From Antedon bifida (taxonomy: Eukaryota; Echinodermata; Crinoidea; Comatulida; Antedonidae): DNA of 64,000 nt. Position numbers and translations under genes: made by a program. Location: contig OY727093.1 of NCBI GenBank assembly GCA_963402885.1, positions 31,433,409 to 31,497,408 on the forward strand, in the 5' to 3' direction. A model generated the notes under the pieces. The model worked only from the letters and a program-made list of their open reading frames with translations, ran no database searches and was not told the origin of the DNA. The stretch's first letter is position 1; each line of letters starts with the position of its first letter. Below, in pieces: positions 1 through 64,000 of this stretch.

Positions 1-196
1 GTCCTGTCATGTCAGGATTTTTTTTTAATGACACAATACAACTCCATTTCAAAGACTTGTAATAAGACTTTGTCTATGTAGAGCATCTTGTGTATATGTT
101 TGTCTTGTGAACGAGATTGCCACCTTTAAGAAGGATAGTGAATGAATTTGCTTATGGTTATCCTTGGCAATTTGCCTAAATATATAAACAAAACAA
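1..196 (+). mobile_element. tRNA-derived SINE (family A), left part cut by window edge
   Basis: The sequence from the dinucleotide after the tRNA-like head to the A-rich tail matches, base for base over long stretches, the complete copy at 60499-60765 (shared text includes AATAAGACTTTGT, AGAGCATCTTGTGTATAT and CACCTTTAAGAAGGATAGTG). The 5' tRNA-like part lies left of the window. It sits in the 3' flank of HSPBAP1. Confidence 0.7.
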
Positions 197-217
197 AACA
201 CTCAAAACATTTCTTTA

Positions 218-1853
218 TTATACCTCTGTGGGATTTAGCCAGTCCCCACTTTCTTGATCGTTTTTTTCATAAAACCTGCTAAACACTGCCCTTGTGATGG
301 CTTCTTGTAAACGACATTCATTGTCAACAGGCTTTAAAAAAAATATTCAGAAACACAATTTTCAAAAGTGATTAATAGTACCTGTACACATAAAAATGAT
401 AAACCAAATATTCTTAAACTCACTAAGTTCATCCAACAGTTAACACTAACACTCGTCTCCAAGGACTCCACATAATGCCACCAATGGTGCGGGACAACCA
501 GGATGTCACCCGGCTGAAGCGTCACGATATGCGGTGTCGCTGACTGGAATAAAGAGTGTTTCACAAGGTCAGGGTTCATGATGTTGACTTCGCTAAAAAC
601 ACTTGATTCTTCATACGGTATCCGTGTTGGGTAAAGAAACTCAGTTTGATCCGGTGAGAACAGATACCATTTCTTTCTAGATATAAATAAACATCAAAAT
701 ATGTACAGTGTAACACCTGTATTATGTAAATATCTGGTATTACAGAAAACAGACTACAGGGTTATTTGTTTTGATGAGATGAATAAAGAGATTGATTGAT
801 TACATGAAGATTTAAGGAATTTTGTTTCGTAAATGGCAATTTTTTTTAACGCACTTTCCAACTACTTGCAGCACCAGGTTGCAACCATACGAATCGTAAT
901 GACATGGTGTGTTGGCGCCCTCACTACCGATCCAGAGGGTGCTATCATAACCATCACGACCCTCAAATCCAAGAGTTGACCAACAAACCTCCTGTAAATA
1001 GTAAAAGTAGAACATTTAAAAAGTAAACACTTTATATTTAGAACAAATTTTTAGATTTAGGTACAATACCAATGATTTACAATTGTCTACTACACCATTT
1101 ACAATCAACAAGCATATTAGTACTAGGCCTATATAGTTTAAATATTTTTAGATTATTTAACTATTATTTAGTTTTACTTTCAAAATATCTTGGTTTTCTG
1201 AAAACATCTCAGCCATGTACTTATAATCAGCATAACACCAGTAGATCTCTGGGTTATATTTCATCAGTGGATTGTCATCCCGCGTTATTTTGTTTGATTG
1301 GTTTTGAGAGGATGATGGTGACGCAGTACTTTTTGTCGATTCGCACCATTCCACCAAGTTTGTCATGGTTGCCATCTCATACTCGCATTCACCTTCCCAT
1401 TGTGCTATCAAGAAGATCAAGAAGAGTGTAAATTGGTTAAATTTAAACAGGAATTTTGTGTTCAAAGAGTACACCGCAGACTCAAAAATCATATGGTCAT
1501 TCGAGACAACCAGACTCATCAGAAGTCATACCAAATATCTGCAAATCCTTCTCTTGATACTGCGCCCCTTAACCAATATATAATAAAAGTTATATATCAT
1601 ATATCTATGAATATTGATAGCATGCATTGTTCTCACACTCTCAGTATTTTCTGTGTTCTGTACCTTTATCTTTGTACCCTATTCTAATTTTGATCAACTT
1701 TTCTTTTAAAGACTCGGAAAACTTATGTAATCCCCATTTTGAGCAGGGCCAGTTTTTGGCACAGTCTTTTAAAACTACCGGGCTTTCTACATTATCCTCC
1801 AGAAGGAATTTTGCAACACATTTCAATCCTGTAACTTCTTCTTTCACTTCCAT
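218..1853 (-). CDS. HSPBAP1: HSPBAP1-like JmjC-domain protein
   Basis: Minus-strand gene with five coding exons: 1853-1664, 1404-1178, 991-855, 676-424, 331-218 (306 aa; phases 1, 0, 2, 0 join without a frame break). The protein is a cupin/JmjC fold like vertebrate HSPBAP1 (HSPB1-associated protein 1), a member of the 2-oxoglutarate/Fe(II) oxygenase-like group. Visible signatures are SPVVLKDCAKNWP near the N-terminus, TPCHYDSYGCNL with the H-x-D iron-ligand pair, a KKWYLFSPDQ strand followed by YPTRIPYEESSVFS, and PHHWWHYVES with the third histidine. The ATG at 1853 is chosen because upstream in-frame sequence has no ATG. The last exon ends WLNPTEV-stop, but the stop overlaps a donor-like GAG|GTATAA; vertebrate proteins continue much further, so more exons may lie left of the window. 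It shares a promoter with NDUFA8. Confidence 0.85.
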
Positions 1854-1998
1854 GTTTACGTTTTTGTTGACAATCTCGTTTTGTTGAGCGCCCTCTTTAA
1901 GCAAACCTGGGAATTTATTAGAGGGCGCTTTTTGGTCTGTGATCGGAAAACTGGCATAAAAAATTGTTCCTAAAAATTAAATTAGTTTAGCGTTTATA
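1854..1998. promoter_or_regulatory. Bidirectional promoter of HSPBAP1 and NDUFA8
   Basis: Only 145 bp separate the two divergent start codons, so both promoters and 5' UTRs must overlap here. There is no obvious TATA box. The interval holds a perfect inverted pair of 10-mers, AGCGCCCTCT at 1887-1896 and AGAGGGCGCT at 1920-1929, resembling the core of a CTCF site in opposite orientations. Confidence 0.6.
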
Positions 1999-3188
1999 AT
2001 GTCTACCCCAAATATTATTCATTTACCAAGTGATGAAGAGTTAGATGTTCCAGTTGTGCCATTAACGTCGTCCGCTTTAAAAGCAGGAGCTCACCATTAT
2101 GCTCGCTATTGTGACAAACAAAATAAGGTAGGCTAGGCCTCACTCTAGCTAGGCTCTAATAATCGATCTAAATCTAAGGACTAGCTAGAGCTAGGTACGG
2201 TGCACTCAGCGTGGTGACCGGCCTGAATCCGGCCTAGGCCTAATAGTAGGCTAGGCCTTGAGGAGAGACGTAGGCTAGTAGTAGCACTTGATCAGGTTAT
2301 AGACCAGTAAGGCCCTCCCCTGAGTGAGGCCATATTTATTATATTATTATTATTATTATTAATAGTTGGTGTCTGTCATCTAGGCCTAGCCTATCCTATA
2401 AATAAAATAATAAAATAGACCATGCATGGCATGCCGGTAGAATCACATGATGCATCCTCCATGTTCTTACATTTTTTGTTTCAGGAGTTCAAATTATGTA
2501 AAGCAGAAGAAATGGATCCTCGCAAGTGCTTGAATGAAGGCAATGATGTGACCGTGTGCGCTTTTGACTTCTTCCAAAAGTTAAGGAAACATTGCAACGA
2601 TTCGTTCACAGAATACTGGACGTGTCTCGACTACAGACAACAAAAACTGTACAAGTATGTTAAACTTTTAATTTTGCTGCTTGGATATCTTGTTTTTCAA
2701 GATTATTATCTGATGGATTTTCATTTATATTAAGCCTAATTATAATGTATATATGATTTATTAATAATAATTTCTTCTTTATTAATATAATATTTGATCA
2801 TTTACTAATAATAATGTCATTTACTATGTTTCTTTCAGATGTCGTCAAAAGCAAGCTGATTTTGATAAATGTGTACTAGATGAACTTGGCTGGATTCGAC
2901 CTAAGCTTGGTGAAATTAACACGGTTAGTTAGTGCTACATTTGTAAATGTTTTCACTTCAGTAGACATTTGCATGTTTGAATATAAGGGCTAGGTGAAAT
3001 GGTTAATCTGTACGAGTTGACTAATTCTAATTTATATTTATGCTGTTTTATAGGTAACAGTCCACAAGACCGATCGTCCACTGCCTGTCCGTACGTTACG
3101 GCCAAAACCAGAACCCACCCCTGAAATTGAGATACCCGATAACCTACCTCCTTCAAAGCTTGGCTCTAAGTTTTTCTTCTTTTGGTAG
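1999..3188 (+). CDS. NDUFA8: NADH dehydrogenase 1 alpha subcomplex subunit 8
   Basis: Four coding exons: 1999-2127, 2485-2654, 2839-2923, 3054-3188. They join in frame to 172 aa, a length equal to human NDUFA8. The product is an accessory subunit of mitochondrial complex I on the intermembrane-space side, imported by the Mia40 route. Twin CX9C-type cysteine motifs are visible: CDKQNKEFKLC and [11 protein letters not shown] in the first half, then [11 protein letters not shown] and [11 protein letters not shown]. The tail has the conserved [16 protein letters not shown] and GSKFFFFW-stop segments. All introns have GT-AG ends. It is head to head with HSPBAP1 and tail to tail with SPO16; AATAAA signals occur at 3387 and 3417. 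Confidence 0.95.
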
Positions 3189-3585
3189 AGTTCTTGAAAC
3201 TTATCCATTTGAATAGAACTTTATATTAAAAGTAAGCCGATGTTTATTAAAAAAAAGCGGAGGAAATGTTACTGCAGTGATGGAATGTTACTGCAGTGAT
3301 CGAAAGAGTGTTTTCCAGAATAATAGATGATTTATTAAATGAAATATTTCAACAACTTAATTATAGAATTGGATTTTTGAACGTCAAATAAAACAAAATG
3401 TTTGTGTGCAGAAGAGAATAAAACGTATTACAGAAGAACTATTACAATTGCATACCTTATTCAACTTCCATAACTAGTGTGCCAAATACCCTAACAGTAA
3501 TAAAGTGAGTTCAGTTTATGGAATGTAATTGTATTCCTTAGGGTTTTTTTTACAATAAGAATACAGTACATACTAATAATAGCAA
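3189..3585. other. Tail-to-tail 3' UTR interval of NDUFA8 and SPO16
   Basis: This 397-bp gap separates two converging stop codons. It holds plus-strand AATAAA at 3387-3392 and 3417-3422 for NDUFA8 and a TTTATT (minus-strand AATAAA) near 3242 that could serve SPO16, so the two transcripts may overlap at their 3' ends. No further gene was seen. Confidence 0.5.
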
Positions 3586-6500
3586 TTATGTTTCTGCACT
3601 AAAGAAATTTACAATTTTCTCGGCTGTTTCTGATGCTAGACTCGTATGATCCAGCAGTTGTTGTTTTGTAGCATTCACAATGTTTGAAAGACTACCGCAG
3701 CCTTGCTGAAGAACAAAGCACTGTAAGCTGACAGTTAAGAACAAATACATAACTCTATACTAACTATTTTAATGTTCGCTCAATTTGCTGGGCTCTTTAT
3801 TGTCGGATGTGAATATAATATGTAGGGAATATACATACAGTCGCTGTACGTATAACTAGGCGCTAAAAAAGGATATGATGATCCGTGAGACCAATTCCCG
3901 AGAGACTTCCCAATATCATTGCATCATCTACGTGTCTCGTAGCAAGTGTATCTAACCTCTGTTTGAAAATTCCTGATGCATGCTTTCCTTTGGCCTGGAA
4001 GAAAAAAAATGCCATTGTTTGCCTTTTTAATAACATTTTAAGTTACTCTCTCTCTTGTTGAAGAGAGGTGTACTAAAGTAATACTAACCTGGCTGTATGT
4101 ATGCTAACTAACCTTTGCAATCATGGCCATTATTTTAGCTGTTTCACTATCACTATGTGAGGGTAGTATCTTCATCTTACTAGCAAAAACACTGGAAAGA
4201 CAAAGTTCAAATATTTTTCAAAAAATGGCGAAATGCGATATATGCATATGTTATAAATAAATGGCTACAAACACTCTATAAGATGATGATAATGCAATAT
4301 ATGCGTATATATAGCAATATTATTGCATAATAATTGAATTTTAAAAAGTGGATATTTTGGCCATTTTTCGAAAAAAATCCCTGTACTGTTAGTAAGGGAT
4401 TTTTTAGGAAAATGGCCAAATTTCGACCTTTTTATTTTTCGACATAAATAGTTACTATACGTCTATAAGATGATTATAACGCAATATATGCGCAAATAAA
4501 GCAATATTATTGCATAATAACACTATTTTAAAAAGTGCTTATTTTGGCCATTTTTCGAAAAAATCCCTGTACTATAGTAAGGGATTTTTTAGGAAAATGG
4601 CCAAATTTCGACCTTTTTATTTTTCGACATAAATGGTTACTATACGTTTATAAGATGATGATAATGCAATATATGCGCATATATAGTTTATAAGATGATG
4701 ATAATGCAATATATGCGCATATATAGCATAATAATCAAATTTTTTGGCCATCCCTGTTTTTAGGAAAATGGACAAATTTCGACCTTTTTATTTTTCGACA
4801 TAAATGGTTACTATACGTCTATAAGATGATTATATTGCAATATATGTGCATATATAGCAATATTATTGCATAATAATTGAATTTTAAAAAGTGGATATTT
4901 TGGCCATTTTTCGAAAAAATCCCTGTACTATAGTAAGGGATTTTTCCAAAAAAATGACCAAATTTCGACCATTTTAGTTTTCGAAATAAATAGTTGCAAA
5001 TACTCTATAAGATGATGATAATGCAATATATGTGCATATATAGCAATATTATCGCATAATAATCAAATTTTAAAAAGTGGATATTTTGGCCATTTTTCGA
5101 AAAAATCCCTGTACTATAGTAAGGGATTTTTTAGGAAAGTGACCAAATTTCAACCTTTTTATTTTTCGACATAAATGGTTACTATACGTCTATAAGATGA
5201 TTATAACGCAATATATGCGCATATATAGCAATATTATTGCATAATAACACTATTTTAAAAAGTGCTTATTTTGGCCATTTTCCGAAAAAATCCCTGTACT
5301 ATAGTAAGGGATTTTTTCAGAAAATGGCAAAATTTCGACCTTTTTATTTTTCGACATAAATGGTTACTATACGTCTATAAGATGATTATAACGCAATATA
5401 TGCGCATATATAGCAATATTATTGCATAATAACACTATTTTAAAAAGTGGATATTTTGGCTATTTTTTGAAAAAAATCCCTGTACTATAGTACAGGGATT
5501 TTTCCCAAAAATGACCAAATTTCGACGATTTTATTTTTCGAAATAAATAGTTGCAAATACTCTATAAGATGATGATAATGCAATATATGCGCATATATAG
5601 CAATATTATCGCATAATAACACTATTTTAAAAAGTGCTTATTTTGGCCATTTTTCGAAAAAATCCCTGTACTATAGTAAGGGATTTTTTAGGAAAATGGC
5701 CAAATTTCGACCTTTTTATTTTTCGACATAAATGGTTACTATACGTCTATAAGATGATTATAACGCAATATATGTGCATATATAGCAATATTATTGCATA
5801 ATAACACTATTTAAAAAAGTGCTTATTTTGGCCATTTTTTGAAAAAATCCCTGTACTATAGTAAGGGATTTTTTTCGGAAAATGGCCAAATTTCAACCTT
5901 TTTATTTTTCGACATAAATGGTTACTATACGTCTATAAGATGATTATAACGCAATATATGCGCATATATAGCAATATTATTGCATAATAACACTATTTTA
6001 AAAAGTGGATATTTTGGCCATTTTTCGAAAAAATCCCTGTACTATAGTAAGAGATTTTTTAGGAAAATGGCCAATTTTCGACCTTTTATTTTTCGACATA
6101 AATGGTTACTATACGTCTATAAGATGATTATAACGCAATATATGCGCATATATAGCAATATTATTGCATAATAACACTATTTTAAAAAGTGCTTATTTTG
6201 GCCATTTTTCGAAAAAATCCCTGTACTATAGTAAGGGATTTTTTAGGAAAATGGCCAAATTTCGACCTTTTTATTTTTCGACATAAATGGTTACTATACG
6301 TCTATAAGATGATTATAACGCAATATATGTGCATATATAGCAATATTGTTGCATAATAACACTATTTAAAAAAGTGCTTATTTTGGCCATTTTTTGAAAA
6401 AATCCCTGTACTATAGTAAGGGATTTTTTCCGGAAAATGGCCAAATTTCAACCTTTTTATTTTTCGACATAAATGGTTACTATACGTCTATAAGATGATT

Positions 6501-8602
6501 ATAACGCAATATATGCGCATATATAGCAATATTATTGCATAATAACACTATTTTAAAAAGTGGATATTTTGGCCATTTTTCGAAAAAATCCCTGTACTAT
6601 AGTAAGGGATTTTTTAGGAAAATGGCCAATTTTCGACCTTTTATTTTTCGACATAAATGGTTACTATACGTCTATAAGATGATTATAACGCAATATATGC
6701 GCATATATAGCAATATTATTGCATAATAACACTATTTTAAAAAGTGCTTATTTTGGCCATTTTTCGAAAAAATCCCTGTACTATAGTAAGGGATTTTTTA
6801 GGAAAATGGCCAAATTTCGACCTTTTTATTTTTCGACATAAATGGTTACTATACGTCTATAAGATGATTATAACGCAATATATGCGCATATATAGCAATA
6901 TTATTGCATAATAACACTATTTTAAAAAGTGGATATTTTGGCCATTTTTCGAAAAAATCCCTGTAGGCCTATTATAGTACAGGGATTTTTTCCAAAAACG
7001 ACCAAATTTCGTCCATTTTATCTTTCAAAATAAATAGTTGCAAACACTCTATAAGATGATGATAATGCAATATATGCGCATATATAGCAATATTATTGCA
7101 TAATAACACTATTTTAAAAAGTGCTTATTTTGGCCATTTTTGGAAAAAATCCCTGTACTAAAGTAAGGGATTTTTTCGGAAAATGGCCAAATTTCAACCT
7201 TTTTATTTTTCGACGTAAATGGTTACTATACGTCTATAAGATGATTATAATGCAATATATGCGCATATATAGCAATATTATTGGGTAATTAGTGGTTTGC
7301 TCATTACTATACCTTTAAACTTACCTGTTTTGTATGGCAAACATGAGAGACAATTCCCTCTGTTCATGCAGAGCAGATGACAGAATTAAGTAGCAGTTCT
7401 GATGACCACTTTGTAGTTGCTTCAACCTGTCGACAAAAATATTATGCAGTGGTTACATTTTGTGTTGTTACTCCTTCCAGCTCTTGTCTCTTCAACGCAT
7501 TGCCATATGATTGAGCAAATGCAACATCTGTGAAAGTTTTTGAAGCAAAAGTATTGATCAAATAAGGACTTTAATACCATTCTGGGCTACAAGGCATAAT
7601 TCTGACTGTGGGTCACAAGAGGCAAATTAGCCTATGTAATATATACCCACACCCAACAAGCCTTTCCCTACCCTTCCTCTGTTGATCTCCAGTGATGGAG
7701 CCACGAGAAATAAAGTGGTCCGGTTTTCGCAAGAAAGGGAACAATCTCTGTTCAAGCCACTGGGTTGTCAAAGGCCACAGCCATGATATCAGTGGGTAGT
7801 TCATGTCACCAACTTACACCAGTAATTAACTAAACCTGAATGGGTCTTTATGTTTAACTAATTTTCATTTGTGTAAAAGGTGTTGTTTCTCTTGATTGCA
7901 GATCACAAATTTATTTTCTCCCCAAACTAAACTTCACCTGCCAATCATCTGAAGTGAAAGGTCAACCTGTTGACCTGAATTAGGCAGTTGAGTGATAGTA
8001 GTGGTGGCATCATCAGCTCTTACAAGTAAAAATGTGACAGTTGAAAGTGGAAAGATGCAAGTATCCTTGGGGGTACTTTCTGAAACTTCAAATAAGAAAT
8101 TCAATGTTGTTAAAATAATTTACCAACACTGCCAACTCTCTATTTTAGCATTAAAAACACCAATTAACCAGACATATAGCATAGGCAGCCCAAGCAAGGG
8201 AAAGCCTCCTCCTCTCTAACCATGTCCTCCTAAACTAACTAAGGCCTAATAATAATTACAACAGATACAAATGGTCAATAAATGCCTTTCATCATCATTC
8301 CAATAATGGCTAGTTAGTTGTACTAGCTAGTCATTAGTATGGACTCATTCTAGTCGCTAGGCCTAGCTACAGTAGGTATCAGTCAAAAGTAGGCCTAGCA
8401 CTAGCTAGGCCTAAAGTAATAATAATAATATAGTAGGTAGGCCTAGGCTCTAGCTATAGGTAGGCCTCTAGTACATCATTAGAGAGGTATGCTATTCTAT
8501 TTACTTACATCTCACTTTATACTGTTTTTGTAAACACCTACAGATATCACAGTCAGCTAGGCTAGTATTGATAATAACAGGGTCAACGCTATGTTTTGCC
8601 AT
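3586..8602 (-). CDS. SPO16: SPO16/C1orf146-like meiotic crossover protein
   Basis: Six minus-strand exons, 8602-8509, 8085-7938, 7426-7325, 4191-4113, 3994-3877, 3722-3586, join in frame (phases 1, 2, 2, 0, 1) to 225 aa. The core resembles vertebrate C1orf146/SPO16, partner of SHOC1/Zip2 in the ZMM crossover machinery: KVRFSES, CIFPLSTVTFLLV, HQNCYLILSSALHEQREL, LMFAIQNR, KMKILPSHSDSETAKIMAMI. The C-terminal exon (VLQQGCGSLSNIVNATKQQL ... TAEKIVNFF) is a helix-hairpin-helix of XPF/ERCC1 type, as expected for SPO16. Exons are too short to give long open frames. Intron 5 has U12-type AT-AC signals; intron 3 is occupied by a 3.1-kb satellite. Identification rests on remembered family similarity; a database search would settle it. 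Confidence 0.75.
3723..3876 (-). other. U12-type AT-AC intron of SPO16
   Basis: On the minus strand the exon ends GATCATC and the intron begins ATATCCTTTT, an exact match to the minor-spliceosome AT-AC donor. It ends CAGCTTAC with a branch motif TTCTTAAC at 3741-3734, so the branch A lies 12 nt before the intron end, the usual U12 distance. Splicing here gives CAT C|AG TGC, which keeps the frame; no GT-AG choice does so before the in-frame TAG at the end of the open exon. Confidence 0.75.
4215..7283. repeat. AT-rich satellite, ~185-bp monomer, about 16 copies
   Basis: Tandem monomers of about 185 bp fill intron 3 of SPO16. Each carries an inverted repeat (TTGGCCATTTTTCGAAAA ... AAAATGGCCAAA around CTGTACTATAGTAAGGG) and a palindromic TATATGCGCATATA. 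Copies alternate between variants ('AGTGGATATTTTGG' versus 'AGTGCTTATTTTGG'; 'ACTCTATAAGATGATGATAATGC' type versus 'ACGTCTATAAG' type). Two 63-codon open frames at 5980 and 6535, 555 bp apart, differ by one residue, indicating a three-monomer higher-order unit. One copy near 4680-4760 is internally rearranged. The left edge is only about 24 nt from the exon-4 acceptor at 4191. Confidence 0.9.
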
Positions 8603-8860
8603 TTGTTGTAAATTTGTTCTATGCTAGGCCTAGCCTAGGTAGGTTTGTAGGAGGAGAGGTTTGAAGGCCAGCTCGTTAGGCCAGCCCAGGAGCAGAAGTT
8701 CGTACGACGTGCTGTGTGCATGCAGCTGTGGCAGTCCGACCGTTTCACGCGGTACCATTACTCTGATTGGTTAAAATAGTTAGACCTACGGTGTCATTTG
8801 ATTGGTTAGAATTTTGGGCCTCTCTGATTGGTCAAATGTTAGAAAAGAAGGCGGAGTTAA
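8603..8860 (-). promoter_or_regulatory. SPO16 promoter with three CCAAT boxes
   Basis: Upstream of the SPO16 ATG three ATTGG pentamers (CCAAT on the coding strand) lie at 8766-8770, 8801-8805 and 8827-8831, each in an AACCAATC or GACCAATC context typical of NF-Y sites, spaced 35 and 26 bp. No TATA box was seen. The interval between box and ATG is locally GC-richer than its surroundings. Confidence 0.5.
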
Positions 8861-9591
8861 AAAAAAGGGAAAACTATTTAGTGACTTTGACGTTATTTCA
8901 GTTATACTATATATCATAATTTAAATCAGCATTTTACAATTGAATTTCCACCTAATATTTATTCATACTATATACACAATATATTTTATTTGTTTCTAAA
9001 ATAAAATCAATTTTGTCTATTCGTGTTTTTAAAATAGTCTTAATACATACAGGTATATAACAATTTAGTACATTTACTAAATAAATACAAACAAATATTG
9101 CTTCATGTAGCATTCAATAACATCCTTTTAAATGCAGTTTTCTCAGATTAATTTAATATTGAGGTAAAAGACAAACACAAACTAAACTTTTAATTACTTT
9201 AGTGAAATTGATGTCTAACAATGCCCCTTAACATGAGTGTGATACTTATAGAAGATAATGATTATCTTCTATAATATTAGGATCCAAATGAAATTATTTC
9301 AAGGTGAGTGTGACTATTTTGCTTTCACACACACACAAGATTAAAAAAAACCTTTTAAATTCAAAGAACAAAAATCAACAACTGGTTAAAATAACAAAAT
9401 AAAATAGTGAATTGAAAAAGAAAAATCAAACCTTCACTGACCTAACCAATTTAAGTAACTCGCCAACTGCAGGCATACAAGGTATTCACTTTATATCCAT
9501 TCAAAATAAAACATATTGAAAACAAGAAACAAAATAGCAACAATAGCGCTTATGGCTTACGTTACACCTTTTCAACAATATGCTTCTCCCC

Positions 9592-9723
9592 TAAAGCTCT
9601 GTCTACACTATCAAACTAGTTTGACAAAAAAGTGCGATGTACCCTAATATGGTAGTGATATGACATCATTATGTCCAAATATGGGCACATCACATAAAGT
9701 TTGATAGTGTAGACAGAGCTTAA
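9592..9723. mobile_element. MITE family 1 copy (AAGCTCTGTCTACACTATCA ends)
   Basis: About 130-bp foldback element. The left end AAAGCTCTGTCTACACTATC is mirrored by GATAGTGTAGACAGAGCTT on the right, with an internal mirrored CCAAATATGG/CCATATTTGG-type segment. It is the clean reference copy for the family. Confidence 0.85.
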
Positions 9724-9774
9724 GAGTCTCCTCATGTCAGTGCTGTTAACTACAGCACTACTGCTTCTGTCCAC

Positions 9775-9990
9775 GACAGTAAACCCTTACTCATCTCGAA
9801 AGATGTACTAGGTTCTTTAAAGTGCACACAAGCATTTTGTGTACACTGGACCTACGGTTTATATTCCTTTTCTGAGAAAACTTGACCAGATGGACCAGAA
9901 CCATGGAGCGAGTGAGCCTCGAACCCTTGCCATAAGGATTACGATTACACTGTCTTAACGCCAGTGTTTTATTATAGGTCCACGGTTAGA
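9775..9990 (-). mobile_element. SINE family B (tRNA-Ser/Leu-like head), reversed
   Basis: Read on the minus strand it has the head GTTAAGACAGTGTAATCGTA and GGTTCGAGGCTCACTC (B-box like), then CTCATGGTTCTGGTC and AAGTGCACTTTAAAGAACC body, matching copies at 21578, 50581 and 11545. Confidence 0.65.
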
Positions 9991-11029
9991 CCAATAGAAT
10001 ATTAGTAATACAAACCAACAAACAAACCAACCCACTGAGCCATGACATTACAGTATTGAATATTGTTTAAAAGTTTTCATGGCGAATAAAAACTAGTAAA
10101 GCTAAGTTTTTGGTACAAAATAGGAAATAAATTTGAATACTTCACTAGTATTATTACAGTATTATTGTTACTATGTTGACAGGACACGGTACTGTACAAT
10201 GGCATAAGTAACGGTGGGGAATATGATGAGTTAGAAAATAATGTTTTCTATGTCAAGTTAGTTACTGGATTTTTAAAGTTTAAAAAAAGGCCATTGGCAA
10301 GTTAATTATGATATCCTACGTGGTGGGCATCCTTTAGTAGAATTTATCACATTCTATAATATACACTCTAATGTTATAAATATGCTGTATTTAAACTAGA
10401 TACAGACAAGAATTTACTTTATTTAGTATTTTGTACAGAGACATTCTTTTACAATCTTAAATTATCAATAGAATTAGAAATAATCATGTATTACACTTAA
10501 ACATTAATATAATTTATAAACATATTTGCATTCTAGGTGCTCAAACAACATACTTAAAATCTGGATTATACTTACAATAATTCAAAACAATTAAAACAAT
10601 AAAATATATATATATATATTTATTTATATCATAATGTATTTAGATAATTTACAAACATGGCTTACAATCTTACATAAACAATGTAGTCAGTTTATAAGCT
10701 TCTGTCTAGCATTGGTGAGACTCTGCTGTTTCTATGTTTTTATCAAGAATCATTGTTTGATCGGACACTGATCAAGACTCCAGTGTTTTCAACTATTTTG
10801 CTCAAGATCGTTGGTTTCTTTTTTTCAGACACTGGTAACTAAGAGCCTCAAGAAGAACAGAATCATTGATTGTTCAGACAGTGCAATTTTTGCTGAAGGT
10901 TGATGGCTTCTTTTTCAGACAATGACACTGGTTACGGAGAGCCTCAAGAAAAACAGATGTACACTTCATCCTCAATACACAAATTGAATAGAGCAACAAT
11001 AAAAACAACAATTGTATTTATACATCTGA

Positions 11030-14000
11030 TCAGTTCCAATCATTAGTTCTGTCAACAGTATGTATATCATCTCTAATGGAAGCAATATCATCTTCAAATG
11101 ATAAAATACCTCCAACTATTTCTACACCTCCTTCATCACTAAACTCATCCACATCTACCGCTTCACCATCATTATCATCTCTAACCAATCCATTGTCATC
11201 AAAACACGAATTTGAATTTTGATTGGAATTAAAACTCATCTGATCGTCCGTATTCGATGATGCGTAAGCAACTAGATCATTCTCGCTTGTAGTGGTGCTG
11301 TTTTCTATCGATGTTTCGCGAGATTCGTCCTCATGTCGCATGGAATTCGTTTTAGGTGTTGGTCCTCCGTAGTGATTTTCATTTATGCTTATTTCTGTAT
11401 CATCGTCATCTGTGAGGCCTTGTGAAAATTTTAGAGTACCATTTAAAATGTCTTTCACCTGCAAATAGAAGAAAATTATCAATGTAATAGTCAAACATAT
11501 TTAATTGTACTAGCATCAAGGACGTTCAAATTTGTTGTACCCAGGTTGTGTGGCCGAGCAGTTAAGACAGGGGAGCCGCAAACCATAACTATACAATCAG
11601 CACAGGTTCAAGGCACTCCCTCGAACATTGTTCTGGTGGTAAGTCCGATAAGGACTAAAACTGTTGATCCAGTGTACAATCATGTGTACCTAGTACATCT
11701 TTTGGAAGAGTAGAAGTTTATCTGGTGTACTGGTCCAGGCAGCCCCTGTTGTTTGGTGGCAGCACTCGACACAAAGAAAACCTTAGGGGAGAAGGTTGTG
11801 GTATGTGTCGCCCCATTAACATTTAAAAACATAACAATATGTAGCACCAGTCAGTAATGACAGTATCATTGAGAGGTTATCATGATGAGTAATCGAGACA
11901 GCTAATCATGATATGAATATTATCTACCTGTTTAAGACCAGCAATTGACAACAATAGGTCATCTTCTGTGCCATCATTGTCATGTTTAAGTAGTTCCTCT
12001 TGCATTTGCACTAAAAGATGACAAATATTACCAATAATCATTTAAGATCAACATGGAAAATAAGAATGGCAAAGATATTTGTATTGAATATGTTACTTTC
12101 AAAACAATTTATACAATACATGATAAATAAATATAAATAAAAAACAAAAAACATTTGCATTATGTTGGAGTTCTACACAAGGACATTCTTGTCAGATGGA
12201 AAAAATTTGATTTGCTAATAAAGGAATGATTATTACTTGTTAAAAACTTACTTAAGTGAGCCTCCATCTTGGTTGCGCAATACCTACGTAGCGCCTGCAT
12301 GTCATTTAATCGTCCTTGAAGGTGTCGTACTTCCTGCTCCAGTTGATTATAATCCTGTAGGTCAAAGTTCAAATGAAATAATATTGTTTAATTATTCAAT
12401 CTTTATTTTCCATCATAACAACAAATTAATGACATAAAAAAGTGTGAAAAGGTGAGATCTGGCTCATAGTATTCTAATGTGTTTATACAGATGCCTTTAA
12501 AGCTCTGTCTACACTATTATCAAACTAATTTGACAAAAAAAGTGTGATGTGCCAAATATGGTAGTGATATGCTTAAAAATATGGTAGTGATAATTATGAC
12601 ATCATCATGTCCATATATGGGCACATCACATTTTTTTTGTCACATAAAATTTGATAGTGTAGACAGAGCTTAAAATATGGCCATTCTATCCAATACAAGA
12701 TGGTTGGCAACTACGTTATATTACATAACATACTCACATCCTGAGAGTTGTTCTTCTTGTTCTTAGTTTTCAATGGTGGTGTGGACTTAGCCACAGGTGC
12801 AGGGCTCTCATCAACCGGTGTTCCATCAGCAGTGAGTGTGCTCATTTGTGTTGGAGCACGGCTTACAACTGCTCCTCCTTTTGAAGATGCCGTTTTAGCA
12901 GAGGGCAGCGGTCTGACAGTGACCGATATGCCATCAGACGCTCCACCAAGTGGGTGAGGTGTACCTGAATTAGTTTAGATAAAAACAATTGTCAATCGTT
13001 AAATGAAAAGGGTTAAACATTGATCTTGAATAATGCAATCTGTGCCAACCCTCTCCGACCCCCCACACCCCTCCCTGACCCCACACCCTTCCATGACCCC
13101 ACACCCCTCCCTGACCCCACACCCTTCCCTGACCCCACACCCCTCTCACAATGATACTGTACTTTTTAGTAAGTGTAATATGTTTACCTTCAGAGATGTC
13201 TGATGGGTCACTGGTAGACTTTGGTACTTTCTTCTCGCCCACCCTGCCTTTAGCTGTTATACGTTTTAAACTATTAAAACCTGAAGTGACAACAGCTGTG
13301 GTCTTATTCTTGATATTTTGAATCTGCCTTGAATTCTGGTTCCCTGCACGACTTGAAGTTTGAAGATTTGAAAGCATTTGAAACTGGTAATTGGCTGGCC
13401 TTGCATATTTCTGAAAATGATGATAGTAAATCAATAACAAGGAATGTAAGAAAGAATAAATTGAAAAATAAATTTAAATGATTTTTTGATGAACTCACTG
13501 ATGGATCACGAAGGTGTAACGCCTTGTTGATCAAGAAATGTACGTCTCCGATTGGTGGAAACCTCATTAATAACGTCATACATCTAGCATAATCACTGGA
13601 AATTACTATAAAAAATACAAAATAAATAAGAATGAACAATGCTCGTGAAAGAACACATACAATTTTATTTATCACAAACCCTTGAAATGGTTGATTCCAG
13701 CCCAATATATCCAAATAAAATCACATTTACTGTATTACACCTATTTATTTATTTATCTCATAAATAATTAAGATAATAAATAAACAAGTTTAAATTGAAT
13801 ACTTACATAATTCTCGGACGAGCACCAACATAGCTACAAATATATAATCAACTAAATCTAACGTTGCACTATCACTAAATATGGCATCCCATAATACCAA
13901 CAGGTCTTGAAGTATAACCTCACGTCCAAATAGTAACCGTACCCATCGTCTACAAAATATAAATGTCAATACATTTGTTTACAATGTCTTACTTTATTAC

Positions 14001-17000
14001 TGGTGCTAGAGGTCCAAATGTCTCCTCTCTGCACACCGCCATTTCTTGATTAATATCGTGTATTACCGAAAGGGCCGGCTTACCAAATAAAATAAATATG
14101 TTACTGTATTCTTTGTTGGAAAGCAATATTTTAGGTACTACATCATAGGCAGCTGGAATGTGAAGCTTTTTTTTTTGCAAAAGCATAAAGGGCCAAGCTA
14201 TGAACGGTCAAGCTATGAAAGGTCAAGCTATGAACGGTCAAGCTATGAAGGGCTGAGCTATGAAGGGTTGGCTATGAATCGCCAAGTTATGAAGGGTCAA
14301 GATACAGTATGAAGGGCCAAGCTATGAAGGGTCAAGCTATGAAAGGTCAAGCTATGAAGGGTCAATCTATGTACGGTCAAGTATGCAAGTTATATATATT
14401 GTTTAAATGTGTATATATCTGGTATTATATATGGAAAGCTTCATAATGATTGAATGTGCTGCTTCCACAAAATTTTCTCCGATATATAAAAAATAAATTT
14501 TTGTTTTTTGTACACTACATCATCAAAAAGCTAAAATATTGTCTGCATAAATAAACACACAAATTATATACTTTTGAATTTTACTTACATGCCATATATC
14601 TGAGGTTTAATATCAAGTCGATTTAGATGTTGATACAACTGTACATCTTGGCCCTTAAGGATCACTTCCTGTATTCTTGTTAAACGTAGAACAATGGGGG
14701 TTGACGGTGCATACTCTTCAGGTGTTTTGAAAAGTGGTTTGTCAAACTTGTCCCTAGCTAGAAATTTCCTATAGTCTTCTCGTCCATGGCGATAACATGG
14801 CTCCATTGTTTCCATTAATTGTGTAAACATACAACTGAAAAAAAAAGTATATTTTACACATTTTGTTAACATTTCTTCTTGTCTTTTCTTTTTTTTTTAT
14901 TATAAAATCAAAAATGAAACATTCTGCTGACCAATGCCAATATTATTCTGCTGACCAGTGACCGATGCTAATCATTAATTACTTACTATGCATCATGTTC
15001 TAAGTAAGATGGATCTAATACTTCAGTGACATCATTACTATAAGAAAAAAAAAAAGATTATTACTGATTATATAACAACAATAATATCACATATATTATA
15101 TTTATATTATGAAATTTGTGTAAATATTAGTGAGTTATGCAAATTAAAGAAATAATGGAATTTGAAAAATGTCAAATCAATCGATGGTTAACTTTGAGGT
15201 GTGCATGTAAAAAAAATGTATAAATCTTGTAGAGCGATTATTGTATAATTTGTTAATAATTGATGATTAGTATTATTTTGCCAGCAGATTGTCATTAACT
15301 GCCTTGTCACTTGTCCCAACAAGTGACAATCTATTCACATGACAAACATACAGTACATTCTCTGTAAAGCATTTTCATATTAATAATTCTTGATTGGAAT
15401 CCGATTGAAACAGAATGAGAAATAATTATTGTACACTTACACTATACCTACCAGTATTTGTATTTAAACAAATTTCTGTTAAGCTCTGTCTACACTATCA
15501 AACTGATGATAAAAAAAAGGTGTGATGTACCCAAATATGGTGGTGATAACACCAAATATGGTAATGATATGACATCATTATGTCCATATGTGGGCACATA
15601 AAGTTTGATAGTGTAGACAGAGCTTTAAATAAATCATTACATCACACATCAAACTGAGCTACATTTTGTACTACAATTTATAATACTCTTATACTTACTT
15701 GTCTACCTTACTATATCAATAGTTTATAGAAGGACTTATTCTGCTACAAAGAAGTACACACCACTCGTAAAACTGTTATAGTTTTATAGATTTAACACCC
15801 TCTAGTAAACACCACTACAAACATACATGTCACACCAAATATTCTTTATAACAACCCACACTGAAAATTACTATCAAATTACAAAATGGATGTTGTGAGA
15901 TTTTAGATAGAAAAGTACAAAAAACAAGAAATATGTTAGTAGTTGAAAAATAAGAAATATTCTTAGTAAATAAAAGTAAAAAATGGAGAGAGAAAATGTA
16001 AGGCATGAGCTATTTTAATATCATGCATATGATAAACTTTCAACAGAATTATTATCTATTTTTATTTTTTAATAGAGAAAATTAAAAGAAATTACTCAGG
16101 AAACACTTTTCTGTAAAAAAATGAGGGTAATATATAATATTTCAACTCTACGGCCAAGTCCTACTCAGGAGGCACCCTTATTCAGGGACACCCGTCTTAA
16201 AGGGAATTTTTTTTTGGTCCAAATAGTGTCCCCTTAATAGGAGGTTTCTACTGTAATAAGAGGATAAGATAAGCATTGAAAGGAATTGTGATGACCTATG
16301 ACCTAGGTACAGTATATCATGTTAATTCATGACCTATGACCTAGTTATATCATGTTAATTCATTTTTGTTGTGACAATTCAGATGTGTTTTCTTATTCGA
16401 TTCCTAGACACAATTTGGGGAGATTCTAGGTCCGGACGATGACCAAATTACCAATGTGTGCAAATCAAAAACGGCATAACATTTTGCAACCCCCAAAATA
16501 ATGAAAAGTATCTAATCTAAAGAATCCGTCGATAGCTCATGCCTTTTACGAATTATGAGATGAAACCAAAACAATAAAATCAGTGATATAAATAAAACAA
16601 AATAGATGTTAAGCGAACCTTTTGGAATAGCCAGACACTCTGTAAACAAATTAATTATACGTTAATCAATATAACATCATTAACTTAATTACAATGACAA
16701 ATTATTAATTCATTTGTTAAAGCTTTGTCTACACTATCATATATCCATATATGGACATGATGATGTCATATCACTACCATATTTGGGCACATCACACTTT
16801 TTTGTCAAACTAGTTTGATAGTGTAGACAGAGCTTAAGTAGGTATCATAAATAGATAGTAAGATTTCATATGATAAACATAATATCAGATGTAGGTTGCA
16901 ACGACTGTACAAATGAATGAAATTAATATTATTCCAGGAATACTATACTGATTAGTATGTTTCATGAGGTTATCAACATAGAAAGTTCAGAGTTCAAAGT

Positions 17001-20000
17001 TCACTTACAGTTGTGATTCAATTTCTTGAGCATGTATAAAAGCTTGGTGATCACAATGCAGCACAAATATCATTGGAGCTAATAGTTCATGCATGCCCTG
17101 TAAAAAAAATAGAATCATTTTATAAAAAAAATCAAGATCATTTATACCTAAAGCTCTGTCTACACTATCAAACTTTATGTGAAAAAAAAAGTGATGTGCT
17201 CAAATATGGACATGATGATGTGATATCACTACCATATTTGGGCATATCACTACCATATATCACCTAACTATTACCCTAGTATATGCATGCCATGTTTCAG
17301 AGCCGTCAGACGATGCGTAAAAAACTAGTAGGACTTGAAAGTTGGCTCAATAGTGTCCACATGGAGGAGAAGATGAGAGTCCTAGACTCGGGTACCCCAA
17401 GTAAAAACAACTCACCTGTTTATATGAAATGCTTTGATGTTCCCTCGCGTAGCAGAACAACATGTCAATCATCATAGTGCGCACATCTTCCGATTGAAAG
17501 AACTGAATCTCGGGAAACGTCCTCGTCACATCTTGCTTTATCATTTGACGTAGTTCCGTATCTTCAAAATATTTATTCCAAAGACTCTGCAAACGAAACA
17601 AGAAAGAAAACAAATAAAAATAATTTTAAGATTATAAATCGGGCTAAGCAATAATAACCTTTTTATTTATAAATTGTTTTTCTTTAACAATGTTTTACAA
17701 AGGTGTACATTCAGTCGAAGCTGATGATTAAGGACCCTCACAAAAAAACAAACACAATTACATAATTTAAAAAAATCTTTATCTTGAGAGATAACTCTAC
17801 TGCCGATTTTTGTTAGTAATTTTGATGTATTTGTGTAATGTAACGTGAAATGTAAATTGTATAATTTTGCTAATTCTGAAAATTGATTGAATAAAATTTA
17901 TTTATGAATGAATAAAGCCTTGTCTACACTATCAAACTTTGTGACAAAAAAATGTAATGTGCCCATATATGGACATAATGATGTCATATCACTACCATAT
18001 TTGGGAATATCACTACCATATTTGGGCACATCACACTTTTTTTGTCAAAATAGTTTGATAGGGTAGACAGAGCTGAAAAGATACTAACATCTTTTTCTTG
18101 TGATAATGGATGATGTAAAACTGGATCCGGCGAGACGCTAAACTTGTCCTTGTTGCGTGGGTTTGTAATGTGCTTCTCTCGTAACTCTTCATATTTTGTG
18201 CGCCATTTGCGTACTGTTGGCAACCATTGCGACTTGTCATTGGGGAGACATTCAAGATAAATCTACAAGAAATTTACGATAGTTAGACTAAATAAATCAT
18301 AGGATAACAATAGATCTACATGTGTAAATATAGTAGTTATCGGCGCCATGAAATTGGTGGTCGGAAATTCCGAGTGGTGGACGGGGCCGACCATCGCCGA
18401 CCACCGTGACGAGAACCCTGTTTATAGTATAACTATATTTGAAGTACAGAAGCATAGAGTAGGTTGTTTCCAAACACATTGTCAGGAAAACCATACCGAC
18501 ATTATATATAGTACCTTGTAGTATAACTAAAACAAAAACAAAACTGAGAATGAAACTTATATTTTACTAAAGACAATCAATTAATTTTGGGCTAAGGTTT
18601 CTTATTTCACTTGGCTTTAGTCTAAGTTTAAATAAGATTATATCTTTTCAGATCGTATCTTTATGTTTAACCTTTCAAAAGTTGTTCTTATACTTTTCAT
18701 TCTGAACGGAAATTGATAGAGCACGCAACTTGCTGCTGAGGACATCTGTATTCATATAATTAAAGTTCAATGCTATATTAAAACACATACAATGATACTT
18801 AGTATATATCTAGCTGGAAGCTACAGCATAAAACAATGATCATTTTAACTATGTAATCTGGTTGTTTGATACAGTTTGACATTATCAGTATGAAATTATC
18901 ATTGACAATAAGAACAAAATATATAGGCATCCTTTCTATCCAATTATTGTAGAGAACACAGATGGCTAGAAGCTATTCTGAAACAAGTTATAAGTACGCT
19001 ACAATATCTGCACTCATCAATGCTCTTGCTTTGCTAGTACTTCAATACTAATAAAATCAGTATTAAATAGACTTTTTTATTTTACATGTATATATTTTTT
19101 TTTGCCGTGAATGTACTTGTCACATTGGAAGTGTTTTCAATGTGAAAGTTTCATATTGTTTAAATAAACACTTTTAAAGATAGTTTGTCATTGCCATATA
19201 ATAAAATACACTACACTTATATCATAATTTAAATTGTATATTATATTTTTATAGCCTATATTTATTTGTAAATAATGTATTTTATCATAATGTTATTTGT
19301 ATGTATTTTATTGGAATTTAAGAGGGCACCTGAATATCAACTGGCATTAATTTGTTCAGCTGGATGGGTTACATTTAAAAATAAAGTTGAAATAAATAAA
19401 AAAAACTACATAGGATTAAAATTGAGTGTCTTGTTTGAATCTTAATAATCCTGTTAAAGGACAAAATGTGCCATTCCGAATAATGTTTTAACACTGCAGC
19501 CCATCCCTATTCAGGGGATACCACATTAATAGGGTAATTAATGATTAATCTTTGAATCCTATATTAACTAGTACTTTCAATGCTAATACTTACCTTCCAA
19601 CATACACTTCTAAACCGGCTGCTTCTCAAGCGGCCCCGAACTCCCTCGCATCGTATCACCCTTAAATAATCGTCACGTTCAAATAACCACTGCCACTCTT
19701 CTCTGCAAAAAATTCAAGAAGGTAATATTAATAGAGTTTTGGGAAAAAGTTATATTTATTTAGGAATTACTAAAATATTCATTGACTGACAAAATAATGT
19801 TGGTAAAATACTATAAAGAAGTTTGCTATGGAAATAAAAATCATGACATGCTCAGTTGTGACAAAACAATTCATTTGTGTGTTGAAATAAAAAAGGTGCA
19901 ATTTAAAAATATATATAGACTCTCCCAATACTGGATTCTCTAGAAAAAAAACTCTCTCAATATCAGACTTTTCTTAAGGTTCAAAATGTCCCAAATTAAT

Positions 20001-23000
20001 TTTTACCACTGAAAACACATTTCGGATACCAGACTTTCCGGAAAAACAGACATATTAGGCCATCCCAAAGGTGTCCGGTATTGGGAGAGTTGACTGTATT
20101 ATTCAGTTATTTATAACATGCAAAATACTGATTTTAGTACGAATAACAAACATGAAGTATGCAACAAATATCTTCAATTGATGAATTGAAAAATTCATCA
20201 AAGGTGTCCGGTATTGGGAGAGTTGACTGTATTATTCAGTTATTTATAACATGCAAAATACTGATTTTAGTACGAATAACAAACATGAAGTATGCAACAA
20301 ATATCTTCAATTGATGAATTGAAAAATTCTAAGAAACACACGTTATGTATAAAAGTTATGGCATAACGACACATAAGATTACCCCGAGACAAAACGAATT
20401 AGTAAGCATCACACCCGTTAAAACAGATTGCTGAAACGTGTCCTTATTACGTGATAGTCATCACATTTTATCACGGCGTATACATGTGGGATTATGAGAA
20501 TTGACGGCGCAGATCGATTTAATTGTCAACATTTTGATCTATGCAATTTGTAGGAAGACATTTTTTTCTTGTTTGTAATATTCTTTGCCATTACGGTATA
20601 AACCAAAAAATGATTTGCAAATAAGATTCAACTAATAACAGTCAATATACTGTAAGAAATTGGATTTTAATGTTTATAATTAAAGAAAACCTTTAAAAAT
20701 TAGAATTTTACAATTTGATTAATTTATCGTTTCAGTAACGAAATAAATTGGAACTGTTTGTGAATAGACAACCTACTGTACAGTACAAGAATGGAAGAAA
20801 ATATAAAGAAAATGCAAAAAAGGTCAAAATAGACTTACTGTACATAAATATTCAATTTTTTATTTTATCTAAAATCAAATTTTCTCTTTATTGTCAAATG
20901 TTATGTATTTAGAAAATATCAAAAAATTTGTAAAATATTTGTAGTTTATACAATATTAATAAAACTTGACATACATTTTCTAAAAAATATTTTTAATTTT
21001 TTTTTTTGGGATTTTTAATAAAAAATAATGTCCAAAAGTCAGTAGGGATCAATTATTTTAAAGTAGTATTTTAAAATAAGTGCAAAGTGCAAAGTAGTGC
21101 AGATATAGCATGAAAAAATATCTTACATAAAAAAAATTAACATAGCTCAGAATGTGTCATTTATCGCAAACGAGGAATTTAAAATGTTTTAATTTCTCAT
21201 ATCATCAAAAAAGGAAATAACAAATTCAAGAAGTCGTAGATAAATTATGAAAGAGTTTGGTAAGTATTGCAAATGGTACTTAAGTTAATGTATTTCTTTG
21301 AATTGTAGCAATTGTACTCTCATCAATTTAGCATCTCATCCTTCAGCTATCTATGTTAGCATATTTATTACCATCTATATGACTCCCATCCATCATCTCT
21401 TAGTCTCTTTTTCTATCCAATGAATTTCTAAGTTGGTATTGAGAGCTTATGTGAGCACATTATCTTTAAAATCACTTATTTACTGATCAAACCCTTCGAA
21501 GGAATGACAGTTTTAACTTAAAAAATACAATTATTAAAATTTTAAAAGCATTACTATATAATTAAACTAATATTAGTGTTTAGTGAGTGAGTGACCGAGT
21601 GGTTAATACAGTGGAACCGTGATTACATAGCCATAACATCGAGGCTCACTCATTCCATGGTTCTGGTGGTAGAACGAGTCTTCTCGGATCATCTGGACTA
21701 TAAACCGTAGGTTTAGTGTACACATCTAGCTCTGCTCATGTGCACTTTAAATAAAGAGCCTAGTACATCTTTTGAGACGAATAAGAGGTTACCCCGGTGT
21801 ACTAGTACACACACAGCCACTGTCATTCACAGCCACTGATCATAACTGGGCCCTCTGGCAGACCAGTCTTTGACTGAAGAGGTCGCCCAGTATAAATAAA
21901 ATATTTCAATTCAATACTAGTATTGTCTAGCAATTAATTTATACTGTACAGTGCATTTACCTTTGACCTCTATGCATTAAACCAAAAATTACATCAACTG
22001 AAATAAATGTAACTTAAATTACTTTAATCAGATTAATCAGAGCCTTACTCCGACATAATTTGTACTTTAAGTACATATTGATAACACATCTCCATCTCCA
22101 TCTGTCAGGCTCCTTTAAGACTGCTTTGAAAACTCACCTTTTTAACTCATTCTTCTCTTAGTTTTCTGACATTTTTGCATAATGCGCTATATAAGCCTGA
22201 ATTACTAAATTTTTATTACTTTTTCAAGTAATTCTTTACTTACTTGTAAGATGTTGAAGTACTTCTACTTCTAATTTCTGGATCAGCGTTGCCATTGGCA
22301 ACTGCATCTTCTACCACCAAGGCATCTTGTTGACTATACTCCCTCACAAGACGATCTGGAATATTAAAAAATGAGATCATCTTATAGACACTTTGGTGTT
22401 GAAATGTGTTCAATATGTTAAGCTCTGTCTATACTATCAAACTTTATGAGACAAAAAAAGTGTGATGTGCCCATAGACATGATGATGTTATATCAATACC
22501 ATATTTTGGTGTCTACAATATGTTAAGCTCTGTGTACACTATCAAACTTTATGTGACAAAAAAATGTGATGTGCCTATATGTCATCAATACCATATTTGG
22601 GCATCACACTTGTATGTATTTGTAGTGTAACATTCAGTTCATCAACAATCAATTTACAATCATCTGATATTACATTTTTTCATAATAATATTCTCGTTTT
22701 ATTGGTTTGTATTTTTTAGTTTTAACTGGATTCCAAGAAAGAACAATGTATAAATATTGAATATCCAGAATAAAGAAAGATCTATTTATATTAATTTGTT
22801 CTACTTTTAAATATAAAAATGATGAGGTTATTGGTAATGATAAATGAAAATGTACTGATAGTTATAACATAACAACATATCCAGAAAATCTGTGCGTGGT
22901 AAAAAATTGTCTTTATTCAGTGGATCAATTTAATCCAAGCCGTTAGACATTGCATACAGGTAGAGTACATCAGTATGCAAAAATATTAATTACACAATTG

Positions 23001-24940
23001 AAATTATGAATATGACAACCAAGGCAGACATTACGTAAATTGTGCAGCAAAAGCAACTAATTGTCTATACTATCAAACTAGTTTGACCAAAAAGTGTTAT
23101 GTGCCCAAAATACGGCCAAATATGGTAGTGATATGACATCATCATGTCCATATATGGCCCGGGCACATTACATTTTTTTGTCACATGAAGTTTGATAGTG
23201 TAGACAGAGCAATGAATAAATGTTTTTTTAATTTTTCCAAACGAAGAAGTATACTAAATACCACTGTAGCTAGCATACGGTATTGTACTGGTTGAGTATT
23301 TGTGCGCAGCGCTAACACTATTATATTCATTTTAACAAAAGATATACTAAAAATAAAAAAAAAAAATCATTCTATTTTACCTTGTTGAAAAATTGTGCGC
23401 ACATCATTAAAGCCGGCCTGCAAGCTACTGATAAACATTATGGACCGATAACTCTATCAACGTGAGAACTTAAGATGAGTCAAGACGGATATTGTTACAT
23501 TTCACAGAATTACGTGGATGTACAGCGGTGATATAGATACAGTTGTTTGCACCTTTCAGTTAATTTAGATTAACTTTACAATTCTAATGTTATTCCTGAT
23601 TTCACAACTACAGTACTGTTTGCCAATTAACACAAAATATAAAGTAAACCGTCTTTATAATTATTGTATATCCAACATACTGTAAGCAAACACAATGATA
23701 CCAGGTTCAATGGCTATGATTGAATAGGGGCCATTAAACAGTATTTTAGTTTACATTTCATAAAAAATAGCTATTTAATTCCAGTTATATTCACTCCAAA
23801 TAGCTGTTATTTCTACTGTGTGTCGTCCCAAAAATTCCTGAGAAACGTGCATCAACCAAGATATTACCAAATTAACAAAGTTCCAACAATCTCCTGGTAG
23901 TGTAATAGTAATCTAGATTCTGTGAATAAAAGAAACTCGCTCTGAATCGAAACTTGGAGAAAAACTAGTGTCCACTAATGATATTAAAATGAAGTGCATA
24001 ATATGATTCCAGCTTTGTAATTCCTTCGAGTAAGCGAAAAAAAAATAGATGTCTATTTGTGAGCAGGTGATTATCAAACATTACAAAAACAAGACAATAA
24101 AACAATTATCCACTCCAATTTGACTCCTGCAGCAGTGTAGCAACAGTGATGTCCTTACAATATTGATATCAGCATCAAAGTGATTCGATATAGAAGTGCG
24201 TTACTCATATCAAATGCAATAAGAAGATGAAATGATATGATATATATCAGTATGCTGACATGAATGTAATTACAGTATGGCGTACAAGTAAAACGATTAA
24301 GTTTCTTCTTTGACAAGACAAATATCAGTAGTGATACAGCTTAAATAGAACCGAGAACAAATTAACTTTATTTTAATAAAGTCCAATACTGGAAAGACAA
24401 AGAAATATCCCTCAGCTACTGTACATTATATAGCAAGACTATTGCAACAAAAGACAATTTGCTTTCAGGAAAAATACTGAAATTAAGCTGATAAAGTGGA
24501 GCTGAATAAATAGGACAGTTTCACAAGGTAATGAAATTTACAGTAGAATAGATATTCTAAAGAGCGTAACATACTTCAAGATACAAAATAAGAAGCGAAT
24601 TAATTATAGAAAATACACGGCTGCTGGCAGCTATACTCATAAAAACAATGCTGCTGATATACAGTACAAACTTTAATAGCTGTACTTAAGTAGAAAAGAT
24701 ACTAGAAAAAGGTCTAAAAAAAATAAGAGACAACGATAATGCATACAGTGGTAGCATAATAATATATTAATATTATAATTCCAATTGATTGTACAGTATG
24801 GTTTATTTTTATATAATTATTTTATAAATAGTTTTATCTAACGTCTAGTAAAAGACCTTAAGCCAGTACTTAGATGATGATACTGAAATGATAAAAACTT
24901 CTGACCTGATGATATTGTTAATAACAATAATAATGCTGAA

Positions 24941-24988
<48 letters not shown>

Positions 24989-27900
24989 AATGGTTATGAT
25001 GATGATGATAATAATAATAATAATAATAATATATAGTCGAGACAAGATGAACTGAAATTCCAATATTCTCCTACAAAGACGAAACAAATATGATCCAGTG
25101 GAATAGCTATCTGCAACTGACGACGATATATTTACAATTTCTGGAACAATGCTTTTACACCGTCAAAGGAAGATCAATTCGGCAAAGCTGAACAGCTTTT
25201 AGAACAATACTACTTGCGATCGTAATGACTTTAGCGAAGAATAAAAAAAAACTGAAGTGAATTTACGAGTACTGTCTTTACATCAAAGCTGAGCTAGATT
25301 AGCCACACGCTGAGTTTCACATCTTTTTATAGCAAAAAACAAACATTGGTTTACGCAATTACTAGTTGGTAACAAGTGAAAATTTCCCGAAGTATTTAAC
25401 AGGAGTCTGACTAAAAACCATCAGGTGATGAGGTTCTCATAACACCACCTCTACACTTCAACATTTATTAATTATGAATATATTGATTAGAATGTAATTA
25501 AATGACATCATCACAACTAATTATGGAAAAAAAGACCAAAAGGAAACTCCCATGTGTTGTGTATGGATTTTACCTTATTTAAGTCCCATTGGCTATTGAT
25601 TTCTCCAGGCAAAGATTATACAATTATTATTATTATTTCTAATCTAAAGTAAATCAATAAATTTGAATATTTAATGAACATAATTGAATAATGCCTGTGT
25701 GGAAGTTAATCAACAAAATAACCAAAGTGCTTGCTACTGTAATAAAATGATTCGTTCTTCAAAACTGATCCCCAGTTAGCGGTGATGGTGTATCCACATC
25801 CACTCCGGTTTGGGTGGTAGCTTGATGTTTTTGTCTTTTTGTTCTCTTCCTTTTTCACTCTTTCTCTTTTATTGTCGAGCGCATAGAGACATAGTTTATT
25901 TGCGCTATAAAAATCTATCTATTATTATTAAAGCACATTCTCTCCTACTATTCTAAGTAGCTGTGCTGTGACCTACATTTGAATAATCTAGGTCATAACA
26001 ATGGGACTAGCTTTTTGTTTCACATATACCAACAACCACTGACACCTCATTTGACGCTAACCTGAAGGACTAAAGGTTTTCATTGTTTGATCATGGAAAA
26101 ATATAATACATTTTTAAAATGATTAAATATGGTTTATTTTCTATTTATGCGATTGCATTTTGTTTAAAAAACATTTTTCAAGTTTGAATCCACAGCAATA
26201 TCAGGTAAATATTAAATAGACATTAAAAACCAACATAGTACTTTGAATGATATATCTTCAATACAATGTAGTGTATATTGTGGCGTAACATAGAGATCTG
26301 AGGCCCCTGGTTTAGGTCCGCTAAGTGGCCCTCCAATGCAGGAGGAATTGTTTTTAGCTTTTTTCGACATATTTTAATGCCTGTTTTTTTCTATGGGCAT
26401 TGCTCAGGGCCCATAACAGCTCCGGGGCCTCTGGGTTTAGCCAGTGAGTGCTCATAGTCGTTACGCCACTGACTGTACAGTGACTGTATCTATAGTTTAA
26501 TCCGTTAATGCAGCAAATTGTACTTCCCTTTAATCGAAAGGAGTGGTAGTGTAATACAAATATGACAGCATTGCCAAACTCTCTGATAACATTCTTAATG
26601 TTTACAAAAAGCATAACAAATTAACATAACCAAATGAAAAACAATGGGTGGAATGGAATACTATTCTATTTTTGAAATGCGACATTGTCAATCTGATGGT
26701 ATGTCTCACCATTTCTACTATTTCCATACGTTTCAAGCACTTTCATAATTTCTTCAAAGGTATTACCCTTTTCATCTGTACTGATAGCTGTAGCCATCTT
26801 GGTTCAGCCACAAACTCAATTCACTAGATTTAATAACATTACACAGAAATTCAAGAAAACTTTAAGCACTGTCCCAAACTTTATGTGACAAAAAAATGTG
26901 ATGGGCTACCATATTTAAGCATATCACTACCATATTAAAACATATCACTACCATATTTAAGCATATCACTACCATATACGGGCATATCAAACTAGTTTAA
27001 AAGTGTAGACAAAGCTTTAGTTATTTCATAGCTGAATCAGAATAAGCCTAATTTCCACATTTCTGCAATACATCATCGACCTGTGACATTTTAAAATAAT
27101 TACGCATTCAACATTTTGTGCTTATGAATTGTCAATTTACAGACCATACGTGATTCAGTTGCATTACAAATCCACGAACGGATAATTAAGTGTTAAATTA
27201 CTAATGATAATTTATTATATCGCTATTAGAAATTCACGCAACAACCAGAAGTGTGCTCAATTTTATGGAAAATTCTACGAAATGTAGTTCATGTTTAATG
27301 TTCTAAATTATGAATGTTCACAGACTTACTGTATGTTAAAAAGGCTTCTAACTACTTTAAACTAAACAAGATTTTATGTTCTATATTTCAATATTGTGCA
27401 AGCTATATTTTCTGTCTAATGTCCTAAATTATGAATGTTTATACTGTACATGTTAAAAAGACTTCTAACTAATTAAATCAACAAGTTTTTAAACAATTTG
27501 TTATGTTCTATATGTTAATATTGTGCGAGCTATATTCTCTGTCAAATGTCCTAAATTATGAATTTTTATACTATACATGTTAAAAAGTCTAACTACCTTA
27601 CTTAAGTTTTTATTATGTTGTATAGTATTAGTACAGTAACTATAAATTTCAATATTGCGCGTGGTATATTTTCTGTCAACTTGATTGTTTTTTTTTTATA
27701 TGACATGAAATCTTCACTTTATCAATGCTTTTACAAGAATTTTATATGTTAATGAATGAGAATATTCTACAACTTCAAATCACATACAAAAACCAGCTTC
27801 AATATTATTCTAATCTATTACATTGATCAAATACTACACATATACAATATGTGTAATACACACAATAATTCGAGTCATAAAAGAAGTTAGATTTCCACAA

Positions 27901-29228
27901 TTTTTCACCATTAAGACTCTGAAATGTGAATATTTTAATCTTGACAATGAAATTTCAGACCATTTAAACATGCTTAAAGACTAAATATCAAAACATTTTA
28001 AAAAATCTGAATATAAATTATAAAAATGGCTTTATTATGCACTTTCCAATTGTATGACCCGTTATATGACCCCCGGGAGAGGTGCGTCATTTACAATAAT
28101 CATTGGTGCGTCAAAAAACCTAGATGGTACGACACACCAATAAACAACGGTGTGTCAATGTCCGTCACTTTACCACCCACCATATTATGAACATGGTCAC
28201 AGTGCGTCAAAGTGGGTGCGTCATGGTTACTTTTTTGACGCAGGGTGCACCATGGTATTCATAAGCTATGACGCACATCTGACAAATGACGCACCTCTCC
28301 CGGGGGTCGTATAGTGGGTCATACAATTGACAAGTGCATTATTATTAGTATAAAGGCTTAAATATAAGTTTGTTTGTCTAAACTACAATGAAAGAAAGGT
28401 ATTGACAATGTATTTATATATTTTGGTTATTTTTAATGTTACTGTACCTGAAAGAGGGTGAGGTAAATTGTCACTCATTGTGCGATGATGATGATTCCAA
28501 GTCACTTGTAAGATTTAATCATCAAATCATCCATATAAATAAAACTAAATCTGAAATGAAAAGAACTAATAAAAATCAAAAAGAAATGAATTCCTACACA
28601 CATTTCAATGCAACTTCAATAAAACAATATTTAATGCAATGCATCTTTTTAATCGGAATTGTTGTCAACTGAAATTAAGTTTCTTGTTTACTTTTAATTA
28701 ATAAATTGTATCTTGCATAAAAATTTTAATTTGTCGCATACAGATGAGTAAGGCCCTTAAAATACTAGCCTGCCTACCTGGTCCTAGGCCACCTTTTATA
28801 GACTAGCATAGCAGTATCACGTCTCAGTTCAGTTACTAAATGCTAGGCCAAACATTTAACACCAAACAACTCCACTCATCGACAGTCGTCGCCGTCTTTC
28901 GGTAGCCATTTCTGACACTCAAGTCCAGCCTAATCATAATGAATCTTAATTAAGGAGGCCTAAATAAAAGCCTAGCTAGCGTCTGTGCTAATTGACTCAT
29001 TGATTGCATTAATATAATAACAAAACAACACACAATCATTAAACTCACATTTTCAAGTTTTGGAACATCAATAAAGTACTACCGCCATACATAAAGTAGC
29101 CTTTCTTCCTAGCTAGGCCTAACTAACCTGTCCTTGTGAATTTGCGTGTCACCTGACGTTCCATTATTATCACGGCCACCGGTGTTTTTTAATTTACGCT
29201 CGAGCTTCACTAGGGCATAAGACGCCAT
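11030..29228 (-). CDS. TBC1D5: TBC1D5, Rab7 GTPase-activating protein
   Basis: Shared coding exons on the minus strand: 19702-19594, 18262-18089, 17586-17416, 17097-17009, (16639-16619), 15037-14987, 14834-14589, 13949-13807, 13605-13499, 13410-13188, 12964-12738, 12354-12252, 12010-11928, 11458-11030; 751 aa with the most distal first exon (29228-29128). TBC1D5 is a retromer- and LC3-binding GAP for Rab7 on late endosomes. The TBC catalytic arginine finger motif is present (IKQDVTRTFPEIQFF) and the glutamine finger (YKQGMHELLAP), as are LRSSRFRSVCWK, HVLHCDHQAF-type, RWVRLLFGREV and DYIFVAMLVLVREL. EEWQWLFE at the start of exon 19702 matches the position of the human N-terminal LC3-interacting motif. 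C-terminal coiled coil LEQEVRHLQGRLNDMQAL and an acidic tail follow. Four alternative first exons are listed separately. Confidence 0.92.
11545..11815 (+). mobile_element. SINE family B, plus orientation
   Basis: tRNA-like head GTGTGGCCGAGCAGTTAAGA followed by GCACAGGTTCAAGGC (degenerate B box), then the family body TGTTCTGGTGGTA ... GTACCTAGTACATCTTTTGG. Located in the last intron of TBC1D5, within 90 bp of its terminal exon. Confidence 0.6.
12497..12673. mobile_element. MITE family 1 copy
   Basis: Ends TAAAGCTCTGTCTACACTAT and GATAGTGTAGACAGAGCTTA with a partly duplicated central ATATGGTAGTGATA block. Lies in a TBC1D5 intron. Confidence 0.85.
13045..13145. repeat. C-rich minisatellite (CCTGACCCCACACCC)
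   Basis: About seven imperfect units of CC(C/T)T(G)ACCCCACACCC alternate in a 23-bp double unit within the TBC1D5 intron just downstream of exon 13410-13188. Strongly strand-asymmetric, purine-rich on the transcribed (minus-sense) RNA. Confidence 0.8.
13993..14057 (-). pseudogene. Aldehyde dehydrogenase (ALDH5A1-like) exon fragment
   Basis: On the minus strand 21 codons read DINQEMAVCREETFGPLAPV then IK, followed by a donor-like AA|GTAAGA. CREETFGPLAPVIK is the highly conserved ALDH C-terminal catalytic-core motif, closest to succinate-semialdehyde dehydrogenase. It lies in the TBC1D5 intron 44 bp before exon 13949-13807, too close for a functional intron, and no other ALDH sequence is seen nearby. 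Most likely a transposed exon fragment. Confidence 0.6.
14190..14385. repeat. 15-bp minisatellite (GGTCAAGCTATGAAG)
   Basis: About thirteen imperfect copies of GGTCAAGCTATGAAG, with variants GGCTGAGC, GGTTGGC and CGCCAAGT, next to the ALDH fragment in a TBC1D5 intron. Confidence 0.9.
15479..15627. mobile_element. MITE family 1 copy
   Basis: Ends TTAAGCTCTGTCTACACTAT and GATAGTGTAGACAGAGCTTT; internal ATGGTAGTGATATGACATCA block. TBC1D5 intron. Confidence 0.85.
16148..16258. mobile_element. Pogo/Tigger-like MITE remnant
   Basis: Right end reads CAGTAGAAACCTCCTATTAA on the minus strand, the left end AGTCCTACTCAGGAGGCACC; the ends are imperfect inverted repeats with GGGACAC/GTGTCCCC sub-terminal pairs, as in pogo-type non-autonomous elements. 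Confidence 0.45.
16619..16639 (-). CDS. TBC1D5: Candidate 21-nt microexon of TBC1D5
   Basis: On the minus strand TTTGTTTACAG|A GTG TCT GGC TAT TCC AAA AG|GTTCGC. It is exactly 21 nt, enters and leaves in phase 2, and falls between exon 17097-17009 (out phase 2) and 15037-14987 (in phase 2), so inclusion adds VSGYSK plus a changed junction residue without shifting frame. The insertion point is the variable loop of the TBC domain after HAQEIESQL. The donor is weak; RNA evidence is needed. Confidence 0.35.
16718..16837. mobile_element. MITE family 1 copy
   Basis: Ends TTAAAGCTTTGTCTACACTA and TAGTGTAGACAGAGCTTAA; one of the shortest complete copies (~120 bp). TBC1D5 intron, 80 bp from the candidate microexon. 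Confidence 0.85.
17149..17270. mobile_element. MITE family 1 copy, right end decayed
   Basis: Left end AAAGCTCTGTCTACACTATC and the central TATGGACATGATGATGTGAT are clear; the right terminal repeat is missing. Lies between TBC1D5 exons 17416 and 17097. Confidence 0.7.
17911..18074. mobile_element. MITE family 1 copy touching a TBC1D5 donor site
   Basis: Ends AAAGCCTTGTCTACACTATC and GATAGGGTAGACAGAGCT. The right end is only about 15 bp from the end of TBC1D5 exon 18262-18089, so on the transcribed strand the element begins immediately after the donor GTTAGTATC. Confidence 0.8.
19917..20095. mobile_element. Pogo-like MITE (CTCTCCCAATA ends)
   Basis: Left end GACTCTCCCAATACTGGA is mirrored by TCCGGTATTGGGAGAGT on the right, followed by GACTGTA; sub-terminal CCAGACTTTCCGGAAAA-type inverted blocks are present. 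Flanking TA on both sides fits a Tc1/mariner-pogo target. Confidence 0.6.
20071..20334. repeat. 132-bp tandem duplication
   Basis: GTGTCCGGTATTGGGAGAGT at 20071 recurs at 20203 and the following ~130 bp are essentially identical, up to AATTGATGAATTGAAAAATTC. The duplication includes the right end of the pogo-like MITE, so it occurred after that insertion. TBC1D5 intron. Confidence 0.9.
21578..21905 (+). mobile_element. SINE family B, near full length
   Basis: Head GTGAGTGACCGAGTGGTTAA with box-A-like sequence, GAGGCTCACTC, then TTCTGGTGGTAGAACGAGTC, body to CTTTGACTGAAGAGGTCGCC and an AT-rich tail. Best conserved copy together with that at 50581. TBC1D5 intron. Confidence 0.7.
22050..22200. 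mobile_element. SINE/Deu-like 3' tail fragment
   Basis: Contains TTTGAAAACTCACCTTTTTA and GCGCTATATAAGCC, a tail type shared by many invertebrate SINEs; a related tail (TTTGCGCTATAAAAATC) is at 25900-25920. Head not identified. Confidence 0.35.
22244..22355 (-). CDS. TBC1D5: TBC1D5 optional second exon
   Basis: Acceptor TATTCCAG, 112 nt, donor AA|GTAAGT; in phase 1, out phase 2. Encodes DRLVREYSQQDALVVEDAVA through TSTSYK. It joins three of the alternative first exons (all ending in phase 1) to exon 19702 (in phase 2). The most distal first exon ends in phase 2 and would skip it. Low-complexity acidic/serine-rich sequence ahead of the LC3-interacting motif. Confidence 0.7.
22420..22612. mobile_element. 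Two partial MITE family 1 copies in tandem
   Basis: AAGCTCTGTCTATACTATCA at 22420 and AAGCTCTGTGTACACTATCA at 22529 each start a left half; both lack the right terminal repeat. Adjacent to TBC1D5 exon 22355-22244. Confidence 0.7.
23056..23212. mobile_element. MITE family 1 copy
   Basis: Ends TTGTCTATACTATCAAACTA and TTTGATAGTGTAGACAGAGC with the usual ATATGGTAGTGATATGACAT interior. Confidence 0.8.
23381..23438 (-). CDS. TBC1D5: TBC1D5 alternative first exon 1d
   Basis: ATG at 23438 opens MFISSLQAGFNDVRTIFQQ and ends CAACAAG|GTAAAA in phase 1, matching the phase-1 acceptor of exon 22355. It is the most 3' candidate start. No acceptor is needed if it is a true first exon; upstream sequence is AT-rich without clear promoter motifs. 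Confidence 0.4.
24935..25030. repeat. (GAT)n / (AAT)n microsatellite
   Basis: About 17 continuous GAT units, an interruption, three more, then (AAT)n. In the TBC1D5 intron 5' to first exon 1d. The long poly-isoleucine frame across it is an artefact. Confidence 0.95.
26281..26470. mobile_element. hAT-like MITE (TGGCGTAAC ends)
   Basis: Ends TGGCGTAACATAG and GTTACGCCA are inverted; the interior has GAGGCCCCTGG and CCGGGGCCTC as a second inverted pair. This type of end is common in non-autonomous hAT elements. In the intron between first exons 1c and 1d of TBC1D5. Confidence 0.6.
26710..26797 (-). CDS. TBC1D5: TBC1D5 alternative first exon 1c
   Basis: ATG at 26797 in good context (CCAAGATGG) opens MATAISTDEKGNTFEEIMKV to NSRN and ends AAATG|GTGAGA in phase 1, matching acceptor exon 22355. 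88 nt. Codon use and the strong donor argue for a real coding exon. Confidence 0.55.
26865..27018. mobile_element. MITE family 1 copy, diverged
   Basis: Left end TTAAGCACTGTCCCAAACTT, right end AAAGTGTAGACAAAGCTTTA, with three repeats of ATATCACTACCATAT inside. About 70 bp upstream of first exon 1c. Confidence 0.75.
27299..27690. repeat. ~125-bp tandem repeat, three copies
   Basis: CTAAATTATGAATG recurs near 27302, 27423 and 27551, each followed by ACATGTTAAAAAG(G/A)CTTCTAACTA-type and AATATTG(T/C)GCGAGCTATATT-type sequence. Third copy degenerates. TBC1D5 intron. Confidence 0.8.
28031..28347. mobile_element. MITE with ~60-bp terminal inverted repeats and GACGCAC motifs
   Basis: Left arm (TTATGCACTTTCCAATTGTA onward to GGAGAGGTGCGTCATTT) is mirrored on the right (AAATGACGCACCTCTCCCGG to AAGTGCATTATTA). 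The interior repeats GGTGCGTCA/TGACGCACC in both orientations. About 100 bp downstream (transcript sense) of TBC1D5 first exon 1b. Confidence 0.85.
28448..28478 (-). CDS. TBC1D5: TBC1D5 alternative first exon 1b
   Basis: ATG at 28478 (CACAATGAG) opens MSDNLPHPLS and ends CTTTCAG|GTACAG in phase 1, compatible with exon 22355. The same exon could also be an internal exon, since TTACAAG at 28504-28510 is acceptor-like, but then the frame from exon 1a meets a stop. Confidence 0.45.
29128..29228 (-). CDS. TBC1D5: TBC1D5 alternative first exon 1a (most distal)
   Basis: ATG at 29228 opens MASYALVKLERKLKNTGGRD and runs to TQIHKD, ending GACAG|GTTAGT in phase 2. Phase 2 fits exon 19702 directly (giving HKDR-EEWQWLF), so this start would skip exon 22355. 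A family 2 MITE begins 21 bp upstream of the ATG. Confidence 0.55.
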
Positions 29229-29248
29229 CTATAATTAAATTATAAGTA

Positions 29249-29573
29249 TTTAAAGATATATTGTCCTCCTGAACAATTTTGTTAAAATTTTGTTGTTGAA
29301 TTATATCATTTTAATATCAAATAATGGCTTGACCAAAAATTGGATCTAAAAAAAAATTATTTACCTGAAAAAACTGTAATTTAAAGCAAAGAAATAGTCA
29401 AATTGGCTGTCAACCAATATAATTTTCGTTGAATCTATCCGTTTATTTTGTCTTTTTATAAGTGAATCATAATTTTTTTCTATGAAATTGAACAACTGTG
29501 CCGAATGGCCTATTTGAAGTTAATCTTCATTTTTCATGTTTTTGGGGGACAATACATCTTTAATAAAATACCA
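29249..29573. mobile_element. MITE family 2 copy at the TBC1D5 distal start
   Basis: Left end TTTAAAGATATATTGTCCTC and right end GGGGGACAATACATCTTTAA are inverted; right sub-terminal CTTCATTTTTCATGTTTTT is the family signature. It directly abuts the 5' side of first exon 1a, so any transcript from there has its 5' UTR or promoter inside the element. Confidence 0.8.
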
Positions 29574-32500
29574 AATAAATACGGAACATAAAACAAGCAA
29601 CCAATAGTTATTGTTTCAGTGAAACACTGTTAAATTTCTTTATTATCATGTTTCTCAAAAAACACCATTTATTCCCCATAAAAGCTGCGCTTATACAAGA
29701 TATATTCCAGAAATTCACACTTGTGTTTGCAAGCATTTTTTCAGGAATAAGCAATATACTATATAGGGCTAATAATAAAGTACAAAATTATTTTATGCAA
29801 TAAATGTAGCCACCATGGTTTCAAATTTAATTGCATTCGAACATTCTAAATCTTTTACAAAAACCATTGGGAAATTCCAAACAACTTTGGATTTTCCCAA
29901 ACATATAAACTAAAATAAACAGAGAAGGCATTTTACAACAAAATAAACATAATTTACACCCAAAATGAAACAATAAGCTGCTAAATCTTGATTACAAAGA
30001 TGAGATGTATATGTGGGCCTAATAAAGTATTATTCGCTGTAAAGTGCACGGTAGGTTACCTTGTGGGGACACAGTTCGTATCACTTCTCACTTTGTGTCC
30101 CCACCCGAAGGACACAATACAAGTTGACATATTATGTGCCGTAAACATTCAATAAGATTTATATCATATCATATATCAATTTTTAGTCAATTGACTTTTT
30201 GTACTAAATTTGCTCATTATCAATAATAAAGTTCATAAAACAGAAAAAATATATAAGATTTTCCAATGTAAGACTGCTTTTGCTCTAAATATCCAGCAAG
30301 CATGTTTTAAGAGTGGTATCTAAGGCCAGGTAAAGTTAATAATAGTTTCACAACCCCTCCTACATTTTAGAGACTCCTTAAATCTAAACAGTCCATTCTG
30401 CAGCTGTTTACCGTACAAAAGTAAGCTATAATGCTTCTAATATTGACATAACAAATCATTTCTCCATAAAAAACATTGAAGCCCTTTCACAAACTACAAA
30501 AAATAAAAAACCAGGATGTGGAGGTACCATTTTGACACCGAAAAGTACCTCCAAATTAAGGACTGATAGTTGGTATGTAGGATATAATTTATAGCTGTTT
30601 TCACTAGAAGTCACTTACTGTACTTTTCAACAAATATATCTCCCTGCACTTATCATCCTAACTTATAGTTGAATATTATGTATGATTATAAAAAACAAAA
30701 ACAAGTTATTTTTCTTTTCGATATTATTACAAATAATATTTCATAGGAGATTACCAATTATAAGCGTAATTAATTCTAATTATCAATAAATTATATGAAA
30801 AATAAACAACTTGTCAATGTGGTTGATGCTAACAATTCTATCAAATATTAAAACATAATGTACAGTGTAACAATGATGTATATACATATACAATTGCACT
30901 AGCCTTAGTGACAGACACGTATGTACAAAAATAGTATTTAATTTTTACAAACAAAGGTAACCTTTGACCCAGTTTATACCTTGATCAATCAAGAAAAAAA
31001 GTGAAAAAATTGGACACGATGATTAATACAGTTTTAATAGTACAATAATGATGTAATTAAAGTAATTTTAATATCATTATTATTAAAATAATTCATCCAT
31101 CCATCTTCTTGTTACGACGAGGTGTACGAATGAAAAGTACGCTTTTAGCTAGTTCTTTTCGAGTGCCTGAGTTTTTTTTTCATATGTACACAATTATAAA
31201 AATGTACAGAATAATATACAGCTGTATAGTATGCTTTTACAACTGTTAACAAAATTGTTAACATAAATCTTACCTTATAAAAATAATGATATTTAGATTA
31301 CAAAATGAATCATTAGTATATTATATTGATATGTTGGTTTCATTAGAAAAAGTTAACTATTATAAATTTCATATTCCTTTATGAGTAATATTAATAAAAC
31401 AAATGGGCCTATATTGGTTTTATCTATTTTACAAATATTGAAAAATGAATTTTACTTAAGAGAAAGTTTGTCAATGTAGGAAATAGAAATATGACTTGTT
31501 GGGATAATCAAAGTGTTAAGAACTGGGCATTCTGGGAAATATTTATTTGAATATGAGTGGTATACTCAATGCACCAATTTTATATAATCTTAATATATGT
31601 ATATTTTCAAACTTGCTACAGCGAATTACTTTGAAAAACTATTTTTGAAATTTTGAGACAAGTTTAATATTGATATGAAATAGAAAATCAAATTTAAATG
31701 GAAACAAAAGTACATCCCCCTCTATTAGTTTACACATGAAATGTATAGAATTCTAATTTTGGAAATGAAAGAAGTGACTTTAATTTTGGAAATGAAAGAA
31801 GTGACTTAAAGAGAAGCGACAAGTTAGCTAGGCACTATGGTTTTTCTACAAGTTGGACAATCGGTATCATTTTATCAGTGAACAATGAAGTAATAATAAT
31901 AATCAATATACAGGTTTCATGAATATACTTTAAATTAATGATAATAAATAGGACTAATGTAAAATTATCAAATTTTCTTAAAAAATAAGAAATGTTTGCC
32001 AGAAATTTATCTTCAAAACTAATACTCAATAATTTTTGCAAGGTATTTTTATTTATAATACAACATATTTTTTCTTTTATTTACTTAAAAATAAAAGATT
32101 TTTTAAAAGTGTGATTTCAAAAGTAGATTAAAATACTGGCAAGAATTTAGCAGATTGAAAATACACACTGCTGCAGGTAGGTCTATTGTAGACTTTAAGT
32201 GAGGGAAACGAATTGAGTCTACAGCTAATAGGTTTGGGGAGTAGATGTATTCTTGAGGCAAAGAGTGTGAGGTTTAAAGTTGTACAATAATTGATATTAT
32301 TCAGATATGACTGTCTTTAGTTACGGTTCATTTCACATCTAGTAACATTATCAATTGTTAAGCTATTTCTTTTGTTAAATGCATGATTTTGAAATATATT
32401 TAGAGAAAAAATGACCTAAACCAACCCACAACTAGTATAAAGATTACAGATGAACATGTGCCTATAAAAAGTAAATAAAAAGTAAACAAAAAGTCAGACC

Positions 32501-32805
32501 AAAAAAATTTTTCTTGTAACATTGAATTACATTGATTATCTCTAAATGACAAATATTTGGAAACAAAATAGCACCCTCTACTGTTCATAAACCTACTTTT
32601 ATAATGCAAAAATAATCTAGCGCCCTCTATTTGTCTGGTATACTAGAGAAAATTTAAATAACCTAATGTCAAAAGTGTTGTAATATAGATGTTTGAAGTG
32701 TAATTCTGATCGACCAATTAAAAATGGCATCACATGCCACAATATAAATTCATTTAAATTTGGATTTAATAGACAAACTTGTGAATTAAACACCTAAAAG
32801 CCACG
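29574..32805. other. TBC1D5 upstream region and INO80D 3' UTR
   Basis: About 3.2 kb of AT-rich DNA. Visible items: hairpin GTGGGGACACA/TGTGTCCCCAC at about 30062-30104, a 29-bp direct duplication (TAATTTTGGAAATGAAAGAA) at 31733-31810, an AGCGCCCTCT motif at 32619-32628 identical to those in the HSPBAP1-NDUFA8 promoter. The INO80D 3' UTR is expected at the right end. No coding exon recognised. Confidence 0.5.
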
Positions 32806-35800
32806 TCAAGATCCGCTTTCTTGAGTTCGGACATGAGGAACTGTACTGGGACTAGAAAGCGCCACCATAGGCGTTGAATTTTGAATTGCGGTCGGATTTA
32901 CATAATTTGCATGAGGCTGGTCAGTGTTCTGAGGAACAGATGCCGGTGTAAACAATCGCTCGTGAATATCACGCAGCAACGGTAAGGTAACCTTAGACGG
33001 GAATGTGGGCGAGAAGCCCGGTAACGTCGTGTGCATAGTGGCGCGAGGTTGAATCATAAAGGGCAACGTTGAAGCAGGTTGCACTAATGCAGCGTTTGTC
33101 GTATTCCATGGCATTCGAAAGTTCTGCATTAATAGCTGATTGGCCGTAGCAGCCATTTGTGAGGCAGGTATTTGTTGCTGGCCTGGGAGAAGCCCAGTCT
33201 GTGCTTGATTTATAGGTCTACCTTGCAAAATTTGATTTGCAAATTGCGCAGTATGTTGATTAATTAACTGGTGGGGTTGTACAGATGTGTGTGGTGACAT
33301 TGTTTGGTCAGCGCTAAATTGTCTTTGTAAGTTCAACATTGTGGCATTAGCTTGATTCAACCCATTGGTTAGTAATGAAGTATCAACCAAGCCATCTTTG
33401 CCTGGTGTTGCAGGCGATATCATTGGCCGTGGCACGGTCATCATCCCTGCATTAAACGTCCCTTGCGTCGTAGCTAATGTGCTTTGCGTATTTGGGCTGA
33501 AAGAATTCGTAGGAAAAGAGTTTCCAATTTGCATAGTATTGAGTCCGTTGAGGGAGTTTTGTCGCAACGTATCCTCCATTAATCTCGTGGCAGCAGCCTG
33601 TAGGTCACTAGGTAGTTCATTCGGGTCACCTTGATTCATTGATTCCTCTTGACTTGAGTTACTGTCCTGATCCGACATCATAGCGAATGAGAACTGATCA
33701 AGAGAAGCTTTAGCGTTGCTCACGTCGTTGGAGGCTTGAAGAAGAGCCCGCTCCAGTTCTTCTTGTTCTTCTGTGGTTGGCAAAAAATCACCATTTTTAC
33801 CTAAGAAAAAAATGATAAGCTTTTATAAGCTAGCTTGCCAACCAACTCATTACCATCAAGCAAGTTAAGGAAATTTGGATAATTCCACTACGCACCCAAG
33901 GCAGCCAGCAGTTACCCAGATGAATGACATGGACCAGTACACCGGGTTAACTCTACCCTACTGTTGAGAAGGATACACTTGGGTTTTTTTTAAGTGCACA
34001 CGAGCCAGACATGTACACAGGTTCTCCAGTTTTAAGTCTTTTCTGGAGAAGACTTGGTCGGGGAGGTTTAGGGCCACTCCGCCTTAACTACTAATCTACT
34101 CATCACCCACATTTAAACATCACCCAGTTATGTCTTTAACAATAATGCAGTATCTACAAACCTCCAAACATTTTGACTCCAAATATATCAGTCAGATCAT
34201 CTGCCTGAAGAGGTAACAAATTGGCAATATCGTTGTTTTCCAACACATCATCCTTGTCATCTCCATCAATCTGAAGGTCGGATGTATCGATCGGTAAGCC
34301 AGCATGGGCATCAAGATTAAAAGAGATATCACTGGCATCTATGCCATCGATACCATCAGGTGCTGGGCTTAGTTGAGATGTATCTATGCCAAGGTTTAAA
34401 GATGATAGCATCTCAAAACCTAGAGGTTCTATTCAAAGAAAAATTCAAGAAAATATAAGAAAAGACAGACAATAAGTATCATGCCCCATGAGGCACAGAA
34501 ATTATGCAATTATCATTTGTGGAGAGGGGTGTTCAATGAAAATTTCTACTTTTCGCCCTTCGAGGAGAAAGGGCTATTGTCGGTTAATCCAGGTAAGCTA
34601 GGCACGAAATAGACTATGAAATTTTAAAACAATTTCAGAACATCAACCACAGTGCTACTACAACAGTCAACTCACTGGAAACCAGACACTCTCAAAAACC
34701 TATTTTCTTTAAGTTCAAAGTGTTTAAATTCTTTTTCACCATTCAAACACATTCATGATATGCTTAAAAATATGATAGTGATATGACATCATCATGTCCA
34801 TATATGGGTGCATCACATTTTGTTGTCACATAAAGTTTGATAGAGTAGACAGGTCTTTAGGTATCTAATCTTATTAGCATTCTAAATGTTGTTATGGTAT
34901 GTCACCAACCTAATGGAGGTACAGGTTTCTGTGGACGGGCTGCTTTCGGTTGCTTCTTTTTCTTCTTCTTAAAAGGTCTTGTTAAGGCAGACGGCTTTGT
35001 CTTCTTCCTTGGTCTACGTGGTTTAGGTTGGCATTTCTGAAAAGATGACCAATTTATCAATTTATAGAGGTTCATTAAAACAGTGACAAGTGACTTGGTC
35101 AGTTGCATGAACAATATAAAGTAGATTCCCTTCTTTAGGACAAACATATTGAGGGATAATTTCCCTTAAAATAGGGGACACCTCTATTAAGGGAACAATT
35201 TATTGGGGCGCTGTTGGTCCTGAAAGTGTCCTCTCAATAGACTCAATTACATGTGTAACCTAAATTACTTTTCGGACTAACCAGACGAACTGTTCGGACT
35301 ACAAACAATTGAATAAATTTAATTTTTAGGTCAAATTGCATGTATCTTTTTATAATAGTAAAGTCAAATTGGTTAATCAGCTTGCGGCTTATGGAGTAAA
35401 TAGTAGAGTAGAAATAAGGTTTCACCTCAAAAAAATTGCAACAAAAGGTTTTTCAACGGATTTTGGTAGTATTGAGTGTACTAAATAACAGAAAAAAAGT
35501 CTCAAGAATTTCGACCACCGGAAAGTGTTTTTTTTCAAGATGGCCGCCAAAATAGATAAAAAGTTAAAATGTCCATACCTCCTAAACTACTTGGTCTATT
35601 GATATGATTTTGGTACCAACATACTCAGAACATACATATTTATATTCGCTATAATAGAACATTTTGGCCAAAAATGACCGGAAATACCATTTCTGACAAT
35701 TTGACCTTTGACCTTGATATGTTGTATCTTGGTAACAACTGACCGTAGGGAAACAAATGATGGCTCAAATTGTTCAGAATGTACATATTTACATTTATTG

Positions 35801-38800
35801 TAATGAGACATTTTGTCAAAAAATGGTTGGAAGTAAAGGTTATTGACCTTTAACTTTATCTGTGTATAATTTCCATATCTCGGCAACTATGTGTGGTAGA
35901 GATTTAAAATTGGGCTCTAAATACTGAGAATATACTTATTTATATTTACTCTAATGAAACAGTTTGACAAAAAATGACCAGAAACGACATGTTTGACCAT
36001 TGACCTTGATATGCTATATTTCGATAATGACTGACTGAGATACACCATTTATGGCTCAATTTGTTCAGAATATAATTATTTTTTATTTCGTATAATGGTC
36101 TAATCTACTTATGAAATAGAGAGCTTTCCTGGGAATCAAATAACTGTAATATTTATAAAGACCTTCAGAATATGAGTTCAAGTTCAAATTGTTCAGAACA
36201 TACTGTATACAATCTTAATAATAATAGTAAATAAAAAACCGAAAAGTAAACAAAAACAAATATAATAATAACTTTTAAATTTCTAATTATGGTATAGCAG
36301 CAATTGATTAGATATTGTGCATGTATTTAGTACGGCATCTTAAACAACTGTTCCAACTTCGTCTTCATCATCGCCATCAATCTCTCTATCTACGTTGTTC
36401 CATTCTTCTAGTTGACACACTCCCCAAACTGAAGTACATGCCAATCCATAGCTTCTACAACTGCAACATACATCCAGTAGTTACAATGGATGATTTTATA
36501 TCCTAAAACAGATTTCAATCTGGTTACATTAATCACTCTAGTAGGCCCCTTTGTCTAATCTGAAGTACATTTCTCGGTTTGTTGTATTTACATGATACAG
36601 TAAAAGTACCAGTAAGTCCGTGTCTTCTCCAATCAAAGTTACTGTATTATGTTCAGAGACTTCAACTGTTGCCAGAGCAATGTCAACATCGTTTTTTTTG
36701 TTTTTTTTTAAACCATATTTAATGAGGGTGATCCATCCAGCTATTGCTGATCATTAGGGACCCTCAGAGGTTCACAAGACAAACATATACACAAGATGCT
36801 CTACGTAAACAAAGTCTTATTACAAGTCTTTGGGAGTGGAGTAATTTGGTCCTTAGAAAAAATCCTGACATGTGACGGGACTTGAACTCAGGACCCTTGG
36901 AGTGGTAGCCAAGCATCATAACCATCAAGCCACAACTCCACTCGTTGGCTGCATGTCGTACAGGACATTCTTTTTTCTATAGCTCATATGAAAGCATGTT
37001 GATAAATTTGTGTTTGTTCTCATGCTTTGACAGGAATTCTTCTTTCTTTCCATCAAATTCAGTTAGGACAAATCTCTCTAGACGATGTAATGAAATATGA
37101 AGTCCGTTTCCACCCTCACTCTTCAAAGCCAAAGACATCTTTAGGAAGGCAAATAAATCAATAAATTGATAGAAAGTAACCTAGAATATGACACTGATGT
37201 GTGCCGATAGTTTCACTCAACCGCATCAGAAACTTCAAACTATCGAGGAGTTTGGATTAAAGGCCATGTCTATTCGTTTTGGAGCCAAGTCACTGGATTT
37301 CCCAAATAGCTACAGATGCAAGCTGTTTAATAAGAAAGTTGCTGAGGGTAAATAATTTATCAAACCTCAACAACTACTACCACCAACCTCATCTGCTACA
37401 AAATGTCACAGTCTTAGAGTATACTATCAAATCATGCAATGGATAAAGAAAGATAATACCATGGATGCTACCAAGTCGGGGAAGTTTTTAATAAAACATT
37501 TGTGCCAATAATGACGATTGAAACTGCTGCTTCAGAAGAACTTTTGAAAATCATCCATTGTAACTGTACTACTGGATGTAAAACTGTATGTTGCAGTTGT
37601 AGATGCTATGGATTGGCATGTACTTCAGTTTGGGGAGTGTGTCAACTAGAAGAATGGAACAACGTAGATAGAGAGATTGATGACGATGATGAAGACGAAG
37701 TTAAAAAAGTTGTTTAGGAAGCCGTACTAAATACATGCACAATATCCAATCAACTGCTGCTATACCGTAATTAGAAATTTAAAATTATTATTATATTTGT
37801 TTTTGTTTACTTTTCGGGTTTTTTATTCACTATTATTATTAAGAATGTATACAGTATGTTCTGAACAATTTGAACTTGAACTCATATTCTAAAAGTCTTT
37901 ATAAATATTACAGTTACCCAGGAAAGCTCTTAATTCCATGGGTAGATTAGACCATTATACGAAATAAAAATAATTATATTCTGAACAAATTGAGCCATAA
38001 ATAGTATGTCTCAGTCAGTCATTATCGAAATATAGCATATCAAGGTCAATCATCAAAAAATGTCGTTTCTGGTCATTTTTTGTCAAACTGTTTCATTAGA
38101 GTAAATATAAATAAGCATATGCTCAGTATTTAGAGCCCAATTTTAAATCTCTACCACACATAGTTGCCGAGATATGGACATTCTACATAGATAAAGGTTA
38201 AAGGTCAATAACCTTTACTTCTAACCATTTTTTGACAAAATGTCTCATTACAATAAATGTAAATATGTACATTCTGAACAATTTGAGTCACAATTTGTTT
38301 CCCTACGGTCAGTTGTTACCAAGATACAACATATCAAGGTCAAAGGTCAAACATGCAAGAAATAGCATTTCCGGTCATTTTTGGCCAAAATGTTCTATTA
38401 GGGCAAATATAAATATGTATGTTCTGAGTATTTTGGTACCAAAATCATATCAATAGACCAAGTAGTTTAGGAGGTATTGACATTTTAACGTTTTATCTAT
38501 TTTGGCGGCCATCTTGAAAAAAAACCACTTTCCGGTGGTCAAAATTCTTGAGACTTTTTTTCTGTTATTTAGTACACCCAATACTACCAAAATCCGTTGA
38601 AAAACCTTTTGTTGCAATTTTTTTGAGGTTGGCCCCTTTTTTTCATTAGTTCTACTCTACTAAAATGAAAAATCCACCTCATGAGTTGGGTTTTTGAAAC
38701 AGCTGGTTTATCTCAAAATTTACACCACATGCCACCATTACATGTGTAAATTGTAAAGTCTAAACAGGCTATATAAATGCGCAATTACAAAAACGTTTCA

Positions 38801-41800
38801 AACTAAATATTCAATACTAAGATATCAATTAACATTAGAAACAGCCCAGCAACAAATTTAACAACAATCGTTAGATAATTAAAGTGGTAATCTTACCAAA
38901 ACACTAGCATGGAAATCACAGAGAACTCTATCATTGTCAATGATAAAGGCAGTATTTGCACACTGTGTATAGTCTGACTGGATGCCTGTACATTGATAAA
39001 ATATCTGTTGATGTTCATTTTCTATAATATCTGATATAACAGTATAAGGTCACTAACATAGATCATTACATTACTATCCACAAATAATGCATTGGTATTA
39101 AGCTCTGTCTACACTATCAAAATAGTTTGACAAAAAAATGTGATGTGTCCAAATATGGTAGTGATATATATAATATATAAAAATTTAATCTGTAACTCTT
39201 ACAGAGTGTTCTAGATGGCATGTAATAAATAAATGCAGATTCAAAATAAGCGGGCCTTTGAGTTGTTAATGAAGGCTTGTCTGACCATTCCAACATTATC
39301 GAGAACCTGTTTGAATAACGTGTTCGTATTTCTACCACGCTTAAATGTGATATGACATCATCATGTCCATATTTGGGCACATCCCATTTTTTTGTCACAT
39401 AAAGTTTGATAGTGTAGACAAGGTTTAGGGTTTTGTATAACACCAGGTAATGGCTACTGTAACAATGTCAGTAAAAAGGATTAATTTACATGACTATAAT
39501 AAGATGTTTGATACTGTTAAAAAACAAAAAGGGTTGAACATAGATAATGTGTGATTGTGCTTATCTGCAACATATTATTAAAATAAAATAATACAACAGA
39601 AAAAGGATACGGTTGAAGCAATGTGTTGCAAAAGGCATGCTCTTTGCTCCACACTCTTTGCCATCTTCATCTTTAAAACAACAATCAGGGGCGTGACAAA
39701 CTTTCCGATGCTTTTCTCTGTTTAAAAAAACAAAACACATTAACAATTACTCACTATTAAATATACATACAAACAGTTAACAGTATACAGTATAGTGTAG
39801 TGAACTGGGAATATGATGTCTTAATTCATTAATGAATTGTAGGGGTGTATTCTATTGATAAATATATTTTTTAATTGTAACTAAATTTATTTTTATGAGG
39901 CTAAAACATTTGTATCATAGATACTTTATCTAAAGCTCTGTCTACACTATCAAACTAGTTTGACAAAAAAAGAGTGATGTGCCCAAATATTGTAGTGATA
40001 TGCTTCAATATGGTAGTGTTATGACATCATCATGTCCACATCACATTTTTTTGTCACATATTAAGTTTGAAAGTGTGGACAGAGCTTTAAATATTGTAGA
40101 TCTTCATCTAATATTCAACGAATCACATGTTTCTTTTCAGCTTTTTGTTCCAATAACAAGGATCTTTCATTACAAATATTTTGAAAAACATACCGTCTAG
40201 GTAATTGGTTTTTGATTTCTAGAAGTAACTTTGTCGTTGATGCTACGTGTTGCCTGGTGGCTTCTGATAGAGCTAAGCATGATGCACGCTCCGACGCTTG
40301 TTCACGCTTCGACGACTCTGACCTCAACGCTAACAGACAGTTCTTACGAACATGAGATTTAAGTTGTTTTAAATAATCACTACGAGATATTTCAGTGCTA
40401 CTTCTGAAAGGGAAATTAAGAGTTAAATGCAATCACTTAGAAAGTGTATTACAAAAATTTATTTAAATAATCACGAAGAGATATTTCAGTGCTACCTCTA
40501 GAAGGGAAAAAAGAGTTACATGCAATAAATTAGAGAGTGTATTACAAAAATTAAACATACATGATGGTTACAGTACTAATAGTAGTACGTATAAATGACT
40601 ACTTAATGTTATAAATAGATAAATATATCATAATTGTGACTGTGAAACCATGGAGGTATACATCTATGGTAAAACAAACAAATAATAATAATGTAGTTTT
40701 AGCCTTTCTTTCAATGTGTTGTTCATTTATGTGTAATAGACGATGCTTCCTATTGTGGAACTTGTTTTTGTAAGTTGGATAAATTCTTGGCAACAGTATT
40801 ATTTTAAAATTACATAAAAACAAAACATTGGCAAATACAGAGTTATACAGTATCTAAATAAAATACTGTACAAACACTCAATCTGTCTACATAGCTATCT
40901 CCAATTTCTTTTCCTATTTAATTATAGCATCTTCGCATACAGTATATAACACAATACTCAAGGTCACAATCATAAAGTACATACATAGTGTGTAAAATAT
41001 ATTATTACTATTTATCCTAAAATTAACCCGAACAAAAGGTCTACTGTCCTTTCTGCTGCAGTATTAGCACACTTACAGGAAGTTTGAGTCCATTACAAGC
41101 CAGTCCTTTGAAATTTGATTTTTATAATATGATTATATATTCATTTCATTTATTTCGTTTTTTATAAATAATAACAAAATCACAAGGTACAGAATTGCTA
41201 CATACTTTTTTGTTTCTTCATCAGATGGTGAGAAAGATGTCCTATGACAAACAGGAATTTGGTTACTTTCTTTTTCACTATCTTCATCTTCAGAGTCTTC
41301 TAAACCTAAACAATTTTTAATAACGTGTTATTGGAGAATAATGTACAAAATAAATACTATTAAAAAATGAAACAATAATTGTTACAAAATTTATCAAATG
41401 TATGATGTAATTGTGAATGTTTTGTTTGTTTTACCATGTTTCTGTCGGGGAAAACAATTTTTCCATCTACACATTTTGTATGGAACAAATAAAGATGTGA
41501 TTTGATTATGTATTTGGAAGCTAAGAAATTATGATATTATTACATTTTGATTTAAAACTACATGTTCCAATGGATACAGTAACTTTAGAAACTATTGCTC
41601 TGTCTACACTATCAAACTTTATGTGACGAAAAAATGTGATCTGCCCATATATGGACATTATGATGTCATATCACTACCGGAACCATATTTGGGCAAATCA
41701 CACTTCTTTTGTCAAACTAGTGTAGAGCTTAAATCTGTACAACTAGTTTCAAACATGCAAAACAAATTAACTCCAACAATAGAAAATAGCTCCTTTACAG

Positions 41801-43927
41801 AGTCAGGAAGTTCACACATAAAACATGCATGGGATATCCTATTGTTCACTGTAGTAGAAATTAAACTGTTTAATAAATAATATTAATATCACATTAACAG
41901 TGTGTAAAGCTTTGTTTACACTATCTAACTAGTGTGTGATGTGCCCAAATATGGTAGTGATATGACATCATCATGTCCATATAATGGGCACATCACATTT
42001 GTTTTGTCACATAAAGTCTAGACAGAGCTTAAACTTAGTTTTAATCTGATAGACTGTGTCTTGTTCATTTGTTACTATCTAGAGAAAGGTAACAACAATA
42101 AGTGATGCTACCATAATGATTTATAGTAGAAAATGCAGTACAAAACTATGTTTCTAATCAGACATCAGATGCTATTCAAACAAATTCCCTGGTAATGTAT
42201 ACGAATTCATCTTACCTAACGGAAATAGATCTAGATTCCGATGCTCTTCCGCTCGGTATAAATCCTTTAATTTATCAACTTCTTCAATGTCCGTTTTCTC
42301 AATAAAAACCTGCCTTGGTCGTTTTGGTCTTGCTTGTAATATTGGCACATTGGGTGGCAGATAGGGAGGTGGAATATGGAATGGTTTACTATTAGAATTA
42401 AGCCCTTTACCATCTGCTGTAGAGCAACTACTGCTAACGTTAGTTCTTGAATTAGAATTTGAATTTTCCTGAAACGTTCTAAAAGGGGGTAAAGTTTCAA
42501 GCTGAGCTGCCGGGAAAGGTGAACATTTTGGTGGTTGTTTTAATTTTTTCGCTCGTTCTAAAATCTGTTTTTGTCTTTGTAAATGCAGACGGACTTTATT
42601 CTGTTCCAGTTTATCGTAAAAATTGTCCCGAGTTTTGCTTTGTCCGAGCGATTTACTAATTTTCGATTTCGACTTTGGTTTGCTCTGAGTGTCCGAGCTA
42701 CTGCCAGCATGATTATCAACATGGTGGTCAATTATTTTCTTTGGAGGAAGCGAAAGAAGATGAGCTACGATTGAATTAACGTGAGAAGCAGCTTCGGGCG
42801 ATGAGAAATTGTTAATTTTTTCCTCCTGCATCTTTTGTTGGTTAATGATGCTTTCAATAAGGTCCATGTCGCCAATGTTGCTGGCAACTGAGTTATTGAG
42901 ATAAGAGGGTAATTCATCTTTTGTATCCTTATTGTCCCCATTTTTACTATTTGCTTCTGTATTTTTCTTTTGTTTTGTTCGTTTTGGTACAAGTCCCAAA
43001 ACTTGCATGTGACTGTTGCAGTATCTGAAATTAAATAAAATCAAAATCAATCAAATCAATGATTGTATTTGCTGATTACAATAATAATAATAACACGTTA
43101 TTTCATTTTTTAACAGCGCCACAAACATGAATACATGTAATCTCATTCTCTAGATAGGGACATTCACAAACACACATTACAGGTAACGGTAGTAGGAAAT
43201 TTTGTTTGATGACATCACAAAAAAGATACCAACCTCTCTATGAGCATACAAATATACATTTACTCCATCCCTTATTCATTGTACAGTACAATGAACAGGA
43301 GTGTACAGTACAATGAATAGGAGTGTACAGTATGTTATTTTCACATATTTGTAAAGACACTTTGTACACTGAAAATGGCAGTACTCCATCTGTCATTTAT
43401 TACTGTGGTGGATCACCATGTTTACATGCAGTACAAACAGAGAGATCCAACCCACACTTCCACTTTAAATCTCTGTCTACACTATCAAACTTTATGTGAC
43501 AAAAAATGAGATGTGCCCATATATGGACATTATGATATATCACTACCATAGTTGGACATATCACCACCATATTTGGGAACATCACACTTTTTTTGTCAAA
43601 CTAGTTTGATAGTGTAGAGTTTTAGGATGGGATTGAAATGTGAAATGTTGTAGCCATACACCAAACTGTACACAAAGGTATAAAATAAAGCATTGAGGCA
43701 ACAACTCACTTTCTTTCTTGGTCTTCCGGTATAGGATTAGTGCATCGTAAATTGTTGTATTTGGCGACAAATTCACATTGCTTGAATGGCGCAGACTTGT
43801 CTTCTAACACGTGGCGTATGCAAAAAGCAAAGCCCTTTAATCGTCTTTGTTTACATAATTTGTTACTGTATGAGCAGAGTGGTTTGTTGTCAACGTCGGA
43901 ATAGTGTATGTGCTTTCCCTCATACAT
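32806..43927 (-). CDS. INO80D: INO80 complex subunit D
   Basis: Nine minus-strand exons: 43927-43710, 43024-42216, 41305-41206, 40403-40194, 39717-39611, 39030-38897, 35036-34910, 34428-34162, 33800-32806; 988 aa, close to human INO80D. It is a nuclear, metazoan-specific accessory subunit of the INO80 chromatin remodeller. The N-terminus MYEGKHIHYSDVDNKPLCSY through CIRHVLEDKSAPFKQCEFVA is a C3H-C3H zinc module; a second copy is CHAPDCCFKDEDGKECGAKS with HCFNHI. Also visible: YCNSHMQVLGLVPKR, LDLFPLGLEDSEDEDSE, the basic RPRKKTKPSALTRPFKKKKK, KNGDFLPTTEEQEELERAL, and a long Q/N/S/T-rich C-terminal exon. The junction after exon 39611 uses a U12-type donor and restores the conserved HCFNHI. An intron of 3.9 kb contains a foldback transposon. 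Confidence 0.93.
33893..34115 (-). mobile_element. SINE family B, reversed and diverged
   Basis: Contains ACCAGTACACCGGGTTAACT and TTTAAGTGCACACGAGCCAG, the reverse of the family body (ACCCCGGTGTACTAGTAC, CTCATGTGCACTTTAAA). Head region is weak. INO80D last intron. Confidence 0.5.
34752..34858. mobile_element. MITE family 1, right half
   Basis: ATGATAGTGATATGACATCA through AAAGTTTGATAGAGTAGACA; left terminal repeat missing. Confidence 0.7.
35148..35250. mobile_element. Pogo-like MITE remnant (GGGGACAC / GTGTCC)
   Basis: TATTGAGGGATAATTTCCCT on the left and GTGTCCTCTCAATAGACTCA on the right are imperfect inverted repeats resembling the element at 16148-16258. INO80D intron. Confidence 0.4.
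36690..36950 (-). mobile_element. SINE family A nested in the foldback element
   Basis: Minus-strand copy with tRNA-like head (GGAGTTGTGGCTTGATGGTT; B box GAGTTCAAGTCC) and body GGATTTTTTCTAAGGACCAA, AAGACTTGTAATAAGACTTT, ending in an A-rich region (poly-T on plus). Inserted in the spacer between the two arms. Confidence 0.7.
37195..37717 (+). pseudogene. CXC (tesmin-like) transposon-associated protein fragment
   Basis: Plus strand. Frame one gives CADSFTQPHQKLQTIEEFGL and, after a TAA, LLPPTSSATKCHSLRVYYQI then MQWIKKDNTMDATKSG; after a one-base slip the frame at 37502 gives PIMTIETAASEELLKIIHCN then CTTGCKTVCCSCRCYGLACT, SVWGVCQ, an acidic stretch and a stop at 37717. The Cys pattern CNCxxGCKTxxCSCRxxGLxCT is a CXC domain as found in proteins carried by repetitive elements of invertebrates. 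One stop and one frameshift show decay. The left arm contains a reversed partial copy (36315-36497). Confidence 0.6.
39031..39610 (-). other. U12-type GT-AG intron of INO80D
   Basis: Exon ends TTC AAC C and the intron starts GTATCCTTTTT, the exact minor-spliceosome donor consensus; it ends TATATCAG. Joining C|AT gives HCFNHIIENEHQQIF, restoring the conserved HCF-x-HI segment of INO80D. A branch candidate ACCTTATAC lies 15-20 nt before the acceptor, a partial match to the U12 branch site. The intron contains a MITE (39099-39428). Confidence 0.65.
39099..39428. mobile_element. MITE family 1 copy split by a ~185-bp insertion
   Basis: Left half (AAGCTCTGTCTACACTATCA ... ATATGGTAGTGATAT) and right half (GTGATATGACATCATCATGT ... 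AGTTTGATAGTGTAGACAAG) are separated by unrelated sequence at about 39166-39350. Confidence 0.75.
39931..40090. mobile_element. MITE family 1 copy
   Basis: Ends TAAAGCTCTGTCTACACTAT and AAAGTGTGGACAGAGCTTTA. INO80D intron, 105 bp from exon 40403-40194. Confidence 0.85.
40371..40560. repeat. ~97-bp tandem duplication covering an INO80D exon boundary
   Basis: AAATAATCACTACGAGATATTTCAGTGCTACTTCTGAAAGGG at 40371 recurs near 40468 as AAATAATCACGAAGAGATAT then TTCAGTGCTACCTCTAGAAG, with matching following sequence. The first copy holds the acceptor and first ~33 nt of exon 40403-40194; the second copy keeps an AG at the same position (CCCTTCTAG). Confidence 0.85.
41597..41732. mobile_element. MITE family 1 copy
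   Basis: GCTCTGTCTACACTATCAAA to CAAACTAGTGTAGAGCTT with central TATGGACATTATGATGTCAT. INO80D intron. Confidence 0.8.
41905..42032. mobile_element. MITE family 1 copy
   Basis: Ends GTAAAGCTTTGTTTACACTA and AAGTCTAGACAGAGCTTAA. About 180 bp from exon 43024-42216. Confidence 0.8.
43285..43335. repeat. 25-bp direct repeat
   Basis: GTACAATGAACAGGAGTGTA followed directly by GTACAATGAATAGGAGTGTA in INO80D intron 1. Confidence 0.8.
43464..43624. mobile_element. MITE family 1 copy
   Basis: Ends AAATCTCTGTCTACACTATC and AGTTTGATAGTGTAGAGTTT. About 85 bp 3' of INO80D exon 1 donor. Confidence 0.8.
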
Positions 43928-46900
43928 TACTCTCTAAGGGAGCAACACCATTAGCTACACAAGAACAAACAAAGTTTGCTAATTGTCAGTAAAAAAACAC
44001 ACATGAGTTAATATCAAAGCTAATTCACCAGAAATTGTAATGCTACAAATTGCACTCCTCAACATATTCATGGGTGCTATGTATTAGGTCTCCTGTTTAA
44101 TATCTTGGTACGTAGAAGAGGTTTGCCAAATTTAAGTGGCCTGTAAATGGCACACCACAGGTGCGATTTAGGTGTGTACAGGTAAGTGATCGCACTCCCA
44201 CGTCTAAAAAAGGCCCGATTTAGCATTAAATAGTGCTAATTCATTTACAGTACCAGAATTTACAGAATTCCAAACAGTATTGTTAATCTTGTTTAAAAAT
44301 GTTAATTTAAATCAGATTCCCTTATCTATTTTATGAATGTCATCTCAAGGGCCATTGGATCAAGTAAAAATAATTATGTTATGCACATTTTAAAAAATTT
44401 GTTGGGGGTTTTCAGTACAGTGTAGGCCTAGTAGTATCAACTGGAAACGCTACAAAATGTTCTAATACAGTAGGTTAAGGTCTTCACTTGGGTGAGCACT
44501 CAAATTTAAGGGTATTTAAATATTGTTGTTTCGATTCAGCAAAAAAGTAACAAATTCAGGAATTGATGAAAACAAAAATTATTTAAAAAAAAATGATTTT
44601 TAATTAAAAAGATGCAAAATGCATACTGCAGTTTATTCTGGCATGAAATAGTACTACCCTGTAGGCCTATATGGTTAGTATTAATTAAACTACCACTGAA
44701 GCTACAGTATTATTCAATTATATGAAATAATGATGCGTTTAATATTATAAATATATTATTTAATGAAAGTAAACCAGTCTTTCTATATTAAAATTAAATA
44801 ATCTGTATTTTTTTTATCCAAAAGCTTCTGTTGCTAAACAACAAATTATATTTGCCGAATTGCGAGATAAATGTATCTAACATAATTTATTATCACAAAA
44901 TAATCCTAGTTATTTAAAGAACTATAATCGTCAGTTCTATAAGAAATTGTGCACTAAGAAATTTGAATTTAGTTTTATTAAAACACACCTTTTTAGGCCC
45001 GCCAGTATCCTACTATAACACACGACGATCAAAAATCTAACTCCCGCGGTCAAAGACCGCGTCGAGGAGGGCGGGCCTCACGAATTATGTTGCTTCGATT
45101 TTGAGTCGCCAGTGAAAGAAGGCCTGATGATTTTGTCTTATTTTATGTTTTTTTAATACCCAATAATCTATATATAAACAAATATAGTTTCTTGAATCAT
45201 CTATCAAACAAAATATACATAATGTGTTTTATAAGATTTAATAAATTACCCATAAAAGAGAATTTAAAAAACAAACAATTTACAAAAATATTCAAACCTG
45301 AAAACATTCGTAAAGTATATTTTTCTACAAAGTAATTACATTTTCCAAAAATATATATCCATTAACCTATGCCAGAATCACCTACCGTATTATGATTATT
45401 TGAATTCTCAAACATTAACGCAAAATTCGAAAGGGAAATGATCCCATGAAATCCATATCAAAGATGGCTGCCGTTTTGCGTGATAAAAGGTTATTGCTGT
45501 TCCTACGCCCCGTTTTCTCTAGCGGTGTGTGACAACCGCGTGGCCTTTATCGGCAGCGCGCTGAAGCCGCCCTACCACGGTGTGTTTAGGCTCTAGGAAT
45601 AACAAAATGACTAATCGACCTAATTGTTTTTCATTAAATCGTCTAAATAATATGATGTTAGTGCTGTTCCTAGCTAATTTCTCTTTAATCATACATTAAA
45701 CTATATTCAGTACAGTCGAAATAAAGTAGTTCGAAGGCATGAGCGAGCAAACTCGACATTGCCCAAAGCAGCTGGTTTTACAACGCGGGAAGGCGTGCCA
45801 TTTTGAAAGCATATGATAGGGAGAGTACCATATAGTTTACACCAATTTATTATTATTTATACGTATTAAATATGCTTTTAGTTATATTAAATGTGTTTTT
45901 AGATATATTTTCCTTGGTATGCTATAATGGAAAATGAATTTGACAGCACAGGCTTTTCAAAATACATCATTTAAAATCGCTAAGCCATACTTGAATCGTT
46001 CGAACTTGTTTGGACGAGAACACCGATGAAGTCAGCGGTATATTTGCACATTGTTTTACACTGTATACCTTTACCATATACATGTTAGTTTTTTATAACT
46101 GAAGTATTAATCTATATTATGACATACTGTAAAATTATATTTTTATTATTTTATTTTATTAATTAGTTATTGAGTGATAAATTATGCTGTTTTGGTTTTG
46201 TACAGTGTTTATTTGACAGTACGATCCCTGTATTTGTATTCAGCCAATAGAAGCATTCTTTAGATACTTGTAATTTTCAAACAGCCAATTGTAAAGAGGG
46301 TCTTATATGTGTGAATGGATCCCATTGGATATTGGTTTAAAGACCTCTACCGAAGCCATGTGATTATACTAGTGTATACAAACTTACGTTTTGGCATTGA
46401 CAGATAGGGTACACCGACAGATAGATAATCCAATTGTTTTCTTCGTTTCCTCTCAGTAATATCTCATTTGCATGCGTTTCACTATTTTTTTTTCTACCAA
46501 AATCTTTTATAAATACATAATATAATAAACCGTCTAATAAATAAGCGTAGTGGTCTATGTATTTTTCATGCTTGTTGTAAAAGAAAAATAAAAAAAAAAC
46601 TTTTTTTGCCATTGAAAGGTGATGTTTATTTAATCCAGTTATTTTTCCAGTGTGCCCATTTTGAAAATTATTGAGAAACAGTTATTTTTGTAAGAATTAT
46701 CCATTTATAAGCTTCAAATTTTCATATTCTTTTGTTATTCACCGTCACACAATAAAAGAAAAAAGATATTTTACACTGATAGGCCTAGTAGAATTTTAAT
46801 ATTATTTTTAATTTCTATATTGTAGATTGTAGTTTGGAATTGTATTGAGATTATAAATGAATATCAAATTTTAATTGAAAAAAAAAAAAGAATAATTTCA

Positions 46901-47316
46901 CCAAGAAGTAATTTTAAGTTGATGACAATTTTGCACCATGAGAAACAAAGCATACGTCGGCATGTACTGCTTCATTCCGCTCCAATTGTGATAGCTTCCT
47001 TAAACTACCCCAATTTCAGTGTATAGATTACAAACTTTAAAGCAGTTGGTTGAACTTTAATCAAGTAAATTAATTAATTAAGCAAACATTTGTATGTTTT
47101 TATTTTGATTTTGGAAAAAATGTCGATGATTAATTGATTGATATAAAAAAAAAACAAAAAGAAAACAATTGCAATTTTTTTAACTCAAGTCTAAAAATAA
47201 CCATAATTAAAGGTCATTGCACTTTATTCAAAGATTTGACATTTTAATTTGAACCAAATAATTGAAACAAATATATTAGAAAAGTATTCATTTTTAATAA
47301 CTTCTACCTTTCGCAC
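43928..47316. other. INO80D upstream region
   Basis: No confident gene. The INO80D 5' UTR is probably spliced (acceptor-like CCCTTAG|AGAGTAATG just before its ATG). A locally CpG-richer block at about 45430-45600 with CAAAGATGGCTGCCG (YY1-like) at 45463 is the best promoter candidate. A hairpin AGGCCCGCC ... GGCGGGCCT with inner GCGGTC/GACCGC spans about 44996-45077. Remaining sequence is AT-rich. Confidence 0.4.
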
Positions 47317-47324
47317 ATTTTTAT

Positions 47325-47632
47325 ATTAAAGATGTATTGTTCCCCAAAAACATGAAAAATGAAGATTTAATAATAAAATCAGACTTTAAATAGGCCATTT
47401 TACAGTTTTAATAAAGTTATTCACTTCTGGAGAAAAAAAACCCAAAAAATAATTATTTCACTTATAAAATTACATAAGAAACGTTTAATTTCAACCAAAA
47501 ACCAGTATTATTCAGTTATAATAATTTTATTTTTTTTGATCTATTTTTTGGTCAAAGTGAATAACTATTATGTAAAATTAAAATGGCATATTCAACAAAA
47601 AAATTGTAGGGGGACAATTATATCTTTAATAA
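47325..47632. mobile_element. MITE family 2 copy
   Basis: Left end TTAAAGATGTATTGTTCCCC with CATGAAAAATGAAGATTTAA; right end AGGGGGACAATTATATCTTT. About 305 bp. Confidence 0.8.
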
Positions 47633-47816
47633 TTAATATCGAAAAATGAAAATTGTAATACTGTAATCTACAATAGTATCAAAAACATTATGAAAACAAT
47701 TTATAGGAAGATAAATTAAAAAGTGACCTTTATCATATTGTACTTTGCATGACAAATATCCCCCATCCTCAAAAAAAAATTAAATTAATAATTTGGATTA
47801 TACTTATTAGTTATTC

Positions 47817-48005
47817 TAAAGCTCTGTTTACACTATCAAACTTTATGTGATGTGCCCTTATATGGACATGATGATGTCATATCACTACCATATCTAAGCA
47901 TGGAACTATCTTATATTATAGTTCCATGATTTAAGCATATCACTACCATATTTGGGCACATCACACTTTTTTTTTGTCAAACTAGTTTGATAGTGTAAAG
48001 CTTAA
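47817..48005. mobile_element. MITE family 1 copy with internal duplication
   Basis: Ends TAAAGCTCTGTTTACACTAT and GTTTGATAGTGTAAAGCTTA; the central ATATCACTACCATAT occurs twice, separated by TTATATTATAG. Confidence 0.85.
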
Positions 48006-48762
48006 TAGTAATATATCTAATAATATATTTTGGCAAGAATTATAAAACATACCAGAGACATATAATATAGTATATTAGTCTGAACATACTATTAATAAAA
48101 TAAGACATAATTACTGTATGTAAATAATTAAAAATAACAATTTCACTAATCTATAAAACAAAATCAGTAATTTGTTGTGTAATAAAATATTAATCATATA
48201 TGTACTACTGTTGCTTATATTTCAAATTGGACCCAGGGCCAAAAGGGAGAACAGTGTCTTAGACTGACATGGGCCACTATATTGGTATTGTGTATAAATA
48301 CTGAATTACAGTACATTCAATTTATCTATATTTATTTACATTAGGTATCAAATTGCTGGAATTACAAAATATGATATGGCCAAGTCACATCAGTAAAGCA
48401 TTTTAAAACAAACATTCATCACAGTACACAGAGTGCTGCCCATAAACATGATTGAGGTCAAACATTGAGGTCAGTCATTAAGGTAAAATATTGAGGTCAA
48501 ATATCGCCAAAGTTACATTTATTGTAGCAATCCATTTCAAAGGAAACACAGCACTCAAAACATTTAACATTATCATGTGCCGCTGATACAAAAGCGTTTG
48601 TTTATCTTTTACAAAGCTTAGGAAGAAATAAATGTATATTTTTGGAAAGAAACGCATAGAATACAAAGATAAACATCCCTAAAACTAAATCACAAAGAAT
48701 GGAAAAGAAAAGGCACCCAAATTAGGACTAATTCGAGTTTTTATTTGTAGGATAATTTTAAT
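48006..48762. other. WDR37 3' flank
   Basis: AT-rich sequence containing GAGGTCAAACATTGAGGTCA-type short repeats at 48451-48500 and the probable WDR37 3' UTR. No gene recognised. Confidence 0.4.
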
Positions 48763-51700
48763 CTACTTGTCCGTTGGTAGGTTAAAATGCCAGCCTAACA
48801 CTTGTCTATCAAATCCACATGTAAACAGGTTTATGTTGGATGTTTCCTCATTCCAGGCTGTACAAGACACCATACGGTGATGACCCTACAGTGGACAAAA
48901 GAATGCAAAATATATTTAAACATTTATTATAGAGGGTAATCATCTTAAAGATGGATTGTCATGATTTATAAAATCATACTTTGAATAGGCCATTTTGCAG
49001 TTTTAATGAAATTATTCACTTCTGTAAGAAAAAATAGATAAATAAAAATTATTTCACTTATAAAAAGACAAAAAAAAACTTTGGTTAAAGATGTATTTTT
49101 TATATGACATTATAAAGGCATATAAAAAAAAATTTTTAGGTGGACAATATATCTTTAATGTTAACCAAAGACTATTGTCTAACAGATAATTTGACTATTT
49201 TTTGCTTTAAATTACAGTTTCTCGGGTAATTAATTTTTTTTTTGGATCCAATTTTTGGTCAAAGTGAATAACTATTATGCGACATTAAAATGGCATATTC
49301 AACAAAAATATTTTAAAAAAAAATTATTTTCAGGGACTATATATCTTTAAACTTTATTTACGGAAGGTAATTCTCTAGAATATGCTTTTCTAGTTTCAGT
49401 ATGATTGAACATTGTATGGGAACAACATTAAATTCTCAGTTTATGCTATATTATACTTGTACCTGTCTGTTGCTTCTTGGTAATCGGCCAATCCTTACGC
49501 CGTTTAAATCGTACAATCGGATGTGTCGGTTGTCATGGGGAATTGCTATCACATGACTCGTAGGTGAAATTGATAATCTAGGAAAAAACACGAAATAAAA
49601 ATAAATACAATTTGTACACAGACTTTGATAATTAATATAGTAGATTTGAGTGAGAAGCAAAGAAGTTATATTAATTGACTAGAGAGTGAACTCCAATGTA
49701 CAATACCTCTCTATTTTAATTATATCTCTATGGTGAGTACTTACTTATTGACAATCAAAGACGTTATAAAATTGACTAGAGAGCGAACTGCAATGTACAA
49801 CACCTCTCTAGAATTTAATTATCATCTCTATGAGTACTTACTTATTGACGGCAGAGTCTGTTCTTATCATGGCAATAGGTGTCCTCATATTTTTCAAATC
49901 CCACACTTTTACAGATCTATCATCTGATCCACTTACTACTTTATCATTTGGCGCAAACGATGCTGAAGTAACAGCGCTGCACAGAAACAAGTGTATTATT
50001 ATTATTAGCAATGATGGATATATTGAATAGGTCTAAAAGTTACCTATTCAAAGTCTGATTTAATTAATCTTCATTTTTCATGTTTTTTGGGGACAATACA
50101 TCTTAAAATGTCTAGGTTCGTATTGAGATAATTCCTTTGCATCTCAAATGAAGCTACTGTGGGATTGGAACAGCGCCCCCTACCCCCTTCCCTTTGAATC
50201 CTTATCCAAATAGAATCGTTCCACCACCGGAATGGTGCCATCAAACCTGTTCCTGTGGCTCTAGGTTGCAGTATCTCTATTTTAACAGCTTGGCAGCTCA
50301 ACTATTTATTTCAATTAATGTCTTTTCAAATTCATGGCAAAAGTAAATTCATTTATAAATTCAAATAATGATATACCTACTCTGTATGACCTTGAAACAC
50401 GTTGACAGAGTGAATGCTGCGGTCTCTAAAGTCCCACAATCGGAATGTTGTGTCTGTTGACGAGGTAACAACCAGTCTCTGACTTGGATGAGTTGAACAA
50501 TGAGTGAGGTCTTGATCATGGCCTGAAAGCACCAACAATAATTTAATAACAAATCTGTCTAATGAAAAACTGGACACTTGCGAGTGAGTGGCCAAGCGGT
50601 TAAGACAGTGGAACCGTAATTACGTAGCCATAACATAGGCAAGGGTTTGAGGCTCACTCAGTTCTGGTGGTAGAATGAGTCTTCTCGGATAAGGACTATA
50701 AACCGTAGGTCCAGTGTACACATCTGGCTCATGTGCACTTTAAAGAACCTAGTACATCTTTCAAGACGAGTAGGGGGTTACCCCGGTGTACTAGTACATC
50801 ACAGCCACTAATCATAACTGGGCCCTCTGGGAGACCAGTCTTTGACTGAAGAGGTTACCCATTATAAACAATAACAAACAACAAATAATAACAAACAAAC
50901 TCTACGAAAATTAAACTTTTTTTGAGGTTCAAAAGAATTTTTAACATTTACCTGTTAGTGATTGTATTGTGGTTGATTTTTCGACATCATAAATATTAGC
51001 TGACCTATCCCATGATGCAGTTACGATCTGTTTGCCTCCCGCTATCCAGTCCGCTGCAATGACAACCCCAGTGTGCTCTCCGATGACACACTGCGCTGTC
51101 TTTACATATATGATGTTCTCACTGTCACCTAAATTTAAAAAATTGTTTATTTACTTCCTACAGCTTTCAAATGGAGCCGGGGGAAACAAAACATTTAATA
51201 TTACAGACTGCTTAAAGAGGAATGCCTCAATCTTCTCAAAAACAGTATCTATTATATATCTACTTACTGCAGTAGTAATAAGAAAGAAGCAAGCATCAAT
51301 TAAAGATACAGTATGAAACTTGCTGTAGTGCATTTTTTTTAAATATATTCTTTATACTGGGTATCCTCTTCAGTAAAAATAACTGTTTTTCCCAGAGGGC
51401 CCAGTACACAAATCACAATCACAGTAAAATAACAAAACAATGTAAAAAAAACAACAATACAAAGAACTATAAAATAAAGAATAAAATACCACCCCACCCA
51501 CCTCACATTACAAATAATTATTAATAATTAAGAAGTAAACTAATTGAATATAAATAAGTCCATCAAAATCATAAGTTGTTTGTTGTTGGATAAAAACATA
51601 CCATCTTGGTCTTCTTTATCTGACCCATCCAGGTCATCTCCACTCGATGGATTTGACCTCTGTAAATAAAATAACATAATATATATATATATGTTCTATA

Positions 51701-54700
51701 TGATCGTGAGAGATCGAGGGTCGAATCCAACTCTCACCGCATTGCTTGTATCCTTAGGCAAGATACTTTACTAACATTTGCCTCTCTCCACCCAGGTGTA
51801 TAAATGGGAACCCGGTTAGATCAAGACACAACTTTGCACTGATTACTAGCTGCATTATGGGAGTATGTTTCCATACGCGTTTGGTCCAAAAAATGACTGG
51901 GGTAATAATGTTCAGCGCTTAGAGGTTTCACAATATTAGGCACTATATAAATCCAGGATATTATATTATTATTATTATTAATACATAGCAATGAAATTAA
52001 CATAATAAATAAATGTAACATGAGAGAACTAGAACATCTAGTTCCTAGAAAAAATGATTATTTGGGTATATTTACATTTCCTTCTGATATTTGAGATGCA
52101 ACAGGTAGGCTAACTGTAGACTTCCATACATGAGCTGTGCTATCACCAGAAGCTATAAACAAAATGTTCTAAAGATTAGCCTCTAGTAAATTCATACTTG
52201 ATTTAATTGTTTTTGTTTGTATCTGTTTTTGTATATCTCAGAGCATGGACATATAAATAATTTATAGGTCCATGCTCAGAGCAAACATAATTTCTATGTC
52301 TAATTTATATGCAAATTCACATTCATTCAATTCAATTCAATTAATGAAAACTTTAACAATAAACAATATAAACAAATAAAGATGTTATGAAATTGGATCA
52401 AACTTAGAGGCCAAGGCCTGTCTCAGAAAGACCCAACAAACTAATTCTTAAGAAAGATAGATTAACCCCAGATTGATTTGATTGTTTAATTATTTATAGT
52501 AATCCCAAAATTAGGTCTGAGCTGTGATACTGTTGTTGGTCAAAACACTGGACACCGCTGACCATCAACGATATCTATATTGACCACTTACGTACCTGTT
52601 AGGACAAGTGGTTCTTTAGGATGAAACCTTATTGAATTTACAGATCCACTATGGCCAACGTATTGTAACAGACATGTTCCTGTTTCTATACTCCAAAGGC
52701 GAGCTGACCGATCTAAAAATGAAATATGTATATGTAGTTTTAAAATTATTATACAAAACAATGTTAAGACACTATAGATAATAATTGTATAGAGTAAGTC
52801 AGTTTTCATTATTTATTGCATTTGTATATTTATTCAATTTATAATTGCAATACACTGCAAGAATTTTAAATTGATATAGATGAGGTAATTTAAATAAAAA
52901 ATAACGTTTTGTTATTGCACACATGTCTCTAAAATACAATGATACCAATTAATGTGTTTTATTCTATATATTATATTCACACAGTTACAATTTAAAGAAA
53001 TCTACACAAAAAAAAGAAAACTAAACTACCTACCGGCCGAGGCTGTTCCAAGAACTGGATTCTCCCCCTTTGACACGCTCACCTCCCATACCCCATCTTG
53101 GTGACCTTTGTATGACCTTACAAGTTGACCTAATGACGTACTACTTGGACCTTTGAAGCTAAATACATTCTACAAACAAAAATTTATTTATCAAAATTTA
53201 TTCCAAAACTAACATATTATTTCAACAATCTTTTAAGTTTAATCCTAAATTATGGCATACTGTTAGTATTAATAATAGCAACAAAAAACAATTAGAACAT
53301 TTTAATCTAGTGTTTTTTAATCTGGTTTCTATGGTGATATCTAGGTCAGTAGCATAACAGGTGGTTTACAAGTTATTATTTACCTTTCCAGATGCAACCC
53401 TCGATTTAGGACGAATTAATTGACTAATCTGATTGGATGCTGAAAAATATAAAATAAGAACATTGTTGAATACAACACACAAACATTTGAATAACAAAAT
53501 TTAATTTTGGACCTAGATTATTAATCTATCAATCAGGCCTGCCAACACTACAGGCTAATGTATTATTAACTGTTACTGCATGAATGACAGCACCCACTTA
53601 TAAAGTGTATCAAGATTTAATTTAACAGTCTAGAATAAATCATTAAATTTTAATATAATTTGACATTTACGATTGATTTCAATAAGTAAATTTAATCAGA
53701 ACATAAACATCCAATATGTAATTTATAATTTAACATGTTGTAATAGAATATACAACGCAACAGATTGCATGTTGGTGCAATAGAAATTAATATCATGAAA
53801 ATCAATACAACAACATAATATAAAGTAATATTAATAAATACATTATGTACACAAAAACCTATTTATTACAAACATGTAGAAATAGTCCTACACAAGAAAT
53901 CGATGTGAATGAAGTTTATGAGATAGGTCAGTCAGTGATTCACTATTATCACAATCAATCAATGATAGTACAAATGTATTAAATATAACATTTAGGAGAC
54001 ATGATTATAATAAAAACAAGTTTAGTTGTCAGTAGAGATTATTGAAATGTTTACATAGCTGGCCATTGTGTATGTAGTTTGTTTCTTTAATCATAGAGAG
54101 ATAACAATAACATCATGTGAGTTTATGATGTTTCAGATACTGGGACCAATATGCTGTTTGTATATTATTTGATTTTAACTACAGCAAATGTACTAAACTA
54201 CTATTTAAACAATTAAAATTAATTATAAAAAAGAAATAATTATCTAAAGATATTGTCCCCCAAAAACATGAAAAATTAAGATTAATAAAATGAGATTTTA
54301 ATAGGCCATTTTGCAGTTTTAATAAAGTTATACACTTCCATTCAACAAACAAATTATTTTTCAGGGGGACAATACATCTTTAATTAAAATTAAATATATA
54401 TGGATTTTGGTTAAATTTGATATTGCTAATGTTAAGTCCATCACTAAAAAACATGATTACCATACAGTAATATACTTATGCTTCTAGATTTTGCTTTAAA
54501 AGGTACACAGAATGAGGACTGTAAAACAAACAAGTTACAGTACCTTTGGACTTGACCTTAGTGTTACCATCCACGTCAGTACTGACACCGTCTGTACGTC
54601 CAAGCTGGGCAGCCTCTAGCTTCTCAGTCAATGCTTCCACTTTATCTTGTACTGACACAAAATAAACACTAGACATGAAACTCGTCACTATGACGAGTTA

Positions 54701-57700
54701 GTTATCCGCACCACGACAAACGCCATGTGCACGTAATACGTTGGAATATTGCACACAGATAAAGATTATGGCATTATGACAAGAACTGAAAAATATGATA
54801 TGCTGTTAGTGCTGAATTCTGTCAATTTTGTGTCATATAGTATATACATGCAAACAGTATAATCTGTATACATATTACATACAGTGTAGAATAGGTGAAA
54901 TTACGGGACCCGCCATTTATTCCAATTTTTAACATGGCGACGGTATCAAAATGAAACACTTAGATAGCAATTTCAGAAGAAAATTATCTCAGGAACAACA
55001 TATTAACGTGTAGAAGAAATTTGAATACGTAAAATATAGATGCGCACCCTTTTAAATGTGATGAACTATTACGCAAAATATGAAAATACGTCTTTTTTTA
55101 TTCAACTGGCCATATGATGACGTCACAACGTCCGATTGGCAAAATGTTTACATGAATTCGTATCTACAATCCAATAGCTTCCAGAAAACGTTTTGATCAT
55201 GATTATCACGTTTTATTCTGACGAGCTATAACAGATTGAAATTTCCTGTAAAGATAAAATTAATGACCCACGTAATTAAAATTTTTAGGCATGATGACGT
55301 CATAAAAATGAAAATATTTTTAACTCATGCGGAAGATAGTTGATTGACCTAGATAATATAAAAATCGGGGTAAAAATGGAAAACAGATAATTGGAGATGC
55401 GCTCTATTAAATGTCATGCGCTATGATGAAAGATACAAAAATCCTATATTTTATATTCGCGTGGCAATACGGTGACGTCACAATGTCCGGTTAGCCATAT
55501 TTATGCATGATCCAAAATCTACAACTCATCAACTTCCAGAATGTGTAATAAAAATAACTTTCACCGTTTAGTTTAGGAACTACGAATGTTTAAAAAAGGG
55601 CATAATTTTGACAAATTTTGACGATTTTTTGAACTTTTTCATCAAAAATGCACGTAAATTATCCAATTCGAAGTGCCCGTATGACGTAATTTTAAGTCGA
55701 AATTGTTCAAAAGTTGGTAAAATTACTAGAAAAGGATGGAAAAACATAAATCACGTGAAAAAAATTGTTTTCAACGCTACGTGCGCACCACGCGCGTAAA
55801 AAAATGCGCGCACGTGGGAATTTTTTACATGCTCAAAATGACATGAAACGCGTAGAAAGTTGATTAGAAATTAATTTTTCGCATTATAAAATTTTAAACC
55901 CGCGTGCGCGCGTAACTTCGTGTGAAACATGCCATTTTTTTTTCACAGTCAGTTAGCGCAAGATATAACTTAAACTTTTGTTAAGTTTCAATTTAAATTG
56001 TTATATGGTTTTTGATCTACGTTAAATACGCGAAATTCGTAAAAACGCGCGTAAGTCATGTTACGCAACTCTGACGTCATTTACAATAGCAGGTGCACAA
56101 CTTCACGTGAACGCTCATATGTTGACAAAGTTATGAAATGTTATGTTAACACGTTTTAGAGATACGCTCTGCACAAAAATGACAGAAAGAAAGAAGAATA
56201 CAGAAAAAAAAAAAAAAAGATGATGAAACAGGACAGTTACAAGGAGTTATCCGCTGAATGCGGATAACTAAAAATCATTTGAAATATCTTAAATCTTCTA
56301 ATAAAGCAATTAATAAACAACTAATGTTTGTAAAGGTCTGTCTACACTATCAAACTTTATGTGACAAAAAAATGTGATGTGCCCATATATGGACATAATG
56401 ATGTCATATCACTTACCATATTTGGGAATATCACTACCATATTTGGGAACATCACTACCATATTTGGACACATCACACTTTTTTTGTCAAACTAGTTTGA
56501 TAGTGTAGACAGAGCTTTAGACTTTGCACATTGATACAAAACATTAGATGTACACAGTATACACCTGTATGATAAAGTTAGGGTGTGTACATTATATTTT
56601 AGATGTACTGTATGTGCTTAAGATTTGAGCATGTGCTTATATTTGATATCTACAATGTGTTCTTGAAAATGATCAAATAGATTTTCAAAAATGTCTTTCC
56701 AGGTGTATAAATGGGTACCCAGTTAGATCAAGACACAACTTTGCACTGATTACACTTGTTGCATTATGGGAGTATCTTTCCATACGTGCTTGATCCAAAA
56801 AATTACCGGGGTGCAGTTTAGTTATATTTAGGAAGTAGTTCGGCTATCTTTTACATAAGGTGTGCCCAACTTATGTACAAAAAGAAATATCGTGACCGGA
56901 GTAATAATGTGAAGCGCTTAGAAGCATTGTGCAATAAGCACTATATAAGAACAAATATTATTATTATTATTATTATAATTTGAAGTTACCCTTGATATTG
57001 TACTATTGAGGTATGTGTCTATCTACTTATACACAAATATGACCACGTAAAGGTTCACTGCTTATTCGCAATTAGGACCATATTGTAAAAATCACATCAG
57101 GAATTAAAAATGTTGTAAAAAATCATCCGACTAAAAACGAATAAATTAATAACCATAATGGAGTGATTATTGAGTGCATCATCACTAGGAAGAATATTGG
57201 AGACCAATAATTTGTCATTAATAATCAAAAACCATTTTGCAAAAACTGCATAGAGAGGCATCTTATCAAGAATAACTTATGGCGTAATTATTTAAAGCAC
57301 TCATAAATAATGAGGATTAGTTGCCTATATTATTATTTTGTTTTCAATTTTTTAAATATACTACAGTTCTAAACAGAAAAGGGTACAGATGTTTATTTTA
57401 AAATTACAGTATTGTGCAGATACAGTTTAAGGAAACTTATCACTGAGAAATAATTGAGGAGCCTCTCTTGTTTTATTACCATGTCTAAACAGACTTTTAT
57501 TTGGATTTATGCTCTCCCAATCCAACACATAAGAATTATTTGAGGACATAAACTGGGCGACATCAAAATAATGGGAACAGGACAGGGACTGCTTGAAATA
57601 GCCAATGTTTTATCTCTTTCGTTTTTTGACTTATTTTATTGTTTATTGTTTTATACAGTATTTCTGTATTTTTGCATATTTGTATTGTATTTTTTTTAAC

Positions 57701-58432
57701 CATATTTATTGAGGGTAATCCATCCAACAATTGCTGATCATTAGGGACCCTCAGAGGTTCACAAGACAAACATAAACAAAGTCTTATTACAAGTCTTTGG
57801 GAGTGGAGTTGTAATTTTGTCCTTAGAAAAAATCCTGACATGTGATGGGACTTGAACCCAGGACCCTTGGAGTGGTAGCCAAGCATCATAACCACCAAGC
57901 CACAACTCCACTGTCAAATAACTGAATAAATGTGTATGAATGAATGAATGTGTCTCTTCAAAATTATTATTATATGATTAATAATTAAAAATATTATGAA
58001 CAGATATTTTTGTTTTAAATATTATTAAGTTTTAAAACATTACTAAGCCCTTATTTGTCATATTTGATGGTCCTGATCCATGGTGGTTGTGGCTCAATTT
58101 GGAGCTTTCATTGTATTAGAGTTGACTCTCTACATAACAAAAGAATGCATTGAATACCACCCTCTAAATATGAGCTAAGTAGTCTTTTTAGAGTCAACGA
58201 GACAAATATTCTTTTTTTTCAACAACTTACATGCTAAATTTTCTGCATAAACCCCCTCAAATTCATGCTCGATTTGCTCGAACAACTTCTGAAGTCTTGA
58301 GCGAATTTCAATTGGTAGAATGCTATCATTTTCATAGACACGATGTCTAAGCCCTCCGTCTCTGGAGCTGTGTGAACGCCGGATTGAAAGGCGCTGTTTG
58401 CTAGCCTTTTTCATGCTCCCTTCAGTAGGCAT
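48763..58432 (-). CDS. WDR37: WD repeat-containing protein 37
   Basis: Twelve minus-strand exons: 58432-58231, 54651-54544, 53439-53384, 53169-53034, 52712-52596, 52152-52076, 51659-51602, 51128-50952, 50522-50381, 49976-49842, 49577-49463, 48885-48763; 481 aa versus about 494 in human. WDR37 is a seven-bladed WD40 protein that complexes with PACS1/PACS2. The N-terminus [20 protein letters not shown] matches the family, followed by [20 protein letters not shown] and a coiled coil. Blade signatures: [109 protein letters not shown], and a C-terminal [13 protein letters not shown]. All introns GT-AG and frame is kept throughout. The first intron (58230-54652) carries several transposons. Confidence 0.95.
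48945..49352. mobile_element. Two adjoining MITE family 2 copies
   Basis: First copy 48945-49160 ends GGTGGACAATATATCTTTAA; it is followed by a second diverged copy (TTTGACTATTTTTTGCTTTA ... GGGACTATATATCTTTAAAC) to about 49352. Both lie in the last WDR37 intron; the interior shares GGCCATTTTGCAGTTTTAAT with the copy at 54243. Confidence 0.65.
49715..49845. repeat. Tandem duplication beside a WDR37 donor
   Basis: GACTAGAGAGTGAACTCCAA ... TCTCTATGGTGAGTACTTAC at 49678-49745 is repeated as GACTAGAGAGCGAACTGCAA ... CTCTATGAGTACTTACTTAT at 49772-49845. The second copy contains the donor of exon 49976-49842 (ATAAGTAAGTACTC); the first is a near match. Confidence 0.75.
50056..50107. mobile_element. 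MITE family 2 terminal fragment
   Basis: TTAATCTTCATTTTTCATGT followed by GGGGACAATACATCTTAA, the right terminal repeat only. Confidence 0.7.
50581..50875 (+). mobile_element. SINE family B, near full length
   Basis: Head GAGTGAGTGGCCAAGCGGTT AAGACAGTGG (box A) and AAGGGTTTGAGGCTCACTC (box B), then body TTCTGGTGGTAGAATGAGTC to TGACTGAAGAGGTTACCC. WDR37 intron, starting 55 bp from exon 50522. Confidence 0.75.
51700..51978 (+). mobile_element. SINE family C with (ATT)n tail
   Basis: GATCGTGAGAGATCGAGGGT CGAATCC (box-B like), then AGATCAAGACACAACTTTGC and AGCGCTTAGAGGTTTCACAA then ACTATATAAATCC and (ATT)5. Same family as 56700-56978. WDR37 intron. Confidence 0.65.
52237..52284. repeat. Imperfect hairpin
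   Basis: CAGAGCATGGACATATAAAT is mirrored by ATTTATAGGTCCATGCTCAG; probably the collapsed remains of a foldback element in a WDR37 intron. Confidence 0.6.
54243..54384. mobile_element. MITE family 2 copy, short
   Basis: Left end TAAAGATATTGTCCCCCAAA and right end CAGGGGGACAATACATCTTT; about 142 bp. WDR37 intron. Confidence 0.85.
54701..56268. mobile_element. 1.57-kb non-autonomous element with CRE palindromes
   Basis: Begins GTTATCCGCA and ends TGCGGATAAC, both flanked by TA. The right end is itself a hairpin (GTTATCCGC/GCGGATAAC at 56246-56268) and a second hairpin AACTCGTCA/TGACGAGTT sits just outside the left end. Four perfect TGACGTCA sites lie at 55118, 55295, 55483 and 56072. An internal ~365-bp unit is repeated (GACGTCACAACGTCCGATTG vs GACGTCACAATGTCCGGTTA). 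No long open frame. Terminal TA suggests Tc1/mariner-like ends; the right hairpin also fits a Helentron-type element. WDR37 first intron. Confidence 0.6.
56334..56521. mobile_element. MITE family 1 copy with three internal units
   Basis: Ends TAAAGGTCTGTCTACACTAT and TAGTGTAGACAGAGCTTTA; the unit ATATCACTACCATATTTGGG occurs three times. Confidence 0.85.
56700..56978 (+). mobile_element. SINE family C with ~95-bp internal insertion
   Basis: AGGTGTATAAATGGGTACCC, AGATCAAGACACAACTTTGC and GAAGCGCTTAGAAGCATTGT with (ATT)n tail match the 51700 copy; about 95 bp beginning GTGCAGTTTAGTTATATTTA separates the two halves. Confidence 0.65.
57693..57915 (-). mobile_element. SINE family A, reversed
   Basis: Minus-strand head AGTGGAGTTGTGGCTTGGTG with GGGTTCAAGTCCCATCAC (box B), body as in 36690 and 60499. 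WDR37 first intron. Confidence 0.75.
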
Positions 58433-59042
58433 TTCGAATCTGTTAAAATTAAAGTTTATTAAATAAAAGTCTGAATGACTAAAAATTAATATGTATTGTC
58501 ATTGTGGTTGGTTAAAAATGAAAAAAAAAAATTCTCTCTCACTGGAATTAATAAACGCCTAATAATTCTTAATAAAGATAGATTTAGACTTAGTTGACAG
58601 ACTTCCTCAAAACAATAGTGGTCTAGCAAAACTAGTCTGAGCCTACCTAGGAGCTCAACATCTCCATGTCTGCCCTCTCTACACTGAAATGTTGTGATTT
58701 ACTAGTGCCTAGAACTGAGGGAGAGGGAGGTCTCTCTAATATGCCTGCAGCCTAGCCTAGCTTAAAAAGGGTAAACAACCGCAGAAAATGATACTTGCCT
58801 ACCACAAAAAGCAATACGATTAGAATATAATAATTATATCAAAAGAATATGAAAAGGTGCTGTTCCTAAATCAACTTATCACGATCTTGTTCCATCATCA
58901 TCCATCATATATAGATTTGATGAAGATGAAATCGTCGTGTGTCACAAAAAAACAACCATAACCTTATTTTTTTAGGTAAAGATGGCTCCCTCAACGATTC
59001 TAAACCTCATTAACTTTTTTTGTGATAATTGTTTTCTGAAAC
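58433..59042 (-). promoter_or_regulatory. WDR37 upstream / probable promoter region
   Basis: Sequence immediately 5' of the WDR37 ATG. It contains purine-rich GAGGGAGAGGGAGG near 58716 and the sequence is less AT-rich at 58610-58760 than its surroundings. No definite TSS element. The 5' UTR may be spliced since TTTTAACAG|ATTCGAA lies a few bases before the ATG. Confidence 0.35.
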
Positions 59043-59050
59043 ACTAAAAA

Positions 59051-59867
59051 CAGAGCCATATATATAAAGAGTTACGACATTGAAAATTAGAAGCCATTTT
59101 TGTGTCAAAGAATTCGCACGCTGAGGGCGCGCGCGTCTCTTTTGTTTAGCGTTTTCCTATAGTTCATGCATTATTTTTAGATTTTTTTGTCTATGAAATA
59201 ACGCTTGAATTCCGTTTTTATTTTATTAATTAATTTTATTAATGGTATTAATTTGGTAACATATATATATTGTGTCTATAATAACAAAAGAATAAATGCT
59301 AGGGCCTACATGCAAGTCAGGATACATCAAAGCATGAACCAATACAAAAAACACACAAATTCACCCCTCTTTTTATACAGTATATGGCTCTCTGTGTGTT
59401 TTTGACACAAACTTTCAGAGACTCGTTCATCATTTCATTTGTAATAATTTGCCTTTATTATTTTAATATTGTTCATACCCTATTCAATATATTAACAAAT
59501 ATATCCACGACACTTTATTATTTTATTTAGTCATCAAAGCATGCATTATGAATTGAAACTATTACATAATTGTTATTAATAGGACGTAGTTATGGGATGT
59601 TTCGTTCCAAAATCAATCAATCGAACTTTATAATGTACTAGCGCACGCGCGCGCAATATTCTTTGCCGCAAGTACTTCTGTACGCTGTGCACATCGATAT
59701 TTCACCGTTAGATGTGCAATTACATTTTTTTAAATATAAGAAAAAGTTTAAAGTATTTTCTTGCTCCTATACTTTACATACATTAACGGAGACAAGTTTG
59801 ACACAAATTGATATGCATATCACGTGACTATAATCCAATGTCGTAACTCTTTATATATATGGCTCTG
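59051..59867. mobile_element. hAT-like non-autonomous element, 817 bp
   Basis: The 32-bp terminal repeats, starting CAGAGCCATATATATAAAGA, are identical in inverse orientation at 59051-59082 and 59836-59867. Both sides carry the same 8-bp target duplication ACTAAAAA (59043-59050 and 59868-59875). Interior has CG-rich tracts (GGGCGCGCGCGTC; GCGCACGCGCGCGC). No coding capacity seen. Perfect terminal repeats and duplication suggest recent insertion, 0.6 kb upstream of WDR37. Confidence 0.9.
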
Positions 59868-60498
59868 ACTAAAAAATGTGTGTGCTGCCCTCTATACGAA
59901 ATAGATAACTAAAATATACAGTACTAACAATTGTGAAATGTTTCTAAATAATAATACAGTAGCTTATTTTGCTTTCCCAATAATTGGGATTATCCTTGAT
60001 TATCTTCTTCGAGTCTTCCAATTAAAATACACATAAGATACAGGAATAGATAATTCTATACACACCTTGTTCTCTATCAGTGTGTCACATAACGTGTGAC
60101 CATCACTGTCCCATCTTCCATTTACTGTAGTCTGTGTACAATACTACAATTATGATAAATAACATTTAATCTTTGACTGATGGTATTTTGTATTGAGTAC
60201 AAAACGATATGTTATTATTCCAATCACCACCATTAATATGGTAAGCAATTATTATATTTATATCATAGCTGGAAATCAATTAATTGCATACCATGAAATC
60301 CATTCTTCTGCCATTTGATCTGGTTATGATCTCAAATTGTATGCATTTGATGACCTCTGACCTATATTATGGATTTATTATCACCTTCACAGTTGCCTCC
60401 TATTATTCCTAAATTCTAAAATTTATATTTTTTATGTCTATTTAAATTACGTACCAACATAATTATTACCAAATTAAATTATATTATATAAAAATGTT

Positions 60499-60765
60499 AA
60501 TGGAGTTGTGGTTTGGTGGTTATGATGCTTGGCTACCAATCCAAGGGTCCTGGTTTCAAGTCCCGTCATATGTCAGGATTTGTTCTAATGACAAATTACA
60601 ACTCCACTCCCAAAGACTTGTAATAAGACTTTGTTTATGTAGAGCATCTTGTGTATATATTTGTCTTGTGAACAGGATTGCCACCTTTAAGAAGGATAGT
60701 GAATGAATTGGTTATGGTTATCCTTGACAATTTGCCTAAATATATAAAAAACAAAACAAAAACAA
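60499..60765 (+). mobile_element. SINE family A, full-length reference copy
   Basis: ATGGAGTTGTGGTTTGGTGG (box A region), TGGTTTCAAGTCCCGTC (box B), body through CACCTTTAAGAAGGATAGTG and an A-rich tail AAAACAAAACAAAAACAAAA. tRNA-like head but no foldable CCA-end; a SINE rather than a tRNA gene. Confidence 0.8.
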
Positions 60766-60769
60766 AAAT

Positions 60770-61880
60770 TATTCACTAGAAATAAATCATAAAGCGAAAG
60801 CACAGCACTGAAAGCATTAAATATTGAAGTTGACAGTGTGATAACACAGCTCATCCTAAACCAACGGATTCAATTAACAAAACACCCTAAAGGTCTTTGA
60901 CCAATAGAGCATGCTCACACCACCGTATTTCAGCCCGTACTTAAATGTTTTAAGCTTGGATATATCATTAATTATGCACACTAAACAATTATTTCTTCTA
61001 AATTTCATGTTCCGAATCATTTAGTATTACCTAACAGATAGCCAGTATGATGAGATATTTTTACATAGTGTGTCTATATTTAGTAACATTAATTTACTAG
61101 GTGACATACCATGTTATTGCTACAATGTGTTGTGGAGCATTCACTCCAAAGAGTAGGTTTGAGTTTATTAACATTTAATGTCATTACAGTTTGCGGGGTT
61201 AATTCCTCCAATAACTAAGATAAACAGAACAAGATATGCCTTTGTTGTAAATGCCATCTAATATAATTAACTCACATCACCATGTATATAATACTGTATT
61301 TTAATTAAGAATATGTAAATGAAACTTTTTAAACTACAACTTTTTAAGCGTTTTAAGCATTTTATCTTCTAAATTGTATCTACTTTTTTTAAACTTAGGT
61401 TTTTGTGCAATAACTTGTGTGTGTATTCTATTTTTTTAATTTGTTGTTTATATTTTATATATATATCTGTTTTTAACTGTACTAATATATATTTGCCAAT
61501 ATTTAAGAAGACTTTCTATTATTATTTTATATGATAATGGACAAATAAACTTTTCACAATTCAGTATGACTGTAGTCTAGGTTCACTCATTCAGTGGCCG
61601 TCATCTTTTTTTATAACATTTTATTTATTATTTTATCTCTCATAACAGGTGGCTAATTAAAGAATTTAATGCTGTGTATATTGGCATTGACAACAAAATA
61701 CCAAGATAATAATTAATACTTTAAAAGGTTAATGTCTATTTTAGTCCTTATTGTTTGAAGTCTGTGGTGTAATATGACAAATAATAGTACGTCATTTGTA
61801 GTTTTAAAATTTCTACAACAACATTCATTTACTGTAGCAACATAAAAAGGTGCTATGATATATTTCAGTGGCCATATTCA
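60770..61880. other. Intergenic AT-rich sequence
   Basis: No gene, clear repeat or regulatory element recognised. A plus-strand AATAAA occurs near 61543 but no upstream exon was found. Confidence 0.4.
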
Positions 61881-61883
61881 CAC

Positions 61884-62006
61884 TTAAAGCTCTGTCTACA
61901 CAATATCAAACTTTACCTGAAAAAACATTTGATGTGCCCATATTTAAGCATATCACTACCATTACACTTTTTTGTCACAAAGTTTGATGTGTACACAGAG
62001 CTATAG
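61884..62006. mobile_element. MITE family 1 copy
   Basis: Ends TTAAAGCTCTGTCTACACAA and TTTGATGTGTACACAGAGCT. Confidence 0.8.
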
Positions 62007-62088
62007 TGAGATATTTCCCTTCAATAGTATTTCACAATAAATATAATTAAGCGTTTCCCTTAATTTAGATACGAGATATTATAAGGGT

Positions 62089-62257
62089 GGGTGTTTCCCT
62101 AAAGGCCAATTTAAACAGAGGAGCGGTAATGGAAAATCGCATAGCCGGGTCAACATAGAATCTGTATCTATCCTGAGCGGAAACTGGTCATAAGGGATAA
62201 TATAGATTCTATATTTTCATTACTGTTATATCTCGTCTGTGTAAATTGGCCTTTAGC
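62089..62257. mobile_element. Foldback MITE (CTAAAGGCCAATTTAAACAG ends)
   Basis: The left end CTAAAGGCCAATTTAAACAG is mirrored by CTGTGTAAATTGGCCTTTAG at the right; inner ATAGAATCTGTATCTATCC and ATATAGATTCTAT extend the foldback. ~168 bp. Confidence 0.8.
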
Positions 62258-62844
62258 CTAAGCTTGAATGGTGAACACAGCCACAGTATTCTAGCTGCTA
62301 TCGATTTTTAAAAACACACACATAATTGAATATTTGTGTTTTGACAACAATATAAACCAATGACTAAACCTTCATAGTTTTTATTGCAATTGACAAAAGC
62401 ATAATTGAACATACATGGGCTACTAACAAGATCACAAGTGCAACGTTGTATGTTCTAAAATAGAGCAACATGCATTAGGAAAAAACTACATTATACATGG
62501 GGTTAGAATGTACCCCCTCCTCCCCACCTTAATGTGGCTTCATCCGTTATTCCAACTGTACATAGCTATGGTGAATTGATGGGTTTAAACATGGTTATTC
62601 ACTTCGGTTGCATTTACAGTACTACAAACAAAAGTGATTTAACAGGAATTCAACAAGAAATATAGAGTAAAATGATGTTGTTTCCGATAGTAGGTGTTAA
62701 TTTTGTCCCCCTCCCCTCTTCCAATAATAGATGGTGTCTGACCAAACATAACAGTATATTGTTTTATATCAAAATTGTAGTATATTATATAAAGAAAACA
62801 GCAGTAAAGCATGTACTCTACAGTATCATATCCAAAAAGGATAA

Positions 62845-62936
62845 TCGCATGACGACGTAATCGCATGACGACGTAATCACATGACGACGTAATCACATGA
62901 CGACGTAATCACATGACGACGTAATCACATGACGTG
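62845..62936. repeat. 16-bp minisatellite TCACATGACGACGTAA
   Basis: Five full units and a partial sixth; the first two read TCGCATGACGACGTAA, the others TCACATGACGACGTAA. Each unit has a CRE-like half site TGACG and ACGTAA. Confidence 0.95.
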
Positions 62937-63290
62937 ACTATTGAATAGTTACACACATTCAATAAACATACAAATTAAAAACTATCAAATTCATTACAAA
63001 TCTAAAATTAATGACATTCATGAATAGATTTAAAAAATTCACATGCACTTATTTGGTCCTACATTAGGTGCAGGTAAAACTAATACAAACACAAACGGAT
63101 TCTACAATAAAAGCTCTACACTATCTCACGTATTTAAATAATATGTAGAGAGTACAGTAGGTTTATCAATGACAAACACAGACATTCTGTAAATTCTTTT
63201 AGAAAATGGTGTTTTGATAATTATCTGAAAATAAATGTAGCTAAACAAAAGATAAAGGCACAGTAATTAACTTAATTAGAATCAACAACG

Positions 63291-63525
63291 TTGAGTCAAG
63301 GCAATCTAACAACAGGACGCTGAGCTCGCCTTGCCAAGTTAAGAACTCTTTAACAGTCCTTTGATCTTATGTCTGGCTGCAACAAATACCAACAGTACTG
63401 TACTATGTACATATTCTCTGTGGCGTGCGTTGTCTGTTAAGTGGCGTGGAACTGATAGTGTCGCAGCTACAGATAAACCCTTTGATCTCCGTAGCTCAGC
63501 ATCCTGTTGTTAGATTGCCTTGGTT
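63291..63525. mobile_element. Foldback MITE (AAGGCAATCTAACAACAGGA ends)
   Basis: GTCAAGGCAATCTAACAACA GGACGCTGAGCTCG on the left is mirrored by GTAGCTCAGCATCCTGTTGTTAGATTGCC on the right; about 235 bp. Confidence 0.75.
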
Positions 63526-63609
63526 GAATTAACTTTTATTTCTGAATAGCAAATTAATTTTGTACTGGATGAGCACTGAAAAAAAAGTGATATTTTAAAT
63601 AATTTGAGG

Positions 63610-63792
63610 AACTAAATGGATTCTTCTACGAGGAAGACTATATACTGGTACAAAGTACACTATTATAAAACTCTAATTTTGTTTAGTTTGATGAGGAACG
63701 ACGATCAACAGACAACTGTACATAGTACAAACAATTGCAGAAAGAATCACTTCAGTATAGTCTTCCTATAAATATGGAATCCATTTAGCTTT
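63610..63792. mobile_element. Foldback MITE (CTAAATGGATTC ends)
   Basis: AACTAAATGGATTCTTCTAC with GGAAGACTATATACTG on the left is mirrored by CAGTATAGTCTTCCTATAAA with GGAATCCATTTAG on the right. Confidence 0.7.
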
Positions 63793-63898
63793 GTTTGATG
63801 AAGATCTTATTAAAAAATTACTGTGTAAATAAAGATTGAAATAAATAACCATTTCGACTACAAATACAACTTGCTAAGCTCTCAATTCAGCAGCCCTG

Positions 63899-63979
63899 CT
63901 ACTGTAGTGTAGTGTGTACTCTAGTAAATGGTGCTAATTTTGCAGCTTTCTTAGCCATTTCCACATCAGTACAAAAGCC
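63899..63979 (-). CDS. Possible terminal exon of an unidentified minus-strand gene
   Basis: On the minus strand an acceptor-like TATAG is followed by 26 codons (GFCTDVEMAKKAAKLAPFTR then VHTTLQ) and TAG, in phase 0. The basic, low-stop sequence looks coding but is short and unrecognised; the rest of the gene would lie right of the window. Confidence 0.25.
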   Translation of the reverse strand, partial: GFCTDVEMAKKAAKLAPFTRVHTTLQ

Positions 63980-64000
63980 CTATACTGTAGATTAACCACC

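Follow-up and report, generated by a model that had tools for sequence, protein, structure and literature searches.

SPO16 relatives and minor-class introns

SPO16 proteins are characterized by binding to SHOC1/ZIP2 and by a role in class I crossovers. Zip2-Spo16 and SHOC1-PTD are described in an early paper as XPF-ERCC1-like complexes on joint molecules (PMC6155065), and the same paper reports that mammalian SPO16 was missed by BLAST with Spo16 and PTD. The plant SPO16, Arabidopsis PARTING DANCERS (PTD; sequence from PMC9957857), is ERCC1-like and ends in a (HhH)2 domain, and the archaeal Hef and XPF nucleases, Hef being a helicase-nuclease, likewise have an ERCC4-like region followed by (HhH)2. 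Minor introns are reported to be biased away from phase 0 and to have AT-AC ends in about a quarter of mammalian cases, according to three papers (PMC10639083, PMC7367187, PMC6717393). AT-AC introns and SPO16 are each already known, and in the open literature searched no paper was found on SPO16 with the minor spliceosome or a minor intron; among the matches listed there for C1orf146, the human SPO16, with a minor intron or U12-type, none named C1orf146.

A SPO16 homologue in Antedon bifida

The window analyzed here is a stretch of 64,000 nucleotides of the crinoid Antedon bifida (contig OY727093.1). Its minus strand contains, from 8602 to 3586, a gene model of six exons coding for 225 amino acids (678 nt including the stop codon), the upstream part of which was built by matching to the family. 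The features of the model, in order of transcription, are as follows.

8509..8602, minus strand: exon 1, with the ATG at 8602 (MAKHSVDPVIINTS...), within the PF15162 match
7938..8085, minus strand: exon 2, PF15162
7325..7426, minus strand: exon 3, PF15162
4113..4191, minus strand: exon 4, PF15162
3877..3994, minus strand: exon 5, ending ...GGATCATC in phase 1
3586..3722, minus strand: exon 6, with the remainder of the (HhH)2 domain (QCFVLQQGCGSLSNIVNATKQQLLDHTSLASETAEKIVNFFSAET) and the stop codon TAA
3331..3336, minus strand: AATAAA beyond the stop codon of exon 6

The spliced product matches PF15162 (SCRE, SPO16) over residues 9 to 165 (E 3.9e-30) at 105.1 bits, well over the gathering cut-off of 27, and on this match the gene is a SPO16 homologue. 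Introns 1 to 4 are GT-AG introns, with a weak acceptor for intron 1 (TTGAAG); we infer both this acceptor and the start codon of exon 1 from the family alignment. Most of intron 3 is occupied by a tandem repeat (4275-7283) with a 185-bp unit (also 371 bp), present in 16.3 copies with 89% matches. The neighboring genes are a Cupin_8/JmjC gene at about 1-1900 on the minus strand, which we take to be HSPBAP1-like, and a CX9C gene at about 1999-3188 on the plus strand, convergent with SPO16 and presumably NDUFA8-like, which scores 24.0 bits, below a cut-off of 26.4.

The last intron has AT-AC ends and U12-type signals

The intron between exons 5 and 6 is very probably a minor-class AT-AC intron (3876-3723), the removal of which would give the 225-aa ERCC1-like protein. 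Its features are these.

3723..3876, minus strand: AT-AC intron, U12-type by its signals, 154 nt, phase 1
3867..3876, minus strand: U12-type 5' splice site ATATCCTTTT, fitting the ATATCCTT donor pattern
3796..3801, minus strand: AATAAA, which may be a poly(A) signal used by a short form
3734..3741, minus strand: branch motif TTCTTAAC, with the branch A 12 nt before the intron end

Read on the minus strand, the intron (66% A+T) runs from ATATCCTTTT to TTCTTAACTGTCAGCTTAC with a terminal AC, and the junction 3877/3722 fuses CAT C to AG TGC in frame. An earlier note on this DNA had proposed the intron, and on re-reading the sequence its coordinates, donor, branch motif, AC 12 nt past the branch A, and CAT C|AG TGC fusion are all as that note gave them. 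The U12 branch consensus is near TTCCTTRAY, with its A about 10 to 16 nt from the 3' end, and TTCTTAAC at 12 nt agrees with this consensus and range in motif and in spacing. The first nine letters of the donor are shared with the human SMYD2 U12-type donor ATATCCTTTA, and TTCTTAACT is common to the branch region here and a rice U12-type branch region, both as printed in PMC7367187. The intron thus resembles U12-type AT-AC introns such as that of SMYD2 in its ATATCCTTT donor, CTTRAC-type branch, AC end, and phase 1; the SMYD2 intron lies in another gene. These signals support a U12-type reading. Several AT-AC introns are reported to be spliced by the major spliceosome (PMC6717393), but such removal is very improbable here, as nine donor letters and nine branch-region letters are identical to the U12-type examples printed in PMC7367187.

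As single motifs, the signals occur in the window at about chance frequency: RTATCCTTT is found twice (1.97 expected), and TTCTTAAC followed by YAC once (0.81 expected). For the donor (RTATCCTT) and the strict branch paired on one strand within 1,000 nt, the window has one case, where 300 Markov resamples average 0.05. Relaxing the branch to TTCTTRAY and the end to YAC or YAG leaves one case (resample mean 0.30), and relaxing the branch much further gives four (mean 3.7), which is uninformative. Under assumed search ranges, a Markov estimate puts the number of pairs expected at this junction, with the frame kept, at 3e-6 to 8e-6. Since the single motifs are at chance levels in 64 kb, the weight lies on their placement at both edges of homologous coding sequence.

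An Rfam scan of the window returned no family at gathering score, and hence no sign of an snRNA gene. Another match to the U12-type donor, GTATCCTTTTT, lies at 39602-39610 on the minus strand, immediately after an exon coding for CFKDEDGKECGAKSMPFATHCFN, in a gene that we take to be KANSL2-like (Pfam zf-C3Hc3H, 21.1 bits, below the cut-off of 27). Its likely acceptor, near 38985, has an AG end, and visual inspection there reveals no clear U12 branch motif.

Exon 6 would complete a (HhH)2 module

Exon 5 codes for the first hairpin (SLSGIGLTDH) of the (HhH)2 domain, and alignments to Hef and to PTD both pass through it; exon 6 contributes 45 residues, the first codon of which is begun in exon 5. 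Exon 6 alone aligns to the end of Arabidopsis PTD with a score of 71 (shuffle maximum 54, n=5000). The whole spliced product scores 97 against PTD (shuffle maximum 58, n=2000) and the intron-retained form only 39; the link to PTD is therefore hardly visible without exon 6. By BLASTP the spliced product matches PTD at 39.3 bits (E 2e-08 for that one comparison), and the two proteins share 25% identity over 151 columns, the alignment extending through exon 6. PTD passes HHH_5 (35.3 bits) and HHH_2 (28.2), whereas the Antedon protein passes neither; HHH_2 gives 17.6 to 21.7 bits for the protein and for exon 6, below the cut-off of 27, and is useless for testing the junction because exon 6 alone scores like the spliced product. 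Although HHH_2 falls below its cut-off, the Hef and PTD alignments allow an ERCC4-like domain and, after it, a C-terminal (HhH)2 to be recognized, and the comparisons support exon 6 as coding sequence that would complete the (HhH)2 module. The proposal of the earlier note, a SPO16-type gene with a C-terminal helix-hairpin-helix exon, is thereby backed by the PF15162 match, the alignment of exon 6 with PTD, and the Hef match described below. Searches of the PDB with the protein gave nothing meaningful, and a scan of viral contigs found no relative.

Homology and U12 signals together place the junction

The in-frame open pairs in the range searched comprise 17 GT-AG, 9 GC-AG, 33 AT-AC, 49 AT-AG, and 13 GT-AC, and the 17 GT-AG pairs make it too strong to say, as the earlier note did, that only this splice joins the exons in frame. 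Among the 108 GT-AG, GC-AG, AT-AC, and AT-AG pairs, which were inspected one by one, only 3877/3722 combines the U12 donor with a correctly spaced U12 branch motif.

Seven forms were compared using the NCBIfam Hef profile, including five hand-picked products of the 17 GT-AG pairs. The highest score is that of the AT-AC product, with residues 79 to 222 aligned to positions 631 to 776 of 781 at 27.5 bits, far under the family cut-off of 610 but similar to the 25.2 bits of PTD, a known member used as a control; the alignment covers both the ERCC4-like region and (HhH)2. The five GT-AG products score 16.3, 12.7, 13.7, 11.8, and 18.7 bits, and the intron-retained form has no match to this profile. 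A locus model, drawn from 43 of the 80 loci that were fetched, gives 28.3 bits to the AT-AC product and 14.8 to the intron-retained form, and 24.0 is the highest value among 37 GT-AG and GC-AG products.

It is exceedingly improbable that the major spliceosome instead connects exon 5 with exon 6 through a different in-frame GT-AG or GC-AG pair. The 17 and 9 open pairs would allow this, and GC-AG 3923/3759 comes close on PTD, scoring 81 against 84 for 3877/3722. However, the donors (GTTAGATAC, GTAGATGAT, GTCTCTCGG, and GTCTCACGG; GCTACGAGA, GCAATGATA, and GCGCCTAGT) deviate from GTAAGT, those of 12 of the 17 GT-AG pairs precede the hairpin SLSGIG, and the scores are lower with both the locus model (24.0 at best for the 37 products versus 28.3 bits) and the Hef profile (11.8 to 18.7 for the five GT-AG products versus 27.5). 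The GT-AG and GC-AG junctions were rejected for these lower scores and poor donor sites.

Scoring with the locus model and against PTD was applied to 3,674 distinct in-frame products, 37 of them with GT-AG or GC-AG ends, from a somewhat wider range than that of the first count, and with any ends allowed, the 3877/3722 junction ranks 69th of 3,674 by the locus model and 20th of 3,674 against PTD. Of the best 25 by the locus model, 22 are 222 to 224 aa long and so fall short of the 225-aa product by one to three residues. A single one of the 25 has AT-AC ends, the pair 3883/3722 (donor ATCATCATAT), which scores 33.3 bits and, against PTD, 85 to the 84 of 3877/3722. The AT donor at 3880 with acceptor 3722 scores 29.5 bits by the locus model, and the AT-AG pair 3875/3720 nearly ties, at 28.1 bits and 83 against PTD. 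Since some other in-frame junctions have equal or higher scores, homology alone narrows the junction down to a few residues, and its exact base would be set by the U12 signals, as a U12 donor is absent at the rival AT sites 3883, 3880, and 3875. The sequence itself shows the motifs, the reading frame, and homology that continues from exon 5 into exon 6 across the 3877/3722 junction.

Predicted splicing and its products

That the gene is transcribed, that the minor spliceosome acts on it, and that its product binds a partner and DNA are all inferences from the sequence. In minor introns, U11 and then U6atac act at the donor and U12 acts at the branch. The U11/U12-U4atac/U6atac spliceosome would thus excise 3876-3723, with ATATCCTTTT pairing with U11 and later with U6atac and TTCTTAAC pairing with U12, and splicing would unite the first hairpin, encoded by exon 5, with the second half of the (HhH)2 module, encoded by exon 6. 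Judging from XPF-ERCC1 and SHOC1-PTD, the full module would bind a SHOC1/ZIP2 partner and branched recombination DNA, and full SPO16 would act on joint molecules in an XPF-ERCC1-like complex with SHOC1.

If the intron is retained, the frame reaches a stop four codons on, ending ...LTDHHILF at 184 aa, and retention would yield a truncated SPO16 without the (HhH)2 module. The LTDHHILF end that the earlier note gave is confirmed for the retained frame, with the TAG following it. The intronic AATAAA may serve such a short form or may be a chance occurrence in 66% A+T sequence.

Comparison with human SPO16

The human SPO16 sequence used for comparison (180 aa) is a provisional one checked against PF15162, which it matches at 286.5 bits over residues 10 to 170, reaching the profile end; the provisional sequence is therefore close to right. 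Its length is similar to that implied by a reported variant, p.Leu89Trpfs*15, which removes 42.5% of the protein according to PMC12162868 (a table there prints fs*18). By BLASTP the Antedon protein shares 28% identity with this human sequence over 170 columns (73.9 bits), and it is nearer to it than to PTD (39.3 bits). Antedon residue 177 pairs with human residue 172 of 180, and the last eight human residues are unaligned; the human end therefore corresponds approximately to Antedon residue 185, whereas the AT-AC junction falls at 180/181, and residue 184 is the last one of the retained form. Thus human SPO16 belongs to the same family and, in this provisional sequence, stops at about the AT-AC junction, without a counterpart of exon 6; by this comparison it has either lost exon 6 or been annotated without it.

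It might be supposed that exon 5 is the true end of the gene. The normal product would then be the protein of 184 aa ending ...LTDHHILF, perhaps arising through polyadenylation within the intron, and exon 6 would be a relic or belong to a minor isoform. The retained open reading frame and the AATAAA at 3801-3796 would fit this, as would human SPO16 (the provisional sequence) stopping at about the equivalent point and the PF15162 profile ending about five residues before the junction, as judged through the human alignment. But exon 6 has an open, in-frame, PTD-like sequence, which a relic would hardly be expected to keep, and intact U12 signals lie at its edge, making an end in exon 5 improbable and favoring the six-exon gene with a minor-class last intron.

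Partner binding is addressed by several reports. Human SPO16 is described with an HhH domain in PMC12162868, contacts between its C-terminal helices and SHOC1 are modelled in PMC11377751, and in vitro, according to PMC13245411, SHOC1 is bound by mouse SPO16 and not by human C1orf146. The contact model and the binding of mouse SPO16 count against exon 6 being required for binding.

Implications for SPO16 and crossover formation

We consider it a tentative and rather unlikely proposal that ancestral animal SPO16 had a full (HhH)2 with its second half behind an AT-AC intron, and that the human 180-aa form lacks this half through either a missed U12-spliced exon or vertebrate loss. If this were true and the exon had been missed in vertebrate models and clones, minor-intron splicing would toggle between full and truncated SHOC1-binding SPO16, and crossover formation would depend on the minor spliceosome. 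A simple cause could then account for the reported lack of in vitro binding between human C1orf146 and SHOC1, but mouse SPO16 was bound in the same report (PMC13245411).

A gene finder restricted to GT-AG introns would skip or misjoin exon 6, and both the PF15162 model and the human protein end near its start. The exon completing the ERCC1-like domain of this meiotic crossover gene appears, from its signals and homology, to need the minor spliceosome, raising the testable question of whether there is an unannotated U12-spliced last exon in vertebrate SPO16 genes.
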